Source: Octadecabacter ascidiaceicola
GTDB lineage: Bacteria; Pseudomonadota; Alphaproteobacteria; Rhodobacterales; Rhodobacteraceae
Assembly (NCBI RefSeq): GCF_900185015.1
Contig: NZ_FXYD01000003.1
Location: forward strand, 62,001 to 126,000
Direction: 5' to 3'
DNA: 64,000 nt
Part shown: in pieces, positions 1 to 64,000 of the stretch
Layout of the letters: each line of letters starts with the position of its first letter
Position numbering within the stretch: position 1 is the first letter of the stretch
Made by a program: the position numbers and the translations under genes
The notes under the pieces: model-generated
Told to the model about the DNA's origin: nothing
Seen by the model: only the letters and a program-made list of their open reading frames with translations
The model's database searches: none

Positions 1-215
1 AAAGCTTTGTTGCTGGTGAAGGTGTTGAAGTTGGCTTTAACGTCATGGGCGTTTCCAATGACGGCGTCGGTTACGCACTGGACGAGCACAACGCTGACCT
101 CGTGTCCGCCGAGATGCAGGCAATGGTTGATGAAGCCGCTGCTGCAATGGCCTCAGGTGAGCTGATGGTTCACGACTACATGTCTGACGAAACGTGCCCG
201 GCTCTTGAATTCTAA
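1..215 (+). CDS. BMP-family ABC transporter substrate-binding protein, C-terminal end (partial)
   Basis: Only the last 70 codons are in the window; the frame is open from base 3 to TAA at 213-215. The visible residues include VSNDGVGYALDEHN, an acidic/alanine helix (MVDEAAAAMASGE) and the C-terminus ETCPALEF, which resemble the end of BMP/Med-family periplasmic lipoproteins that bind purine nucleosides. The downstream NupOPQ-like ATPase and permeases fit a complete nucleoside importer, with this protein as the receptor. A strong terminator follows 25 bp after the stop, so the receptor gene is probably made in excess over the transporter genes, a common arrangement. The family call rests on a short tail plus context. 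Confidence 0.75.
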   Translation, partial: SFVAGEGVEVGFNVMGVSNDGVGYALDEHNADLVSAEMQAMVDEAAAAMASGELMVHDYMSDETCPALEF

Positions 216-240
216 GAGCGGTTAACAGACGGTAACAGAA

Positions 241-272
241 GGGCCGCGCTGATCAGATCGGCGCGGCCCTTT
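241..272 (+). terminator. Rho-independent terminator after the BMP receptor gene
   Basis: A perfect 9-bp GC-rich stem (GGGCCGCGC at 241-249, GCGCGGCCC at 261-269) with an 11-nt loop is followed by TTT. It sits between the receptor gene and the transporter genes, so it is probably a partial terminator that allows read-through. Confidence 0.8.
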
Positions 273-303
273 GCTTAAACGATTTACGACAGGGGGAGCG
301 ACA

Positions 304-678
304 ATGAGCGATGCATTATCCACATTTTTTGACGCATGGAGCGAAACAGACGCGACGAAGCGCGCGGCTATGATTGCAGCATCGACAACCCCCGCGGCCA
401 TCTACTCCGACCCGCGAACAGGCGCTCGACTGACAGGGCACAATGATATCTCAGATTATGTTGGCATGTTTGTTGCTAATGCGGCGGGCTGGACAGCGCG
501 TGTGATGACCACTGACACCGTAAACGGCTACGCGCGTTCGGCTGTCGACTTTAGCGGAATGGGGCCGGACGGCAACGAGATGACCCAGCACGGCACCTAT
601 TTCTCAGAGGCCGATGAAGACGGGAAGCTAACGATGATCGCTGGTTTTGTTGGGTTGGGGTATAATCCTGATGTCTGA
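304..678 (+). CDS. NTF2-like / SnoaL-like small protein
   Basis: This 124-residue protein has no signal peptide and the size and pattern of a single NTF2-like (SnoaL) alpha+beta barrel. It starts with an amphipathic helix (ALSTFFDAWSETDATKRAAM), followed by YSDPRTGARLTGHNDI, a motif typical of polyketide-cyclase-like NTF2 folds, and ends in strand-rich sequence. The ATG at 304 is preferred over the in-frame codon at 271 because GGGGGA lies just upstream and the first 11 codons overlap the terminator. Its stop overlaps the ABC ATPase start by 8 nt, so it is translationally coupled to the nucleoside transporter. Substrate or enzymatic role cannot be read from the sequence. Confidence 0.75.
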   Translation: MSDALSTFFDAWSETDATKRAAMIAASTTPAAIYSDPRTGARLTGHNDISDYVGMFVANAAGWTARVMTTDTVNGYARSAVDFSGMGPDGNEMTQHGTYFSEADEDGKLTMIAGFVGLGYNPDV

Positions 679-2212
679 AATCGCTCCAGCTATTGAACTT
701 GTCGGTATTTCCAAGGCTTTCGGGCCGGTCCAAGCCAACAAAGACATTTCCATCCGCGTTATGCCAGGAACGATCCACGGGATCATCGGCGAGAACGGCG
801 CGGGGAAATCCACGCTTATGTCGATCCTTTACGGGTTCTATAAGGCCGATGCGGGGGAGATTTTCATCTCTGGTCAAAAGACCGTCATCCCTGATTCACA
901 GGCCGCGATTGCCGCGGGTATTGGCATGGTGTTCCAGCACTTCAAACTGGTGCAGAACTTTAGCGTTCTTGAGAACGTGGTCCTTGGGGCCGAAGATGGC
1001 GCGTTGCTGCGTCCATCTCTTGCCAAGGCGCGTAAGCAATTGAAATCCCTAGCGGAAGAGTACGAACTTAATGTCGACCCAGATGCCATCATTCAAGACA
1101 TCGGCGTTGGCATGCAGCAGCGTGTTGAGATTTTGAAAGCGCTCTATCGTCAGGCCGATATCCTTATTCTGGACGAACCGACGGGCGTTTTGACCCCTGC
1201 TGAGGCCGACCAGTTGTTCCGTATTTTGGGACGCCTGAAAGAAGAAGGCAAAACCATCATCTTGATCACGCACAAACTGCGCGAGATCATGGATATTACG
1301 GACACCGTTAGCGTGATGCGCCGTGGTGAAATGACTTCGACCGTCAAAACGTCAGAGACCAACCCAGCCGACTTAGCCGAGCGTATGGTCGGCCGAAAGG
1401 TGTTGTTGCGCGTGGATAAAGTTCCCGCGCAGCCAAAAGACGTTATTCTAGAGGTCAAAGACCTCAACATCACCGATGAGAAAGGTGTTCATCGTCTTAA
1501 AGGCGTGTCGTTCAACGTGCGTGCGGGTGAAATCCTTGGCATCGCGGGGGTTTCTGGCAACGGACAATCCGAACTGCTGGAAGTTCTAGGGGGCTACGAA
1601 AAGGCCACTGGTGAAATTCTATTGAATGGTGAGGCGATTGATCTGACGGGCGCGTTTTCAGACGGCCAGTCGCGTCGTGCACGCGGTATTGCCCATGTCC
1701 CTGAAGACCGTCAGCACGAAGGTCTGATTATGGATTTCACCGCGGCGGAAAACACCGCCTTTGGCTATCACCATGACCCGAAATACCAGCGCAACCGTCT
1801 GTTGATGGACAACGCGGCAATCATGAAAGACGCGCAGGAAAAGATGGACCGCTTTGATGTGCGCCCACCGAACCCGATGCTGGCCGCCAAGAACTTTTCG
1901 GGCGGGAACCAGCAAAAGGTCGTTGTTGCCCGCGAGATTGAGCGTGACCCTGACCTATTGCTTGTTGGGCAACCGACTCGCGGTGTCGACATTGGCGCGA
2001 TTGAATTTATCCACCAACAGATTGTCGCCCTGCGCGATGCGGGCAAAGCAATTTTGCTCGTGTCAGTGGAGTTAGACGAAATCATGGGGCTGTCTGATCG
2101 GATCGCCGTGATGTTTGACGGACAAATTATGGGCGAACGTTTGCCCGCCGAAACAGATGAAAAAGAGCTCGGCCTGATGATGGCCGGTGTGACAGACGGG
2201 GAGACCGCGTAA
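671..2212 (+). CDS. Nucleoside ABC transporter, tandem ATP-binding protein (NupO/YufO type)
   Basis: This 513-residue ATPase has two ABC domains, the architecture of importers for sugars and nucleosides. The first Walker A is GENGAGKST (residues 40-48), with a signature-like VGMQQRVEI and LILDEPT Walker B. The second half has a degenerate P-loop (GVSGNGQSE), the signature FSGGNQQKVVVAREI and LLVGQPTRGVD. Such asymmetry is normal for this family. ATG 671 is chosen because translation from 647 would add eight residues within the preceding gene. The gene overlaps its upstream neighbour by 8 nt and ends TAATG with the permease. With two permeases, a BMP receptor and a purine nucleoside phosphorylase alongside, purine nucleosides are the likely cargo. 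Confidence 0.92.
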   Translation: MSEIAPAIELVGISKAFGPVQANKDISIRVMPGTIHGIIGENGAGKSTLMSILYGFYKADAGEIFISGQKTVIPDSQAAIAAGIGMVFQHFKLVQNFSVLENVVLGAEDGALLRPSLAKARKQLKSLAEEYELNVDPDAIIQDIGVGMQQRVEILKALYRQADILILDEPTGVLTPAEADQLFRILGRLKEEGKTIILITHKLREIMDITDTVSVMRRGEMTSTVKTSETNPADLAERMVGRKVLLRVDKVPAQPKDVILEVKDLNITDEKGVHRLKGVSFNVRAGEILGIAGVSGNGQSELLEVLGGYEKATGEILLNGEAIDLTGAFSDGQSRRARGIAHVPEDRQHEGLIMDFTAAENTAFGYHHDPKYQRNRLLMDNAAIMKDAQEKMDRFDVRPPNPMLAAKNFSGGNQQKVVVAREIERDPDLLLVGQPTRGVDIGAIEFIHQQIVALRDAGKAILLVSVELDEIMGLSDRIAVMFDGQIMGERLPAETDEKELGLMMAGVTDGETA

Positions 2213-3318
2213 TGGATAAGATGCCAAAATGGGCTGACGTTGTATTGGTCCCTGTCGTGTCGTTGCTGTTGGCCGCCATTATTTCCGCCATCGTGTTTCT
2301 GGCCATCGGCCAAAACCCGTGGGAGGCGCTTAAGCTGATGGCATATGGCGCCGTGGGAACGTCTGATTTCCTTGGATACACCTTGTTTTATGCCACGAAC
2401 TTTATCTTTACCGGCCTTGCCGTAGCGGTCGCGTTCCATGCGTCATTGTTCAACATCGGTGGCGAAGGGCAGGTTCTATTGGGCGGCTTGGGTGCGGCAA
2501 TTGTCGTGCTGCTCGTGCCGTGGCCCCATTGGACGTTGGCGTTGATTGCTGGTGGTACGGCGGCGGCGCTGTTCGGTGCGCTCTGGGTTGTTATTCCGGC
2601 TTATCTGCAAGCACGGCGCGGCAGCCACATCGTTATCACAACGATTATGTTCAATTTCATGGCGTCCGGTTTGCTGGTTTATATGCTCGCAGGTCCGCTC
2701 AAGCCAGAGGGCCAACAGCAGGTCGCATCCGGCCTGTTCCCTGAGGCAAGCAAGCTGCCTTCCCTCAACGATATTGCGGAAATGTTCGGCTCGGATATGT
2801 TTGGGCGCTCACCTGTGAATATTTCCATTTTCATCGCGATCTTGGCCTGTGTCGCCGTTTGGGCGCTGATCTGGCACACACGGCTTGGCTATCAAATTCG
2901 CGCCCTCGGCAAATCCGAGAGCGCCGCCAAATACGCAGGTATTTCCGCCGTCAACATCACCATGATTACGCTGCTGATTTCCGGCGCTTTGGCTGGGATG
3001 ATGGCGATCAACAACACCATGGGCATTAACTCTCCGCAGTTGGTGGACAACGCGGCAGGTGGCGCTGGCTTTATCGGCATCGCCGTGGCGCTGATGGGGC
3101 GCAACCACCCGGTTGGTATTGTGATCGCGGCGCTGCTGTTTGGCGCGCTGTACCAAGGTGGTGCGGAACTCGCGGCAGCGACAGATGTTCAGGTGCAGAT
3201 CGTGATCGTCATTCAGGCGCTGGTTATTATGTTTACTGGTGCGCTGGACGAAATGGTGCGCAGCCCAATTGAGAAACTGTTCTTGCGGTTTGGCCGTGGC
3301 ACAGCGGTGGAGGAGTAA
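2212..3318 (+). CDS. Nucleoside ABC transporter permease 1 (NupP/YufP type)
   Basis: A 368-residue inner-membrane permease of the BPD_transp_2 (RbsC/LivM-like) superfamily. It has about nine hydrophobic segments, an early FNIGGEGQVLLGGLG motif near residue 80 shared by nucleoside and branched-chain amino-acid permeases, and a C-terminal cytoplasmic tail. The ATG shares its first base with the TAA of the ATPase gene (TAATG), which points to tight coupling. It should pair with the next permease to form the translocation pore of the importer served by the upstream BMP receptor. Confidence 0.9.
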   Translation: MDKMPKWADVVLVPVVSLLLAAIISAIVFLAIGQNPWEALKLMAYGAVGTSDFLGYTLFYATNFIFTGLAVAVAFHASLFNIGGEGQVLLGGLGAAIVVLLVPWPHWTLALIAGGTAAALFGALWVVIPAYLQARRGSHIVITTIMFNFMASGLLVYMLAGPLKPEGQQQVASGLFPEASKLPSLNDIAEMFGSDMFGRSPVNISIFIAILACVAVWALIWHTRLGYQIRALGKSESAAKYAGISAVNITMITLLISGALAGMMAINNTMGINSPQLVDNAAGGAGFIGIAVALMGRNHPVGIVIAALLFGALYQGGAELAAATDVQVQIVIVIQALVIMFTGALDEMVRSPIEKLFLRFGRGTAVEE

Positions 3319-3321
3319 GAC

Positions 3322-4485
3322 ATGGATTTCTTCACAATCGTTCAACTTGGTGACGCATCCGTTCGCATGGCGATCCCGCTTTTACTGGCTTGTCTTGCGG
3401 GATTGTTTTCAGAACGCGCTGGTATTTTCGATATCGGGCTTGAGGGCAAAATGCTCGCCGCGGCGTTCCTCTCAGCGGCAGTGTCATTGGCATCGGGTAA
3501 CGTCTGGGTCGGGCTTTTGGCTGGCATCGGGATTTCTATCACTTTGTCGATCATTCACGGCCTCGCCTCGATCACGTTCCGTGGCAATCAGCTGATTTCC
3601 GGTGTTGCGATTAACTTCTTTGCAGCCGGTCTTACGGTCGTGATTGCGCAAGGTTGGTTCGCCCAAGGCGGACGCACACCGTCCCTGCCCAAAGACGCGC
3701 GCTTTAACGGTCTCGACTTCCCCGGTGCGCTGACCCGTGTGCGCGACAAGATGCAGGCAAGCCCTGGGATGCAGTTCTATTCCGAGTTCGTGTCTGGACA
3801 CTCAATCCTCGTTTACCTTGGTCTGCTGACCGTTCCGCTAAGCTGGTGGATCCTGTATCGCACCCGCTTTGGCCTGCGTCTTCGGGCTGTGGGTGAAGCG
3901 CCAGAGGCTGTGGATACCGCTGGTATTTCCGTTGTCCGGCTGCGCTATAGCGCCGTTATTATTGCCGGTATCCTTTGCGGTATCGCTGGGGCGTATCTGT
4001 CTACAGCTGTGCAAGCGGGCTTCACCAAAGACATGACCGCCAACCGTGGCTTCATCGCGCTTGCCGCGTTGATCTTTGCGAAATGGCGTCCGTGGTATGC
4101 CCTTGGCGCCTGCCTGTTGTTCGGCCTGTTCTTCGCGATTGATAACCGTTTTCAGAACATCCAACTGCAAGTGATCTGGATTATGGTTCTCCTCGTCGGA
4201 AGCGCTGCGGTGATGACAGTCTATGCCCTGCGCCGCGAAAAGATTGACGTGCTTGTTCTGGGTGGTCTTTCCGTCGTGTTGGCGGCCATTGCGCTTGTCA
4301 CATGGTTTGGCACGGCGTCGGGTGAAGGCATCGGCATGATTGCGGCGCTTTGGGAAACGGTGAAAGTGCCAAGTCAGCTGATCCAGTCCCTGCCCTATCT
4401 GTTCGTTGTGATTGTGCTCGCGGGCTTTGTCGGCAAAGCCATCCCGCCGCGTGCCGGAGGACAGCCATATGTCAAGGAACGCTGA
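3322..4485 (+). CDS. Nucleoside ABC transporter permease 2 (NupQ/YufQ type)
   Basis: A 387-residue BPD_transp_2 permease, partner of the preceding one. The N-terminal motif FDIGLEGKMLAAAFLSA corresponds to the FNIGGEGQ motif of permease 1, and the central RAVGEAPEAVDTAGISV resembles the cytoplasmic coupling helix region. It lies 3 bp after permease 1 with GGAGGAG as ribosome-binding site, and overlaps the phosphorylase gene by 17 nt. The C-terminal extension contains extra hydrophobic segments (about residues 285-370), making it longer than typical 300-320-residue members. Confidence 0.9.
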   Translation: MDFFTIVQLGDASVRMAIPLLLACLAGLFSERAGIFDIGLEGKMLAAAFLSAAVSLASGNVWVGLLAGIGISITLSIIHGLASITFRGNQLISGVAINFFAAGLTVVIAQGWFAQGGRTPSLPKDARFNGLDFPGALTRVRDKMQASPGMQFYSEFVSGHSILVYLGLLTVPLSWWILYRTRFGLRLRAVGEAPEAVDTAGISVVRLRYSAVIIAGILCGIAGAYLSTAVQAGFTKDMTANRGFIALAALIFAKWRPWYALGACLLFGLFFAIDNRFQNIQLQVIWIMVLLVGSAAVMTVYALRREKIDVLVLGGLSVVLAAIALVTWFGTASGEGIGMIAALWETVKVPSQLIQSLPYLFVVIVLAGFVGKAIPPRAGGQPYVKER

Positions 4486-5272
4486 GGAACTCGCGGATAA
4501 GATCCGCGCGATAGCTGGTGATGCTCCTGTCTCAATCGGCCTGATCCTTGGGTCTGGTCTGGGGCATTTGGCGGGCGCTGTTGAAGGCGTGGCCATCCCC
4601 TATGATGAACTCGAAGGCTTTCCCCATGCAGGTGTCTCGGGACACAATCCAAACCTCGTGATCGGCGATCTTGAGGGCGTTCGGGTCGCTGTTTTCGGCG
4701 GGCGGGCGCACTATTATGAAAGTGGGCGCGGCGATGCGATGCGCCTTCCGCTTGAGGTTCTCAAGGCGCTTGGCGCAGACAAGATGATTGCGACGAATGC
4801 TGCGGGATCCATGGTGCCCGACATGGCGACCGGGTCCATCATGTGCCTGTCAGACCACATCAACTTTAGCGGATTGAACCCCCTCATTGGCGAGCAATCC
4901 GATGCACGGTTCGTCCCGATGCGCGACTGCTATGATCCGGCGATGCGAGAGGCCCTTACCCGCGCCGCGCTGAACGCCAAGGTCGAGATGCACAGCGGCG
5001 TATATGCGTGGTATTCTGGTCCATCGTTTGAAACCGTTGCCGAAATCAACGCGATCAAAACACTGGGCGCAGATGCGGTCGGAATGTCGACCGTACCCGA
5101 AGTGATCTTAGGTCGTTTCCTTGGCTTGCGGTGCGCCGCGATTTCAACAATTACCAACATGGCCGCTGGGATGTCTGACGAATCCATCAGCCATGAACAC
5201 ACCAAAGCAATGGCCCCATTAGGGGCTGCTAAACTCGAAATAGTTCTCCGAGCGGCCTTACCCCACCTCTGA
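4469..5272 (+). CDS. Purine nucleoside phosphorylase, trimeric (PNP/MTAP family)
   Basis: A 267-residue enzyme that cleaves purine nucleosides with phosphate to free base and ribose-1-phosphate. Family landmarks are the phosphate loop LGSGLGHLA, FGGRAHYYESG, TNAAGS, GPSFETVAEI, the substrate region GADAVGMSTVPE and TNMAAGMS, all in the order of trimeric inosine/guanosine phosphorylases. The ATG at 4469 follows GCCGGAGGACAG and sits inside the end of the permease gene; the longer reading from 4412 would be mostly embedded in that gene. Being last in the nucleoside-uptake operon, it acts on the imported substrate. A second, hexameric-type phosphorylase (16276-16980) is present in the window, so the two probably differ in specificity. 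Confidence 0.9.
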   Translation: MSRNAEELADKIRAIAGDAPVSIGLILGSGLGHLAGAVEGVAIPYDELEGFPHAGVSGHNPNLVIGDLEGVRVAVFGGRAHYYESGRGDAMRLPLEVLKALGADKMIATNAAGSMVPDMATGSIMCLSDHINFSGLNPLIGEQSDARFVPMRDCYDPAMREALTRAALNAKVEMHSGVYAWYSGPSFETVAEINAIKTLGADAVGMSTVPEVILGRFLGLRCAAISTITNMAAGMSDESISHEHTKAMAPLGAAKLEIVLRAALPHL

Positions 5273-5366
5273 GACCGGCAATTCTCACTGACTGAGACGT
5301 CTGGTCTTATTGGCGCAATACAATTGGCCGTTGAATTGTGTACCGTTGCAGGCGTAAGGAAAGCCT

Positions 5367-6284
5367 ATGCAAATTTACCTGCCCATCGCCGAAGTCTCGG
5401 TAAACGCCTTTTTGCTGCTCGGTTTGGGTGGTCTTGTTGGAATCTTGTCCGGCATGTTCGGCGTTGGCGGCGGGTTTTTGATGACGCCTTTGCTGTTTTT
5501 CATCGGCATTCCACCACCAGTTGCCGTAGCAACCGAAGCTGTGCAAATCGTCGCCTCTTCGTTTTCGGGCGTACTCGCACATTTGAGGCGCAAAAGCGTT
5601 GATCTGAAAATGGGAACGGTGCTGCTGATAGGCGGCCTTATCGGGGCCGCGGTCGGCGTCGTGCTGTTCAACTATCTCAAATCACTCGGTCAGGTCGATC
5701 TGCTCGTAAAGCTTTGTTATGTTGTCTTCCTTGGCATCATCGGCGGGCTGATGTTTGTTGAAAGCTTGCGCGCAATTCGACGCTCTAAGGTTGTTGGTGC
5801 TCCGCCGGTACGGCGCAAACACGGGCTGGTCCATGCACTGCCTTTGAAAGTGAAATTCCGCGTTTCCGGCCTATACATTTCCGTTATTCCGCCGCTGGTC
5901 GTTGGTCTTCTGGTGGGTATCCTTGCGGCGATCATGGGTGTTGGCGGCGGTTTCATCATGGTGCCGGCGATGATCTACCTGCTGGGCATGCCGACTAAAG
6001 TCGTGATCGGGACATCGCTGTTCCAGATCATCTTTGTGACAGCGTTCACAACCATGCTGCACGCTACAACGAACTACACTGTTGATATCGTGCTTGCAGT
6101 TTTGCTTTTAGTTGGCGGCGTTGTAGGCGCGCAAATCGGGACACGCATTGGCGTAAAAATGAAGGCCGAACAGCTGCGTATTCTGTTGGCGATTATGGTG
6201 CTTCTGGTGTGCGGCAAGCTCGCGCTGGACCTTCTGCTGGTGCCGTCTGAATTGTACTCCTTGGGCGCGGGAGGTGGTCACTAA
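5367..6284 (+). CDS. TSUP-family transporter (TauE/SafE, sulfite/sulfonate exporter-like)
   Basis: A 305-residue membrane protein with the duplicated TSUP signature: GMFGVGGGFLMTPLLFF near residue 28 and AIMGVGGGFIMVPAMIYLLG near residue 190, each in a first helix of a repeat. Seven to eight membrane segments are visible, with a basic cytoplasmic loop (RRSKVVGAPPVRRKHG) between the halves. TSUP members export or import sulfite, sulfoacetate, or other small organosulfur anions. The gene ends TAATG with the next one, an Alph_Pro_TM protein, the usual partner in alphaproteobacteria. Substrate is not determined by sequence. Confidence 0.88.
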   Translation: MQIYLPIAEVSVNAFLLLGLGGLVGILSGMFGVGGGFLMTPLLFFIGIPPPVAVATEAVQIVASSFSGVLAHLRRKSVDLKMGTVLLIGGLIGAAVGVVLFNYLKSLGQVDLLVKLCYVVFLGIIGGLMFVESLRAIRRSKVVGAPPVRRKHGLVHALPLKVKFRVSGLYISVIPPLVVGLLVGILAAIMGVGGGFIMVPAMIYLLGMPTKVVIGTSLFQIIFVTAFTTMLHATTNYTVDIVLAVLLLVGGVVGAQIGTRIGVKMKAEQLRILLAIMVLLVCGKLALDLLLVPSELYSLGAGGGH

Positions 6285-7039
6285 TGCTCCGTTTTATCGT
6301 TGCCCTGTTTTTACTGGTTACACCACTTTCCGCAGAGGAAATTGTTCTCGGGTTAAGCCGTGATGAGGTTGCGATCACCGCAACGTTCAACGGGTCCGAC
6401 GTGATGATCTTCGGTGCGGTCAAACGTGATGCTCCGGTTCCAGACGGCGGCCCGCTTGAAGTTATCATCACGCTTTCCGGCCCACTGGAACCAGTTTTGG
6501 TGCGCCGCAAAGAGCGTGTGCTTGGCATCTGGGCGAACACCGATGCCGTTGAAGTTGACGAAGCCCCCTCCTTTTATGCCGTTGCAACATCTGGGCCAAT
6601 GCGCGACGTGCTGACGTCGGTCGAGGACCTACGCTACGGTATCTCAATCCCTCGCGTGATCCGCTCTGTTGGCGCACCGAGTGAAGTCGAGAATGCTGAG
6701 ACGTTCACAGATGCCCTGATCCGTATCCGCGCCGCTTCAGGCCTGTATCAGGTCTTGGACAGCCAGGTAGACATGGAAGAAGAAACACTTTTCCGCGGCC
6801 AGATCACGCTTCCCGCCGCCTTGACCGAAGGAAACTATTCCGCGCGTATTTACCTTACCCGTGACGGGATGGTTGTTGATGAATACGAGACCGATATCGC
6901 TGTGTTCAAGGCAGGTTTGGAACGCTGGCTTTTTGAAATGTCACGCAATCAACCGTTCTGGTACGGTATCATGTCCTTGGCAATTGCGATTTCTGCAGGT
7001 TGGCTGGCGTCCGCCGTGTTCCGGATATTCCAACGGTAG
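6284..7039 (+). CDS. TIGR02186/Alph_Pro_TM family envelope protein
   Basis: A 251-residue protein with an N-terminal signal peptide (cleavage probably after PLSA, residue 17), an extracytoplasmic beta-rich domain and one C-terminal membrane helix (about 228-247) followed by RIFQR. It matches the alphaproteobacterial TIGR02186 family (PF09608), whose genes are regularly next to TSUP permeases. Its start overlaps the permease stop by one base, so a joint role in the cell envelope is likely. It may be an accessory subunit of the exporter; no biochemical function is known to me. Confidence 0.85.
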   Translation: MLRFIVALFLLVTPLSAEEIVLGLSRDEVAITATFNGSDVMIFGAVKRDAPVPDGGPLEVIITLSGPLEPVLVRRKERVLGIWANTDAVEVDEAPSFYAVATSGPMRDVLTSVEDLRYGISIPRVIRSVGAPSEVENAETFTDALIRIRAASGLYQVLDSQVDMEEETLFRGQITLPAALTEGNYSARIYLTRDGMVVDEYETDIAVFKAGLERWLFEMSRNQPFWYGIMSLAIAISAGWLASAVFRIFQR

Positions 7040-7040
7040 C

Positions 7041-7085
7041 CAGAGTTTCATTGAAACTCTGTTCACAAATTCTATTAGAATTTGT
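7041..7085. repeat. Two tandem perfect 21-bp palindromes filling a convergent intergenic gap
   Basis: CAGAGTTTCA-T-TGAAACTCTG (7041-7061) and ACAAATTCTA-T-TAGAATTTGT (7065-7085) are each perfect 10-bp inverted repeats around a single T, separated by TTC. They occupy the whole gap between the stop codons of two convergent genes (7039 and 7086). They could act as bidirectional AT-rich terminators or as protein binding sites. Confidence 0.8.
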
Positions 7086-7796
7086 TTATCCGCGACCGAT
7101 ATGGGGCATAGTGCTCGCCATGATCATCATGCTTTGAACATTGGCCTCGGCGGGCAGGCTCGCCATGTGGAATACGGCGCGTGCGACGTCTTGCACGGCC
7201 ATTGTCGGCAGCGGTTCTAACCCTTGTTCAGCGCGGGTAACCTCTAAGTTCTTCACGAGATCAGTCCGTGCATTGCCGATATCGATTTGCCCGCACGCGA
7301 TGCCATAGACACGCCCATCAAGTGAGATCGTTTTCGTCAGACCGGAAACGCCATGTTTTGTCGTTGTGTAACAGGTCGACCCGTCACGCGGCGTATGGGC
7401 GGAAATAGACCCGTTGTTGATGATCCGCCCACCTTGCGGCGTTTGGTGACGCATCTGCTTAAACGCGGCACGCGCGCACAGAAACATGCCCGTCAAGTTT
7501 ACATCCACAACCTGTTTCCAATCGTCTAATGCAATCTCGTCGATCGTCGTTTGCGGCCCAAACATGCCTGCATTGTTGAACAACACATCCAAGGTGCCGA
7601 AGGCATCAAATGCTGCCTGAACCTGCGCCTCATCGGTGACATCACAGGGCAAGGCGAACGCGTTTTCGTGCGTAATCTCTGCAAGTGCATCAGCACCGCG
7701 CGCAATCAGCCCGACACGCCAGCCGTTTTCCAGAAAATGCTCTGCCGTGGTGCGGCCAATGCCACTGCTCGCGCCTGTAATCATGATGCTCTTCAT
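7086..7796 (-). CDS. SDR-family NAD(P)-dependent oxidoreductase
   Basis: A 236-residue classical short-chain dehydrogenase. The nucleotide-binding TGASSGIG is at residues 7-14, CDV at 51-53, NNAG at 74-77, the catalytic serine at 130 or 132 (NNGSIS), and YTTTK with Tyr143 and Lys147. The residue after beta-2 is Arg (IARG), which hints at NADP(H), although this is weak evidence. Its ATG overlaps the stop of the helicase gene by 4 nt (ATGA), so the two are cotranscribed on the minus strand even though no functional link is obvious. The substrate is unknown. Confidence 0.88.
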   Translation of the reverse strand: MKSIMITGASSGIGRTTAEHFLENGWRVGLIARGADALAEITHENAFALPCDVTDEAQVQAAFDAFGTLDVLFNNAGMFGPQTTIDEIALDDWKQVVDVNLTGMFLCARAAFKQMRHQTPQGGRIINNGSISAHTPRDGSTCYTTTKHGVSGLTKTISLDGRVYGIACGQIDIGNARTDLVKNLEVTRAEQGLEPLPTMAVQDVARAVFHMASLPAEANVQSMMIMASTMPHIGRG

Positions 7797-9337
7797 GGCT
7801 CAACTCCGTCGTCTTGCATGGTAAGTTCAAGCGGCGCAGGCGCGACGGTCAGATCATCGACGCGCAGCAAACCTGACGGTCGCGCAAGGCGGTTGCGTAC
7901 AACCCAACACAACCGGTTTTCGGCGCGCGTGATAGCAACATAGGCAAGACGTTTCCACAGTGGCTGGCCCGCTTCAACACGTCCCATGCGGCTCGCGATT
8001 TCGATGTCAGGCGCAAAAACCTGAACCGTTTCCCATTGCGAACCCTGCGCCTTGTGGATGGTTACCGCCGCGCCGTGCAAGAACGTGGCACCCATTTTGG
8101 CGGCGAATGGAATGAACGGTTCTTCATCGCCTTCAAGTTCAATCTTAACGATGCTCGCCGCACTGACCTGCGGGTCTTCTGCCCCCATGACATGAAGACG
8201 TGAAAATCCGGGCTTACGCCCTGGTCCAAGGTAAATGACCTGCGCGCCCTTGATCAGACCGCGCGCCTCAAGGTCTAAACGTTTCTTACGGTGCTTCATC
8301 GGCAACTCGATGCCATCACAAATCAGCGGCTCACCTTCCAGAAGTTCATCCGGCGGCGCACCAAACGCGTTACGGAATGCGTGGATAAGTTTGATGCGCG
8401 TTGCGTTGCGCCAGACAAGACAGGGAGATCGCGCCATTAAATCGCTTTCCACCCGCTGCGCCAGAACCACGCGATCATCCTTTGCGGCAGCTTCTGCCAC
8501 GAGCTTTTCAAAGGCGTAGAAATCAACCTGCGGATCGGCCAGCGCATGAGCCAGATCGAGGATCGGGTTGTCTGCGGTTTGGCGGTGCACGCGCGACAGA
8601 ACCAACTGTTTGGATTCTGGCAAGCGTTCAAAAACCATCTTGCCGCCTTCCGCTTTCACGGGTGGCAATTGCGCAGGATCGCCAAACAACACAAGCGTCG
8701 GGAAAATGTCTTGCAGGTCTTCGAACTGCTTCGCGTCGAGCATCGAGCTTTCGTCCACGAAGCCGATGTCGAGCGGATCTTCACGACGCTTCCATCCGGT
8801 GATGAAATCCGACCCACGCAGGCCCGCCGCTGCCAGTGCCGCCGGCACAGAGGAATTCAGTTGATAGGACGCAAACGCGCGATCGAGTGCGGTTTCAGTC
8901 AGCCCTTCAATCTCAGGCTTCTCGCCCTGCCCCGCCAGCCATTCCGCGATCTTTTCGTATTCGGGGTCATACATCGGCGTGTATAGAATGCGGTGGATTG
9001 TCGTGGCCGGAACACCGCGATTACGAAGCACCGACGCGGCCTTGTTGGTGGGCGCAAGAATTGCCAGCGTACGGCGATCACGGCGCTTTTTGCCTTCATA
9101 ATCACCCGACACAATATCCACGCCCGCTTCGCGCAGCGACTTAAACAGCTCGGCTAACAGCAGCGTTTTACCACTACCGGCCTTACCCAAAACCGCCAGC
9201 ACAGCACCCTTTGGGTCCTCATGGGGCGGCAGTGTTGAACCACCCAACATATCAACGCCAGCTTCACCCAAAAGGTCAGACACGGAATCCCATGCTTCGG
9301 CCTGATCATCTGAGAGAGTGAGGGACGTTTTTACCAT
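7793..9337 (-). CDS. RecD-like SF1 DNA helicase / AAA ATPase
   Basis: A 514-residue stand-alone helicase of superfamily 1. Walker A is GKAGSGKT (residues 51-58), motif Ia LAPTNKAASVLR, motif II FVDESSML, motif III FGDPAQLPPV, motif IV region SRVHRQT, and near the C-terminus the UvrD_C_2-like TIHKAQGSQWETV and YVAITRAENRL. This is the RecD/TraA fold without the RecBC partners and without the long N-terminus of RecD2. Similar single-gene helicases are common in Rhodobacterales. It probably acts in DNA repair or recombination. The gene is coupled to a downstream SDR gene by a 4-nt overlap. Confidence 0.85.
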   Translation of the reverse strand: MVKTSLTLSDDQAEAWDSVSDLLGEAGVDMLGGSTLPPHEDPKGAVLAVLGKAGSGKTLLLAELFKSLREAGVDIVSGDYEGKKRRDRRTLAILAPTNKAASVLRNRGVPATTIHRILYTPMYDPEYEKIAEWLAGQGEKPEIEGLTETALDRAFASYQLNSSVPAALAAAGLRGSDFITGWKRREDPLDIGFVDESSMLDAKQFEDLQDIFPTLVLFGDPAQLPPVKAEGGKMVFERLPESKQLVLSRVHRQTADNPILDLAHALADPQVDFYAFEKLVAEAAAKDDRVVLAQRVESDLMARSPCLVWRNATRIKLIHAFRNAFGAPPDELLEGEPLICDGIELPMKHRKKRLDLEARGLIKGAQVIYLGPGRKPGFSRLHVMGAEDPQVSAASIVKIELEGDEEPFIPFAAKMGATFLHGAAVTIHKAQGSQWETVQVFAPDIEIASRMGRVEAGQPLWKRLAYVAITRAENRLCWVVRNRLARPSGLLRVDDLTVAPAPLELTMQDDGVEP

Positions 9338-9411
9338 AGCCGGACACTAGCTGGACTACGCTAGAGGGACCAGACATTAGGGCGTTCTCACACACCAATA
9401 ATAGTGGAAAA

Positions 9412-9612
9412 TTATCCGATGTCTTCCAGTGGGGGCACGTGTTGGCTTTTGGCCAAACTCGCGACGGGCCCGACGCCATTCAAATGGGTTTCGATTTCGG
9501 TTCTCGCAACTGATGCCGTGACCTCCAGTTGATTGGCCAGCAGCGGCAGCCCATTGCGTTCAGCGAAGTCACGCAAATCTGCGATGACATCGATAATCCA
9601 TTTTTGCCCCAT
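9412..9612 (-). CDS. Small conserved protein of unknown function (66 aa)
   Basis: A 66-residue soluble, leucine-rich, mostly helical protein (WIIDVIADLRDFAERNGLPL, then LANQLEVTASVARTEIE). A good ribosome-binding site, AAGGGGA, lies 6 bases before the ATG on the minus strand. It stands alone between the helicase and ccr genes. I do not recognise a named family, though short proteins of this look occur in Rhodobacterales. Confidence 0.65.
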   Translation of the reverse strand: MGQKWIIDVIADLRDFAERNGLPLLANQLEVTASVARTEIETHLNGVGPVASLAKSQHVPPLEDIG

Positions 9613-9744
9613 GAAAGTCCCCTTACGATCAGAGTAAATGATTGGTTAACGCCGAGTATACTGGTTGAAAGATTAACAATTTACTCCCGAGGATCAGGTC
9701 CCTGAAAAGTTTCGATCCGCCCACACAATCGGGGTTTTCAAAGA

Positions 9745-9778
9745 CAACGGGCCGCGCAGCGATGTGCTGGCGGCCCGT
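9745..9778 (-). terminator. Hairpin terminator downstream of ccr
   Basis: AACGGGCCGC (9745-9754) and GCGGCCCGTT (9769-9778) form a perfect 10-bp stem, extended inward by CAGC (9756-9759) and GCTG (9765-9768). It lies 29 bp after the ccr stop. The following minus-strand sequence is only moderately U-rich. Confidence 0.65.
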
Positions 9779-9806
9779 TTCATAATTTTCACGATGTGAG
9801 CTGTAT

Positions 9807-11090
9807 TTAGCTTCCAGCTTCGATCACATCTTCCAGTGTGCGCAGGCCCGTTTTCGGTGCCTGAACCAGCACGGACATGTTGCCCGGCTTGTGCTCGTTG
9901 CGCAGCATTTTGGTGTGTGCGTCTGGAAGTTGATCCCATGGGAAAACTTCGGACATACACGGGTCAAGGCGACGCTCAACCATCAGGTTGTTGGCGGACG
10001 ACGCTTGCTTGAGGTGCGCAAAGTGGCTGCCCTGAACGCGCTTTTGGTGCATCCAGAGATAACGCACGTCAAACGTACAGTTGAAGCCCGTGGTTCCTGC
10101 ACAAATCACGACCATGCCGCCCTTTTTGCAGACCAGTGTGGATACCGGGAACGTTGCTTCGCCTGGGTGTTCGAACACCATGTCGACGTTGTTGCCCTTG
10201 CCCGTAATCGCCCAGATCGCCGCGCCAAACTTGCGCGCTTCTTTGAACCATGTGGCGTATTCAGGTGTGTTGACCTTTGGCAATTGGCCCCAGCAATCAA
10301 AATCCTTACGGTTGATGACGCCCTTGGCCCCAAGGCCCATCACGAAATCACGCTTATCTTCTTCGGAAATTACGCCAATCGCGTTGGCACCTGCCGTGTT
10401 GATCAGCTGGATCGCGTAGGAACCCAGACCACCGGACGCGCCCCAAACCAGAACGTTCTGACCTGGTTTCAGGTCATGTGGTTCATGGCCGAACAGCATG
10501 CGGTAGGCAGTCGCCAGTGTCAGCGTGTAGCAAGCTGACTCTTCCCATGTGAGGTGCTGTGGGCGTGGCATCAATTGCTGCGCTTGCACATTGGTGAACT
10601 GCGCGAAGGAGCCATCAGGTGTTTCATAACCCCAGATACGCTGGGAGGTTGAGAACATCGGGTCGCCGCCGTTACATTCTTCGTCATCACCATCGTCTTG
10701 GTTGCAATGGATCACAACTTCATCGCCGACTTTCCAACGCTTGACCTTGTCGCCCACCGCCCAAACGATGCCGGACGCATCAGAACCGGCAATGTGGTAA
10801 GGTGCGCCGTGGCCGTCAAACGGGCTGATTGGCTGGCCGAGGCCCGCCCAAACGCCGTTGTAGTTAACGCCTGCGGCCATAACGAGGACGAGAACCTCGT
10901 GGCTATCGAGAACAGGTGTATCAACAACTTCGACTTGGAATGCCTTGTCTGGTTCACCGTGACGTTCACGGCGGATTGCCCATGCATACATTTGTGCAGG
11001 AACATGGCCCATGGGTGGGATTTCACCCATTTCGTAAAGGTCTTTTTTCTCGGCCTCGTAGGTGAAGGCTGCGTTTTGGTCGAGCGCCAT
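9807..11090 (-). CDS. ccr: Crotonyl-CoA carboxylase/reductase
   Basis: A 427-residue NADPH-dependent enzyme of the medium-chain reductase superfamily that carboxylates crotonyl-CoA to ethylmalonyl-CoA, the key step of the ethylmalonyl-CoA pathway for acetyl-CoA assimilation. The nucleotide fold shows VLVWGASGGLGSYAIQL. The family-specific NYNGVWAGLG and QGSHFAHL contain an Asn and a His that plausibly match the CO2-pocket residues known from characterised Ccr. The start is ATG 11090, because GGAG lies 8 bases upstream while the earlier codon at 11102 would itself contain that ribosome-binding site. The ecm gene is divergent, 2 kb away. A promoter with TTGCAA and TATTTC and a GCCGCANNGCAGCG box lies upstream. 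Confidence 0.96.
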   Translation of the reverse strand: MALDQNAAFTYEAEKKDLYEMGEIPPMGHVPAQMYAWAIRRERHGEPDKAFQVEVVDTPVLDSHEVLVLVMAAGVNYNGVWAGLGQPISPFDGHGAPYHIAGSDASGIVWAVGDKVKRWKVGDEVVIHCNQDDGDDEECNGGDPMFSTSQRIWGYETPDGSFAQFTNVQAQQLMPRPQHLTWEESACYTLTLATAYRMLFGHEPHDLKPGQNVLVWGASGGLGSYAIQLINTAGANAIGVISEEDKRDFVMGLGAKGVINRKDFDCWGQLPKVNTPEYATWFKEARKFGAAIWAITGKGNNVDMVFEHPGEATFPVSTLVCKKGGMVVICAGTTGFNCTFDVRYLWMHQKRVQGSHFAHLKQASSANNLMVERRLDPCMSEVFPWDQLPDAHTKMLRNEHKPGNMSVLVQAPKTGLRTLEDVIEAGS

Positions 11091-11154
11091 GTCGGTCTCC
11101 ATCAGATTTATCCGTTATTCATGCCGCGCCGCAGAATCGGGCGCGTTGAAAGCA

Positions 11155-11183
11155 GAAATAGAGACGTGAAAGTAAGATTGCAA
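11155..11183 (-). promoter_or_regulatory. Predicted ccr promoter
   Basis: On the minus strand TTGCAA (11183-11178) and TATTTC (11160-11155) are spaced by 17 bp, about 65 bp before the ccr start codon. The inverted repeat and box at 11187-11230 lie directly upstream of the -35 element. Confidence 0.5.
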
Positions 11184-11186
11184 CTC

Positions 11187-11230
11187 TGCGGCGGACATTT
11201 TTGTAATTTTATGTCCGCCGCACCGCAGCG
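11187..11230. promoter_or_regulatory. ccr upstream operator: 12-bp inverted repeat plus GCCGCANNGCAGCG box
   Basis: TGCGGCGGACAT (11187-11198) and ATGTCCGCCGCA (11211-11222) are a perfect 12-bp inverted repeat around an AT-rich 12-bp spacer. Overlapping its right arm is GCCGCACCGCAGCG (11217-11230), the same box found before ecm, mdh and mcl2. There is no T-run on either side, so an operator is more likely than a terminator. Confidence 0.6.
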
Positions 11231-11248
11231 ACGCTCAAAACATGTGCG

Positions 11249-11584
11249 TTACGGGAAAGACACTGCAGAAACGCGGCAAACGTTGATGTTATTCTTCACA
11301 ATCGACGAGCCATCTTGGAATTCGGCGCGCATATCGTAGTTACAATCCCGACGGCCATCCGCGAAATCGATGTTGATAGAGCGCCCCGCAGAAAGGACGT
11401 CGGCACCCAGAATGTCTTCTTCCCAGCTGCTCACGCTCACAGGGGAGCCATAGAACCGCCAGATCGTGCGGCCTGTGTTATTGCGGATCACAACGTTCTT
11501 GTTTGCCGCGATAACGGCCGTTGTTGTCGTAGTAGGCGTAGGCTGACACGCGGCCAAAGCAAGCGATTTGAATTGAAAAGACAT
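11249..11584 (-). CDS. Small exported/lipoprotein-like protein with a short signal
   Basis: A 111-residue protein. The N-terminus MSFQFKSLALAAC ends in a lipobox-like LAAC but has only about eight hydrophobic residues, short for a signal peptide. After a Thr-rich linker, the body (VVIRNNTGRTIWRFYGS, SSWEEDILGADVL, CNYDMRAEFQDG, VCRVSAVSF) resembles a family of short secreted Rhodobacterales proteins with a conserved W-E-E-D-I-L-G motif and two cysteines. The ATG at 11584 follows GGGGAATCT; a TTG at 11594 would add four residues only. Either the signal is truncated or the protein is anchored unusually. Function is unknown. Confidence 0.65.
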   Translation of the reverse strand: MSFQFKSLALAACQPTPTTTTTAVIAANKNVVIRNNTGRTIWRFYGSPVSVSSWEEDILGADVLSAGRSINIDFADGRRDCNYDMRAEFQDGSSIVKNNINVCRVSAVSFP

Positions 11585-11647
11585 TAGATTCCCCAAGTTT
11601 AAAAAAATCGTGGATTGAGCCTAATGTTGCGGCAACCACCCTGCAAG

Positions 11648-13027
11648 TCAGGCGGAGCTTACATTTACATCCGTATAATGGTGCGAAATTGAATTGGCGT
11701 AATACGCAAGAACCGCCTTTTGGCTATCCGCGAAGGTTACGGTTTCGCCAGCTGCAATCAGCCCACGACGACGTAGGTTTGCCAATCCATCTGCTGTCAT
11801 TTGCTCTGGCGTTCGCCGTGGCTTGGCCACCGTGGACGGCATCGCTGCGATCGTTTCTGCGATATGGGATGTGATCGCCTCTTGCGTTGTTGCGCCAGCC
11901 AACACGGCGCGGCTCACTAATGGTACGGGCAGTAAAGGAATGACGCTCGCGATGCGGCTCATCAGTTCTTGCCCTACGGCCTCAGTCGAACCTGCATGTG
12001 ATTGGGCAAACTCGCGCAATGATAGCGGCTGCCCGAAGCTGACATTTGCGGTCCCGAATGTTGTCATCTTCCGGCGAACCCGCGCCCAAAGGTAACCTGC
12101 AACGCCACCAAGAACGGTGAAAAGCGGCGGGCGAAATCGGCGTTTTCCTGTTTGATCGGCCTTAATCAGGAATTTGTCTTCCAGCACGCGGTCGTAGTTT
12201 AGGGCCACTGGAACAAACACCACATCGCGCTGTTCGGGGTCAAAGCCCTCAACAATATAGCTGAGAATGCCAAGTCGAGGATCGGCCATCTTACCGGTCA
12301 AGGATAGCCCGCCTTCCGGAAAGACAGCCTGCGTCACCCCGCCCTCGGTTGCCATCTGCACATAGCGCGCCAAGACTTTGCGATACAGCTCACGCGCGGT
12401 GGGCTTACTGCGTGACTTCCGGCGGATAAAGTAACCGCCCATCATCTTAATCATCGCCGACAGCGGCCAAACCCGCGCCCATTCGCCCACCGCGTATGAC
12501 AACGCGCCAGCACGAGACACCAGATAGGTCACCAACACATAATCCATGTTGGAGCGATGGTTCATCACAAAGATCACGGTCGCGTCTGGGTCAATCGCCT
12601 CGTATTCCGCGCGGTCAAATTGGCCGACGCGCAATTTATATAGGAAACGGGACAACCATTTCGCCAACCGCATCCCGAACGAAAAGTAGGCAGTCGCAGA
12701 AAACGACGGCACGATCTCTCGGGCGTAGTGTCGGGCTTTTTCAAAGGCCACGTCTTCGCGCACGTCTTCGGCCTTGGCGTATTCGTTCACGGCCCTGATG
12801 ACCTCAGGATCAAATACCAGCCGCTCGATGGTGTCATAGCGCCGCGCGAGCTTGAATGGTTCGATGGGCTTGGCAAGCCGTTGGTTAACCCGCGCGACAA
12901 CCCGTTCCGCGCGACGTCGGAAAAACCAACGCACGGACGGAAACAAAAAGTGCGATGCAAACGTAACGGCTGCAAAAAGCAGCACCAAAACCAATAGCCA
13001 AAGCGGGATCATTACAGGCGTCGTCAT
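11648..13027 (-). CDS. PlsB-like glycerol-phosphate / lysophospholipid acyltransferase
   Basis: A 459-residue protein anchored by an N-terminal membrane helix (about residues 5-30). The acyltransferase block has the HX4D motif in NHRSNMDYVL (around residue 153), then GGYFIRRKSRSK, and FPEGGLSLTGK, corresponding to the third block of the PlsB/PlsC superfamily. PlsB proteins proper are about 800 residues, so this is a short form that appears in many alphaproteobacteria. It likely acylates glycerol-3-phosphate or a lysophospholipid at the inner membrane. It lies divergently to ecm with 150 bp between them. Confidence 0.8.
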   Translation of the reverse strand: MTTPVMIPLWLLVLVLLFAAVTFASHFLFPSVRWFFRRRAERVVARVNQRLAKPIEPFKLARRYDTIERLVFDPEVIRAVNEYAKAEDVREDVAFEKARHYAREIVPSFSATAYFSFGMRLAKWLSRFLYKLRVGQFDRAEYEAIDPDATVIFVMNHRSNMDYVLVTYLVSRAGALSYAVGEWARVWPLSAMIKMMGGYFIRRKSRSKPTARELYRKVLARYVQMATEGGVTQAVFPEGGLSLTGKMADPRLGILSYIVEGFDPEQRDVVFVPVALNYDRVLEDKFLIKADQTGKRRFRPPLFTVLGGVAGYLWARVRRKMTTFGTANVSFGQPLSLREFAQSHAGSTEAVGQELMSRIASVIPLLPVPLVSRAVLAGATTQEAITSHIAETIAAMPSTVAKPRRTPEQMTADGLANLRRRGLIAAGETVTFADSQKAVLAYYANSISHHYTDVNVSSA

Positions 13028-13082
13028 ATAGGGAACGTGTCAGGGAATGGGCTCTTCGGCAATGGGGGTCGATTACCGACAA

Positions 13083-13129
13083 ATGCCGCAGTGCAGCGCG
13101 TTGACAAGGGTATTATCTTTCCGATAACT
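13083..13129 (+). promoter_or_regulatory. Predicted ecm promoter with GCCGCANNGCAGCG box
   Basis: The box ATGCCGCAGTGCAGCGC (13083-13099) is immediately followed by a consensus -35, TTGACA (13101-13106), and GATAAC (13123-13128) at 16-bp spacing. The start codon is about 50 bp further on. The identical 17-mer lies upstream of mdh. Confidence 0.65.
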
Positions 13130-13177
13130 ACCCATCTAAGCAATAAAATTGCGCAACCTGATTCACGAGGCCGAACC

Positions 13178-15145
13178 ATGTCGCAAACGCAAAAAGACCG
13201 CCCCTGGCTATTCAGAACCTACGCTGGCCACTCAACGGCCAAAGCGTCCAATGAGCTGTATCGCGGCAACCTTGCCAAGGGTCAGACAGGCCTTTCTGTT
13301 GCCTTCGATCTGCCAACGCAAACGGGCTATGACAGCGATCATGTGCTCGCCAAAGGCGAAGTCGGCAAAGTCGGCGTTCCGGTGAACCACTTGGGCGACA
13401 TGCGTGCGTTGTTTGACGATATCCCGCTGGAAAAGATGAACACCTCGATGACGATCAACGCGACGGCACCTTGGTTGCTGGCGTTGTATATCGCAGTGGC
13501 TGAAGAACAAGGCGCTGACGTTTCTGCGCTACAAGGCACCGTTCAAAACGACATCATCAAAGAATACCTCAGCCGCGGCACTTATATTTGCCCGCCTGCC
13601 CCGTCTTTGCGCATGATCACGGATGTCGCCGCCTATACCCGCGAGCATCTTCCAAAATGGAACCCGATGAACGTGTGTTCCTACCACCTGCAAGAAGCCG
13701 GTGCGACGCCAGAAGAAGAATTGGCCTTCGCGCTAGCCACCGCAATCGCCGTGCTTGACGACCTAAAGGGCAAAGTTCCCGCGGACGCCTTCCCCGCGAT
13801 GGTCGGGCGTATTTCGTTCTTTGTGAACGCAGGCATCCGTTTCGTCACCGAGATGTGCAAAATGCGCGCCTTTGTTGAGCTGTGGGACGAGATTTGCACC
13901 GAACGCTACGGTGTCGAGAACCCGAAATTCCGCCGCTTCCGCTATGGCGTTCAGGTGAACTCGCTTGGGCTGACGGAACAGCAACCGGAAAACAACGTCT
14001 ACCGCATTTTGATCGAAATGCTGGCGGTCACATTGTCCAAAGACGCCCGCGCCCGCGCTGTGCAATTGCCCGCGTGGAACGAAGCATTGGGCCTGCCGCG
14101 CCCGTGGGATCAGCAATGGTCACTACGGATGCAACAGATCCTCGCGTTCGAAACAGACCTGTTGGAATACGACGACCTGTTTGAGGGCAATCCAGCCGTT
14201 GAACGCAAAGTTGCCGCGCTGAAAGACGGCGCGATGGCGGAATTGTCCCAGATCAACGCCATGGGCGATGCGCAAGAAAAGATCGAATACATGAAAGCGC
14301 GTCTGGTTGAATCCAACGCCGCGCGTATCGCTGGCATTGAAAGCGGCGATACAACGGTCATCGGTGTGAACAAATTCCAGAACGGCGAACCTTCCCCGCT
14401 GACGTCTGGCGAAGATGCAATCATGGTGTCGGACCCTGAGGCCGAGGCCGACCAACTAGCGCGCCTTGACGCATGGAAAACGGACCGTGACAGCGATGCC
14501 GTTGCTAAGGCGCTTGCCGATCTGCGCACCGCCGCCCTTGATGGCACCAACATAATGATCCCGTCCATTGCAGCTGCGAAAGCGGGCGTGACCACAGGTG
14601 AATGGGCCGAAGTCATCCGTCAGGCATTCGGCCAATACCGTGGCCCGACTGGCGTGTCCCATAACCCATCCAACCGCACCGAAGGGCTCGACGACATTCG
14701 CGACCGCGTCTCTACGGTCAGCACAAAACTGGGCCGCAAGTTGAAGTTCCTGATGGGAAAACCGGGCCTTGATGGGCATTCCAACGGCGCCGAGCAAATC
14801 GCCGCCCGTGCGCGCGATTGCGGCATGGATATTACCTACGAGGGCATCCGCCTAACGCCGGATGAAATCATCGAAGCCGCGATCCGTGATGATGTTCACG
14901 TTGTCGGCTTGTCCATTCTCTCCGGCTCCCACATTCCGCTGATCTCGGAACTGATGGACAAGATGAAGGACCAAGGCCTGTCCCATATCCCAGTCGTCGC
15001 CGGCGGCATTATCCCTGATGAAGACGCTGACCGCCTGTCAAACATGGGCGTTGCACGGGTCTACACGCCGAAAGACTTTGAGCTAAACCGCATCATGGAT
15101 GATATCGTTGATCTGGCTGACCCGTCGGATGTGGCGGCGGAATAA
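13178..15145 (+). CDS. ecm: Ethylmalonyl-CoA mutase (MeaA/Ecm)
   Basis: A 655-residue coenzyme-B12 mutase converting (2R)-ethylmalonyl-CoA to methylsuccinyl-CoA. The catalytic barrel opens with RPWLFRTYAGHSTAKASNEL and GLSVAFDLPTQTGYDSD, as in the mutase superfamily. The cobalamin domain has the lower-ligand motif D532-x-H534-x-x-G537 (LDGHSNG), then GLSILSGSH and VVAGGIIPDED. ATG 13178 has an upstream GAGG; the longer reading from 13037 would run through the promoter. No second subunit gene is nearby, which suits homodimeric Ecm. With ccr, mch and mcl2 in this window it makes most of the pathway. Confidence 0.95.
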   Translation: MSQTQKDRPWLFRTYAGHSTAKASNELYRGNLAKGQTGLSVAFDLPTQTGYDSDHVLAKGEVGKVGVPVNHLGDMRALFDDIPLEKMNTSMTINATAPWLLALYIAVAEEQGADVSALQGTVQNDIIKEYLSRGTYICPPAPSLRMITDVAAYTREHLPKWNPMNVCSYHLQEAGATPEEELAFALATAIAVLDDLKGKVPADAFPAMVGRISFFVNAGIRFVTEMCKMRAFVELWDEICTERYGVENPKFRRFRYGVQVNSLGLTEQQPENNVYRILIEMLAVTLSKDARARAVQLPAWNEALGLPRPWDQQWSLRMQQILAFETDLLEYDDLFEGNPAVERKVAALKDGAMAELSQINAMGDAQEKIEYMKARLVESNAARIAGIESGDTTVIGVNKFQNGEPSPLTSGEDAIMVSDPEAEADQLARLDAWKTDRDSDAVAKALADLRTAALDGTNIMIPSIAAAKAGVTTGEWAEVIRQAFGQYRGPTGVSHNPSNRTEGLDDIRDRVSTVSTKLGRKLKFLMGKPGLDGHSNGAEQIAARARDCGMDITYEGIRLTPDEIIEAAIRDDVHVVGLSILSGSHIPLISELMDKMKDQGLSHIPVVAGGIIPDEDADRLSNMGVARVYTPKDFELNRIMDDIVDLADPSDVAAE

Positions 15146-15160
15146 GCCGGAAAGCTCCCG

Positions 15161-15691
15161 CTATTCTTCAAGCTTGATGACCAATTCATCGTAGCTATAG
15201 CTCTGCTCGATGATGCCGTTGTCACCAGCAACAAAATTGGGATCGGATGGCACACAACCGATCCCGCAAATCTGCCGCGTTGTCATGTCTTCCGTATCGA
15301 TATACCAAAGCCGCCCACCCGGCGTGGCGACCCAACCATCGGTGCCTTCTTCCTCATCACCTTCCATATCCGCACCACTCGGCAACTCGCTGGAGTAATC
15401 TGGCGAGAATGCAGCGTGCGTATGATAAGACGTGGTGATAACTTGGATATTAACCGGATCATCTGCGAGGCAGCTGTCGCTATCACCCGGCGTTGGCTCT
15501 GAAAACGCTAGATTGCCATCGTCATCCAGCCCGATATAGCCGCAATACTCTTTGTTTTCGGCAATGGATTGCGGGTTCAGTTCGGCGAATATCTCTTTCA
15601 CCAACGCCAATTCCTCAGCGCTCTGGGCGGTTACCGTTACGGGAACAAACAAAGGCGTCAGTGTGACGGCCATCTTCGCAAATTTCAACAT
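15161..15691 (-). CDS. Secreted DUF4329-like protein with a JAMM-type HxH motif
   Basis: A 176-residue protein with a signal peptide (MLKFAKMAVTLTPLFVPVTVTA, cleavage near residue 22-23). The mature part has YCGYIGLDDDGNLAF, then SYHTHAAFSPDYSSELPSGAD. The H-T-H followed by S-G-A-D resembles the HxH...SxxD zinc motif of the JAB/MPN fold to which DUF4329 is related. An acidic run (MEGDEEEGTDG), GRLWYIDTED and several cysteines follow. ATG 15691 is used because upstream codons would place charged residues before the signal. It converges with ecm with a 15-bp gap. A periplasmic hydrolase is possible but unproven. Confidence 0.7.
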   Translation of the reverse strand: MLKFAKMAVTLTPLFVPVTVTAQSAEELALVKEIFAELNPQSIAENKEYCGYIGLDDDGNLAFSEPTPGDSDSCLADDPVNIQVITTSYHTHAAFSPDYSSELPSGADMEGDEEEGTDGWVATPGGRLWYIDTEDMTTRQICGIGCVPSDPNFVAGDNGIIEQSYSYDELVIKLEE

Positions 15692-15769
15692 ACACGATCC
15701 AATCTGTTTCAGTGCCAGATTGCTGCGAAGTGCGGCGGCATTCAAGTAACGAATGCCACCGCGATTTCC

Positions 15770-16126
15770 TTATAGGCCGAGCGAGCGACGCCCAAATATG
15801 AACTGCCACTGCGTGCCGTCCTGCATGGTGATTTGCCCACCCCCCTCAAGCGCAGTTTGATAGGTCGCTGTACCAATTCCGGTAAGCCCATTCGTACAGG
15901 ACACGGGGAAAGTCGTGGTGGTCCCCATCGTGCCCGGGCTATAGCGTCCCTGGCAGGTGTTGGGCCCATTGCTGACCTGAAGCCAACCGCCTTCAAACAA
16001 GGTTGCGGTGGCCGTGCCGCGGTAAACCGTGTTGCTCGGGCCAACAACTGCAACCGGATGCGTGACAACATCACAGGCAGCCAACCCACCGCACAACGCA
16101 AGAATGCCAATAGATCTATAGAACAT
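15770..16126 (-). CDS. Small lipoprotein, unknown function
   Basis: A 118-residue predicted lipoprotein: MFYRSIGILALCGGLAAC with lipobox LAAC and the lipidated cysteine at residue 18. The mature part is Gly/Thr-rich and strand-rich (SNTVYRGTATATLFEGGW, TTTTFPVSC, GGGQITMQDGTQWQF) with two further cysteines that could form a disulfide. ATG 16126 follows AAAGGACCTCCT, a better ribosome-binding site than that of the upstream in-frame codons. I do not recognise a named family. Confidence 0.7.
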   Translation of the reverse strand: MFYRSIGILALCGGLAACDVVTHPVAVVGPSNTVYRGTATATLFEGGWLQVSNGPNTCQGRYSPGTMGTTTTFPVSCTNGLTGIGTATYQTALEGGGQITMQDGTQWQFIFGRRSLGL

Positions 16127-16275
16127 AGGAGGTCCTTTCATGTGTAACTCGCGCCTAGCAATGAACATCGTTCACGTCGGCCACCAGTCAGGATTTCCCG
16201 ACCCACACCCGCCCCTTGAACCCACCTGCGCACAGGCCTAGCATTGGGCGAACCCCACTCAGAAAGGCGAAAGAC

Positions 16276-16980
16276 ATGACCATCCACATTGGAGCCGACA
16301 AAGGCGATATCGCAGACGTCGTGTTGATGCCCGGCGATCCGTACCGCGCGAAATGGGCGGCGGAAACCTTTCTGACGGGGGCAAAATGCGTCAACGAAGT
16401 ACGCGGCATGCTCGGCTTTACCGGCGACTGGAACGGCAACCGCGTCACGATCCAAGGCTCAGGCATGGGCATGCCGTCCATGTCGATCTACGCCAACGAA
16501 CTAATCCGCGATTTTGATGTTCAGACGCTTATCCGCATCGGATCCTGTGGCGGAATGCAGGACGACGTCAAAGTACGCGATGTCATTTTGGCCATGACAG
16601 CCTGCGCTGTCGCCACCCCAAGCTCCACAATCTTTAAAGAACTGAACTACGCCCCTGTCGCTGATTTTGACCTGCTACACAAAGCCTATCATGCGGCCGA
16701 AGGCATGGATGTCGACGTGCATGTGGGCAGCATCTATTCGTCAGACACATTCTATGACGAACGTCCTGACCTAAACAAAGAAATGCAACGCCACGGCATC
16801 TTGGGCGTCGAAATGGAAGCAGCAGAGCTGTACACCCTCGCCGCCCGCTATGGCCGCCGTGCACTCGGTGTGATGACCGTCTCCGACCATTTGCTTACCG
16901 GCGAAGCACTGCCCTCAGATCAGCGCGAACGCAGCTTCGGTGACATGATCGAAATCGCCCTAAAAGCCGCCTTCGCCTAA
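16276..16980 (+). CDS. deoD: Purine-nucleoside phosphorylase, hexameric DeoD type
   Basis: A 234-residue enzyme that phosphorolyses purine (deoxy)nucleosides including adenosine. DeoD hallmarks are [47 protein letters not shown] (ribose binding) and SDHLLTGE, which holds the catalytic Asp. The length is typical (235-240). ATG 16276 follows AAAGGCGAAAGAC. It ends in a 4-nt convergent overlap with the DUF1989 gene. It is distinct from the trimeric phosphorylase near the nucleoside transporter, so the cell carries both main PNP folds. Confidence 0.94.
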
Positions 16981-17819
16981 CGGCCATGGGTTCCGTCATA
17001 GGCATTTCGCACCGGCGGAACCCATCCCGTCAACGCCCCCTCAACAGGCGTACGCACGGACATATGCAGCGGATAGCACGGTGCCACATCACTCGTGTGC
17101 TCGGCTCCGCAATCCCCACCAGGGCAAGCACTGAGCACCGCAAGCAGGTCAATTTCCGCAAAGAACTCAATGTAATCACCAGGCCGAACGTGTGACGCCT
17201 TCATAAAATACTGGCCCGTGTCGCGGGTAAATCCGGTACACATAAAGACATTTAACACATCATGAATATGCGGCTCTGCCTCTTGCACCGAAATACCTAA
17301 ATGATCGGCCAACGCCCGTGTCAGGTTTGAATGACAGCAATGGTGGTAATCACTCCCCTGCAACAACCGCCCCGTATAAGGATCACACCGCGTCCCGATC
17401 ACGTCATGCACAGACCCGCCATACTGATCGATGCCATACCAATCCAACGTGTCCTTCACGATCGTCGCCATAGGCCGCAGATACGGGAAATTTGACCACA
17501 ACCGCTCTCCCGTGCTGACATGTGTTCCATGTAGCGCACGGGTTTTTCCCGAATAGAACCGTTCCCCCAAATCACGCGCATTAAACAGGTTCAAATCCCC
17601 AACCTGCGCCCCATCAACCGAAGTGATGCGCAAAAATGACCCTGCCGGAACCTCAAGATATGCCGCCTCACGTGGCTGCGCAGTCGCCTCGCCTGTAACA
17701 ACAGCACCCTCTGCCGCGCGTTGATACAGCGCCAAATCAGGCTGCGGTAAATCCGTCACCGGATAACAAATCACGGGCTCCACTGCCCGCCGTTCGCCCG
17801 CATCTTTCGGCTCTGCCAT
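16977..17819 (-). CDS. DUF1989 / urea carboxylase-associated family protein
   Basis: A 280-residue protein of the DUF1989 family, often annotated as urea-amidolyase-associated protein. Typical blocks are [62 protein letters not shown] and [18 protein letters not shown], followed by [20 protein letters not shown], with several conserved Cys and His that could bind metal. No urea carboxylase genes are adjacent. A Rhodobacterales-type intergenic element sits 27 bp upstream. The molecular role is not established. Confidence 0.85.
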
Positions 17820-17840
17820 AACGCCCCCTTTTGTCTCTGT

Positions 17841-17868
17841 TTTCTAAATATCCCCGCCGGAGGCATCC
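17841..17868 (-). repeat. Rhodobacterales-type intergenic element (CCTCCGGCGGGGATATTT)
   Basis: Read on the minus strand the element is GATGCCTCCGGCGGGGATATTT: a CCTCCGGCGGGG hairpin followed by ATATTT. Elements of this form recur between genes in Rhodobacterales genomes (from memory). Here it precedes the DUF1989 gene. Confidence 0.5.
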
Positions 17869-17875
17869 AACACAA

Positions 17876-17920
17876 ACAAAAAGCGGCCCCCATAGGGAAG
17901 CGTCGCCTTTCAACTTACAG
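17876..17920 (-). terminator. Possible terminator after sdhB
   Basis: On the minus strand an imperfect GC-rich stem (GCGACGCTTCCC / GGGGGCCGC) is followed by TTTTTGTTTG, 37 bp downstream of the sdhB stop. The stem is imperfect, so this is tentative. Confidence 0.4.
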
Positions 17921-17956
17921 AGTCAAGAACGCGCGGAAGCCCACATTTTCTTCAGA

Positions 17957-18736
17957 TCAAACAGTCCGCTCGATCATCATCTTTTTAACATGGGCAATCG
18001 CCGCCGCTGGGTTCAGACCCTTCGGGCACGTCTTGGCGCAGTTCATAATGGTGTGGCAGCGGTACAATTTGAACGGATCTTCAAGATCGTCCAAACGCTC
18101 ACCCGTTGCTTCATCACGTGAATCGATGATCCAGCGATAGGCGTGCAACAATGCTGCTGGCCCAAGATAGCGATCGCCATTCCACCAGTAAGATGGGCAA
18201 GACGTAGAACAACAGGCACACATGACGCATTCATAAAGCCCATCAAGCTTTTTACGGTCATCAACGGACTGCTTCCACTCTTTCGCAGGGCGGTTCGTTT
18301 TTGTTTCAAGCCACGGCATGACGGACGCGTGTTGTGCATAGAAATGCGTCAGGTCTGGGATCAAATCCTTGACCACCGGCATGTGCGGCAGCGGGTAGAT
18401 TTTGATGTCGCCCTTGATCTCGTCCATGCCGTAGATACAGGCCAGCGTGTTGATACCGTCGATGTTCATCGCGCAAGATCCACAAATGCCTTCGCGACAG
18501 GACCGGCGGAACGTCAGCGTCGGGTCAATCTCGCTTTTGATCTTGATCAGAACGTCCAGAACCATCGGTCCACAGCTGTCCAAGTCCACGAAATACGTGT
18601 CCAAGCTCGGGTTTTTCCCATCATCTGGGTTCCAACGATAAATCTGCACTTTGCGCAGGTTCGTCGCGCCCTCAGGCTTGGGCCATGTTTTGCCCGTCGT
18701 CATGCGGGAATTCTTGGGCAGGGTCAGCTGAACCAT
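17957..18736 (-). CDS. sdhB: Succinate dehydrogenase iron-sulfur subunit
   Basis: A 259-residue subunit of complex II that passes electrons from SdhA to ubiquinone. The 2Fe-2S ligands lie in [10 protein letters not shown] with a later cysteine in LACI, the 4Fe-4S motif is [12 protein letters not shown], and the 3Fe-4S motif is [17 protein letters not shown]. Length and cluster order are standard. It is last in the minus-strand operon sdhC-sdhD-sdhA-two small lipoproteins-sdhB. Confidence 0.97.
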
Positions 18737-18754
18737 GTTTGTAGGCTCCTGTTG

Positions 18755-19054
18755 TTAAGTCAGCGCAGAGGTTGCGCAGGTCACGGTTTCTGGCCGTGAG
18801 AGGATATTGGAAACGAGTGTAATGTTCTCAGGCGTGGCACCCTGAACACCCAGTGCAAACAGCTCTTCGCCAGATGCGTTGTCGATTACGCAATTTGTAA
18901 TGGCGACACCGGCCGGGCCTGGAATTGTGTCGGCAACAATCGGGCCAACGACAGCTTTGGCGGCTTCGCGGCCAGTATCGACAGCAGCCGTTTCAACGAC
19001 AGCACATGCGGGCAATGTCAGGGTGGCGGCGGTTAGTGTGGCGATCAGTTTCAT
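18755..19054 (-). CDS. Small lipoprotein between sdhA and sdhB
   Basis: A 99-residue predicted lipoprotein: MKLIATLTAATLTLPACAVV with the lipidated Cys at about residue 17. The mature part includes AKAVVGPIVADTIPGPAG, ITNCVIDNASGEELF and a C-terminal CATSALT, so two mature cysteines could pair. GGAG lies 8 bases before the ATG. Because it sits inside the sdh operon it is cotranscribed with complex II, but nothing in its sequence ties it to assembly of the complex. Confidence 0.7.
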   Translation of the reverse strand: MKLIATLTAATLTLPACAVVETAAVDTGREAAKAVVGPIVADTIPGPAGVAITNCVIDNASGEELFALGVQGATPENITLVSNILSRPETVTCATSALT

Positions 19055-19073
19055 GTTTTTCTCCAAACTCAAA

Positions 19074-19352
19074 TTAGCGCAATACAGGTGGGCGAATGGG
19101 GGACGCACCGGTCCGATCAAAGATACATTCGTTATAGACTTCAAGCGGGTCACGCCCTGCAAGGAAGTCCGAAGAAACGCCAATCTCGACGCCACCAAAA
19201 CCACCCGTGTTGCTATTGGTACCAACGGTAACAGATCCCGTCGGCCCTTGCGCGGCCCTTGCTTTCTCTTCGCAAATTTCCGCCGCCCGCTCCGGTGTAA
19301 CCGGAACAGGTGCACAGGCAGCAAGTGCGAAAAGAAGGGCCGCAGCGCGCAT
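19074..19352 (-). CDS. Small lipoprotein overlapping the end of sdhA
   Basis: A 92-residue predicted lipoprotein: [16 protein letters not shown], lipobox LAAC with Cys13. The mature part has AAEICEEKARAAQGPTG, a Gly/Thr/Asn-rich stretch and YNECIFDRTG. The ATG shares one base with the sdhA stop (TAATG on the minus strand), so its translation is coupled to sdhA. It is one of two unrelated lipoproteins inserted in this operon. No function is known to me. Confidence 0.7.
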   Translation of the reverse strand: MRAAALLFALAACAPVPVTPERAAEICEEKARAAQGPTGSVTVGTNSNTGGFGGVEIGVSSDFLAGRDPLEVYNECIFDRTGASPIRPPVLR

Positions 19353-21157
19353 TAGAATGTCCGCTCTTTAGGAGCGATCGTCTTGAGGCTGATACCGCCG
19401 TCTTTCTCTTTGCTAAGCGGCTCGGTGATAACCGGACGGTGGCTGAGTTTGACCTTCGCGTCATCCACGTGGCTGATTGTGTGAACGCGCCAGTTTTCAT
19501 CGTCACGTGTCGCGTAATCTTCGTGCGCATGTGCGCCACGGCTTTCTTTACGCGCCTCGGCCCCAACGATTGTCGCCAATGCGTTTGGCATCAGGTTCGC
19601 CAGTTCCAGCGTTTCCATCAGATCAGAGTTCCAAACGAGCGAGCGGTCCGTGACGTGTAGATCACCCATCTTGCCCGCAATCGCGGTCATCTTCTCAACG
19701 CCTTCTTTCAGCGTCTTGTCAGTGCGGAACACGGCCGCATCAGCTTGCATCGCTTTTTGCATCTCAAGACGCAGATCAGCGGTTGGAGTACCGCCATTTG
19801 CGTTGCGCAGCCCGTCGAAGCGATCGAACGCCTTATCGACAGAGGCGGTGTTCGTGGATGGAACAGCGCTTTCGCGATCAACGACCTTACCAGCACGGAT
19901 CGCAGCCGCGCGGCCAAAGACAACCAAGTCGATCAGGCTGTTTGAGCCCAGTCGGTTCGCGCCATGCACAGATGCACAGCCCGCTTCGCCAACGGCCATC
20001 AGGCCCGGCACAACCGCGTTCGGGTCTTTCTTGGTCGGGTTCAGAACCTCACCAAAGTAGTTCGTTGGAATGCCGCCCATGTTGTAGTGCACAGTTGGCA
20101 ATACCGGGATCGGCTCCTTGGTGACGTCAACACCAGCGAAAATCTTTGCGGATTCGGAAATACCCGGCAGGCGTTCTGCCAAGGCTTCGGCTGGCAAGTG
20201 GTTAAGGTTCAGGTGGATGTGATCCCCGCCTGCGCCAACACCGCGGCCTTCGCGGATTTCCATCGTCATACAGCGGGACACGTAGTCACGCGGCGCGAGG
20301 TCTTTGTAGTTTGGGGCGTAGCGTTCCATGAAACGTTCGCCTTCGGAATTGGTCAGATACCCGCCTTCGCCGCGCGCACCCTCGGTGATCAGACAGCCGG
20401 AACCGTAGATACCTGTCGGGTGGAACTGAACGAATTCCATATCCTGCAATGGCAGCCCAGCGCGGGCCACCATGCCGCCGCCGTCACCTGTGCAGGTGTG
20501 GGCAGACGTAGCTGAGAAGTAAGCGCGGCCGTAGCCACCAGTCGCCAAAACAACCATCTTGGCGTTGAAGACATGCATCGTACCATCGTCGAGTTTCCAA
20601 CAAACAACGCCTGTGCAGACGCCATCGTCGGACATGATCAGGTCGATCGCGAAGTATTCGATGTAGAATTCAGCCTGTTGTTTCAACGACTGACCATACA
20701 GCGTGTGAAGGATCGCGTGACCAGTCCGGTCAGCCGCAGCACATGTGCGCTGTACCGGTGGGCCGTCACCGAATTCTGTCGTGTGACCACCAAATGGACG
20801 CTGGTAAATCTTACCTTCTTCGGTGCGTGAGAACGGCACGCCGTAGTGCTCAAGCTCATAAACCGCTTTCGGAGCTTCACGGGCGAGGTATTCCATCGCG
20901 TCCGTGTCACCCAACCAGTCAGACCCTTTTACGGTGTCATACATGTGCCACTGCCAGCTATCCGGCCCCATGTTACCAAGGGACGCCGCGATGCCGCCTT
21001 GGGCCGCAACAGTATGTGAACGTGTCGGGAAAACCTTAGAGATACAGGCCGTGCGCAGGCCTTGCTCGGCCATACCAAGCGTCGCGCGCAGACCAGCGCC
21101 ACCGGCGCCAACCACAACTACATCATATTCGTGGGTTTCGTATTCGTATTCAGCCAT
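19352..21157 (-). CDS. sdhA: Succinate dehydrogenase flavoprotein subunit
   Basis: A 601-residue flavoprotein that oxidises succinate to fumarate on the cytoplasmic face of complex II. The dinucleotide fold is [14 protein letters not shown], the covalent FAD histidine is H48 in SHTVAAQGG, substrate residues are in [13 protein letters not shown] and TEGARGEGG, and the C-terminal [11 protein letters not shown] is conserved. Length is standard. Confidence 0.98.
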
Positions 21158-21174
21158 TTTTCAGCGCCTTAAAA

Positions 21175-21546
21175 TTAGAGTGCAATCCGCACGATTGCGA
21201 AAACGCCAGCAGCCGCAGCCGCGTAGCTTAAACAGATGGACCCGATGATCAGTGCCTTGCGGGCAAACCCGTGCACGTAATCTTCGATCAGCGTTTGCAC
21301 GCCACCTTTGAAATGCAGGAAGCCCACAAGCAATGTCAGGATGCCGACAATCGCGGGGAATGGGCGGGCATAATAGGCCGCCGCCTCTTCATAAGACATG
21401 CCCAGCGCGTAGCCGTATGTGAACACGAACAGCGGGATCAAACCACACAGTGCCACAGAAGACACCATCATGTGCCAGTGATGTTCAGTCCCTGTTTTGG
21501 CAGAACCCATTCCAGCAGCGCGTTTACGATCAGTCAAAAATGCCAT
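21175..21546 (-). CDS. sdhD: Succinate dehydrogenase membrane anchor subunit
   Basis: A 123-residue protein with three membrane helices, HHWHMMVSSVALC at the start of helix I, and HFKGGVQTLIEDYVHG between helices, which carries candidate heme/quinone residues. It follows sdhC by 12 bp and precedes sdhA. SdhD is poorly conserved in sequence, so the call relies partly on position. Confidence 0.93.
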   Translation of the reverse strand: MAFLTDRKRAAGMGSAKTGTEHHWHMMVSSVALCGLIPLFVFTYGYALGMSYEEAAAYYARPFPAIVGILTLLVGFLHFKGGVQTLIEDYVHGFARKALIIGSICLSYAAAAAGVFAIVRIAL

Positions 21547-21558
21547 GGATCAGACCCC

Positions 21559-21942
21559 TTACAATACGATGACGGTGAAAATGGTCAGCAGAACCGACAC
21601 AAGAATAATCAGCTGGCCCATACGCTCGGACGACTCGATGTCGAGGAAATGGCCGCTGTCCCAGATCAGGTGCCGGATACCAGCAAGCGAGTGGTACCAA
21701 AGGCAGGCAACAGACCCGAACATGACAAGATCACCAAACCAGCTGGTGATAAAACCATTTGCGCGAGCGTAGGCCTCAGGTCCGGATGCAAGGGCGGCGA
21801 ACCACCAAACTGTCAACAACGCCGCGACGATCAGTGCATTGCCTGTCAGCCGTGTAAAGATCGACGTCATCGACGTGAGCTGTGGTCGATAAATCGACAA
21901 GTGGGGGGAAAGTGGGCGGTTGCCCCGGTTCACGTCGGCCAT
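21559..21942 (-). CDS. sdhC: Succinate dehydrogenase cytochrome b556 subunit
   Basis: A 127-residue three-helix subunit with the family signature RPLSPHLSIYR near the N-terminus and HSLAGIRHLIWD, which carries the axial heme b histidine. It is the first gene of the sdh operon. The upstream 180 bp hold TATAAT at 22008-22013 and a paired GTGATCAC palindrome. Confidence 0.96.
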   Translation of the reverse strand: MADVNRGNRPLSPHLSIYRPQLTSMTSIFTRLTGNALIVAALLTVWWFAALASGPEAYARANGFITSWFGDLVMFGSVACLWYHSLAGIRHLIWDSGHFLDIESSERMGQLIILVSVLLTIFTVIVL

Positions 21943-21994
21943 ATCGCATCCTTACGCTTGTTCATGTCGCCTGTATGCAACGACAAATGTTGCC

Positions 21995-22013
21995 ATCCTT
22001 TTAAAGGATTATA
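21995..22013 (-). promoter_or_regulatory. sdh promoter -10 box with an adjoining palindrome
   Basis: On the minus strand a perfect TATAAT (22013-22008) has no recognisable -35 box at 16-18 bp, which suggests activator dependence. It overlaps by two bases a 15-bp palindrome (ATCCTTT-T-AAAGGAT at 21995-22009 on the plus strand), which would cover the transcription start. Confidence 0.55.
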
Positions 22014-22081
22014 CGGCGGTGTCACGGTACGTGGGCGCTAACAGAGGTTGAATCTTGCCACTGAATGGCGCTTTTTTCGTC

Positions 22082-22116
22082 TTTGTGATCACAGCTTTAC
22101 GGCTAGTGATCACAAA
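22082..22116. promoter_or_regulatory. Paired GTGATCAC operator upstream of sdhCDAB
   Basis: TTTGTGATCACA (22082-22093) and AGTGATCACAAA (22105-22116) have centres exactly 21 bp apart and mirror each other. The near centre is 78 bp upstream of the TATAAT centre. The same paired arrangement precedes sucC, and one copy precedes the GntR gene at 42558. Confidence 0.75.
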
Positions 22117-22122
22117 ATAGCC

Positions 22123-22785
22123 TCACTCATGCAAAACAGAAATAGGAGTCGTTAGCTCGCGATAGAGCTTGCGAATAATCTGTTCGGGGTACTCCTCAAA
22201 CGAGTTCGCAGTGACCGCAAAGGCCCCCGGACCGGTAATAACGTCCGATTCAAACCATCCTGTCAGATCGAACCCCCTGTCCTGAATAACCAGTGCATTC
22301 ACGGTCACACCTGCTTCGGCCAAGGCGGGCCAGACGTCGCGCGGGGCTTGGCCTTCGTTGCTGATACCGTCACCGGAAATGTCGATCACATAGCGTTCGC
22401 AGTCCTCAACCATCGTGAAATACGGCAAGGCCAGCGCCATGGCCTCGCCAATGGCAGTCGAAAAATCACGCCAAAGACGCGGCACCGTCGCGACTTCGAA
22501 TGCGAAAGCATAGACATCATCGGGGGATGTAATCGGCGTCCAGTTGATAACAACCGATTGGCGCCCCGTTCCAGTCCATTGCATCAGGGCGATCTGCGCC
22601 TCGGACGCCACAAGCGCGGCCAGCACGTTCCGATCCGTCAGCGCTGCGGCAAGACCATCCATCTGGATACGGTATTCCTGCGCGTCCACGGATCCCGACA
22701 CATCCACCGCCAACATCAACGCAATGTCACAGGCAGACGCAGCGGGGGCTGTCAGCATCAAACTGGCCAGAACCGCACCTTTCAT
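22123..22785 (-). CDS. DUF1194 family secreted VWA-domain protein
   Basis: A 220-residue protein with a signal peptide (MKGAVLASLMLTAPAASA) and a von Willebrand A-type domain. The MIDAS motif is AVDVSGSVD near residue 28, with LMQWTGTGRQ and DISGDGISNEG downstream as further metal-site loops. It matches DUF1194, a family of exported proteins common in Rhodobacterales. It probably binds a partner in the periplasm through a divalent metal. It ends just before the sdh operator. Confidence 0.85.
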   Translation of the reverse strand: MKGAVLASLMLTAPAASACDIALMLAVDVSGSVDAQEYRIQMDGLAAALTDRNVLAALVASEAQIALMQWTGTGRQSVVINWTPITSPDDVYAFAFEVATVPRLWRDFSTAIGEAMALALPYFTMVEDCERYVIDISGDGISNEGQAPRDVWPALAEAGVTVNALVIQDRGFDLTGWFESDVITGPGAFAVTANSFEEYPEQIIRKLYRELTTPISVLHE

Positions 22786-22820
22786 AGGCGCAGTCTAGCC
22801 GTGATCAGGCAATTCGCCAA

Positions 22821-23852
22821 TCACACTGGCATGAGCGCCCAATAATCGAGGTCGAGCAGCACGTGTGGCAGGTATTTGCCATCGTCGCCTTTCAGCGTGC
22901 CGACTTCTCCGCCCTTCGTCGCAACCAATCGCAACCGGATCGCCCCAACGCCCGGCGCATCGGTTTCGGCAACGTCCAGAACCTCGGACCACGCACGCAC
23001 CGTATCGCCTGCGAAACAAGGGTTAGCGTGGGCACCACCATTGATCGCGACCATCATCTGCGCATTGGCCAGCCCGTTGAACGTCAACGCGCGCGCCATA
23101 GAAATAACGTGCCCGCCATACATCAAGCGCTTGCCATCGGGCCGCGATGTCACGTCAAAATGCACCTTGGCCGTGTTCTGCCACAGGCGCGTCGCCATCA
23201 TGTGTTCGGCTTCTTCAATGGTCACGCCATCAACATGGTCGATGATTTCGCCGACCTTATAGTCGGCAAGGCAATGTTGCTCTCCAGCCAAGGTGAAATC
23301 GTAGTTCTCGAAATTCAGACCTTCGGGGATCGTTAGATCGGCAACATCAACAACTTTGGCAAGTTCGGGGATCACCGTTTCCGGCGCAGGCGCATCCAAA
23401 TCGCCCTTACGCACCATCACCCAACGCACAAATTGCATAACGGTTTCACCGCGCTGGTTTGTTCCTTTGGTGCGCACATAGACAACGCCGGACCTTCCAT
23501 TCGAGTTCTGCTTAAGCCCAATCACTTCTGACGTGGACCGAATGGTATCGCCTTCCCGAACAGGGGTAATCCAGCGACATTCCGCATACCCAAGGTTCGC
23601 AACCGCGTTCAGGGAAATATCAGGAACCGATTTGCCAAACACAATGTGAAACGCAATCAGGTCGTCCATCGGGCTGTTCGCCAACCCGCAACCTTGGGCA
23701 AATGCATCCGATGAATGCAGCGCGTGACGCGCCGGATAAAGCATATGATACAAAGCGCGCTCGCCACCGGACACAGTGCGCGGCACGGCGTGGTCGATGA
23801 CTTGCCCAACAGAATAGTCTTCAAAGAAATTACCGGAGTTCGTCTTACTCAT
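22821..23852 (-). CDS. mch: Mesaconyl-CoA (2-methylfumaryl-CoA) hydratase
   Basis: A 343-residue double-hotdog MaoC-like enzyme that hydrates mesaconyl-CoA to beta-methylmalyl-CoA in the ethylmalonyl-CoA pathway. It opens FFEDYSVGQVIDHAVPRTVSGGE, followed by FAQGCGLANSPMDDL and, in the second half, YKVGEIIDHVDGVTIEEAEH and MYGGHVISMARALTFNGL. The length matches characterised Mch. ATG 23852 lies inside the end of the DUF1737 gene (ATGA overlap). It is in an operon with mcl2, as in Rhodobacter. Confidence 0.93.
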   Translation of the reverse strand: MSKTNSGNFFEDYSVGQVIDHAVPRTVSGGERALYHMLYPARHALHSSDAFAQGCGLANSPMDDLIAFHIVFGKSVPDISLNAVANLGYAECRWITPVREGDTIRSTSEVIGLKQNSNGRSGVVYVRTKGTNQRGETVMQFVRWVMVRKGDLDAPAPETVIPELAKVVDVADLTIPEGLNFENYDFTLAGEQHCLADYKVGEIIDHVDGVTIEEAEHMMATRLWQNTAKVHFDVTSRPDGKRLMYGGHVISMARALTFNGLANAQMMVAINGGAHANPCFAGDTVRAWSEVLDVAETDAPGVGAIRLRLVATKGGEVGTLKGDDGKYLPHVLLDLDYWALMPV

Positions 23853-24055
23853 TGTTCGCCCAACTTCATATCGCGTGAATATTCCGCATCCGTTTCCTTG
23901 ATGACCGCCTGACCACAACGCAAAACGCCGTTGGCCTGATCAAACGTGTATTGCGGGTCGCCGTGCAGCGACCAGCCTTTGGACAGTGCCTCGGACACGC
24001 GGTGGCAGAACTCCGACGTGTCGTCGTTGGTGATAAAGCGGTAAACAGTGGTCAT
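23849..24055 (-). CDS. DUF1737 domain small protein
   Basis: A 68-residue protein. YRFITNDDTSEFCHRVSEAL, SKGWSLHGDPQYTFD and CGQAVIKE match the DUF1737 pattern of a small cytoplasmic alpha+beta protein. It overlaps mch by 4 nt and sits 3 bp after the NnrU gene, so it belongs to the mcl2-nnrU-DUF1737-mch operon. A link with CoA-thioester metabolism is only suggested by position. Confidence 0.8.
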   Translation of the reverse strand: MTTVYRFITNDDTSEFCHRVSEALSKGWSLHGDPQYTFDQANGVLRCGQAVIKETDAEYSRDMKLGEQ

Positions 24056-24058
24056 ATC

Positions 24059-24604
24059 TTATCCAAACGGGTTGTAGCCGAGCCATATGTGAATGGCCGC
24101 GACGATGCTGAAAACAACGAGGGTCGCGACAACAGCGATCCCTTCGGATTTAATCGGTGGCGCGTGATAGGAACCACGCGGCCCTTGCACACGGTTGAGG
24201 ACGATCATTTCGGCCACAGCCCAAATGCCAAGTCCGCCGAACAGAACAAACGACGGCGTATCGCCATTCACCAACAGGTGCGCCACTGCCCAAACAACCG
24301 TGGCCGTGAGCTGCGGATGGCGCACCCAGCGCGTGATGCGGGTGCCCTTTCCTGATGCAGCAAACAGGTAAAATGCAAATAACATCAACAGGTTGTTAAT
24401 CCCTGCACCCATTGCGTTGCGGCCCCAAAAGGTCATGCCCTCTGCGCCGCGATAGCCAATCACCATCAGCACAATCGCCACGACGCAGGCAATGGCAACA
24501 AGACCCTTACCCTTTTCACCGAATTTCGCACGGTGATCCGGCGCGATCCGTTTCCAAAAATGTGCGAGGGACCAAACGATAAGGCCGAGGAGTATAAGTG
24601 TCAT
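24059..24604 (-). CDS. NnrU-family membrane protein
   Basis: A 181-residue integral membrane protein with five or six hydrophobic helices. The NnrU/isoprenylcysteine methyltransferase-like signature is RHPQLTATVVWAVAHLLVNGD, preceded by GRNAMGAGINNLLM. NnrU was named from nitrite-reductase clusters, but its role is unsettled. Here it is locked between mcl2 (ATGA overlap) and a DUF1737 gene in an ethylmalonyl-CoA operon. Confidence 0.85.
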   Translation of the reverse strand: MTLILLGLIVWSLAHFWKRIAPDHRAKFGEKGKGLVAIACVVAIVLMVIGYRGAEGMTFWGRNAMGAGINNLLMLFAFYLFAASGKGTRITRWVRHPQLTATVVWAVAHLLVNGDTPSFVLFGGLGIWAVAEMIVLNRVQGPRGSYHAPPIKSEGIAVVATLVVFSIVAAIHIWLGYNPFG

Positions 24605-25437
24605 TCAGTTTCCAACTTTGCGATTGCTTCTGCTTTCGCCAAAGTCGCCCGCGCTGTTACGATATGCAAGTTCTCGACGATCTTGCCATCGACAACAGCA
24701 ACCCCCTGCCCGCCCGCTTCGGCCTCTGCAAAGGCTGCAATCTGGCGCGTGGCGAGGTCGATCTCTGCCTCGGTCGGCGCAAAGGCAGCGTTTGCAACGG
24801 CGACCTGCGCTGGGTGGATCAGCGTCTTGCCATCAAACCCGAAATCACGGCCCTGTTCACATTCCACTTTAAGCCCGTCTTCGTCCTTAAACGCGTTGAA
24901 CACGCCGTCGATCGCTACGACGCCATGAGCACGAGCTGCCAGCAGGCACATCTGTAAGGACGTTACCATTGCGTCCCGCGTGCGCGTGTTCAGGTCTTTC
25001 GCAAGGTCGTTGGTGCCCATAACAAAGCCTTCGATCTTTGGGTGCGCCGCGATTTCCAGCGCATTCAAAATCCCCAATGGCGTTTCCATCATCGCCCAGA
25101 CAGGCTTGCCCGTCAGCGCAGCCAATGCGTCCACGTCTGCAGCCGAGTTCACCTTGGGCAGCAAAACCGCGTCGCAATCCATTGCGTCAGCGGCCTTTGC
25201 ATCGTCTTCGCCCCATTCTGTATCCAGCCCGTTAATACGCACGACCTTTAGTCGGGCACCGTAGCCACCTTTGCCCAACTCCTCTGCCAAAGTCGCCCGC
25301 GCGGTGATTTTCTCATCCGGCGTAACAGCGTCCTCAAGGTCAAACAGGATCACATCAACAGGCAGTCCCCTTGCCTTGTCCAACGCACGTGGGCGTGAGC
25401 CGGGAATATAAAGGGCGGAACGATATGGGCGTGTCAT
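24601..25437 (-). CDS. mcl2: (3S)-malyl-CoA thioesterase, CitE-like (Mcl2)
   Basis: A 278-residue TIM-barrel protein of the CitE/HpcH family. Landmarks are RSALYIPGSRPRALDKA, ILFDLEDAV with the metal-linked acidic residues, LPKVN, MMETPLGILN and GTNDLAKDL, then GFDGKTLIHPAQV. At 278 residues it matches the (3S)-malyl-CoA thioesterase Mcl2 of Rhodobacter better than the about 318-residue malyl-CoA lyase Mcl1, and the mcl2-mch linkage is the same. It would release malate from malyl-CoA, giving apparent malate synthase activity with Mcl1. It could be annotated simply as a CoA ester lyase. A GCCGCANNGCAGCG box lies 77 bp upstream of its start. Confidence 0.85.
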   Translation of the reverse strand: MTRPYRSALYIPGSRPRALDKARGLPVDVILFDLEDAVTPDEKITARATLAEELGKGGYGARLKVVRINGLDTEWGEDDAKAADAMDCDAVLLPKVNSAADVDALAALTGKPVWAMMETPLGILNALEIAAHPKIEGFVMGTNDLAKDLNTRTRDAMVTSLQMCLLAARAHGVVAIDGVFNAFKDEDGLKVECEQGRDFGFDGKTLIHPAQVAVANAAFAPTEAEIDLATRQIAAFAEAEAGGQGVAVVDGKIVENLHIVTARATLAKAEAIAKLETE

Positions 25438-25513
25438 GGCGGTATCCTTGAAAGCTTGCGTAATATTGTTGCGCCAAAGGGGTCAGATTCCTCGCGATGT
25501 TGCAAGTCTAAAA

Positions 25514-25530
25514 ATGCCGCAGCGCAGCGC
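25514..25530. promoter_or_regulatory. GCCGCANNGCAGCG box in the mcl2 upstream region
   Basis: ATGCCGCAGCGCAGCGC differs by one base from the 17-mer before ecm and mdh. It lies between the divergent mcl2 operon and the gene at 25644, with TTGCAA about 9 bp further toward mcl2 but no clear -10. Confidence 0.55.
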
Positions 25531-25550
25531 AACAAGCACCGTTCGGTACT

Positions 25551-25574
25551 GTTAACCAATTCTCAAAGGTTAAC
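25551..25574. repeat. GTTAACC-N10-GGTTAAC inverted repeat
   Basis: A perfect 7-bp inverted repeat (25551-25557 and 25568-25574) with a 10-bp spacer, 17 bp centre to centre, in the same divergent region. Its position, about 70 bp before the start codon at 25644, would suit an operator. Confidence 0.5.
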
Positions 25575-25643
25575 AGCACAGACTTATTAGCAGAAATTCA
25601 CCCCTCTGTTGCGTGCCACGGCGCGCCACCGTCAGGAGACCAG

Positions 25644-25940
25644 ATGATGAAGTTCCTTGCAGCCGCCCTTGTGATTCTAGCAACAGCAGCCTCCGCCCAG
25701 TCCAACAATTGCGCGGATCATGCGATGGTCGTGGAACGGCTTGCCAGCGGTTATGGTGAATCTCGCCAATCCATCGGGCTCGGCGCGGACAACACGGTGG
25801 TTGAGGTCTTTGCCTCCCTCGAAACCGGCACTTGGACGATCACTGTCACCACCCCCGGCGGCCCGACATGTATGGTCGCCAGCGGCGCGGCGTTTCAGGT
25901 TCTTGCGGAAGCCCTGCCAAACACCGACAGCGGCGCTTAA
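25644..25940 (+). CDS. Small secreted protein, unknown function
   Basis: A 98-residue protein with a clear signal peptide (MMKFLAAALVILATAASAQS, cleavage near ASA-Q). The mature part has CADHAMVVERLASGYGESRQ, LETGTWTITVTTPGGPTC and two cysteines likely to pair. The helix with ERLASGYGE, followed by a short beta hairpin, is a pattern seen in small Rhodobacterales exported proteins. AGGAG precedes the tandem ATGATG. It converges with the TSUP gene with a 4-nt overlap. Confidence 0.7.
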   Translation: MMKFLAAALVILATAASAQSNNCADHAMVVERLASGYGESRQSIGLGADNTVVEVFASLETGTWTITVTTPGGPTCMVASGAAFQVLAEALPNTDSGA

Positions 25941-26680
25941 CCGAAAGTCCCGTCCCAGATCAGCTTCACGGATACGAGCAGTAGCGTCCACGCGACGATG
26001 TTAAAAAACACGCGATCCGGCATGATCTTCACCAGCCGATAGCCAACAAACACCGCCACCACAGCCGGTAAAAAAAGTAACGCCGCGACGCGCAGGTTTT
26101 GTGGCGCCAACTGGCCAAGGAAGTAATAGGGCACGATCTTTGACGCGTTCATGATCGCAAAAACAATCGTCGTCGTGCCTGCAAACACCATCTTGGAAAG
26201 GCCCTGTGGCAGCACCCATATCTGCCAAGGCGGCGCACCCGCGTGGCTAACAAAACTGGTAAATCCCGCGACACTTGTCCAAAACAAACCCTGCCCCCAA
26301 GTCGCAGGCCTCGGTGGCCCATCAACCGCGCGTCGCATCAGCAAAGACAAAGCAAAGACCGCGCCGATAAAGCCTATCAGCAAACGCACGAACTGTTCCG
26401 AAACGATCGACGCCGTTACCCAGCCAATCAAACCGCCGAACAAAATACCCGGAACAGCAATACGCACGACATCGCGGCTGAATTCCTTACGGTAGGCCCA
26501 GACGCCAAAAACGTCGGAAAACACGAAGACCGGCAACAGTAGGCCCGCCGCTGCAACTGGTGAAATTACCAGCGAAAGCAAAGGAACACCGAGCATTCCG
26601 AACGCTGGCACCCCCCCTTTTGACAGCCCAACACAAAACGCTGCGGCAATGCCGGCCATCCAAAAAATTGTTCCGTCCAC
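25937..26680 (-). CDS. TSUP-family transporter (TauE/SafE)
   Basis: A 247-residue membrane protein with the TSUP repeat motif AFCVGLSKGGVPAFGMLGVP near the N-terminus and, in the second half, WTSVAGFTSFVSHAGAPPWQ. It has seven or eight membrane helices. The start is taken as GTG 26680 because AAAGG lies 7 bases before it; the GTG at 26707 would add nine charged residues. It is not closely similar to the TSUP protein at 5367-6284, so the substrates probably differ. Confidence 0.82.
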   Translation of the reverse strand: MDGTIFWMAGIAAAFCVGLSKGGVPAFGMLGVPLLSLVISPVAAAGLLLPVFVFSDVFGVWAYRKEFSRDVVRIAVPGILFGGLIGWVTASIVSEQFVRLLIGFIGAVFALSLLMRRAVDGPPRPATWGQGLFWTSVAGFTSFVSHAGAPPWQIWVLPQGLSKMVFAGTTTIVFAIMNASKIVPYYFLGQLAPQNLRVAALLFLPAVVAVFVGYRLVKIMPDRVFFNIVAWTLLLVSVKLIWDGTFG

Positions 26681-26785
26681 AAGGTGGCCTTTCCGATCAG
26701 GAATCACATCCGGTTGCGCAAATCAGCGAACACAGGCCGAATAGTTTTTCAAACTCTAAAGCAAACTTTCCCCTGCAAACAATGA

Positions 26786-27853
<1,068 letters not shown>

Positions 27854-28480
27854 TTGAGCAGGCTCAAAAATCTATTGCTGGTGGCGGGGCTGACCCTCGC
27901 CACCAGCGCACAGTCCCAACCGATCATCGACTTTGATGCGATGCCGGAACCGTACCAAACCGTCGAAATCGACCTCGACGGTGACGGCACATCCGAGGTT
28001 GCCAGCGCCTTCACTCTCAACGACAGATTTGGAATCGTGACAATTCGCCCGCCGGAAACCGGCGGCAACTGGAACATCGACGCCGCGTTCGTCGTCCCAA
28101 TCAACTTGTCCGATTTCGACACCCTTGAAGCGCTGCCCAACGGCAATCTGCGTATCCATTGGGGCTGTTTTGCTTGCGGGCGCACACATAATCATCGATC
28201 CGTCACCGTTGATTGGCGCGACGACATTGCGCAGGTCATTGGTTACGATGATACCTACGCAGACCGTCTGTTTGCCGCCGTTTTCAGTTGTTCGGTCAAT
28301 TTCCTCACGGGTGACGCCATTGTTGTTGCCGACGATATTGATGAAACGCGCGAACTGGCGACCGACACAAGAAGCTATCCGCTCAGCGACCTAGGGGACG
28401 GGCATTTGCCGCAGGTCTGCAGCACGGCTTATGAGCGTTACAACGACGACTTCATGCACGAACACTTCTCTGATCAATAA
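27854..28480 (+). CDS. Secreted protein of unknown function, TTG start directly after mdh
   Basis: A 208-residue protein whose only start giving a complete signal peptide is the TTG at 27854, right after the mdh stop: MSRLKNLLLVAGLTLATSAQS. The mature part has an FG-GAP/EF-hand-like DLDGDGTSEVASAF, a CFACGR pair and a late cysteine. No ribosome-binding site is visible, so it is presumably translated by coupling to mdh. Function is not recognised. Confidence 0.65.
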   Translation: MSRLKNLLLVAGLTLATSAQSQPIIDFDAMPEPYQTVEIDLDGDGTSEVASAFTLNDRFGIVTIRPPETGGNWNIDAAFVVPINLSDFDTLEALPNGNLRIHWGCFACGRTHNHRSVTVDWRDDIAQVIGYDDTYADRLFAAVFSCSVNFLTGDAIVVADDIDETRELATDTRSYPLSDLGDGHLPQVCSTAYERYNDDFMHEHFSDQ

Positions 28481-28500
28481 TCTAAATCGCATCGCCCCCC

Positions 28501-28530
28501 TTGACTGAACGTCGTTCATGAACTATGTTC
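28501..28530 (+). promoter_or_regulatory. Promoter overlapped by two GAACnnnGTTC palindromes
   Basis: TTGACT (28501-28506), a 17-bp spacer and TATGTT (28524-28529) make a good sigma-70-type promoter. Within it lie GAACGTCGTTC (28507-28517) and GAACTATGTTC (28520-28530), 13 bp apart, which could bind a repressor over the spacer and -10. Confidence 0.6.
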
Positions 28531-28550
28531 AGAAATGTAAGGAGACTCAC

Positions 28551-29750
28551 ATGCGTTATATTATTCCTGCCGCCATCGTCGGCATCACAGTTGCTGCTGC
28601 TGCCCGTGCCGATACCGAATACTCTGCCATGATCCGCGATCTGGGGCTTTCCCAGACCAAAGACGCGCTTATGGAGGTTTCAAACCCCACCCCGTCTGAT
28701 CGCTTCGCCTTGGGGGGCGTCCATTTCCTCAGTGTCGTGGAAGAAGCGCTGCAAACGCAGTACCGCGTAGGCGTAAACCAACAGATGGCCGAGATGTCCG
28801 GCTTGCCGTTCCTGCGCTTACCTGTTGCACAGAACCCCTCCCCCGAAGGCTTCTACCCCGAGGTTATTGAGGATATCTTCACCGCCGCGCTTACTGACCT
28901 CGATGGAGCGCTCGCGCAGCTCGATGAGATTTCAGATGGTGACGACATCGGGGTTGTTATCAACACCGCCGACATTTGGTTCGATATCAACATGAACGGC
29001 ACCTATGACACGGGCGAAAACCTGTTTGAAGTTGCCGGTGGTGACCTCAACCGTGGTTTGGAGACTGATTTCACTCCGCCAGTCGTGCGCTTTGACACCT
29101 CTGATGCGGCGTGGCTGTCTGCCTACGCCCACCTCCTGAGCGGGGTGAGCGAGGCAATCCTCGCCGTTGGCCCCACGGAAGCAATTGAACGCGTCACCAC
29201 CAGCGCCGCAGAATTCAACGCGATGGGCCGCGACGGACGGGACTACATGATGTTTTATGACGAAGACCGTTGGCTCGATATGGCAGCGATGTTCATCCAT
29301 GCCATCGAAGGCCCCGTCGACGTTGATCGCTCCCGCGCAGCGCATGCCCACCTTCTTGGCATGATCCAAGACAACAAGGTGTTCTGGGACCGCGTCAGCC
29401 GTGAAACCGACAACGACCGCGAATGGATCCCCAACAAGAACCAGCAAAGCGCGCTGCCAATTCCATTTCCGACAAACCTCGGCGATCAGTGGCGCAATGT
29501 GCTGACCGAAGCCGAAATGATGTTAAACGGCGAATTGCTGATCCCCCACTGGCGCCTGCCAGGCGGCATGGGCATCGACCTCGAGGCGTTCATGCAAAAC
29601 CCGCCTGAGCTGGACATCTTCGCGCTGATCCAAGGGGAGTCCATCCTGCCCTACGTGGAACGCGGCCCGGAAATGAGCGGGCAAGCATGGCGTTCGTTTG
29701 AGCGCATGGTCGGCGGAGACGCAGCCTTCTACGCCATTATCTTGAACTGA
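28551..29750 (+). CDS. Secreted protein of unknown function (399 aa)
   Basis: A 399-residue protein with signal peptide MRYIIPAAIVGITVAAAARA. The mature protein is mainly helical. It contains an EF-hand-like calcium loop, DINMNGTYDTGE near residue 155, and aromatic-rich segments such as YMMFYDEDRWLDMAAMFIH. AAGGAG precedes the ATG at 28551; the earlier codon at 28518 falls inside the promoter. It lies between the mdh and suc units, with its own promoter. I do not recognise a named family. Confidence 0.75.
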   Translation: MRYIIPAAIVGITVAAAARADTEYSAMIRDLGLSQTKDALMEVSNPTPSDRFALGGVHFLSVVEEALQTQYRVGVNQQMAEMSGLPFLRLPVAQNPSPEGFYPEVIEDIFTAALTDLDGALAQLDEISDGDDIGVVINTADIWFDINMNGTYDTGENLFEVAGGDLNRGLETDFTPPVVRFDTSDAAWLSAYAHLLSGVSEAILAVGPTEAIERVTTSAAEFNAMGRDGRDYMMFYDEDRWLDMAAMFIHAIEGPVDVDRSRAAHAHLLGMIQDNKVFWDRVSRETDNDREWIPNKNQQSALPIPFPTNLGDQWRNVLTEAEMMLNGELLIPHWRLPGGMGIDLEAFMQNPPELDIFALIQGESILPYVERGPEMSGQAWRSFERMVGGDAAFYAIILN

Positions 29751-29883
29751 TCTGGTGCAAAATCAGGCCTGCGTCACGCACGCGGGCCAATCCACTGGCG
29801 CTCCGGCGCTGCGAGGGTAGACTATTTCCCAACTGATTCCGCTTTAAGCGCATATTTACCGTGTTGGCGCTAACCACTTATTA

Positions 29884-29920
29884 ATTTGTGATCACACTTT
29901 TTAAAGCTGTGATCACAAAT
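29884..29920. promoter_or_regulatory. Paired GTGATCAC operator upstream of sucC
   Basis: ATTTGTGATCACA (29884-29896) and TGTGATCACAAAT (29908-29920) are perfect inverted copies, centres 21 bp apart, each itself palindromic. The pair lies 97 bp before the sucC start codon; the near centre is 68 bp upstream of the TATATC centre. Confidence 0.8.
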
Positions 29921-29954
29921 GTCGCTTTTTCGGCGAATCCGCCAAGAAACGCTT

Positions 29955-29983
29955 TTTTTAAGCTCGTTTAACGGGTCTATATC
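29955..29983 (+). promoter_or_regulatory. Probable suc operon promoter
   Basis: TATATC (29978-29983) is preceded at 17 bp only by TTTTTA (29955-29960), a very weak -35. As at sdh, a decent -10 with poor -35 fits activation from the upstream operator. Confidence 0.4.
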
Positions 29984-30016
29984 GTTTCAACGCAGATCAG
30001 ACCGAAGGACGACTTC

Positions 30017-31210
30017 ATGAACATTCACGAATATCAGGCAAAAGCACTGCTCGCTTCTTATGGGGCACCCGTCAGTGATGGCCGCGCAGTCCTCAAAGCT
30101 GAGGACGCTAAGACCGCCGCTGGCGAAATGGACGGCCCACTTTGGGTTGTTAAGGCGCAGATCCACGCAGGTGGCCGCGGCAAAGGTAAATTCAAAGAAG
30201 CAGACGCTGGCGATGCCGGCGGTGTTCGCCTGACAAAATCCGCTGTTGAAGCGGCTGAAGAAGCTAAAAAGATGCTGGGCCGCACATTGGTCACGCACCA
30301 GACTGGCCCAGCCGGTAAGCAAGTGAACCGCATCTACATCGAAGACGGTTCCGGCATTGAAACAGAAATGTACCTCGCCCTGCTGGTTGATCGTCAGACA
30401 TCCCGCATCGGTTTCGTTGTCTCTACTGAGGGCGGCATGGACATCGAAGAAGTGGCCGAGAAGACCCCTGAAAAAATCCTGAACTTCACAGTGGACCCAG
30501 CGACAGGCTACCAAGCCTACCACGGCCGCCGCGTTGCATTCGCCCTCGGTCTTGAAGGCCAGCAGGTTAAGCAGTGCGTGAAACTGATGGGCCAGCTTTA
30601 CAAAGCCTTCACTGAAAAAGACATGGAAATGCTTGAGATCAACCCGTTGATCATCACAGACGAAGGCAGCCTCAAGGTTCTCGACGCGAAGGTCGCATTC
30701 GACGGCAACGCGGTTTACCGCCACGCTGACATCGCCGCCCTACGCGATGAAACAGAAGAAGACCCGAAAGAACTGGCAGCGTCCAAGTTTGACCTCAACT
30801 ACATCGCGCTCGACGGTGAAATTGGCTGCATGGTCAACGGTGCTGGCCTCGCGATGGCGACAATGGACATCATCAAACTTTACGGTGCTGAGCCTGCAAA
30901 CTTCCTCGACGTTGGTGGCGGCGCTACCAAAGAGAAAGTGACAGAAGCGTTCAAAATCATCACGTCCGACCCACAGGTCAAAGGCATCTTGGTGAACATC
31001 TTCGGCGGCATCATGCGCTGTGATGTGATCGCAGAAGGTGTTGTTGCTGCGGTGAAGGACGTTGGTCTTCAGGTTCCACTGGTTGTGCGTCTCGAAGGGA
31101 CAAACGTTGAAGAAGGCAAAGCCATCATCAACAACTCCGACGTAGACGTCATCGCGGCTGACGACCTTAAGGACGGCGCTGAAAAGATCGTGAAAGCGGT
31201 AAAGGGTTGA
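30017..31210 (+). CDS. sucC: Succinyl-CoA synthetase beta subunit (ADP-forming)
   Basis: A 397-residue ATP-grasp subunit, opening [19 protein letters not shown] with the nucleotide motif [16 protein letters not shown], followed by LEINPLI and the CoA-ligase domain [19 protein letters not shown] and [18 protein letters not shown] lies before the ATG. It couples succinyl-CoA cleavage to nucleotide phosphorylation and is the first gene of the sucC-sucD-odhAB transcription unit. Confidence 0.98.
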
Positions 31211-31214
31211 ATTA

Positions 31215-31703
31215 GTGCGCGCTGTTCGAAATATATTTGCCGCTGCGACCGTCTTGTGCGGTTCAGCGGCTGCTGCTGATATCTCAGCAGATATGCAGAG
31301 CATCACCCAGTTTTGCTCCCACTATGTGCAAACCAGTCAAATGACGAACCTTTTGATGCAAAACGGCTTTGAACACCGCCGTGGCGAGTTTCGGAAATCC
31401 TACAATTCCTCCGTAATTGGAGGAACCCAACCGGTCATTAACGTCGAAGCACGCGAGTCCCGCTCTGGGCTTGGATGCTCTGCGACCTTTGGAATCGTGG
31501 GTAGAAACGATGGTTCACGTTTGATCTCAATTGCACAACAGACATTGCGTCAACTCGGCTACTCCGAAACGCCTGTTACAGGGCGCAACGGTCGGCGCGA
31601 AACAGCGTTTGTCTTAAATGGAATCGCAGTCAAACTAGGTGGAAGAACTGATTCATCGCACAGCTCATATTCCTCGTTCATTTTTTTCCAGCGACTGAAC
31701 TAA
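31215..31703 (+). CDS. Secreted protein of unknown function between sucC and sucD
   Basis: A 162-residue protein with a GTG start 4 bp after the sucC stop. The signal peptide is MRAVRNIFAAATVLCGSAAAA. The mature part has CSHYVQTSQMTNLLMQNGFE, a serine-rich stretch and CSATFGIVGRNDGSRLISIA, with two cysteines. No other start would keep the signal peptide. It is inside the sucC-sucD operon but has no evident link with succinyl-CoA synthetase. Confidence 0.7.
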   Translation: MRAVRNIFAAATVLCGSAAAADISADMQSITQFCSHYVQTSQMTNLLMQNGFEHRRGEFRKSYNSSVIGGTQPVINVEARESRSGLGCSATFGIVGRNDGSRLISIAQQTLRQLGYSETPVTGRNGRRETAFVLNGIAVKLGGRTDSSHSSYSSFIFFQRLN

Positions 31704-31737
31704 CGTTCGCTGAAGCAATTCAATAGGAGCCAACAAC

Positions 31738-32619
31738 ATGGCCATTCTCATCGACGAAAACACCAAAGTCATCTGTCAGGGCCTTACAGGTTCGCAGGGT
31801 ACATTCCACTCTGAACAGGCAATCGCATACGGCACCAACATGGTTGGCGGCGTGACACCGGGTAAGGGCGGCCAAACGCACCTCGACCTGCCAATCTTCA
31901 ACTCCGTCCACGAAGCAATGCACGTCACCGAGGCGAATGCCTCCGTGATCTACGTGCCTCCGCCCTTCGCAGCGGACTCTATCCTTGAAGCGATTGACGC
32001 CGAGATGGAATTGATCATCTGTATCACTGAAGGCATCCCAGTTCTGGACATGATGAAAGTGAAGCGCGCGTTGGAAGGCTCCAAATCCCGCCTCGTTGGT
32101 CCAAACTGCCCGGGTGTTATCACACCTGACGCTTGCAAAATCGGCATCATGCCGGGCCACATCCACAAGCGTGGTTCCGTTGGTGTTGTGTCCCGCTCCG
32201 GTACGCTGACCTATGAAGCTGTAAAGCAAACATCTGATAGCGGCCTTGGCCAGTCCACTGCTGTGGGCATCGGCGGCGACCCGATTAAGGGCACTGAGCA
32301 CATCGACATCCTCGACATGTTCCTTGATGACGACGAAACACAGTCCATGATCATGATCGGTGAAATCGGTGGTTCCGCAGAAGAAGAAGCCGCTGAATTC
32401 CTGACCGAACAGAAGAAAAAAGGCCGCTGGAAGCCAGTCGCTGGTTTCATCGCTGGCCGCACAGCACCTCCAGGCCGTCGCATGGGCCACGCTGGCGCGA
32501 TTGTTGCAGGCGGCAAAGGCGACGCTGAAAGCAAGATCGAAGCGATGAAGTCCGCTGGTATCGTTGTGGCTGATAGCCCTGCGACACTGGGCGAAGCTGT
32601 GTTGAAGGCGATTGGGTAA
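31738..32619 (+). CDS. sucD: Succinyl-CoA synthetase alpha subunit
   Basis: A 293-residue subunit with the CoA-binding Rossmann fold ([18 protein letters not shown]), [19 protein letters not shown], and the phosphohistidine region [22 protein letters not shown] lies 9 bases before the ATG. It is separated from sucC by the small secreted-protein gene. Confidence 0.98.
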
Positions 32620-32626
32620 GTAATGT

Positions 32627-32648
32627 GAGGTGGGGTTCGCCCCACCTC
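32627..32648 (+). other. 9-bp intercistronic hairpin with TTCG tetraloop
   Basis: GAGGTGGGG (32627-32635), TTCG, CCCCACCTC (32640-32648) begins 7 bp after the sucD stop. The stem is perfect and capped by the especially stable UUCG loop. No T-run follows, so it more likely marks mRNA processing or protects the 3' end of sucCD mRNA. Confidence 0.7.
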
Positions 32649-32666
32649 GAGACTGACGGAGTTAAG

Positions 32667-33155
32667 ATGAAACCTATCCTAGCCATTCGCTCAGCGATGT
32701 CGCATGCATTTGACTTTACTGGCCGCGCTACTCGATCAGAGTTTTGGTGGTTTTTCTTGTTTATTGCAATTTTGCATTCTGTGTTGGCAAACTACTTTGC
32801 TGCGCCAAATCCAAACGGTTTCTCGTTCCACTTCGGCATCTATCTATCGCTCGACATAAATGAACCTTGGTGGAGCAATGTTTACGCGATCGTCTTTGTT
32901 CTACCATTTGCGTCGGCTCTCGTACGACGGGGCCACGATATTAACGTACATGGAAGCAAGTTCTTTATCGTTCCATTCATCGTCTTTGCAGCATTCGTTG
33001 TTATCGTGAAAGCACTACCTACCCAAGAAATTTTCAACACATTTATGTTTGTTTCCTTACTATTTCTGTTTGTAGGCTTTTTGATTGTGACTCTCAAACG
33101 ATCCGACCCCGACACCAACCGTTTTGGCCCTAACCCCAATGAGGTCCCCTCATGA
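32667..33155 (+). CDS. DUF805 membrane protein
   Basis: A 162-residue inner-membrane protein with the DUF805 signature FDFTGRATRSEFWWFFLF near residue 15 and three or four membrane helices, with ALVRRGHDINVHG as the second conserved block. ATG 32667 follows GGAG; the earlier in-frame codon at 32625 lies within the hairpin. Its stop overlaps the odhA start by 4 nt (ATGA), so it is translationally coupled to the 2-oxoglutarate dehydrogenase genes. Function is unknown. Confidence 0.85.
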   Translation: MKPILAIRSAMSHAFDFTGRATRSEFWWFFLFIAILHSVLANYFAAPNPNGFSFHFGIYLSLDINEPWWSNVYAIVFVLPFASALVRRGHDINVHGSKFFIVPFIVFAAFVVIVKALPTQEIFNTFMFVSLLFLFVGFLIVTLKRSDPDTNRFGPNPNEVPS

Positions 33156-36109
33156 CTGACCAATCTTCCAACGACCAATTCCACGCATCCTCCTTCATGC
33201 AAGGGCACAATGCGGAATATATCGAGCAGCTTTATGCGCGCTATGCGGAAAACCCGAACGCGGTCGACGAAAGTTGGCAGGCGTTTTTCGCCTCGTTGGG
33301 CGATGCCCCTGCGGATGCTCAGGCCGAGGCCGCTGGCGCATCTTGGGGCCGTGCTGATTGGCCACCGATCCCGAACGACGATCTAACAGCCGCACTGGAT
33401 GGTCAGTGGGCTGCGGAACCCGAAGCCGCCAGCAAGAAGATCAAAGCAAAGGCCGCAGCTGCGGGCGTTGCCGTGTCCGAAGACCAAGTGCGCAACGCGG
33501 TGCTGGATTCCATCCGCGCCCTGATGATCATCCGCGCCTACCGTATTCGCGGGCACCTGGTGGCTGACCTTGACCCACTCGGTATGCGGGATCAGACCCC
33601 GCATCCCGAATTGGACCCAGCGTCCTACGGCTTCACCGCCGCCGACATGGACCGCAAGATTTTCATCGACAACGTGCTGGGCCTTGAGCACGCGACCATG
33701 AACGAAATCCTCGCCATCGTGCGCCGCACCTACTGCGGCACCTTTGCGTTGCAGTACATGCACATTTCCAACCCCGAAGAAGCGGGTTGGCTGAAAGAAC
33801 GCATCGAAGGCTACGGCAAAGAGATCGCGTTCACCAAAGAGGGCCGCAAGGCGATCCTGAACAGCCTTGTTCAGGCCGAGGGCTTTGAGAAATACCTGCA
33901 CGTCAAATACATGGGCACCAAGCGTTTCGGCCTTGATGGTGGCGAAAGCCTAATCCCCGCGATGGAGCAGATCATCAAACGTGGCGGGCAATTGGGCCTG
34001 CGCGATATCGTGATCGGCATGCCCCACCGTGGCCGCCTGTCCGTCCTCGCCAATGTTATGGAAAAGCCCTACCGCGCGATCTTCAACGAATTTCAGGGCG
34101 GCAGCTTTAAGCCCGAAGACGTGGACGGCTCTGGCGATGTGAAATATCACCTCGGCGCGTCGTCTGATCGTGAATTTGACGGCAATTCGGTTCACCTGTC
34201 GCTAACTGCGAACCCGTCCCACCTTGAGGCCGTGAACCCCGTTGTTCTGGGTAAAGTCCGCGCCAAGCAAGACCAGACAAACGACGTTGACCGCACTAAA
34301 TCTATGGCGATCCTGCTGCACGGCGATGCGGCCTTCGCGGGCCAAGGCGTTGTTGCAGAAGGCTTCGCGCTGTCAGGTCTGCGTGGCCACCGCACAGGCG
34401 GCACCATGCATATCGTTGTGAACAACCAGATCGGGTTCACCACGGCGCCGCACTTCAGCCGCTCATCGCCTTACCCAACGGACAATGCGCTGGTGGTCGA
34501 AGCACCGATTTTCCACGTGAATGGCGATGATCCCGAGGCTGTGGTTCACGCCGCCCGCGTCGCCACTGAATTCCGCCAAAAGTTCCACAAAGACGTGGTT
34601 CTCGACATCATTTGCTACCGCCGCTTTGGTCACAATGAGGGCGACGAGCCGATGTTCACCAACCCGGTGATGTACAAGAAGATCAAACAGCAAAAGACCA
34701 CGCTGACGCTGTATACAGATCGCCTCGTGCAAGACGGCCTCATGCCTGAGGGCGAGATCGAGGATATGAAGCAAGCGTTTCAGGATTATCTGGCCGCTGA
34801 ATTCGAGGCCGGAACAGATTACAAGCCAAACAAAGCTGATTGGCTGGACGGCAAGTGGTCCCATCTGGACAGCCAGAAAGACCTGTACCAGCGTGGCCAA
34901 ACGGCGATCAAAAAAGAGACCTTTGATCAAATCGGTAAGGCGCTGACATCCGCACCCGAAGGCTTCCCGCTGCACAAAACCGTGGGCCGTATTCTGACTG
35001 CGAAAGCCAAGATGTTTGAAACCGGCGAAGGGTTTGACTGGGCAACCGGCGAGGCACTGGCATTCGGGTCCCTACTAACCGAAGGCTACCCTGTGCGCTT
35101 GGCCGGCCAGGATTCCACACGCGGCACGTTCTCACAGCGTCATTCCGGCCTCGTGAACCAAGACACCGAAGAACGTTACTACCCGCTGAACCACATCCGC
35201 GACGGCCAAGGTAACTACGAAGTCATCGACTCCATGTTGTCCGAATACGCGGTTCTTGGATTTGAATACGGTTACTCGCTGGCAGAACCAAACGCGCTGA
35301 CCCTCTGGGAAGCCCAGTTTGGTGACTTTGCAAATGGTGCGCAGATCATGTTTGACCAGTTCATTAGTTCCGGTGAATCCAAATGGCTGCGTATGTCCGG
35401 CCTCGTCTGCCTGCTGCCACACGGCTATGAAGGCCAAGGCCCAGAGCACTCCTCCGCACGTCTTGAGCGTTTCTTGACCATGTGTGGCGGTGACAACTGG
35501 ATCGTGGCGAACTGTACGACACCTGCGAACTACTTCCACATCCTGCGCCGTCAGTTGCATCGCAGCTACCGCAAGCCGCTTATCATGATGACGCCAAAGT
35601 CGCTGTTGCGTCACAAACTGGCCGTGTCCAAAGCGGAGGAATTCCAAGACGGTTCCTCGTTCCACCGCATCATGTGGGACGACGCCCAGCACGGGAATTC
35701 CGTCGCCAAATTGGTCGCTGACGACAAGATCAAGCGCGTCGTCATGTGCTCTGGCAAAGTCTACTTCGACCTTCTTGAGGAACGCGACGCACGCGGCATC
35801 AATGACGTCTACCTGATGCGTTACGAGCAGTTCTATCCATTCCCTGCGCAATCCGCAGTGAAGGAATTGGAACGCTTTACAAACGCCGAAATGGTCTGGT
35901 GTCAGGAAGAACCAAAGAACCAAGGCGCTTGGTCGTTCATGGAGCCCAACATCGAATGGGTCCTGACACGCATCAAAGCCAAGCACACACGCCCCGTCTA
36001 CGCGGGCCGCGCCGCTGCCGCCTCGCCCGCCACGGGCCTCGCGTCGCGCCACAAAGCAGAACAAGCCGCTCTCGTTGACGAAGCGCTCACCGTTAAAGGA
36101 TCAAAATAA
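33152..36109 (+). CDS. sucA: 2-oxoglutarate dehydrogenase E1 component
   Basis: A 985-residue thiamine-diphosphate enzyme that decarboxylates 2-oxoglutarate. The N-terminal helix [19 protein letters not shown] is the usual E2-binding segment. The ThDP domain shows [33 protein letters not shown] and [22 protein letters not shown] follows, and the transketolase-like half has [12 protein letters not shown] and [16 protein letters not shown]. It overlaps the DUF805 gene by 4 nt and the E2 gene by one base (TAATG). Confidence 0.97.
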
Positions 36110-37593
36110 TGACCGAAGTCCGCGTCCCCACCCTTGGCGAATCCGTCACCGAAGCAACTGTTGCCACATGGTTCAAAAAGCCCGGCGATACCGTCGCACA
36201 AGACGAAATGCTGTGTGAGCTTGAAACAGACAAAGTAACTGTTGAGGTGCCCGCACCCGCCGCTGGTACCCTGTCCGAAATCGTTGCCAATGAAGGCGAT
36301 ACAGTTGGCGTTGATGCGCTCTTGGCACAAATCTCAGCTGGTGGCGAAGCCGCCCCAACGAAGGCCGCTCCCGCCCCACAGGCACAAGAAGCCGCACCTG
36401 TATCCGGAGGAAATGAAATGGATATTATGGTTCCAACGCTCGGTGAATCCGTAACCGAAGCGACAGTATCCACATGGTTCAAGAAACCGGGCGAAGCATT
36501 CGTCGCTGACGAAATGCTGTGCGAGCTTGAGACTGACAAAGTTTCCGTCGAAGTGCCTGCACCCGCTGCTGGTGTATTGACCACGGTCCTCGCAGAAGAA
36601 GGCGCCACCGTTGAAGCGGGCGGCAAACTCGCCGTGATGTCTACAGACGCAAGTGCAGCCCCTGCACCCGCTCCAGCCGCTGCTGCTGCGGCCCCAGTAG
36701 CAGCTTCTGGAAAGGACGTCGAAGACGCACCTTCCGCCAAGAAACTGATGGCCGAAAACAACCTCACAGACGTGCAAGGCACCGGCAAAGACGGCCGCGT
36801 GATGAAAGAGGACGTGCTAAAAGCAATGGCCGCCCCTGCGCCAGCCACTGTTGCCGCCGCCCCACCACGCGCACCTGTTGCAGCTGACCAAGCCGCCCGC
36901 GAAGAACGCGTGAAAATGACACGCCTGCGCCAGACCATCGCGCGCCGCCTGAAAGAATCTCAGAACACAGCCGCCATGCTGACAACCTACAACGAGGTCG
37001 ACATGACCGAGGTGATGGCCCTACGTAATGAGTACAAAGACCTGTTCCTCAAGAAGCACGGCGTAAAGCTCGGCTTCATGTCCTTCTTCACCAAGGCCTG
37101 TGTGCACGCGCTGAAAGAAGTGCCCGAAGTGAATGCCGAAATCGACGGCACCGATGTGGTTTACAAAAACTACGTCAACATGGGCATCGCGGCGGGTACG
37201 CCAACAGGTCTGGTTGTTCCGGTTCTTAACGACACCGACCAGATGTCCTTTGCCGAGATCGAAAAAGCCATCGCTGAAAAAGGCGCAAAGGCGCGTGACG
37301 GAAAACTCAGCATGGAAGAAATGCAGGGCGGCACATTCACCATCTCAAACGGTGGTGTCTATGGTTCCTTGATGTCGTCCCCGATCCTGAACCCACCACA
37401 GTCCGGTATCTTGGGAATGCACAAAATCCAAGACCGCCCGATGGCGATCAAAGGCGAAGTCGTCATCCGCCCAATGATGTATCTGGCCCTGTCCTACGAT
37501 CACCGCATCGTCGACGGCAAAGGCGCTGTGACGTTCTTGGTCCGCGTCAAAGAAGCCCTTGAAGATCCACGTCGTCTGTTGATGGACCTATGA
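36109..37593 (+). CDS. sucB: Dihydrolipoyllysine succinyltransferase E2 with two lipoyl domains
   Basis: A 494-residue E2 core protein. Two near-identical lipoyl domains (about residues 1-78 and 104-180) each carry ELETDKV, with lipoylated Lys42 and Lys144. They are joined by Ala/Pro-rich linkers. Then come the E3-binding domain ([20 protein letters not shown]) and the catalytic domain with DHRIVDG (His465, Asp469). E. coli SucB has one lipoyl domain; two are seen in some alphaproteobacteria. The copies differ at few positions, suggesting internal duplication or gene conversion. Confidence 0.96.
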
Positions 37594-37599
37594 TAAGCG

Positions 37600-37625
37600 T
37601 CAGGCACGGCATTGGTCGTGCCTGA
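37600..37625 (+). other. Hairpin directly after sucB
   Basis: TCAGGCACG (37600-37608) and CGTGCCTGA (37617-37625) form a perfect 9-bp stem with an 8-nt loop, 7 bp after the stop. No T-run follows. It may be a weak terminator or a processing site before the L,D-transpeptidase gene. Confidence 0.5.
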
Positions 37626-37639
37626 ACGTTGTTGGTGTT

Positions 37640-38191
37640 ATGAGACGCTTTATCCGCATATCATTCCTAGTACTCGCCTTAGGCGTTGGCCTGTTTGGCT
37701 ATACTCAGGTCATGGCACGAGTCGCATCAGGAACACCGCCACCGATAGCGGCCGAGCACGAACAAGCACACGAAGTTTTGGTCATTAAATCCACGCGTGA
37801 ACTTCACCTCCTGAGAAATGGTGCAACCTTTCGTCGGTATGCGGTCTCATTGGGTGGTTCCCCAACAGGCCATAAGTCACATGAAGGTGACGAACGAACA
37901 CCCGAAGGCACTTACACAATCGACTGGCGCAACGAGAATTCTGTTGCACACCTCAGTCTCCATATCTCTTATCCCAACACCGAAGACACCGCCGCTGCCG
38001 TCGCCCAAGGCGATGACCCTGGTGGCAATATTATGATCCACGGCCTTCCAAACGGTTGGGGATTTTTGGGTCGGCTTCACCTTTCATGGGATTGGACCAA
38101 TGGCTGCATCGCAGTCACAAACACCGAAATGAGAGAGATTTGGTCGATGGTGCCAAATGGAACGCCAATCACGATTGTTGACACAATATGA
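37640..38191 (+). CDS. L,D-transpeptidase family (YkuD-domain) protein
   Basis: A 183-residue exported protein with an N-terminal signal anchor (about residues 5-25). The YkuD-type catalytic elements are His134 in MIHGLPNG and Cys156 in WTNGCIAVTN. The usual consensus is S-x-G-C-I-R, and here the arginine is replaced by Ala, as in YafK-like members. It may cross-link peptidoglycan or attach proteins to it. Its stop overlaps the MAPEG start (ATGA). Its place between odhB and lpd has no obvious metabolic reason. Confidence 0.82.
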   Translation: MRRFIRISFLVLALGVGLFGYTQVMARVASGTPPPIAAEHEQAHEVLVIKSTRELHLLRNGATFRRYAVSLGGSPTGHKSHEGDERTPEGTYTIDWRNENSVAHLSLHISYPNTEDTAAAVAQGDDPGGNIMIHGLPNGWGFLGRLHLSWDWTNGCIAVTNTEMREIWSMVPNGTPITIVDTI

Positions 38192-38577
38192 CCCCAGAAC
38201 TCACCACCCTCGCCCTCGCAGGCCTTTTGCAAGCGTTGCAGTTCTTCCTCTACTCGACGCTGGCAAACATGCAGGTGCCGACAAAAGTCGCGCTCGGCCC
38301 GCGTGACACCCCTGTCGAACTTCAGGGCTACGCTGGCCGTGCCCGCCGTGCGCTAAACAACCATTTCGAAGGGCTGATCCTATTCACCCTCGCCGTGGTC
38401 GTCGTGACCCTATCTGACCAATCAACCCCTCTCACCCAAACCGCCGCGTGGACCTACCTTATCGCCCGCGTCCTTTATGTACCTGCCTATCTCATCGGCA
38501 AAGGTCCGTGGCGTTCTCTCATTTGGTTCGTCGGATTTATGGCGACCATCACAATTCTGATTGCGGCACTCCTATGA
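38188..38577 (+). CDS. MAPEG family membrane protein
   Basis: A 129-residue membrane protein with four helices and the MAPEG pattern: ALQFFLYSTLANM in helix I, RARRALNNHFEGLILFTLAV at the cytosolic end of helix II (the glutathione-binding region in eukaryotic relatives), and ARVLYVPAYLIG in helix IV. Start and stop both overlap neighbouring genes by 4 nt, so it is part of a tight LDT-MAPEG-glycosyltransferase unit. Substrate is unknown. Confidence 0.83.
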   Translation: MTPELTTLALAGLLQALQFFLYSTLANMQVPTKVALGPRDTPVELQGYAGRARRALNNHFEGLILFTLAVVVVTLSDQSTPLTQTAAWTYLIARVLYVPAYLIGKGPWRSLIWFVGFMATITILIAALL

Positions 38578-39551
38578 CCCAAACAAAACCCCGAATCTGT
38601 GTGGTTACATGCATGCGTAACGAGGGGCAGTTCCTTCTGGAGTGGGTCGCCTACTATCGGGCGCTTGGTTTTGACGAGATTATCGTAATGACCAACGATT
38701 GCGATGACGGAACAGATTTGATTTTGGACCGCCTAGAAGAGCTAGGACACGTCACTCACGTTCAAAATCTGGCCATGGACGACCTTGCCCCCCTTGAGCG
38801 AGGCATTAAACGCGCGTTTGCGCACCCGAAAGTTCAATCCTGTGATTGGCTCATGCTTTGCGACGCAGATGAATTCCCCTACATCGATCACGGTGACGGC
38901 AACATCCATGACCTTATCTCTGCGATGCCCGGGCACACTGACTGCATCGCCTTGGCTTGGAAGGCGTTTGGGACATCTGGTTTAGAAGTATTTCCTCAGG
39001 GCGCAAATGTGCTTGAGGTAAACACCATGGCCCAAGACGAACCCGACCCCGCGGGCTTTCACAAATCAATCTTTCGCCCAAATAAATTCTCCGAAGCCAT
39101 CGATCACATGCCGAAATCACCCCACGGCCCGGTGATTGTCCGCAATTCAAACGGGCAGGAAATGAACCCGGTCGCTTTTAACAAGCCTTGGTCGAAATAC
39201 CGTGGAACCGCTGCAAATCTCGTAACGTTCGAAGGTGCTTGCATGCATCACTACGCGACCCGCGCGGACGATATTTTCGTTATGAAAAATGACCGAGGCG
39301 ATGGGCGGTTCGCGAGCCACACAAAATACTACAAGAATTCAGGATTCTACACGCGGTTTAACCGGAACGACGTCAGTGACAGGCAAATCGAAAAACTGTT
39401 GCCCGCGGTAAAAAGGATCAAGGATTCCTTCATGAAAGACCCCATTCTTTCTGACCTGCACCGAAAAGCAATTGAGCATTTCAAGTCGCATAAAGAGCGC
39501 GTTCTGACACCTGAACAGCTCGCAGCTTGGACAAAGAAGACTAAATCTTAG
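38574..39551 (+). CDS. Glycosyltransferase family 2-like protein (Glyco_tranf_2_4)
   Basis: A 325-residue cytoplasmic protein beginning [20 protein letters not shown] and [17 protein letters not shown], the start of the GT-A fold. The nucleotide-sugar/metal motif is MLCDADEF near residue 100. Later blocks ([20 protein letters not shown]) match the PF13704 type. ATG 38574 overlaps the MAPEG stop. It probably adds sugars to surface polysaccharide; donor and acceptor are unknown. Confidence 0.85.
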
Positions 39552-39561
39552 GAGAAATCAC

Positions 39562-40950
39562 ATGGCTAATTACGACGTCATCATCATCGGCTCCGGTCCC
39601 GGCGGCTATGTCTGCGCGATCCGCTGCGCACAGCTGGGCCTGAAAACGGCCATCGTCGAGGGGCGTGAAACGCTGGGGGGGACATGCCTGAATGTTGGTT
39701 GTATCCCGTCAAAGGCGTTGCTGCACGCATCGCACATGCTGCACGAAGCACAGCACAACTTCGCGGCTATGGGCCTGAAGGGTAAAACCCAGTCCGTCGA
39801 TTGGAAGCAAATGCAGGCCTATAAGGATGATGTCATTGGACAGAACACCAAAGGTGTTGAATTCCTTATGAAAAAGAACAACGTTGATTGGCTTAAGGGA
39901 TGGGGATCCATCCCTGCGGCGGGCCAAGTCAAGGTCGGCGATGAGGTCCACGAGGCCAAGAACATCATCATCGCGTCCGGTTCTGAAGTGTCTTCGCTTC
40001 CCGGTGTCGAGATTGATGAAAAGACGGTTGTGTCCTCCACAGGTGCGTTGGAATTGAAGAAGATTCCAAACAAGCTGGTTGTGATTGGCGCTGGCGTCAT
40101 CGGGCTTGAGCTTGGCTCTGTTTATAGCCGCCTAGGTTCCGAAGTGACCGTCGTTGAATTCCTCGACGCAGTGACCCCCGGCATGGATGGTGAAATTCAG
40201 CGGGTGTTCCAGAGAACTCTTAAGAAACAAGGTATTAACTTCGTCATGGGTGCTGCCGTACAGGGCGTAAAAACCAAGGGCGGTAAGGCGACAGTTACCT
40301 ACAAACTGCGCAAGGATGACAGTGAAGCGACGGTTGATGCGGATACCGTTTTGGTCGCGACAGGTCGGCGTCCCTACGTTGACGGGCTTGGCCTCGATGC
40401 GCTGGGTGTTGAGCGTTCCGAGCGCGGTCAGATCAAGACAGACGGCAACTACGCCACGAACGTTGCGGGTATTTACGCGATTGGCGATTGCATCGATGGC
40501 CCAATGCTAGCCCATAAAGCCGAAGACGAAGGCATGGCCTGTGCAGAAGGCCTTGCCGGGCAAAAACCGCACGTTAACTACGGTGTGATCCCTGGGGTCA
40601 TCTACACGCACCCTGAAGTCGCGAATGTAGGCAAGACCGAGGAACAGCTGAACGAAGAAGGCATCGATTATAAGGTCGGCAAGTTCTCCTTCATGGGCAA
40701 CGGCCGCGCTAAGGCGAACTTTGCGAGCGACGGTTTTGTAAAACTCCTCGCGGATAAGGCGACAGACCGCATCTTGGGCGCGCATATCATCGGCCCGATG
40801 GCTGGGGACCTTATCCATGAGGTATGCGTTGCGATGGAATTTGGCGCTGCAGCTGAAGATCTCGCACGCACATGCCACGCCCACCCAACCTACTCCGAGG
40901 CCGTGCGCGAAGCTGCATTGGCCTGTGGTGATGGTGCGATCCACGCGTAA
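39562..40950 (+). CDS. lpd: Dihydrolipoyl dehydrogenase (E3)
   Basis: A 462-residue flavoprotein that reoxidises lipoyl groups of the oxoglutarate dehydrogenase complex. FAD motif [14 protein letters not shown], redox disulfide Cys42-Cys47 in [16 protein letters not shown] motif [23 protein letters not shown] motif 2 [12 protein letters not shown], and the active-site His441 in [18 protein letters not shown] lies 7 bases before the ATG. It follows odhAB after three unrelated genes. Confidence 0.97.
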
Positions 40951-40956
40951 TTTTCA

Positions 40957-40972
40957 TTAACAGATTGTTAAC
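40957..40972 (+). promoter_or_regulatory. Candidate CtrA site (TTAA-N7-TTAAC)
   Basis: TTAACAGATTGTTAAC matches the full CtrA consensus exactly. It is 7 bp after the lpd stop and 112 bp before the TerB-like gene, with a terminator hairpin in between. Confidence 0.35.
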
Positions 40973-40979
40973 CGAGATG

Positions 40980-41008
40980 ACGGGCGGAGCCAGAAATGGC
41001 CCGCCCGT
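40980..41008 (+). terminator. Probable terminator of the suc-odh-lpd region
   Basis: ACGGGCGG (40980-40987) and CCGCCCGT (41001-41008) with inner GCC/GGC and one bulged A form a strong stem. The 3' flank TGTCAAATCC is not a good T-run, so efficiency is uncertain. Confidence 0.55.
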
Positions 41009-41083
41009 TGTCAAATCCTTGCCTTATCCTTGCCGCACAGCCCGCGCATACCTGACCTTCTAGCACAACCAGAAGGTATCAAA

Positions 41084-41911
41084 ATGCGTAAGCTTCTATC
41101 GACCCTCGCCCTCGTTTTCGGGCTTTCAACAACCGCATCAACAGCAGATGCCTATGTCGTATCGGGCGAAGATTTACGTTTTGTAGCCGAGACAACCCTC
41201 TCTGGTTCCGACGGCACCCCTATGGCTTTGTGTCACCTTGTCGACTTCACGAATGCGCTGTTTGTTCCCGTCTATACAGCGGTACAGTCTTATGCACTGT
41301 CTCCGGATGGATGCACGGGCGATGCGTACCGCTCACTTTCCGCGGCACAGTTTACTGCCATGCAAGCGTCTGGACTTCTTCCTGCTGGGCTCCCTGAAAC
41401 GCCGGCGGCGAACATCAAAGACCTTTTGTGGGGCCATGCCTGGTTGGTCCTCGCCGTCATCGGCATCGTGTTTCGCGCGCTTATGGCATTTCGCGATCGT
41501 GGCCCACGAAAATCCAAATCACCAGACGCCCTCGCAATCCACTCCCTTGTCGCGATGAGCCAAGTTGCTATCGCAGATGGGCGGATCGATGACGCAGAGG
41601 TACAACAAATTTCAAGCATCCTGACCAGACTGACGGGAACGTCTTATGCTCCCCAACAGGTCATGGAGCTCTTGAGCCGGTTGAATCCGTCCCCTTCTGA
41701 TATTGATCAGATCGGCGATGGCCTGTCTGAACAAGACCGCCAGATCGTCCTAGAGGCCGCGTTGAACATTGCTGTTGCTGACGGTGAAATTCATCCAAGC
41801 GAATACGCCGTAGTTTCAGATTTGGCCCAACGCATGCGTATCGGCGCGGATCAATTCCGCAGCGCAATGGCACGCATCTCAGCGCATTTGCAGACGATTC
41901 CGCAGGTTTAG
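41084..41911 (+). CDS. Membrane-anchored TerB-like domain protein
   Basis: A 275-residue protein with signal peptide MRKLLSTLALVFGLSTTASTADA, an extracytoplasmic segment with two cysteines, one membrane helix (about residues 117-135) and a cytoplasmic C-terminal domain. That domain has two helical repeats with MSQVAIADGRIDDAEVQQI and NIAVADGEIHPSEYAVV, the D-G-x-I/x-E pattern of TerB/DjlA-type domains that may bind metal. It overlaps the GntR gene convergently by 4 nt. Its role is unclear; a membrane stress sensor is one possibility. Confidence 0.75.
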   Translation: MRKLLSTLALVFGLSTTASTADAYVVSGEDLRFVAETTLSGSDGTPMALCHLVDFTNALFVPVYTAVQSYALSPDGCTGDAYRSLSAAQFTAMQASGLLPAGLPETPAANIKDLLWGHAWLVLAVIGIVFRALMAFRDRGPRKSKSPDALAIHSLVAMSQVAIADGRIDDAEVQQISSILTRLTGTSYAPQQVMELLSRLNPSPSDIDQIGDGLSEQDRQIVLEAALNIAVADGEIHPSEYAVVSDLAQRMRIGADQFRSAMARISAHLQTIPQV

Positions 41912-42558
41912 ACCTTCAACATCCGCAGGCCTTGGGTCGCGTCTGAACGCACAGCGAGCTTTAGGCTTGCCTCGTCGCCTGCCTTAAGCGCTGCAAGTAT
42001 CAGCAGGTGGTTTCGCGGCGGTTCCGTGCGCCGCAAACGCCCGTAAAGTTTTGACATCGTCGGGCCAAGTTGCAGCCAAATGGTTTCCGCCATAGCCAAC
42101 ATTGCTGGGGCCTGTGCACGTAAGTAAAGGGTTCGGTGAAATTCAAGGTTCAGCTTGATGTATCCTGGCGCATCCTGTCGCGCGATGACCCGCGCCACGC
42201 GCCCGTTGATTTCTTCCAAGCGTTCGATCAACGCCATATGTGCCCTCGGTAATGCGCGCGCGGCAAGCTCTGGCTCTAGCAGTGCCCGCAGAGTCGCTAG
42301 TTCCTCGATCCGTTCGTTGGAAAGTTCCGGCGTCGATACACGCCCGGATGAGGATAGGAATAATGCCCCTTCCGCCACCAGACGTCGTGCCGCTTCACGT
42401 GCGGGCGTCATCGATACCTCAAACTCTTTGCCGATCCCACGCAGCGTTAGCGCCTGCCCGGGGTCAATTTCACCGTGCATGATACGGGCGCGCAACGTGC
42501 GGTACACACGATCATGGGCGGCACCGGTGGGTTCGTTTGCTTTGGACTGGATCAACAT
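41908..42558 (-). CDS. GntR-family (FadR/FCD) transcriptional regulator, probable AkgR orthologue
   Basis: A 216-residue regulator: winged helix at about residues 15-80 (YRTLRARIMHGEIDPGQALT, KEFEVSMTPAREAARRLVAEGAL) and a helical FCD effector domain (ELATLRALLEPELAARAL, LNLEFHRTLYLRA) whose His/Asp/Glu residues may bind metal and a carboxylate ligand. In Rhodobacter sphaeroides the GntR regulator AkgR activates TCA genes. This one lies in the same sdh-suc-odh neighbourhood, and a TTTGTGATCACA palindrome precedes it, the same palindrome found at sdh and suc. That makes it the best candidate for the factor. The ATG has no clear ribosome-binding site. Confidence 0.85.
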   Translation of the reverse strand: MLIQSKANEPTGAAHDRVYRTLRARIMHGEIDPGQALTLRGIGKEFEVSMTPAREAARRLVAEGALFLSSSGRVSTPELSNERIEELATLRALLEPELAARALPRAHMALIERLEEINGRVARVIARQDAPGYIKLNLEFHRTLYLRAQAPAMLAMAETIWLQLGPTMSKLYGRLRRTEPPRNHLLILAALKAGDEASLKLAVRSDATQGLRMLKV

Positions 42559-42563
42559 GCGGC

Positions 42564-42576
42564 ATTTGTGATCACA
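42564..42576. promoter_or_regulatory. Single GTGATCAC operator at the GntR gene
   Basis: ATTTGTGATCACA lies only 6 bp before the ATG of the GntR gene, where a ribosome-binding site or start point would be. Such a position suits autorepression, in contrast to the far-upstream pairs at sdh and suc. Confidence 0.65.
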
Positions 42577-42589
42577 TCACGAGGTAACG

Positions 42590-43279
42590 TCAATCAAAAC
42601 GCACACGATGTAACGCGCCGCCGTTTTCGCGCAGCCATTTGCGGCATGCCTTATGTGCGGGAAACAGACGCTCGACAGCAGCCCAGAAACGTGGCGAATG
42701 ATCCATGTGCTGTAGGTGCGCGACTTCATGGGCCGCGACGTACTCAAGCACCTCCGTGGGGGCCATAATCAGACGCCACGAATACATCAGGTCCCCTGCA
42801 GAAGAGCACGACCCCCAGCGTGACCGTGTGTCACGCAGTGAAATACGGCCGTAAGGTTTGCCCAAAGCTGTCGAATAGCGATCAGAGGCATCAGCCAAGG
42901 CATCGCGGGCCTGTAATTTCATAAACGCTGCGACACGTTTGCCCACTTTGTCAGGCTCATCCGGCAATGCCAGTGCACCGTCGATAATACGTGCCCGCTT
43001 CACGTCGCCTGCGACCAACGGTAGCGCTGCGCCGCGAAACATCACAGTACCGCCCAACACAACGGGTACTTCAGGCTCGATTCCATTCAAGTGACCGCGC
43101 AGCCATGCTTCGCGTTCGCGCAAGAACGCCATTCCTTCACGTTCAGGCACCCGATTGGGCAAAGTCAGCGTCGCACGCCCGTCTAAGCGTGAAATACGCA
43201 AGCTAAGACGCCTTGCACGCGCAGAACGCCGCAACAGAACCTCCACAGGGGGGTTGCCTTCAAGGATCAAACGTCCCAT
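42590..43279 (-). CDS. YgjP/SprT-like M48-type metallopeptidase family protein
   Basis: A 229-residue soluble protein of the DUF45/YgjP family. The zinc motif HEVAH is at residues 184-188, with His194 in MDHSPRFW as probable third ligand. TRSRWGSCSSAGDLMYSWRL just before it is the family hallmark. It may be a protease related to SprT/WSS1. Its start is 107 bp from the divergent TIGR02300 gene, and 31 bp separate its end from the GntR start. Confidence 0.87.
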   Translation of the reverse strand: MGRLILEGNPPVEVLLRRSARARRLSLRISRLDGRATLTLPNRVPEREGMAFLREREAWLRGHLNGIEPEVPVVLGGTVMFRGAALPLVAGDVKRARIIDGALALPDEPDKVGKRVAAFMKLQARDALADASDRYSTALGKPYGRISLRDTRSRWGSCSSAGDLMYSWRLIMAPTEVLEYVAAHEVAHLQHMDHSPRFWAAVERLFPAHKACRKWLRENGGALHRVRFD

Positions 43280-43386
43280 ATCCGCCTTTCACATTTAATC
43301 GCGCCAAATGCCTTTGACTTAGACCAGTCCTTATGGCAGTTGGCGACGATCCGGCCAAGTGGCCGAGCCGCCAAAAGGAAGATCAC

Positions 43387-43710
43387 ATGCCAAAGGAAGA
43401 GTGGGGCACAAAGCGCCTCTGCCCGGAAACTGGAAAACGGTTCTACGACCTGAACGCCGATCCAATTGTCAGCCCTTACACTGGTGAGGTTGTTGTTATT
43501 GAAACAGGCAAGACCCGCACGATGGTTGCTGATGCTGCTGATGCCCAGTCCAAGAAGGATGAAGTGAACGCAGAAGACGATGATCTCGTTCTCGATGATG
43601 ACGACGAGGATGATGCGGATCTGGGTGACGACGTTCTGGATGACGATGACGATGACACGGTTCCTCTCGAGGAAATCGCTGACGTTGCTGCGCCAGACGA
43701 CGATTCCTAA
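43387..43710 (+). CDS. TIGR02300 family protein (FYDLN acid domain)
   Basis: A 107-residue protein: EWGTKRLCPETGKRFYDLN, PIVSPYTGEVVVIE, then a tail very rich in Asp (DDDDEDDADLGDDVLDDDDD). The N-terminal part looks like a small zinc-ribbon-like domain, and the acidic tail suggests a nucleic-acid mimic or flexible ligand. AAGGA lies 9 bases before ATG 43387; the frame open from 43333 lacks a ribosome-binding site. The family is widespread in alphaproteobacteria and has no known function. Confidence 0.88.
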   Translation: MPKEEWGTKRLCPETGKRFYDLNADPIVSPYTGEVVVIETGKTRTMVADAADAQSKKDEVNAEDDDLVLDDDDEDDADLGDDVLDDDDDDTVPLEEIADVAAPDDDS

Positions 43711-43735
43711 GACCTGATTAGATTTTGGGGCTTTA

Positions 43736-43766
43736 GGGCGGGATTTTCTCTTGATCTCGCCCGCCC
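43736..43766 (+). terminator. Possible terminator before tRNA-Ala
   Basis: GGGCGGG (43736-43742) and CCCGCCC (43760-43766) form a 7-bp stem with a 17-nt loop, just after the TIGR02300 gene. The T-run is poor. Confidence 0.4.
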
Positions 43767-43813
43767 CGCTGTTTAGGCAGCACCTTGTCGCAATAGCGAC
43801 ACCCTATGGTTTA

Positions 43814-43889
43814 GGGGCATTAGCTCAGCTGGGAGAGCGCCTGCATGGCATGCAGGAGGTCAGCGGTTCGATCCCGCTATGCTCCACCA
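43814..43889 (+). tRNA. tRNA-Ala (anticodon GGC)
   Basis: A 76-nt cloverleaf: acceptor GGGGCAT pairs with ATGCTCC, including the G3-U70 wobble that identifies alanine tRNA. The D arm is AGCTCAGCTGGGAGAGC, and the anticodon stem CCTGC/GCAGG encloses ATGGCAT, giving anticodon GGC. The T arm is CAGCGGTTCGATCCCGCTA-like, with GTTCGATC in the loop. Discriminator A and an encoded CCA follow (43887-43889). A perfect TGTCGC-AATA-GCGACA hairpin lies 14 bp upstream. Confidence 0.97.
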
Positions 43890-43991
43890 AACCACCTATT
43901 CTTTTCCAGCAATTTTCGGCGCACATGTGTTGAGCTGTTTTTAGGTCACGAACTTGAAACTGGCGCGGCCTAAGCCACGCCAAGTTAAGTC

Positions 43992-44828
43992 TTACGCCTT
44001 CGGCACCGCATCAAAGTCGCTCGCGTCGTGGCGTTCGCGCAGTTGTTCGTGCGCTTCACCCCATCCGCGGTTTACCATGCGACCCTTTTTAAAGGCTGGT
44101 CGCGACATGACATCATCTGCCCAACGGTTGACGTTTTCATAACTGGCGGTGTCGAGGAATTCGGCTGCGTCATAGACTGCGCCTTTAACCAACGAGCCAT
44201 ACCAAGGGGCCGCGGCCATATCCGCAATCGTGTACTCGGCACCCGCAATATAGCGGTTCTCTTCGAGTTGCTGGTTCAAGACGTCCAGCTGTCGCTTGGC
44301 CTCCATTGTAAAACGATTGATCGGGTATTCGAATTTCTCTGGGGCGTAGGCATAGAAATGGCCAAAGCCTCCGCCTAAATAGGGTGCGGACCCTTGCAGC
44401 CAGAACAACCAGTTGAGGGTCTCTGTGCGCCCTTCGATGTCTCGCGGTAAGAACGCACGGAATTTCTCGGCGAGATACAGCAGGATCGCACCGGATTCGA
44501 ATACGCGTACTCCAGTGGACTTATCAAACAGCGCAGGGATTTTTGAATTCGGGTTCACGTCAACGAAACCACTGGAAAACTGGTCACCTTCGTTGATGTC
44601 GATATACCACGCGTCGTAATCCGCAGCGTAGCCCTTGGCCAAAAGCTCTTCCAGCATCACCGTGACCTTCACCCCATTTGGCGTCGCCAAAGAGTGGAGC
44701 TGCAACGGGTGTTTCCCGACCGGCAGGTCTTTGTCGTGGGTTGGCCCGGCAATGGGGCGGTTTGTGCTGGCGAACTTGCCACCGTTTTCGGAATCCCATG
44801 TCCAGACTTTGGGGGGCGTATAGGTCAT
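43992..44828 (-). CDS. yghU: YghU-type glutathione S-transferase / disulfide-bond reductase
   Basis: A 278-residue Nu-class GST. The extended N-terminus (TYTPPKVWTWDSENGGKFA) is typical of YghU/YfcG enzymes; the thioredoxin fold has LHSLATPNGVKVTVMLEELL, NPNSKIPALFD and the glutathione-binding FESGAILLYLAE. The C-terminal helical domain follows (YTIADMAAAPWYG). It probably reduces organic peroxides or disulfides with glutathione. It lies directly after the Mrp operon with its own gap of 70 bp. Confidence 0.92.
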   Translation of the reverse strand: MTYTPPKVWTWDSENGGKFASTNRPIAGPTHDKDLPVGKHPLQLHSLATPNGVKVTVMLEELLAKGYAADYDAWYIDINEGDQFSSGFVDVNPNSKIPALFDKSTGVRVFESGAILLYLAEKFRAFLPRDIEGRTETLNWLFWLQGSAPYLGGGFGHFYAYAPEKFEYPINRFTMEAKRQLDVLNQQLEENRYIAGAEYTIADMAAAPWYGSLVKGAVYDAAEFLDTASYENVNRWADDVMSRPAFKKGRMVNRGWGEAHEQLRERHDASDFDAVPKA

Positions 44829-44898
44829 TATTGTATCCTTGATGCTGTTGCGCTCAAGCTAAGCACGCCACCGACGGGTGCAATGGGCGCTATAGGAA

Positions 44899-45285
44899 TT
44901 AAACTGTCTCGCTTTCAGGCCCTTCGTCGCCTTCGCGTTCAACTAGGGTTGACCACGTCTGCCCGTTTGGCGCGGTAGGTGGTTCGATCGACGATTTCTT
45001 GTGAATGTTCACTTTACTCAAGAAGTTTGCGGAAATCGGCGCGGTCACAAACAAAAACGCCATTATCAGCAGTTCATGGAACGAGCCATCACCCGCCACA
45101 AACCCGCTTGTCATGGACGCAAGCAAAAGCGCGCCAATGCCCATCGTTCCGACCTTTGTAGGCGCATGAATACGCGTCATCGCGTCACTTAGGCGGAACA
45201 AGCCAATTGCACCGACCAACGTAAAGAACGCCCCGATTAGTAGGAAAACGGCGACAGCGTAGGTTCCGATCTCAGCCCAGGTCAT
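44899..45285 (-). CDS. mnhG: Na+/H+ antiporter (Mrp) subunit G
   Basis: A 128-residue membrane protein with three helices and the MrpG signature IGLFRLSDAMTRIHAPTKVGTMG. It is last in the Mrp operon and overlaps mnhF by 4 nt. The C-terminal 30 residues are polar and cytoplasmic. Confidence 0.93.
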   Translation of the reverse strand: MTWAEIGTYAVAVFLLIGAFFTLVGAIGLFRLSDAMTRIHAPTKVGTMGIGALLLASMTSGFVAGDGSFHELLIMAFLFVTAPISANFLSKVNIHKKSSIEPPTAPNGQTWSTLVEREGDEGPESETV

Positions 45286-45569
45286 TCGATGATGTCCCCC
45301 CGCAATACAAATCGCGCATAGGCCACTGTGGACACAAAACCGAGCATGGCGATGATCAAAGCGGCCTCAAAATACATACGTGTCCCTTGGGATATGCCCA
45401 AAAGCACGATCAACGCGATTGCGTTCAGAACCATTGTATCAAGCGCCAAAATGCGATCGCCGGAGCCCGGCCCAATGACAAGACGAACCATTGCAAGCAG
45501 TTGCGAAATCGCCACCGCTGCGATTGAGATAATAAGCGCGAGGCTCAGGAACTCATCAGCAGGTATCAT
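45282..45569 (-). CDS. mnhF: Na+/H+ antiporter (Mrp) subunit F
   Basis: A 95-residue protein with three membrane helices and the MrpF core RLVIGPGSGDRILALDTMVLN. It overlaps mnhE and mnhG by 4 nt each. Confidence 0.93.
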   Translation of the reverse strand: MIPADEFLSLALIISIAAVAISQLLAMVRLVIGPGSGDRILALDTMVLNAIALIVLLGISQGTRMYFEAALIIAMLGFVSTVAYARFVLRGDIIE

Positions 45570-46066
45570 ACGAAAATCTCCTTCAAGCGGGTTTCGTAAC
45601 GTTGTTTAATGTCGTCGCGGATCGCGTCAGGGTCCGGCGCATCGAGGGCATGAACCAGCAGGCAACTGCCAGAGCTAGACATATCCGCCGATACCGTTCC
45701 TGGCGTCAGCGTTATGGTTCCAGCAAGGATCGAAATGGCCTCAGGTTCTCGCAGATCAAGCGGGATGATAATCCATGCAGGGCGTAGTTTTGAATTGGGG
45801 CGCGTCAGGACGATCCAAGCCACTTGGATATTTGCAATTAAGATGTCCCACAAAACCAAGATCACATAAGCGATCACTTTACCGATGCGAAAGCCCTGCG
45901 GTCTATCGGGCCACCAAACTGCAGTCGCACGTGGAATGATGATCCCAAGGATCAGCCCGAACACCGCCATCCCGTAGGACAGATCCTTTTGTAGAATGAT
46001 CCAAACAATCGCCAGCAGAAGGGTCATTGCAGGGTGCGGAAATAGCCAATTGAAAAAGCGTTTCAT
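45566..46066 (-). CDS. mnhE: Na+/H+ antiporter (Mrp) subunit E
   Basis: A 166-residue protein with two to four N-terminal membrane helices and a cytoplasmic domain containing LREPEAISILAGTITLTPGT, the MrpE hallmark. It starts one base after the mnhD stop. Confidence 0.93.
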   Translation of the reverse strand: MKRFFNWLFPHPAMTLLLAIVWIILQKDLSYGMAVFGLILGIIIPRATAVWWPDRPQGFRIGKVIAYVILVLWDILIANIQVAWIVLTRPNSKLRPAWIIIPLDLREPEAISILAGTITLTPGTVSADMSSSGSCLLVHALDAPDPDAIRDDIKQRYETRLKEIFV

Positions 46067-46067
46067 G

Positions 46068-47615
46068 TCAGTGATTCCCCTCTTCGGTCGCGCCGCTTAG
46101 CTTGCCTTCGGTTTCCACAACAATCGCAATGTATGGCTCAGGTGCAAAGAGCTGCGCAGAGGTTGCTGTCATGTACCCCTGCGCATAACCGCCAAAGACA
46201 GTGAACGCCGCCATCAATGTGACCAGCCCGCCTGCAGCAGTATAGGATAGGAAATGCGGTGGGGCCTGCGGTTCTGTCTCCTCAGTCGGCTCAACGCTAT
46301 TGGCTTTCCAGAAAACAACGCTACCCGCGCGGGCAAATCCAACGACAGATATCAAGCTTGCAACAAGGACGACCACCCAGATCCAAACCCCAAACGCCGT
46401 TTCAAATGATGCGTCAAGAATGAGGAGCTTTCCGATAAACCCGGACAGCGGTGGAAGGCCCGCCATCGCGATTGCGGCCGCGAAAAACAGCCCTGCCGTC
46501 AGTGCCGCGCCAGCAATTGGCGGCATTGCGCTGAGCGTGAGTGACGAGCGGCTGGATTTGACGAGATCAACAATCAGGAACAACGCGGCTCCTGCCAGCG
46601 TTGAATGGACGATGTAGTAAAGCGCAGCTGCAATGCCCTCCGGCGTCATAAGCGCAATCGCGACCATCACCATGCCCATCGATCCGATGACAGCAAACGC
46701 CACGAGGCGATCTAGTGACTTGGCGGCCAGGACGCCGATCATTCCCAACGCCAGTGAAATCAATGCCGCGGGCATCAACCAAACATCGTGTAGGCCAGCG
46801 GTTACATCGAGGTCAGGTGGGAAAATCAAAGTGTAAACGCGGATGATAGCATAGGCGCCCACTTTGGTCATGATGGCGAACAACGCAGCGACTGGACCGG
46901 GGGCCTCGGCGTAGCTGGATGGCAGCCAGAAATGCAGCGGGACCATTGCCGCTTTGATGGCAAAAACCAAAAGCAGCAGAACCGACGCCACGCGAATGCC
47001 GACGGTCGCATCACCGCTGATCATCTGCGCACGCAGCGCGAGGTCCGCCATGTTGAGCGTTCCTGTTTCCGCATAAATCGAGCCAAGCGCGAACAGAAAC
47101 AAGGTTGATCCCAGTAGGTTGAACAGCACGTATTGAACACCCGCCCGCAGCCGCACATTGCCGCCTGCGTGGATCATCAAACCGTAGGACGCGATAAGAA
47201 GGACTTCAAAGAAAACGAACAGATTGAACAAGTCACCCGTCAGGAAGGCACCCATGATGCCCATAAGCTGGAACTGGAAAAGCGCATGGAAATGTCTGCC
47301 ACGGTCATCCCAACCAGACCCGATCACATAGAGCAAAACAAACAGCGCCAATACGGAGGTCAACACTATCATCATTGTTGAAAGCATGTCCCCGACAAGG
47401 ACAATCCCGAATGGTGCTGCCCAATCACCGAGTTGATAGAGGATGATTGTGCCGTCAGAAGCCGTCCATGACAGGCCCGCTGAGATCGCGATGAGTGCAA
47501 GCACACCGACGAGCGAGAATATCCGCTGAATGCCAATGTGATACCGTGCAGCCAGAACGATAAACGGAGCGAGCATTGCTGGCAGGACGATGGGAGCGAT
47601 AATCCAATGGCTCAT
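46068..47615 (-). CDS. mnhD: Na+/H+ antiporter (Mrp) subunit D
   Basis: A 515-residue, roughly 14-helix subunit homologous to complex I NuoN/NuoM. HFWLPSSYAEAPGPVAALFA is the proton-transport block and GDLFNLFVFFEVLLIASYGL holds the conserved transmembrane Glu. It overlaps mnhC by 4 nt. Confidence 0.94.
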   Translation of the reverse strand: MSHWIIAPIVLPAMLAPFIVLAARYHIGIQRIFSLVGVLALIAISAGLSWTASDGTIILYQLGDWAAPFGIVLVGDMLSTMMIVLTSVLALFVLLYVIGSGWDDRGRHFHALFQFQLMGIMGAFLTGDLFNLFVFFEVLLIASYGLMIHAGGNVRLRAGVQYVLFNLLGSTLFLFALGSIYAETGTLNMADLALRAQMISGDATVGIRVASVLLLLVFAIKAAMVPLHFWLPSSYAEAPGPVAALFAIMTKVGAYAIIRVYTLIFPPDLDVTAGLHDVWLMPAALISLALGMIGVLAAKSLDRLVAFAVIGSMGMVMVAIALMTPEGIAAALYYIVHSTLAGAALFLIVDLVKSSRSSLTLSAMPPIAGAALTAGLFFAAAIAMAGLPPLSGFIGKLLILDASFETAFGVWIWVVVLVASLISVVGFARAGSVVFWKANSVEPTEETEPQAPPHFLSYTAAGGLVTLMAAFTVFGGYAQGYMTATSAQLFAPEPYIAIVVETEGKLSGATEEGNH

Positions 47616-47959
47616 CCCGCGTCCTCCTCTTCCGCATCTATCGGATCGTCGACCAGATCGTCATTGGTGCCAAGATACGCGCCAAGCGCGATCATCACGA
47701 CGACAGCCGTCATGCCGAATGAAATCACAATTGCGGTAAGGACCAATGCCTGTGGAAGCGGGTCTGTGTAGGTTGTCACCCCGTCCGTTAAAATTGGTGG
47801 TGCGCCGATGGTCAGACGTCCCGAGGCGAACAGGAAGACGTTGACCGCATAGGTCAACAAAGACATTCCCAAGATCACCGGGAAGGTGCGCAACCGTAGG
47901 ACCAGATACAGGCCTGTTGCCGTCAAGATGCCGACGGCTGATGCAACGAGAACTTCCAT
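47612..47959 (-). CDS. mnhC: Na+/H+ antiporter (Mrp) subunit C
   Basis: A 115-residue, three-helix subunit homologous to NuoK, with VILGMSLLTYAVNVFLFASG and DPLPQALVLTAIVISFGMTA. ATG 47959 starts one base after the mnhA stop, and translation from further upstream would run within mnhA. Confidence 0.93.
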   Translation of the reverse strand: MEVLVASAVGILTATGLYLVLRLRTFPVILGMSLLTYAVNVFLFASGRLTIGAPPILTDGVTTYTDPLPQALVLTAIVISFGMTAVVVMIALGAYLGTNDDLVDDPIDAEEEDAG

Positions 47960-47960
47960 G

Positions 47961-50834
47961 TTACACGCCCCCCTTTGGTGAATTCGCTTCATCTAGGAGC
48001 GACGGGTCAACATCCATAGGGTTATCTGAATCCTTTACATGGGCGCGACGCGCCAAACGGGAGAAACTTTCAAGCGACAGCATTACGGCACCAACCACCG
48101 CAAGGAAAACGCCAAGGTCGAACAAAGCAGCGGTTGCCAGTTCGAATTTTTCGAACGGCGGAATACGCACGTATGTGAAGTCAGACGTTAGGAACGGCTT
48201 GGCAAAAAACCATGACCCGATACCGGTCAATCCTGCCACCAAAACACCTGTTCCAATTACGCCATGATATGGGAAACGGATACGATCAGACGCCCAATTA
48301 AACCCACTGGCCATATATTGCATCACCACGGCAATCGACACGATCAACCCAGCGATAAACCCGCCGCCCGGTTCGTTGTGGCCACGTAGGAAAATGTAGA
48401 AACCAACCATCAAAACGACAGGCATGATCACACGAGTGAGGACCACCATCATCATTGGGTGCTGGGTGCCGGAAAGCTGTTTATCCGGAACGCGGTTCAA
48501 AAGGCGTGCCCGCACCGGACCGTTCAACAAGGTTTCCGTCAGCGCGTAGATCAGCAACGCGGCGATGCCCAAAACGATGATTTCTCCAAAGGTATCAAAG
48601 CCACGGAAATCGACGAGGATAACATTGACCACATTGGTACCGCCGCCCCCTTTGTAGGAATTGGCGAGGTGGAATTCCGAAATCGGCGTCGCGATCGCAT
48701 CGCGCAACAAGTAGTGATAGCTGAGCGCCATTGTCGCCAACCCAGCTGCGCCTGCAACGACGACGTCACGCGTGCGCCGCCATATCGAACTTTCGATCGG
48801 CGTGTGATTTGGCAGGAAATTCAACGCCAGAAGCAGCAGAATGATTGTCACAACCTCAACAGTGATCTGCGTCATCGCGAGGTCGGGTGCACTTAGGTAA
48901 ACGAAGGCGACCGAAACCATAAGGCCAACGATACCAATCAGGATGAGCGCAAGCAGACGATTGTGGTGCAATGACGCAAGACCAAGGGATGCTGCGACCA
49001 GCATGATCCATCCGCCAACTTCGGCCCAACCAACGGGCTGAACCTCGCGCGTCATCGGTCCAATCAACCCTGTCGCCCACGCATGATAGCCAGCGGCGAC
49101 AACAGTTGTCGCCATGATCAACCCATAGCGTGTAAACGCGCCGTTGTGCAGCGGAAGGATCAAAGCGCGGGCGTACATAACGAATGCCGCGATGATATCG
49201 TCGAAAATGGTTTTGGCTTCGGGCCGCGGCGTTGCTTCCCACAGGCGCGACAAAGGCTTGAACATCGACAACACGATGAGGCCGCCAACGACCGCTGCAA
49301 TGGACATGTAAAGCGGGGTCACGAACCCGTGCCAGATTTTGATGTGCGCATCAGGAACTTCAGCGGCAGAACCGAGAACCGCCGCCGTGACGATTTTGAC
49401 GAAATTCTCAACCAAGAACGGGGCGACACCGATCACAACAACGAGTGTCGCAAGGATCGCGGGCGGCAACCACAGCCCCGCACCGGGGTCGTGTGGTTTT
49501 GCGGGATAGCTTTCGGCGTCACGCTTTGGCCCAAGGAAGGTGTGCCCAATCAGGCGGAAACAATAAGCGGCGGAAAACAGCGAACCAAATGTCGCAAGTG
49601 CAGGCACCAACCATTCAGGACCAAACAGATACGTGTGCTCCATCTCTTCGAGCATCATTTCCTTGCTGAGGAACCCGTTAAGAAACGGAATACCCGCCAT
49701 GGAAAGCGCAGCAATTGTCGCGATGATGAAGGTGATCGGCATAAGATGACGCAACCCACCAAGCAGACGGATGTCGCGGGTGTTGGTTTCATGATCAATG
49801 ATGCCTGCGGACATAAACAAGGCCGCTTTGAATGTCGCATGGTTGAGGATATGGAACATCGCCGCGAACGCGCCGAAGGCCGTGCCAGTGCCAAGCAACA
49901 TGGTGATAAGCCCAAGGTGCGAGACAGTCGAAAACGCGAGCAGCGCCTTAAGGTCGTGCTTAAACAGCGCAATCACAGCGCCGAGGATCATCGTGATCAG
50001 GCCTGCCGTAGTAACGATATAGAACCATTCCGGCGTGCCAGACAGCACTGGCCACATCCGTGCCATCAAGAAAATACCAGCCTTAACCATCGTCGCAGAG
50101 TGCAAATAAGCAGACACAGGCGTCGGCGCGGCCATCGCGTGGGGCAGCCAGAAGTGGAATGGGAACTGCGCGGATTTGGTGAAAGCACCCAGCAGAATCA
50201 GGATCAGTGCGGGGACATAAAGCGGGTCGGCTTGGATAAGATCGCGGTTCTGCAAGATCACCGAAAGGTCATAGGACCCAACAATCTGCCCGATAATCAG
50301 CATACCACCGATCATTGCAAGGCCACCCATACCTGTGACGGTCAGCGCCATGCGTGCGCCTTGGCGACCTGCTTCCAGGTGTTTCCAGTAGCCAATCAAG
50401 AGGAAGGAAGACAGGGACGTCAGCTCCCAGAAGATCAACAAAAGCAGTACGTTGTCGGACAGAACGATACCCACCATCGCGCCTTGGAACAGCAGCAGGT
50501 AGGTGAAAAATTCGCCCATGTTGTCATCACGCGCAAGATAGAAACGCGCGTAAGCGATGATTAATAGGCCAATGCCTAAGATGAGTGTCGCAAAAAAGAA
50601 CCCGAGCCCGTCCAGCATGAGCGTTACGTTCAGCCCAAGTTGCGGAAACCAGTTAAAACCGGATTGTACCAAATCACCGTTCAGCACCGCGGGAAGGTTC
50701 GTCATCAAGCCGACAAACGCCGCTAATGTCACCGTAAACGTAACGCCCCCCACGGCTTGCCGTCCGGCTGAATTCATCACGCCGGGGAGGAGCGCGCCAA
50801 AAAATGGCAGTGCAACGATGAGGAAAAGTGACAC
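47961..50834 (-). CDS. mnhA: Na+/H+ antiporter (Mrp) subunit A fused to subunit B
   Basis: A 957-residue protein. Residues 1-about 790 are MrpA, homologous to NuoL, with FWELTSLSSFLLIGYWKHLE, FPFHFWLPHAMAAPTPVSAY and a long C-terminal helical region. The last 150 residues match MrpB (YIFLRGHNEPGGGFIAGLIV). The A-B fusion defines group 2 mrp operons, with six genes rather than seven. The start is GTG 50834, preceded by AGGAGG. The complex exchanges Na+ for H+ and supports salt and pH tolerance, fitting a marine bacterium. Confidence 0.94.
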   Translation of the reverse strand: MSLFLIVALPFFGALLPGVMNSAGRQAVGGVTFTVTLAAFVGLMTNLPAVLNGDLVQSGFNWFPQLGLNVTLMLDGLGFFFATLILGIGLLIIAYARFYLARDDNMGEFFTYLLLFQGAMVGIVLSDNVLLLLIFWELTSLSSFLLIGYWKHLEAGRQGARMALTVTGMGGLAMIGGMLIIGQIVGSYDLSVILQNRDLIQADPLYVPALILILLGAFTKSAQFPFHFWLPHAMAAPTPVSAYLHSATMVKAGIFLMARMWPVLSGTPEWFYIVTTAGLITMILGAVIALFKHDLKALLAFSTVSHLGLITMLLGTGTAFGAFAAMFHILNHATFKAALFMSAGIIDHETNTRDIRLLGGLRHLMPITFIIATIAALSMAGIPFLNGFLSKEMMLEEMEHTYLFGPEWLVPALATFGSLFSAAYCFRLIGHTFLGPKRDAESYPAKPHDPGAGLWLPPAILATLVVVIGVAPFLVENFVKIVTAAVLGSAAEVPDAHIKIWHGFVTPLYMSIAAVVGGLIVLSMFKPLSRLWEATPRPEAKTIFDDIIAAFVMYARALILPLHNGAFTRYGLIMATTVVAAGYHAWATGLIGPMTREVQPVGWAEVGGWIMLVAASLGLASLHHNRLLALILIGIVGLMVSVAFVYLSAPDLAMTQITVEVVTIILLLLALNFLPNHTPIESSIWRRTRDVVVAGAAGLATMALSYHYLLRDAIATPISEFHLANSYKGGGGTNVVNVILVDFRGFDTFGEIIVLGIAALLIYALTETLLNGPVRARLLNRVPDKQLSGTQHPMMMVVLTRVIMPVVLMVGFYIFLRGHNEPGGGFIAGLIVSIAVVMQYMASGFNWASDRIRFPYHGVIGTGVLVAGLTGIGSWFFAKPFLTSDFTYVRIPPFEKFELATAALFDLGVFLAVVGAVMLSLESFSRLARRAHVKDSDNPMDVDPSLLDEANSPKGGV

Positions 50835-50975
50835 GCGGCCTCCTGAAGTTCGGGCTTGGAAACAGTCAAACCTTTTTGGGTTAGTTTTACCTAACCCTCA
50901 AGGGCCGTAGAACAAAATCATCTTGGTTTAAGCGGCATTTGTTGGTCAGCGAGAACAAATATCCGTCATGTCGGA

Positions 50976-51260
50976 TCAAACACCTTCAACAAATTTGTAA
51001 TCACGTTCTGACACTGGCAGGGCAAAACGCAAAGCTTCTTGGTATTCTGGGCCGTTGTAGAATGATTTGGCTGTGTCCATATCAGCGAACCGGATTATCA
51101 CGCAGCGCGCCCGTGTGGTCCCTTCCATGACCTCAACCTCACCGCCGCGTGCAAGAAACTCACCGCCGTACTTTGCGACAGCGGGCCCAGCTAAGACCGC
51201 GTACTTCGCGTATTCGTCGTCGTCTTTCACGTCCACTTGGACAATTGCGTATGCGGCCAT
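50976..51260 (-). CDS. DUF1330 family protein
   Basis: A 94-residue dimeric alpha-beta barrel-type protein: YAIVQVDVKDDDEYAKYAVL, KYGGEFLARGGEVEVMEG, ARCVIIRFADMDTAKSFY and the C-terminal ALPVSERDYKFVEG. DUF1330 proteins are small cytoplasmic proteins of unknown activity. It lies divergent to preT and may share regulation with pyrimidine breakdown. Confidence 0.87.
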   Translation of the reverse strand: MAAYAIVQVDVKDDDEYAKYAVLAGPAVAKYGGEFLARGGEVEVMEGTTRARCVIIRFADMDTAKSFYNGPEYQEALRFALPVSERDYKFVEGV

Positions 51261-51368
51261 TGGTGAGTCTCCAGATCAAAAATCAGTTATAATTGCCTGC
51301 ATCTTAGGCGTCAGCCCGCCAACGTCTATCAAAACTTAAGCAAAACCAAAGAGCTGCGCTGATAAAAA

Positions 51369-51386
51369 TTTTACCGTTTGATAAAA
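51369..51386. promoter_or_regulatory. Degenerate RutR-like box upstream of preT
   Basis: TTTTACCGTTTGATAAAA matches TTTGACCANNTGGTCAAA at most positions, with the two half-sites each changed at one or two bases. It lies 47 bp before the preT start codon. Confidence 0.35.
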
Positions 51387-51432
51387 AAATAAACTGTGCC
51401 AAAGTGAACGTGTTATAGACCACGGAGCCGCC

Positions 51433-52767
51433 ATGAATTCGCCTTTCACAAATGGAATTGCCGCGCAGCGTCTTGATGCAGATGCGTTGACGGAAAACTT
51501 CTCTGATTTGCACGCCCCACTGGATGGGCATGAGGCCGCAGTCGCAGCTGATCGTTGTTATTTCTGCCATGATGCGCCTTGCACCACGGCTTGCCCGACA
51601 GATATCGACATTCCGCTGTTCATTCGCCAAATCGCAACGGGCACGCCGGATGCCGCTGCAAAAACCATCTTCGATATGAACATTCTCGGCGGCATGTGCG
51701 CACGTGTTTGCCCAACCGAAGATCTGTGCGAACAAGCCTGCGTGCGAGAAATAGCAGAGGGCAAACCGGTTGAGATTGGCCGTTTGCAACGGTTTGCCAC
51801 CGATACAGTGATGGCAAAAGGCGTGATGCCGTTTGTGCGTGCTGACGCCACGGGTAAGAAAGTGGCGGTTGTCGGAGCGGGGCCAGCAGGACTTTCCTGC
51901 GCGCACCGCCTCGCAATGTTGGGCCATGGCGTGACCGTTTACGACGCGATGCAAAAGGCAGGCGGGCTGAATGAATTTGGCATCGCCGCGTATAAATCCA
52001 CAGATGACTTTGCAGCTCGTGAAGTCGATTGGCTTTGTTCCATCGGCGGCATCGAGATCAAGACCGGAATGACATTGGGTACAGACCTCAACATCGACGG
52101 CCTTGCGAAAGATTTCGACGCGGTGTTCTTGTCTGTCGGCTTAGGTGGCGTCAATGCGCTTTCCATTTATGGGGACGACAAAAACGGCGTTGACGATGCT
52201 GTGTCGTTCATTCGCGACCTGCGCCAAACAAGTGATCTGGCAGCCCTCCCCGTTGGCCGCAATGTTGTGGTGATTGGTGGCGGCATGACGGCGGTGGACG
52301 CTGCTGTACAGTCCAAGCTCCTCGGTGCGCAAAATGTGACGATTGCTTATCGTCGCGACCGCGATGCAATGTCCGCTAGCCGATATGAGCAGGATCTGGC
52401 GTCATCTTTTGGGGTTAACTTGATGTTTAATGCACAGCCCAAAGCGATCCACGGGAACGGCGCAGTTGCCGAGATTGAACTGGAATACACCAGCAGCGAG
52501 AACGGCAAGCTTTCCGGCACAGGTGAGACCGTTCGCCTGCCCGCCGACCAAGTGTTTAGCGCGATTGGGCAAACTCTTACGACTGACTGTGGACTTAAGT
52601 TAGAGGGCCGCAAGATCGCTGTGACTGATACTGGTCGCACCAGCCGCGATGGTGTTTGGGCTGGTGGCGACTGTGCCTCTGGCGGCGATGACTTGACAGT
52701 GACCGCCGTTGCCGAAGGGCGCGACGCGGCGACGGATATTCATGAAACACTGATGGGGAGCAAATAG
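51433..52767 (+). CDS. preT: NAD-dependent dihydropyrimidine dehydrogenase subunit PreT
   Basis: A 444-residue flavoprotein with N-terminal 4Fe-4S binding segment CYFCHDAPCTTACPTDIDIP and GGMCARVCPTEDLCEQACVR, then FAD motif VAVVGAGPAGLSCAHRLAMLG and the NADH fold NVVVIGGGMTAVDAA. Together with PreA it reduces uracil and thymine to the 5,6-dihydro forms using NADH. ATG 51433 follows GGAGCCGCC. The preA gene starts one base after its stop. Confidence 0.94.
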   Translation: MNSPFTNGIAAQRLDADALTENFSDLHAPLDGHEAAVAADRCYFCHDAPCTTACPTDIDIPLFIRQIATGTPDAAAKTIFDMNILGGMCARVCPTEDLCEQACVREIAEGKPVEIGRLQRFATDTVMAKGVMPFVRADATGKKVAVVGAGPAGLSCAHRLAMLGHGVTVYDAMQKAGGLNEFGIAAYKSTDDFAAREVDWLCSIGGIEIKTGMTLGTDLNIDGLAKDFDAVFLSVGLGGVNALSIYGDDKNGVDDAVSFIRDLRQTSDLAALPVGRNVVVIGGGMTAVDAAVQSKLLGAQNVTIAYRRDRDAMSASRYEQDLASSFGVNLMFNAQPKAIHGNGAVAEIELEYTSSENGKLSGTGETVRLPADQVFSAIGQTLTTDCGLKLEGRKIAVTDTGRTSRDGVWAGGDCASGGDDLTVTAVAEGRDAATDIHETLMGSK

Positions 52768-52768
52768 T

Positions 52769-54073
52769 ATGGCCGACCTGACAACAGATTTCCTTGGGAT
52801 CAAATCCCCTAATCCGTTTTGGTTGGCCTCCGCGCCACCAACAGACAAAGAATACAACGTCCGCCGGGCATTCGAAGCAGGCTGGGGCGGCGTCGTTTGG
52901 AAGACACTTGGGTCCGAAGGGCCGCCTGTGGTGAACGTAAATGGCCCACGCTACGGTGTGATTTACGGTGCGGATCGCCGCGTTTTGGGTATCAACAATA
53001 TCGAATTGATCACCGACCGCGACTTGTTCACGAACCTCGAAGAAATCAAACGCGTGAAAGCTGATTATCCTGATCGCGCGATTATCGTATCCTTAATGGT
53101 GCCTTGTGAAGAGGATGCGTGGAAAGCGATCCTTCCGCTCGTCGAAGACACTGGTGCGGACGGGATTGAGCTGAACTTTGGCTGCCCCCACGGAATGGCA
53201 GAGCGCGGCATGGGTAGCGCCGTTGGGCAGGTGCCGGAATACATCGAAATGGTCACGCGCTGGTGCAAGCAATACTACAGCAAGCCTGTGATCGTGAAGC
53301 TGACCCCCAACATCACAGACATTCGTAAACCCGCAGCTGCGGCGATGCGCGGTGGCGCGGACGCGGTTTCATTGATCAACACGATCAATTCGATCACGTC
53401 CGTGAACCTTGATACGATGTCACCTGAGCCTAGCATCGATGGCAAAGGCACCCACGGTGGCTACTGCGGTCCAGCGGTGAAACCCATTGCCATGTCGATG
53501 GTCAGCGAAATTGCCCGCGACCCTGTGACAAGCGAATTGCCAATTTCTGGCATCGGCGGTGTCACAACGTGGCGCGACGCGGCAGAGTATATCACGCTTG
53601 GGTGCGGCAACGTGCAGGTCTGTACCGCCGCGATGACCTACGGCTTTAAGATCGTTCAGGAAATGATTTCCGGTCTGTCCCAATGGATGGACGAAAAAGG
53701 CCACACCAGTATTCAGGATTTCAAAGGCGCAGCCGTTCCGAACACAACAGATTGGCAGTACCTGAACCTGAACTACGTGGCCAAGGCCGTTATTAACCAA
53801 GACGACTGTATTTCATGTGGGCGCTGCTATGCCGCTTGCGAGGACACATCACACCAAGCCATAGCCATGTCCGAGGATCGCACGTTTTCCGTGATCGACG
53901 AGGAATGCGTTGCCTGCAATCTGTGCGTCGACGTTTGCCCCGTCGAAAACTGCATCACGATGGTCGCGCTGGAGCCTGGAACGACCGACCCGCGCACTGG
54001 AAAAGTTGTTCAAAAAGAGTACGCGAACTGGACAACCCACCCCAACAACCCGTCAGCAACCGCTGCGGAATAG
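52769..54073 (+). CDS. preA: NAD-dependent dihydropyrimidine dehydrogenase subunit PreA
   Basis: A 434-residue protein. The FMN-binding dihydroorotate dehydrogenase-like barrel begins FLGIKSPNPFWLASAPPTD and includes NFGCPHGMAERGMGSAVGQ, where Cys, Pro and the loop are catalytic. The C-terminal part has two 4Fe-4S motifs: CISCGRCYAACED and CVACNLCVDVCP. It reduces the pyrimidine ring with electrons from PreT. A terminator follows 22 bp after the stop. Confidence 0.95.
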   Translation: MADLTTDFLGIKSPNPFWLASAPPTDKEYNVRRAFEAGWGGVVWKTLGSEGPPVVNVNGPRYGVIYGADRRVLGINNIELITDRDLFTNLEEIKRVKADYPDRAIIVSLMVPCEEDAWKAILPLVEDTGADGIELNFGCPHGMAERGMGSAVGQVPEYIEMVTRWCKQYYSKPVIVKLTPNITDIRKPAAAAMRGGADAVSLINTINSITSVNLDTMSPEPSIDGKGTHGGYCGPAVKPIAMSMVSEIARDPVTSELPISGIGGVTTWRDAAEYITLGCGNVQVCTAAMTYGFKIVQEMISGLSQWMDEKGHTSIQDFKGAAVPNTTDWQYLNLNYVAKAVINQDDCISCGRCYAACEDTSHQAIAMSEDRTFSVIDEECVACNLCVDVCPVENCITMVALEPGTTDPRTGKVVQKEYANWTTHPNNPSATAAE

Positions 54074-54094
54074 ACGAGTTTCCCCCTGAGAACT

Positions 54095-54122
54095 GGCCGG
54101 TGTTTTGACACCGGCCTTTTTT
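54095..54122. terminator. Terminator after preA
   Basis: GGCCGGTGT (54095-54103), TTTG and ACACCGGCC (54108-54116) form a perfect 9-bp stem followed by six T. It ends inside the stop codon of the convergent TetR gene, so it may serve both strands. Confidence 0.9.
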
Positions 54123-54741
54123 ATGATGTTGGTGCCAACATCCGACGAAGCATCATTTCAAGATGGTGCTCAGCCCCGTCAAAAGGATCAACCTCACCTA
54201 AGATTGCACGGACTTGCACATCGAAATCTGCATAGTGTTGTGTCTGCGCCCAAATCGAAAAAATCAAGTGGTAGGGATCAACTGAGTTGATCCGACCGGA
54301 CGCGATCCAACCATTGATGATTTCTGCGATTTCATCGACGAGTTCACGCAACTCACCGCGTATAACGTCGCGAATACGCGGCGCACCTTGGATAATTTCA
54401 TTCGCAAACAGGCGGCTTTCGCGTGGAAAGTTCTGGCTCATGGTTAGTTTGCGTTTCGCATACCCCAATAGTTCTTCAACAGGGTCTCCGTCTGGATCAA
54501 TTTTGCGCAAGGGTTCCAGCCAGTTTTCGAGCAACTTAGCGAGCAGCGCAGAATAAATCGCATCTTTTGATGGGAAATAATAAAGCAGGTTTGGCTTCGA
54601 TAAGCCTGCCTCATCCGCCACCTGATCCAACGTTGATCCGCGAAAGCCAAACTGTGAAAACACAACTAAGCCAGCAGCTAGAATCGCCGACTGGTTTTTC
54701 TTCTGAATACGTGTGTCTGACTTTTGGGCAGCTTTGGGCAT
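54121..54741 (-). CDS. rutR: TetR-family regulator, RutR type (pyrimidine regulator)
   Basis: A 206-residue repressor. The helix-turn-helix is at about residues 15-60 (AILAAGLVVFSQFGFRGSTL, ADEAGLSKPNLLYYFPSKDA), typical of RutR, whose ligand is uracil or thymine. The C-terminal ligand domain has FANEIIQGAPRIRDVIRGEL. The call is supported by a perfect RutR box TTGACCAGTTGGTCAA 126 bp upstream and by the flanking reductive pyrimidine genes. ATG 54741 is preferred over a GTG at 54756; both have weak ribosome-binding sites. Confidence 0.87.
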   Translation of the reverse strand: MPKAAQKSDTRIQKKNQSAILAAGLVVFSQFGFRGSTLDQVADEAGLSKPNLLYYFPSKDAIYSALLAKLLENWLEPLRKIDPDGDPVEELLGYAKRKLTMSQNFPRESRLFANEIIQGAPRIRDVIRGELRELVDEIAEIINGWIASGRINSVDPYHLIFSIWAQTQHYADFDVQVRAILGEVDPFDGAEHHLEMMLRRMLAPTS

Positions 54742-54834
54742 TTGGTAACTTTTCACTCAGGCTAAAATTTGGGCATGACGCCCATGCATCCGGTATGGTG
54801 TACCTGCTTGCTGTCAATTGGTTAAGCAAAATCC

Positions 54835-54862
54835 TTGACTGGTGTTGGACCTCTGCTAGCCT
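54835..54862 (+). promoter_or_regulatory. Predicted promoter of the ureidopropionase operon
   Basis: TTGACT (54835-54840) and TAGCCT (54857-54862) with 16-bp spacing lie just upstream of the RutR box, which would cover the transcription start. Confidence 0.45.
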
Positions 54863-54866
54863 ACCT

Positions 54867-54882
54867 TTGACCAGTTGGTCAA
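54867..54882. promoter_or_regulatory. RutR operator
   Basis: TTGACCAGTTGGTCAA matches the E. coli RutR consensus TTGACCANNTGGTCAA at every defined base. It lies between rutR and the ureidopropionase gene, 31 bp before the latter's start codon, a position suited to repression. Confidence 0.9.
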
Positions 54883-54912
54883 AAAAATATTTTGAACGTC
54901 GGGGGATATGCC

Positions 54913-56175
54913 ATGCCAGCGGATACGCCAGCTATGGGTGAAAATCTGAAAATCAACGGCGCCCGTCTTTGGGACAGCCTGATGGAGATGGCCAAGATTG
55001 GCCCCGGCGTTGCAGGTGGTAACAACCGCCAAACACTGACGGATGAAGACAGCGAAGGGCGCCACCTTTTCCAGAAATGGTGCGAAGACGCTGGAATGAG
55101 CATGGGTGTCGATGAGATCGGCAATATGTTTGCCCGTCGCGAAGGCACCGATCTTGACGCCCTACCCGTTTACGTGGGTTCGCATTTGGACACACAGCCA
55201 ACGGGCGGAAAATACGACGGCGTTTTGGGCGTGCTGGGTGGTCTCGAAGTCATCCGCACGATGAATGACCTCGACATCAAGACCAAGCACCCGATTGTGG
55301 TGACGAACTGGACCAACGAAGAAGGCACGCGCTATGCGCCGGCAATGCTGGCGTCTGGTGTTTTTGCAGGCAAACACACGCTTGAGTGGGCCAACGACCG
55401 CGTGGATGCCGATGGCAAAAAGTTCGGAGACGAGCTGGAGCGCATTGGTTGGAAAGGTCCTGAGAAAGTCGGTGATCGCAAAATGCACGCCATGTTTGAG
55501 CTACACATCGAACAAGGCCCGATTTTGGAAGCTGAGGGCAAAGACATTGGTGTCGTAACCCACGGCCAAGGACTGCGTTGGATCGAATGCACTGTGACGG
55601 GCAAGGAAAGCCACACGGGGTCTACGCCAATGCACATGCGCAAGAACGCAGGGCGTGGCCTGGCACTGGTGACCGAACTGGTGCATGAAATTGCCATGGC
55701 GAACCAACCCAATGCAGTCGGTGCGATTGGTCACATAAACGTCTACCCGAACTCGCGCAACGTGATCCCCGGTAAGGTCGTGTTCACGGTCGATATGCGG
55801 ACCCACTTGCTGGATAAACTGAATGCAATGGTGGCTGAGTTCAATGAACGCGCACCTAAGCTCTGCGAAGAAATTGGGGTTGAGTTTAGCTGTGAGATCG
55901 TCGGCCAATTTGACCCGCCCGCCTTTGATGAAGGTTGCGTTGGCGCAGTTCGCAATGCGGCTGAACGACTGGGCTATTCACATATGGATATCATTTCTGG
56001 CGCGGGCCATGATGCCTGCTGGATCAATGATTTATACCCAACTGCGATGATTATGTGCCCATGTGTGGATGGGCTATCGCATCACGAAGCGGAAGAAATT
56101 TCACCAGAATGGGCGACGGCCGGAACTGATGTGCTGATGCACGCTGTACTGGAAACGGCACAGATAGTTTCTTAG
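54913..56175 (+). CDS. Zn-dependent amidohydrolase (beta-ureidopropionase / N-carbamoyl amino-acid hydrolase)
   Basis: A 420-residue M20-type hydrolase. Metal-site motifs are VGSHLDTQPTGGKYDGVLG, NWTNEEGTRYAPAM, ELHIEQGPILE and SGAGHDACW. It probably cleaves N-carbamoyl-beta-alanine or its methyl analogue to the amino acid, CO2 and ammonia, the third step of reductive pyrimidine degradation. ATG 54913 follows GGGGGATATGCC. The RutR box lies upstream and dihydropyrimidinase downstream. It is equally similar to allantoate amidohydrolases, but context favours pyrimidines. Confidence 0.88.
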   Translation: MPADTPAMGENLKINGARLWDSLMEMAKIGPGVAGGNNRQTLTDEDSEGRHLFQKWCEDAGMSMGVDEIGNMFARREGTDLDALPVYVGSHLDTQPTGGKYDGVLGVLGGLEVIRTMNDLDIKTKHPIVVTNWTNEEGTRYAPAMLASGVFAGKHTLEWANDRVDADGKKFGDELERIGWKGPEKVGDRKMHAMFELHIEQGPILEAEGKDIGVVTHGQGLRWIECTVTGKESHTGSTPMHMRKNAGRGLALVTELVHEIAMANQPNAVGAIGHINVYPNSRNVIPGKVVFTVDMRTHLLDKLNAMVAEFNERAPKLCEEIGVEFSCEIVGQFDPPAFDEGCVGAVRNAAERLGYSHMDIISGAGHDACWINDLYPTAMIMCPCVDGLSHHEAEEISPEWATAGTDVLMHAVLETAQIVS

Positions 56176-56182
56176 CGTTGAA

Positions 56183-56200
56183 TTGGGGGCCAGCCCCCAA
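56183..56200. repeat. Intercistronic GGGGG-CCAG-CCCCC hairpin element
   Basis: TTGGGGG and CCCCCAA around CCAG, followed by GCCCCCGAGGTTTATTG, resembles the short GC hairpin plus CCCCCGG and ATATTT-type element recurring between Rhodobacterales genes (from memory). It lies between the two amidohydrolase genes. Confidence 0.45.
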
Positions 56201-56242
56201 GCCCCCGAGGTTTATTGAACAAAAGAAGATGAGGGAAACCCG

Positions 56243-57697
56243 ATGTCTAAAGTGATCAAGAACGGAACAATCGTTACCCATGATCTGACCAATAAGGCAG
56301 ATGTGATGATTGAGGACGGTTCGATTGTTGAGATCGGGCCGAACCTGAAAGGTGACGAGGAGCTCGACGCGACGGGGTGCTACGTGATGCCCGGCGGGAT
56401 CGACCCCCATGTGCATTTGGAAATGCCGTTCATGGGCACCTATTCGACCGATGACTTCGAGTCAGGCACCCGCGCGGGGCTGGCGGGTGGCACAACGATG
56501 GTTGTGGATTTCTGTCTACCCAACCAAGGCGAAAGCCTGATGGATGCGATCAAGCGTTGGGACAATAAATCGACCCGCGCCAATTGCGACTATTCCTTCC
56601 ACATGGCCGTGACATGGTGGGGCGAGCAAGTATTCAACGACATGAAGACCGTCATCGAAGAACGCGGCATCAACACGTTCAAGCACTTCCTCGCCTACAA
56701 AGGCGCGCTGATGGTCAATGACGACGAGTTGTTTTCAAGCTTCAACCGTCTGGCCGAACTCGGCGGCATCGCCATGGTCCACGCCGAGAACGGCGATGTG
56801 GTGGCCGAGCTTAGCGCGAAACTATTGGCAGAGGGCAACACCGGCCCCGAAGCGCACGCCTATTCCCGCCCGCCACAGGTTGAGGGCGAGGCGACAAACC
56901 GCGCGATTATGATCGCGGATATGGCGGGCGTTCCATTGTATGTTGTGCATACATCTTGTGAGGAATCCCACGAAGCGATCCGCCGAGCGCGCCAGCAAGG
57001 GAAACGCGTTTGGGGTGAGCCGTTGATCCAGCACCTAACGCTGGACGAGTCTGAATACTTTAACAAAGATTGGGACCACGCCGCACGGCGCGTCATGTCA
57101 CCACCTTTCAGAAATAAACAGCATCAAGACAGCCTTTGGGCGGGTCTACAATCAGGGTCGTTGTCCGTTGTAGCAACAGACCACTGTGCGTTCTCAACGG
57201 AACAAAAACGGTTTGGCGTGGGAGACTTTACGAAGATCCCCAACGGCACCGGCGGGTTGGAAGACCGGATGCCGATGTTGTGGACGCAGGGCGTGGCCAC
57301 CGGCCGCCTAACAATGAACGAGTTCGTCGCGGTAACATCCACCAACATCGCCAAGATCCTGAACTGCTACCCTAAGAAGGGCGCGGTTCTGGTCGGCGCG
57401 GATGCGGACTTGGTCGTTTGGGATCCTGAAAAGGAAAAGACCATTCAGGCCAGCAACCAACAATCCGCGATTGATTACAACGTGTTCGAAGGAAAGCACG
57501 TAAAAGGCCTGCCACGCTTTACACTCACACGCGGGCATGTCGCCGTTCATGACGGTGAAATCCGTACGCAAGAAGGCCACGGAAAATTTGTGAAACGCGA
57601 GGGCAATGGTGTGACAAACAAGGCGCTGTCGTCATGGAAAGACCTCACCGCACCGCGTCCTGTGCAACGCAGTGGTATTCCGGCGTCGGGGGTTTAA
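56243..57697 (+). CDS. Dihydropyrimidinase
   Basis: A 484-residue cyclic amidohydrolase opening the dihydrouracil or dihydrothymine ring. Zinc ligands lie in HVH (His56, His58); the carbamylated lysine is Lys153 in FLAYKGAL; further ligands are in VVHTSCEESHEAI and ATDHCAFS. Length is usual for hydantoinases (about 480). It shares one base with the next gene (TAATG). With PreTA and the ureidopropionase the reductive pathway is complete here. Confidence 0.94.
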   Translation: MSKVIKNGTIVTHDLTNKADVMIEDGSIVEIGPNLKGDEELDATGCYVMPGGIDPHVHLEMPFMGTYSTDDFESGTRAGLAGGTTMVVDFCLPNQGESLMDAIKRWDNKSTRANCDYSFHMAVTWWGEQVFNDMKTVIEERGINTFKHFLAYKGALMVNDDELFSSFNRLAELGGIAMVHAENGDVVAELSAKLLAEGNTGPEAHAYSRPPQVEGEATNRAIMIADMAGVPLYVVHTSCEESHEAIRRARQQGKRVWGEPLIQHLTLDESEYFNKDWDHAARRVMSPPFRNKQHQDSLWAGLQSGSLSVVATDHCAFSTEQKRFGVGDFTKIPNGTGGLEDRMPMLWTQGVATGRLTMNEFVAVTSTNIAKILNCYPKKGAVLVGADADLVVWDPEKEKTIQASNQQSAIDYNVFEGKHVKGLPRFTLTRGHVAVHDGEIRTQEGHGKFVKREGNGVTNKALSSWKDLTAPRPVQRSGIPASGV

Positions 57698-58041
57698 TGA
57701 AACGACTGTTGGCAATGATTGCGGTTAGCGCGTTACCTTTAGTCGCCAATGCGCAGGCGCTTGGTAATCAGGCAGGGTGCGAGCGTGCGGCGGGACTCGA
57801 GGAATCTACAGACAACCTATTCGTTCTTTGGCCCAACCGGATTGAACGTTGGGAAAGCAGCTGCAAGATCGAAAGCGTCGAAGGTGATATCAACGTGCGA
57901 TCGATCATTACCACGCAGTGCAGCGGCGAAGGGGATACGTGGAAACAGGTCTACGGCATGACGCCCTTAGGTGAGGATGCCTTTTCAATTTGGCCAGTAG
58001 AAAGCCCCGAAATGATATTTGAATTGCGGTCCTGCGAATGA
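57697..58041 (+). CDS. Small secreted protein between dihydropyrimidinase and the ABC ATPase
   Basis: A 114-residue protein with signal peptide MKRLLAMIAVSALPLVANA (cleavage before QALG). The mature part has GCERAAGLEES, WESSCKIESVEGD, TTQCSGEGDTW and a C-terminal LRSCE, so four cysteines could form two disulfides. It overlaps both neighbours (TAATG before, ATGA after). It may be an envelope protein linked with uptake; no family is recognised. Confidence 0.75.
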   Translation: MKRLLAMIAVSALPLVANAQALGNQAGCERAAGLEESTDNLFVLWPNRIERWESSCKIESVEGDINVRSIITTQCSGEGDTWKQVYGMTPLGEDAFSIWPVESPEMIFELRSCE

Positions 58042-58820
58042 GTTCTAATCCAGTGATTACCGCCCGTAACCTCGATCTGACGTTCGAAACGAACGATGGG
58101 CCTGTTCATGCGCTTAAGGACGTGACCCTCGACATCAATAAGGGCGATTTCGTCAGTTTTATCGGACCGTCTGGCTGCGGCAAGACAACCTTTCTTCGCT
58201 GTATCGCCGGATTGGAAACGCCGACGGCGGGCGACATTTCGGTCAATGGAATGACACCAGACGAAGCGCGGCGCGCGCGTGCCTATGGTTATGTGTTTCA
58301 GGCAGCGGGCCTATATCCGTGGCGCACTATCGGCGGCAATATCCGCCTTCCGCTTGAGATCATGGGCTTTGACAAGGCTGAACAGGCGGAACGCGTTGGC
58401 CGAGTGTTGGAGCTGGTCGACCTTACAGGGTTCGATAGAAAATTCCCGTGGCAACTGTCTGGTGGCATGCAGCAACGCGCCAGCATCGCCCGCGCCTTGG
58501 CGTTTGATGCTGATATTTTGCTGATGGATGAACCGTTTGGCGCATTGGATGAAATCGTGCGCGACCACCTGAATGAACAGCTTTTGCAGCTCTGGGCGCG
58601 GACGGAAAAGACCATTGGTTTTGTCACCCACTCGATCCCAGAGGCCGTTTACCTCAGCACGAAGATCGTCGTGATGTCCCCACGACCCGGGCGGATCAGC
58701 GACGTGATCGACAGCCCCCTTCCACGAGAGCGCCCGTTGGATATTCGCGACACGCCCGAGTTTATCGAAATCGCGCATCGTGTCCGTGACGGGCTACGCG
58801 CAGGGCATTTGGATGAGTAA
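58038..58820 (+). CDS. ABC transporter ATP-binding protein (NMT1/THI5-type importer)
   Basis: A 260-residue ATPase: Walker A GPSGCGKT (43-50), Q-loop VFQAAGLYPW, signature LSGGMQQRASIARAL, Walker B ILLMDEPFGALDE, and HSIPEAVYLSTKIVVMSPRPG, matching SsuB/TauB/ThiZ-type ATPases. With two permeases and an NMT1-like receptor next to dihydropyrimidinase it most likely powers uptake of a pyrimidine or hydantoin-like compound. Confidence 0.92.
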   Translation: MSSNPVITARNLDLTFETNDGPVHALKDVTLDINKGDFVSFIGPSGCGKTTFLRCIAGLETPTAGDISVNGMTPDEARRARAYGYVFQAAGLYPWRTIGGNIRLPLEIMGFDKAEQAERVGRVLELVDLTGFDRKFPWQLSGGMQQRASIARALAFDADILLMDEPFGALDEIVRDHLNEQLLQLWARTEKTIGFVTHSIPEAVYLSTKIVVMSPRPGRISDVIDSPLPRERPLDIRDTPEFIEIAHRVRDGLRAGHLDE

Positions 58821-58823
58821 AGT

Positions 58824-59750
58824 ATGAGCATCAAGGGCATCATTCCAGCGCTGACGGTTGTGGGGTTCATCCTCCTGATCTGGACGGTTGCTGTGGTGCC
58901 AATGAATGCGCATCTGACCGCGGATCAGGCGCAGCGCGACGGGCTTGCCATGTCGCCCGAAGCACCGCGGGATCGGCAGGAGTATGCGGGCCTTACCCTC
59001 GCGATGAAGAATCCTGCAATCATTCCGCTGGCCTATACGTTAGAACGCCCGCGTTTGCCGTCACCGCATCAAGTTGCGTCTGAGCTTTACACTACTATCT
59101 TCACGAAGGCCCCGACGTCGCGGCGGTCATTGGTGTATCATGCATGGGTTACACTTTCAGCGACGCTGCTGGGCTTTGTCATTGGGACGACGCTTGGAAT
59201 CTTGTTGGCGGTTGGGATTGTTTACAACCGCACGATGGATAAATCGGTGATGCCTTGGGCGATCACGTCCCAGACCATCCCGATCTTGGCGCTCGCACCG
59301 ATGATCATCGTGATGCTTGGCGCCATCGGTATTCAGGGGCTTTTGCCGAAGTCCATCATCTCGGCCTACCTTAGCTTTTTCCCTGTCGTGGTGGGCATGG
59401 TCAAAGGGCTGCGCAGCCCTGACGGGATGCAGCTGGACCTGCTGCGGACCTATAGCGCGAGTTCAAGCCAAGGGTTCTGGAAGCTGCGGTTGCCCGCCTC
59501 GATGCCCTATCTGTTTACCTCGTTGAAGATCGGGATTTCAGCTGCGCTTGTCGGGGCGATTGTGGGCGAGCTGCCGACAGGTGCCCGCGCTGGGTTTGGG
59601 GCGCGGATGCTTGTTGGGGATCAATACGGCCAGCCGATTGTGACTTGGGCCGCCCTGTTTGGCGCTGCGATCACCGCCGCCCTTCTTGTGGCGATCCTGA
59701 GCCTCATTGAAAAGCGCACGTTGCGGCGCATGGGCATGGGGGCGGTTTGA
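58824..59750 (+). CDS. ABC transporter permease 1 (pyrimidine-type)
   Basis: A 308-residue BPD_transp_1 permease. After an N-terminal helix and a periplasmic segment of about 60 residues come five or six helices, with the EAA-like motif SSSQGFWKLRLPASMPYLFT near residue 210. The gene starts 3 bp after the ATPase and shares one base with permease 2 (TGATG). Confidence 0.9.
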   Translation: MSIKGIIPALTVVGFILLIWTVAVVPMNAHLTADQAQRDGLAMSPEAPRDRQEYAGLTLAMKNPAIIPLAYTLERPRLPSPHQVASELYTTIFTKAPTSRRSLVYHAWVTLSATLLGFVIGTTLGILLAVGIVYNRTMDKSVMPWAITSQTIPILALAPMIIVMLGAIGIQGLLPKSIISAYLSFFPVVVGMVKGLRSPDGMQLDLLRTYSASSSQGFWKLRLPASMPYLFTSLKIGISAALVGAIVGELPTGARAGFGARMLVGDQYGQPIVTWAALFGAAITAALLVAILSLIEKRTLRRMGMGAV

Positions 59751-60589
59751 TGGTGTATCTTATTGCACTGGCGATCTGGGCTGCGGGTTGGTTCATCAAC
59801 TCAAAACTCGCTAATGGGCCGCACTCAGACACCCGCGCGATTAGCTTGCTGATCCCGATCATTTTCGGTGTCACGATAATCGCGATGTGGGAAGTTCTGG
59901 TCACAATGCTGGATGTCAGCGCGGTTATCCTGCCGCCACCGTCCATGATTGCAGCACGGTTTGTCACCTCACTCCCGATGCTTTGGGCGGATTTTGAACA
60001 AACCATTCTGAAGGGCGCTCTGACTGGTTATATTGCGGGAATGGTCGCGGCGTTTGGCGTCGCTCTCCTCGCGGACCGCAGTGATTTCCTGACAAAAGGC
60101 ATCCTGCCCGTTGGCGCATTCATGGCCGCGCTGCCCATCGTTGGCACGGCTCCGATATTCGTCAAATGGCTGGGCAGCGACTGGGAATCTAAAGCCGCTG
60201 TGGTTGCGGTGATGGTGTTCTTCCCGATCCTTGTGAACATGGTTGCGGGGCTGAAAGACACCAGCGCCATGCAGCGCGATTTAATGCGGACCTATGGCGC
60301 GGGCTATTGGCCGACGTTGTTAAAGCTTCGCCTGCCCGCCGCCCTACCCTTCATTTTCAACGGACTTAAAATCGCGACAACACTTGCCCTCATCGGCGCC
60401 ATTGTCGCTGAGTTTTTCGGCTCTCCGACGGTTGGTATGGGCTTTCGGATATCAACGTCCGTCGGCCAACTTGCGCTGGATATGGTCTGGGCTGAAATTG
60501 TGGTCGCCGCCCTTGCTGGGTCCGCATTCTATGGCGCCATGGCATTTTTCGAAAAACGGGTAACCTTCTGGCACCCGTCACAACGATAA
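59750..60589 (+). CDS. ABC transporter permease 2 (pyrimidine-type)
   Basis: A 279-residue BPD_transp_1 permease with the EAA-loop YGAGYWPTLLKLRLPAALPF. It should form a heterodimer with permease 1. The start is ATG 59750, overlapping the previous stop by one base; a TTG at 59747 is less likely. Confidence 0.9.
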   Translation: MVYLIALAIWAAGWFINSKLANGPHSDTRAISLLIPIIFGVTIIAMWEVLVTMLDVSAVILPPPSMIAARFVTSLPMLWADFEQTILKGALTGYIAGMVAAFGVALLADRSDFLTKGILPVGAFMAALPIVGTAPIFVKWLGSDWESKAAVVAVMVFFPILVNMVAGLKDTSAMQRDLMRTYGAGYWPTLLKLRLPAALPFIFNGLKIATTLALIGAIVAEFFGSPTVGMGFRISTSVGQLALDMVWAEIVVAALAGSAFYGAMAFFEKRVTFWHPSQR

Positions 60590-60636
60590 GACCCTGATCA
60601 ATCGGGGCATTCCTGAAACTGACTTAGGAGGTCAAC

Positions 60637-61620
60637 ATGAAGACGACATTCACAACGGCAGCTTTGGCTGCATTAATTGGTTCCACCGCGCTGGCGGACG
60701 ACGATGTGACGCTGCAATTACAGTGGGTCACCCAAGCGCAATTCGCGGGCTACTACGTGGCGCTTGAAAAAGGGTTCTACGATGAAGAAGGTCTGAACGT
60801 AACGATCCTTCCTGGTGGTCCTGACATTGCGCCGCCACAGGTTCTAGCGGGTGGTGGTGCCGACATCATGTTGAACTGGATGCCATCTGCACTGGCTGCC
60901 CGTGAAAAGGGTCTGCCAGTGGTGAACATCGCGCAGCCTTTCACTTCCTCCGGCCTGATGCTGACATGCTGGAAAGACACAGGGATTGAGTCCGTCGAAG
61001 ACTTCCGCGGTAAGACCATCGGCGTTTGGTTCTTCGGCAACGAATACCCGTTCCTCAGCTGGATGAGCCAAGTCGGCATCGGCACTGAAGGCGGCGAAGA
61101 CGGTGTGACGGTTCTGAAACAGGGCTTTAACGTTGACCCGCTACTGAACCGCGAGGCCGACTGTATTTCGACAATGACCTACAACGAATACGGTCAGGTT
61201 CTGGATGCCGGCGTGAACCCTGATGAGCTGGTGACGTTCAAGTACGAAGACCAAGGTGTTGCGACCCTAGAGGACGGCATCTACGCGCTGGAAGAGAACC
61301 TTGATGATCCAGAGTTCGTGGACAAAATGGTTCGCTTCGTACGCGCGTCCATGGCTGGATGGCGCTACGCCGAGGAAAACGTCGATGAGGCGGCTGCGAT
61401 CATCATCGAATACGATGAAACAGGTGCACAATCCGAAGCAGCGCAGGCCCGCATGATGGGCGAAATCGCCAAGCTGACCGCAGGCAGCACCGGTGCCTTG
61501 GACGTCGAAGCCTATGAGCGCACAGTTGCGACTTTGCTGGCTGGCGGGTCTGATCCTGTTATCTCAATGGCGCCGGAAGGTGCTTATACAACAGTGATTA
61601 CTGACCAAGCTGTCGAGTAA
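60637..61620 (+). CDS. ABC transporter substrate-binding protein, NMT1/THI5-like
   Basis: A 327-residue periplasmic receptor: signal peptide MKTTFTTAALAALIGSTALA, then VTLQLQWVTQAQFAGYYVAL and YDEEGLNVTILPGGPDIAPP, the NMT1/THI5 pattern known for pyrimidine precursors, riboflavin and similar heterocycles. TAGGAGGTC precedes the ATG. Its place after the dihydropyrimidinase gene supports a pyrimidine-derived ligand. Followed by a terminator. Confidence 0.92.
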   Translation: MKTTFTTAALAALIGSTALADDDVTLQLQWVTQAQFAGYYVALEKGFYDEEGLNVTILPGGPDIAPPQVLAGGGADIMLNWMPSALAAREKGLPVVNIAQPFTSSGLMLTCWKDTGIESVEDFRGKTIGVWFFGNEYPFLSWMSQVGIGTEGGEDGVTVLKQGFNVDPLLNREADCISTMTYNEYGQVLDAGVNPDELVTFKYEDQGVATLEDGIYALEENLDDPEFVDKMVRFVRASMAGWRYAEENVDEAAAIIIEYDETGAQSEAAQARMMGEIAKLTAGSTGALDVEAYERTVATLLAGGSDPVISMAPEGAYTTVITDQAVE

Positions 61621-61640
61621 TTCGTTAATGTGAGACGACA

Positions 61641-61673
61641 AAGCCCGCCTGTAGAAATGCAGGCGGGCTTTTT
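61641..61673 (+). terminator. Terminator after the pyrimidine ABC operon
   Basis: AAGCCCGCCTG (61641-61651) and CAGGCGGGCTT (61660-61670) form an 11-bp perfect stem followed by TTTTT. The A-rich left flank may let it act on the minus strand too. Confidence 0.92.
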
Positions 61674-61691
61674 GTTGCGCCAATCAACGGG

Positions 61692-62426
61692 TCAAACCGA
61701 AAGGTTGCTGCCATCAAGGGTGGTATCAAAGGCGGATTTTGGCAGCAGGTTGAACCCGGAACCTGTGCTGAGTGCGGATTGTACCCGGTCACATCGAAAG
61801 ACCCGCGGCGCTTCCCTCAGATGGTCGATCGCGACCACATACCAAACCGGATAATTCAGCAGCAGAAAATGGGGCTCGATCACGCGCTGGGAAACCTCGC
61901 GGTCTTCGCGTTGATAGCTAATTTCAATCGTTTGTTGGTCGATGAAGGCTTGGTGCACCGCTTGCACTACGCGTTTGGGCGGGGCGTTCATACTGGTCTG
62001 CACGTAGGTTGATGCGGTGTCACCAATCAGAATGCGCGACTTCAATCGTTCGACTTTGCTGCGTTTTTCCGGCGAAAAAGACGCCACCAGTTGACGACGG
62101 ACGGACCCGAGGTTCGCAAGGAACATGGGCGAGTTCATCTGCTCGGCGACCTCGATACTTATCAGCAGATCAACGGCTTCGGGGTAGCTGAGATTTAGCC
62201 GCCCAACGCCCCAATTGCGATCAAGACGCACGCCACCGCCACGGCCACGATCTGCATCAATTGGCAGCCCTTGCTCGCGCATTAGTGACAGGTCGCGGGT
62301 GATTGTACGTTCGCTTACGCCGTGTTGCCGCGCGAGGTTCTGAACGGTGCAATGCTCATTCTGCTTAAGCTGCGCAGCGAGCAACTCCAGCCTTCGCAGT
62401 CGACCGTTTGAGTCCGTACGTCCCAT
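61692..62426 (-). CDS. YafY-type transcriptional regulator (HTH_11 + WYL)
   Basis: A 244-residue regulator with an N-terminal helix-turn-helix (CTVQNLARQHGVSERTITRD, residues 26-45) and a C-terminal WYL domain with YPVWYVVAID and PRVFRCDRV. It is divergent from the VOC gene, and a near-perfect 11-bp inverted repeat lies in front of its start codon, suggesting it controls itself and the VOC gene. Confidence 0.88.
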   Translation of the reverse strand: MGRTDSNGRLRRLELLAAQLKQNEHCTVQNLARQHGVSERTITRDLSLMREQGLPIDADRGRGGGVRLDRNWGVGRLNLSYPEAVDLLISIEVAEQMNSPMFLANLGSVRRQLVASFSPEKRSKVERLKSRILIGDTASTYVQTSMNAPPKRVVQAVHQAFIDQQTIEISYQREDREVSQRVIEPHFLLLNYPVWYVVAIDHLREAPRVFRCDRVQSALSTGSGFNLLPKSAFDTTLDGSNLSV

Positions 62427-62429
62427 AAA

Positions 62430-62458
62430 ACAAATAGGACGTAAAATGTCTTATTTGT
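62430..62458. promoter_or_regulatory. Inverted repeat between the WYL regulator and VOC genes
   Basis: ACAAATAGGAC and GTCTTATTTGT with a 7-bp spacer match at 10 of 11 positions. It begins 4 bp before the WYL gene's start codon and 46 bp before the VOC gene, a likely operator. Confidence 0.65.
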
Positions 62459-62503
62459 CAATTATACCCCACAGACACACTACTGAATTCTAAAGGTACG
62501 AGA

Positions 62504-62860
62504 ATGAAAATGAATTACTTCGTCGTTGGTACAAACAACATGAAAGCGGCCACTGCGTTTTATGACGGGCTTTTCGATGGGCTTGGGGTGAACAAGATGG
62601 TCGCGTCTGAACGCATGACTTACTGGCTTGCCGATGACTTCGCGTTCGCGGTCGCTCTTCCGTTTGATGAGAAACCTGCAACCAATGGCAACGGCACTAT
62701 GGTTGGGTTTAATGTCGGGTCCCCTGATGCGGTGGACCGGGTACACCAGTTGGCGCTCGACCTCGGGGCCGCCGACGAGGGCGCACCCTGCCCAAAGGGC
62801 CCAAAATACTCCGGATATGTGCGTGACTTAGATGGAAATAAGATTTGCCTGTCGGACTAA
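62504..62860 (+). CDS. VOC-family (glyoxalase-like) protein
   Basis: A 118-residue single VOC domain: MNYFVVGTNNMKAATAFYDG, a middle strand TYWLADDFAFAVALPF, and the C-terminal YVRDLDGNKICL typical of the family. AAGG precedes the ATG. The family includes glyoxalases and antibiotic-binding proteins; the ligand is unknown. Control by the divergent WYL regulator is likely. Confidence 0.88.
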   Translation: MKMNYFVVGTNNMKAATAFYDGLFDGLGVNKMVASERMTYWLADDFAFAVALPFDEKPATNGNGTMVGFNVGSPDAVDRVHQLALDLGAADEGAPCPKGPKYSGYVRDLDGNKICLSD

Positions 62861-62882
62861 ATCACCGGGCCCTTTTACAAAC

Positions 62883-62925
62883 AATAAGGCCGGAACAATT
62901 TGCTCCGGCCTTATTGGCTTTTTGA
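62883..62925. terminator. Bidirectional terminator between VOC and permease genes
   Basis: AATAAGGCCGGA (62883-62894) and TCCGGCCTTATT (62904-62915) form a perfect 12-bp stem; GGCTTTTT follows on the plus strand. It sits between convergent genes. Confidence 0.88.
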
Positions 62926-62938
62926 ATAGCTAGATATC

Positions 62939-64000
62939 TTAAGCCTTGCCCTTCCAAGGGACCAGTCGACGTTCGGCCATACGCATCAACATATCGATAC
63001 CAAAGCCGACAACGCCGATGATAATCACACCCATCAAGATAATGTCTGTGCTTTGGAACTTGGACGCAGTGGTGATCATCTTACCGATGCCTTCCTCAGC
63101 AGCGACCAATTCAGCGGCCACAACAGTACCCCAACATACACCCATCGCAACACGCGCACCGGTGAATATTTCCGGCAAGCTGTTCGGGATGATGACATGC
63201 CGCAGGATTTGCCACTTGGACGCGCCAAGCGAGTACGCGGCATGTACTTTAGTGATACGCACACCGGACACGCCCGAACGCGCAGCGATTGCCATGATCC
63301 ACAATGCAGCGAGGTACAGCAGGAAAATCTTACCAACTTCGCCAATACCGAACCAAATGATCACAAGCGGGATCAATGCAAGTGGTGGCACAGGGCGCAT
63401 GAATTCCACGATCGGATCGAACCAACCACGGAACCAATTGGACAGACCCATTGCGTAGCCCAATGGGATACCGATTGCTGCGCCTAGCAAGAAACCCACG
63501 ATCACGCGGAACAATGAAAACCCGAGGTGTACGGTCAGATAGACGTTCTGATAGCCGTACTTCGCGATTTCAATAAAGCTACCCCACACGACTTCCGGTG
63601 CTGGTAGATATAGCGGCTGCATCTGCCAACCTTGGTCTGGGTTGATATTGATTGTGCCGCGATCCGTGATCGCTACACGCGCAAAATCGAGATCAAACGC
63701 TGGTGGCTGGGATGTAAGGTTGCCCGCATCGTCGCGATCATTGGCGTCAAATTCGACTGGGTTGTCGTTGATCGCCACGATGCGCGCACCGTTGTCTCGG
63801 CGGTTAACGTCATCATTGCGATCCCATGCTACGATTTCACTGCGGTAAACCGTGATGTTAACACTGTCATTCTTTGCAAAACCGTCGCCAGCCTCAACCT
63901 GAGCATCTTCACCTTCCACGCCTGCCGCGAGAACGTTGACGAAGATTTCAGCCTGATCCTGGTTTCCTTCAGCATCTTCAACTGTGTAAGTGAAACTTGC
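62939..64000 (-). CDS. TauC/SsuC-type ABC permease with a long N-terminal extracytoplasmic-like extension (partial)
   Basis: The minus-strand frame is open to the window edge, so the N-terminus is missing. The last about 230 residues are a complete BPD_transp_1 permease of the taurine/sulfonate type: five or six helices, and the EAA loop AYSLGASKWQILRHVIIPNS. Upstream, instead of the usual short N-terminus, there are at least 120 residues rich in Asp, Asn and Thr: SFTYTVEDAEGNQDQAEIFV, then DSVNITVYRSEIVAWDRND and GARIVAINDNPVEFDANDRD. These resemble bacterial cadherin-like or Ig-like repeats. The frame has no stop or obvious internal start between the two parts, so a fusion is the simplest reading. 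Confidence 0.8.
   Translation of the reverse strand, partial: ASFTYTVEDAEGNQDQAEIFVNVLAAGVEGEDAQVEAGDGFAKNDSVNITVYRSEIVAWDRNDDVNRRDNGARIVAINDNPVEFDANDRDDAGNLTSQPPAFDLDFARVAITDRGTININPDQGWQMQPLYLPAPEVVWGSFIEIAKYGYQNVYLTVHLGFSLFRVIVGFLLGAAIGIPLGYAMGLSNWFRGWFDPIVEFMRPVPPLALIPLVIIWFGIGEVGKIFLLYLAALWIMAIAARSGVSGVRITKVHAAYSLGASKWQILRHVIIPNSLPEIFTGARVAMGVCWGTVVAAELVAAEEGIGKMITTASKFQSTDIILMGVIIIGVVGFGIDMLMRMAERRLVPWKGKA

Follow-up and report, generated by a model that had tools for sequence, protein, structure and literature searches.

What reads the two identical palindromes that precede sucC in Octadecabacter ascidiaceicola, and what does their fixed arrangement mean? We addressed this question in a stretch of 64,000 nucleotides, hereafter the window, whose coordinates are used throughout (palindromic sites are given without strand). 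The initial annotation had described two perfect TGTGATCACA palindromes upstream of the suc genes, and both were found on reading the sequence, the distal copy, O2, at 29887..29896 and the proximal one, O1, at 29908..29917, with the claimed centres (29891.5 and 29912.5) 21 bp apart. Besides this direct reading, the two sites are backed by the genome counts and the relatives described below. The ATT/AAT flanks ascribed to them are present on the two outer sides of the twin; on its inner sides CTT and AGC are found instead. From the end of O1, 99 bp lead to the start codon (30017) of sucC (30017..31210, plus strand), the first gene of the presumably controlled unit. It is followed by sucD (31738-32619), odhA (33152-36109), odhB (36109-37593) and lpd (39562-40950), all five recognized by NCBIfam match, and these genes probably form one transcript.

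The same arrangement had been reported upstream of sdhC. Spacing (21 bp) and the 8-bp core GTGATCAC are indeed shared, but identity is incomplete: the proximal sdh site, O1, at 22084..22093 is a perfect palindrome, whereas the distal one, O2, at 22105..22114 has one outer base changed and is TGTGATCACT when read towards sdhC, its core being intact. The sdhC gene (21559..21942, minus strand), identified by position and translation, is the first of sdhCDAB; sdhD (21175-21546) was assigned by position only, with no NCBIfam match at 1e-20, and sdhA and sdhB were named by NCBIfam match.

A single TGTGATCACA site, absent from the initial annotation, was found at 42567..42576, eight bases ahead of the start codon of a regulator gene of 216 aa (41908..42558, minus strand). 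It lies in the 31-bp gap (42559-42589) between this gene and the gene of a YgjP-like metallopeptidase, which ends just upstream of the site and lies on the same strand as the regulator. The regulator matches Pfam PF00392 (50.1 bits, cut-off 27) and PF07729 (68 bits, cut-off 24.3) and is a member of the FCD (FadR-type) subfamily of the GntR family, with an N-terminal winged helix and a C-terminal FCD domain; no NCBIfam name was obtained for it above cut-off. The metal or ligand pocket of FCD domains consists of an Asp and three His. Here, residues N137, H141, H184 and D206, mapped to the pocket by eye, are the same in 97% or more of 64 AkgR orthologues, and may constitute a changed ligand pocket. 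The AkgR of Rhodobacter sphaeroides, which we take to be RSP_0981, is said in an mBio abstract of 2015 to be a direct activator of TCA-cycle genes, and the regulator of the window is presumably orthologous to RSP_0981.

Could the palindromes have arisen by chance? About three copies of a 10-bp palindrome are expected per 3.2 Mb, and five copies of TGTGATCACA were counted in the whole genome (3.23 Mb). The fifth (G000:C2:155189) lies inside a 602-aa reading frame, by eye that of a transporter substrate-binding protein, so that it is probably a chance copy, and it was set aside as an extra target. The sequence TTGTGATCACA occurs four times in the genome, in three promoters only, those of suc, of sdh and of the GntR/FCD gene 41908-42558, against none for the backward control. 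When up to three mismatches were allowed in core pairs spaced by 21 bp, the genome yielded 36 pairs, two with no mismatch, none with one, three with two and the rest with three, and the backward control three in all. These counts, together with the family-wide counts and controls that follow, rule out chance, whose probability we regard as negligible.

Conservation was measured in 120 genomes, one per genus, of what we take to be the family Rhodobacteraceae. Only exact-core pairs were counted, promoters with a core mismatch being scored as single or none. The exact pair, GTGATCAC-N12/13-GTGATCAC, is present in 105 of the 120 genomes, and its backward control in none of them. A hand count gave two pairs in 84 genomes, one in 20, three in one and none in 15. 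SucC was found in 114 genomes, and 111 sucC and 72 sdhC promoters were read. The initial annotation had proposed to look for the pair at orthologous promoters, and there it was recovered: a core pair spaced by 20 or 21 bp lies within 300 bp of 98/111 sucC and 60/72 sdhC genes (61/72 for sdhC if the limit is set at 400 bp). Spacing was 21 bp in 91 and 20 bp in seven of the suc pairs, and 21 bp in 54 and 20 bp in seven of the sdh pairs. Eleven control palindromes with shuffled halves had 0 to 3 sites each in the same 111 suc and 72 sdh promoters, and none placed two sites in one promoter.

The genomic context is known for 171 of the 191 pairs: 98 precede suc, 61 + 11 sdh, and one fumC, the 98 and the 61 having come from searches upstream of those very genes. 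Second pairs outside the suc stretches were found ahead of sdhC-sdhA in all 11 cases examined, leaving aside the third pair of G084. This third twin (L413:2001-2029, 21 bp spacing) is situated 124 bp ahead of the class II fumarase gene fumC, which means that the regulon is able to extend to fumarase. The code for TCA-cycle genes that had been proposed is narrower than its name: as a rule two promoters in a genome carry it, and fumC joins them in 1/120 genomes. Among genomes having AkgR, 10 of 70 sdhC promoters had no strict pair within 300 bp (six with a single site, three with none, one other); in G074, one of the three with none, an sdh pair lies just past 300 bp, beside a run of N.

Does the pair follow the regulator? 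AkgR orthologues, 46-100% identical by our own cut, were found in 104 of the 120 family genomes. Regulator and pair were both present in 102 genomes and both absent from 13; two had the regulator only (G082, G103, which lack the exact pair) and three the pair only (G061, G138, G156), giving a Fisher p of 6e-13 that ignores kinship. In this table G075 (46% identical) was counted as having AkgR, and G061 (38%), G096 (41%) and G143 (best E 3e-32) as lacking it, because second matches, among those listed, are 37-44% identical. A search with a loose cut-off of G061, G138 and G156, whose assemblies consist of 210, 50 and 320 contigs and are rated 91, 77 and 100% complete, gave no AkgR orthologue. 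At the sucC promoter, 95 of 96 genomes with a clear AkgR have the pair and one has a single core; 10 of 11 genomes without AkgR have none and one, G138, has the pair; and the four with a weaker regulator match alone are divided between two with a pair and two without. Lineages lacking both partners are scattered on the SucC tree, with six changes for the pair and eight for AkgR, few of the branches being well supported. An independent-pairs test on this poorly resolved tree could draw on just two pairs whose branches are well supported, which is not enough for significance.

In G151 (L229), which has no AkgR orthologue, one decayed site, TGTGATCAAA, is found where the proximal suc operator sits; it resembles a relic left after loss of the regulator.

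That three genomes have the pair but no AkgR orthologue could be taken to mean that some other protein binds the palindromes, either a factor reading GATC or an FCD-GntR paralogue with an identity of about 37-44%. Such paralogues are present in many genomes of the family, and the core also occurs near related FCD-GntR genes elsewhere. However, in G024, G029 and G034, for example, AkgR is the sole match at E 1e-30 and each genome has two pairs, whereas G096 and G143, with a weaker match only, have no pair. Moreover, all copies of TTGTGATCACA in the window's genome are at suc, at sdh and at gene 41908-42558 itself, and AkgR is the protein named in the consulted part of PMC6365646. We consider binding by another regulator very improbable. 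The initial annotation had assigned the palindromes to the GntR/FCD protein encoded at 41908-42558, and this assignment is well supported, because the pairs sit at suc and sdh and track the regulator, with only five discordant genomes; the site at the regulator's own gene agrees with it, as do the motif and targets in print, so far as the consulted parts of those papers go. In all, we hold it very likely that this AkgR-type regulator has its operator in the twin palindromes.

Beyond the family sample, contigs of GTDB species were scanned for two perfect TGTGATCACA copies at most 30 bp apart, which biases this sample to perfect palindromes. At least 119 stretches were obtained, most of them with Rhodobacterales titles and roughly a dozen otherwise, among the matches listed. 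They hold at least 123 pairs, at least 104 spaced by 21 bp, at least 11 by 20 bp and at least eight by other distances. Among the matches listed, 115 pairs are spaced by 20 or 21 bp, and in 110 of them sucC or sdhC follows the end of the pair at 95-169 bp; the five outside this count are in L054, L100, L121, L145 (its first pair) and L152. Spacings of 23, 23 and 24 bp were seen, again among the matches listed, beside an AkgR-like gene in other groups, before it in L144 and L149 and after it in L075. A sample of 289 genomes drawn from the whole class includes four of the family, each with AkgR and two pairs. None of the 285 others has an AkgR orthologue at E 1e-45, with up to ten candidates scored per genome; 17 of them have some pair, at spacings of 12 to 33 bp, two at 21 bp, and in this sample the backward control was not zero in every genome (42 in G211, 1 in G368).

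Outside the family, pairs of GTGATCAC at 21-24 bp precede (L384, L144, L149) or follow (L075) other GntR-type genes, that of L384 having been identified by eye. Placing such sites in tandem may thus predate AkgR.

Why two sites at one distance? We propose that each 8-bp core with its A/T flanks would bind one AkgR dimer, and that the two dimers, two helical turns apart on one face of the DNA, would probably touch and bind cooperatively. Contact and cooperativity are slightly favoured in our estimation. The flanks were compiled from 98 suc and 61 sdh promoters picked for exact cores. The outer T has a frequency of 0.94 in suc and 0.89 in sdh, and the outer A of 0.96 and 0.85; on the inner sides, A reaches 0.90 in suc and 0.48 in sdh, and T 0.81 and 0.64. 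Conservation is therefore stronger at the outer T/A than at the inner positions, by a small margin in suc and by a clear one in sdh, as if the pair were one larger symmetric unit. This speaks against a variant within the same operator reading, according to which AkgR dimers bind each palindrome independently and the 21-bp spacing serves to face the polymerase or a second protein, with no contact between dimers. Placement on the same face would by itself account for spacings of 20 or 21 bp only, and isolated sites do occur: most akgR promoters have one site, and in six genomes with AkgR the sdh promoter has a single exact core. But a rule concerned only with the face predicts spacings of 31-32 bp too, and none was seen among suc promoters, while the exact-core sdh spacings other than 20 or 21 bp are scattered, at 56 bp and above. 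Independent binding appears to us rather unlikely, if still a serious contender. Taken further, the idea of touching dimers leads to a single dyad-symmetric super-operator for a dimer of AkgR dimers, acting as a dedicated, switch-like activator that would tie succinyl-CoA synthetase and 2-oxoglutarate dehydrogenase (suc/odh) to succinate dehydrogenase (sdh) and occasionally to fumarase; we put it forward tentatively, as a possibility to which we give a little less than even weight.

The position of the twins relative to the promoters was then compared between relatives. As had been claimed, the suc promoter has a -10 hexamer TATATC (29978-29983) and a weak -35. The likely -10 region, CTATATC (29977..29983, plus strand), is 64 bp from the O1 centre and falls in a -10-like column in the alignment of 98 relatives. 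This column lies at 73-75 bp in 75/98 promoters, at 64 bp in 13/98, O. ascidiaceicola included, and elsewhere in 10/98; its letters vary, and the commonest word, CTATAC, is present in 6/98 suc promoters. The distance to the suc start codon forms two main groups, with medians of 101 bp (14 promoters) and 113 bp (75 promoters), nine promoters being further off. On the tree the near group shows only mild clustering, as low a value being reached in 14 of 500 shuffles.

A strict rule of helical phase between twin and promoter was considered and is suggestive only: the two distance groups are 12 bp apart rather than 10.5, and the -10-like words are varied.

For sdh, a possible -35, GTGACA (22020..22025, minus strand), is located 63 bp from the O1 centre and is kept in relatives: GTGAC[AT] is found 61-64 bp from the proximal centre in 48/61 sdh promoters, with single outliers at 40, 53, 75 and 84 bp. 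A TATAAT at 22013-22008 is too near GTGACA to leave a spacer of the usual length; it may be part of a different start. If transcription of suc starts about seven bases past the -10, its sites would be centred at about -77 and -98. With GTGACA as the -35 and a spacer of 17 bp, the sdh sites would be at about -98 and -119; with TATAAT as the -10, they would be at about -87 and -108.

With such positions, AkgR bound upstream could recruit RNA polymerase to the weak suc promoter and to the sdh promoter in a class I-like manner, and a joint rise in sucCD-odhAB and sdhCDAB expression would follow. A counterpoint is the distance of the sites from the start, about -77 to -119, which is large for a simple class I contact. 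Many FadR/FCD regulators are repressors, and the twin might instead be a repressor operator, with AkgR keeping suc and sdh off until a metabolite releases it; the single akgR site, directly ahead of the start codon, would suit such a role. At suc and sdh, however, the likely promoter elements are well downstream of the twin, suc has a weak -35, and AkgR is an activator in print, in the part of PMC6365646 consulted. Repression of suc and sdh thus seems very improbable to us, and activation by AkgR remains the reading adopted here.

The single site at 42567-42576 likely reflects autoregulation of akgR. AkgR would damp its own synthesis, presumably by autorepression, in most species and not in all. 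The core was found in the own promoter of 85 of 117 akgR orthologues; in 83 of them it starts 10-29 bp upstream of the coding sequence, and in the other two at a greater distance. These 117 loci include 16 close relatives of the window's own genus; with those removed and the window genome retained, 70 of 101 loci have the site. Autoregulation of every akgR was rejected, as the site is missing from 32 of the 117.

If the super-operator is real, regulator and operators would be lost together. More generally, a regulator known from one species is extended here to a sharply defined code, legible from sequence in most genera of the family, with one regulator, one spacing and, as a rule, two twins in each genome. 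The system could be a test bed for activation by FadR-type regulators through tandem dimers, and would offer a simple lever for the flux through the TCA cycle in Rhodobacteraceae, bacteria that are common in the sea.

Other regulators are known that share targets or site with AkgR. CceR (RSP_1663) is a LacI-type carbon regulator of which sdh is also a predicted target, and differs from AkgR in protein family and in motif, [AGT]GTT N6-8 AAC[ACT] (PMC4344238, consulted in part). A CceR-like site, TGTTGGCGCTAACC, was found at 29862..29875, outside the twin and 11 bp upstream of it; it fits the form [AGT]GTTN6AAC[ACT] of the same source and is a possible second input at suc. The sdh promoter has a half site only, GTTAGCGC, at 22042-22035 on the minus strand. 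The N6 form, the sole one scanned, is present in 8/111 suc and 2/72 sdh promoters, versus one and three for the reversed control, and the half site in 14/111 and 9/72, versus none and two. Co-control by CceR as a general rule was thus not upheld, the N6 form being found in 8/111 sucC promoters only.

By sequence, the nearest solved structure is that of Escherichia coli McbR (PDB 4p9f), a regulator of a different name that matches over both domains (E 1.5e-18). In Pseudomonas simiae, the GntR regulator of the deoxyribonate cluster, PS417_07240, to which AkgR is 32% identical, has GTGATCAC at -47 to -40 of its own gene; in the part of PMC6365646 consulted, that system differs in that one site is mentioned and in that a local catabolic cluster, rather than TCA-cycle genes, is concerned. 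The closest parallel is R. sphaeroides itself. There, the GntR-family RSP_0981 has sucCD, sdh and odh as predicted targets, and its locus tag is near those of suc, odh and sdh, consistent with a shared neighbourhood (PMC4344238, in part), while GTGATCAC is reported among the sites of AkgR, described as an activator (PMC6365646, in part). A rigid twin spacing was not met in a literature search by title and start of abstract, nor in the consulted parts of PMC6365646 and PMC4344238, the main AkgR paper and the supplements being outside this scope. O. ascidiaceicola thus shares with the R. sphaeroides AkgR regulon, as far as those parts describe it, the regulator family, the suc, sdh and odh targets and the core GTGATCAC, in another organism. 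For R. sphaeroides, both the regulon and the core motif have been published, and the rigid twin spacing across the family may be the part that is most likely new.
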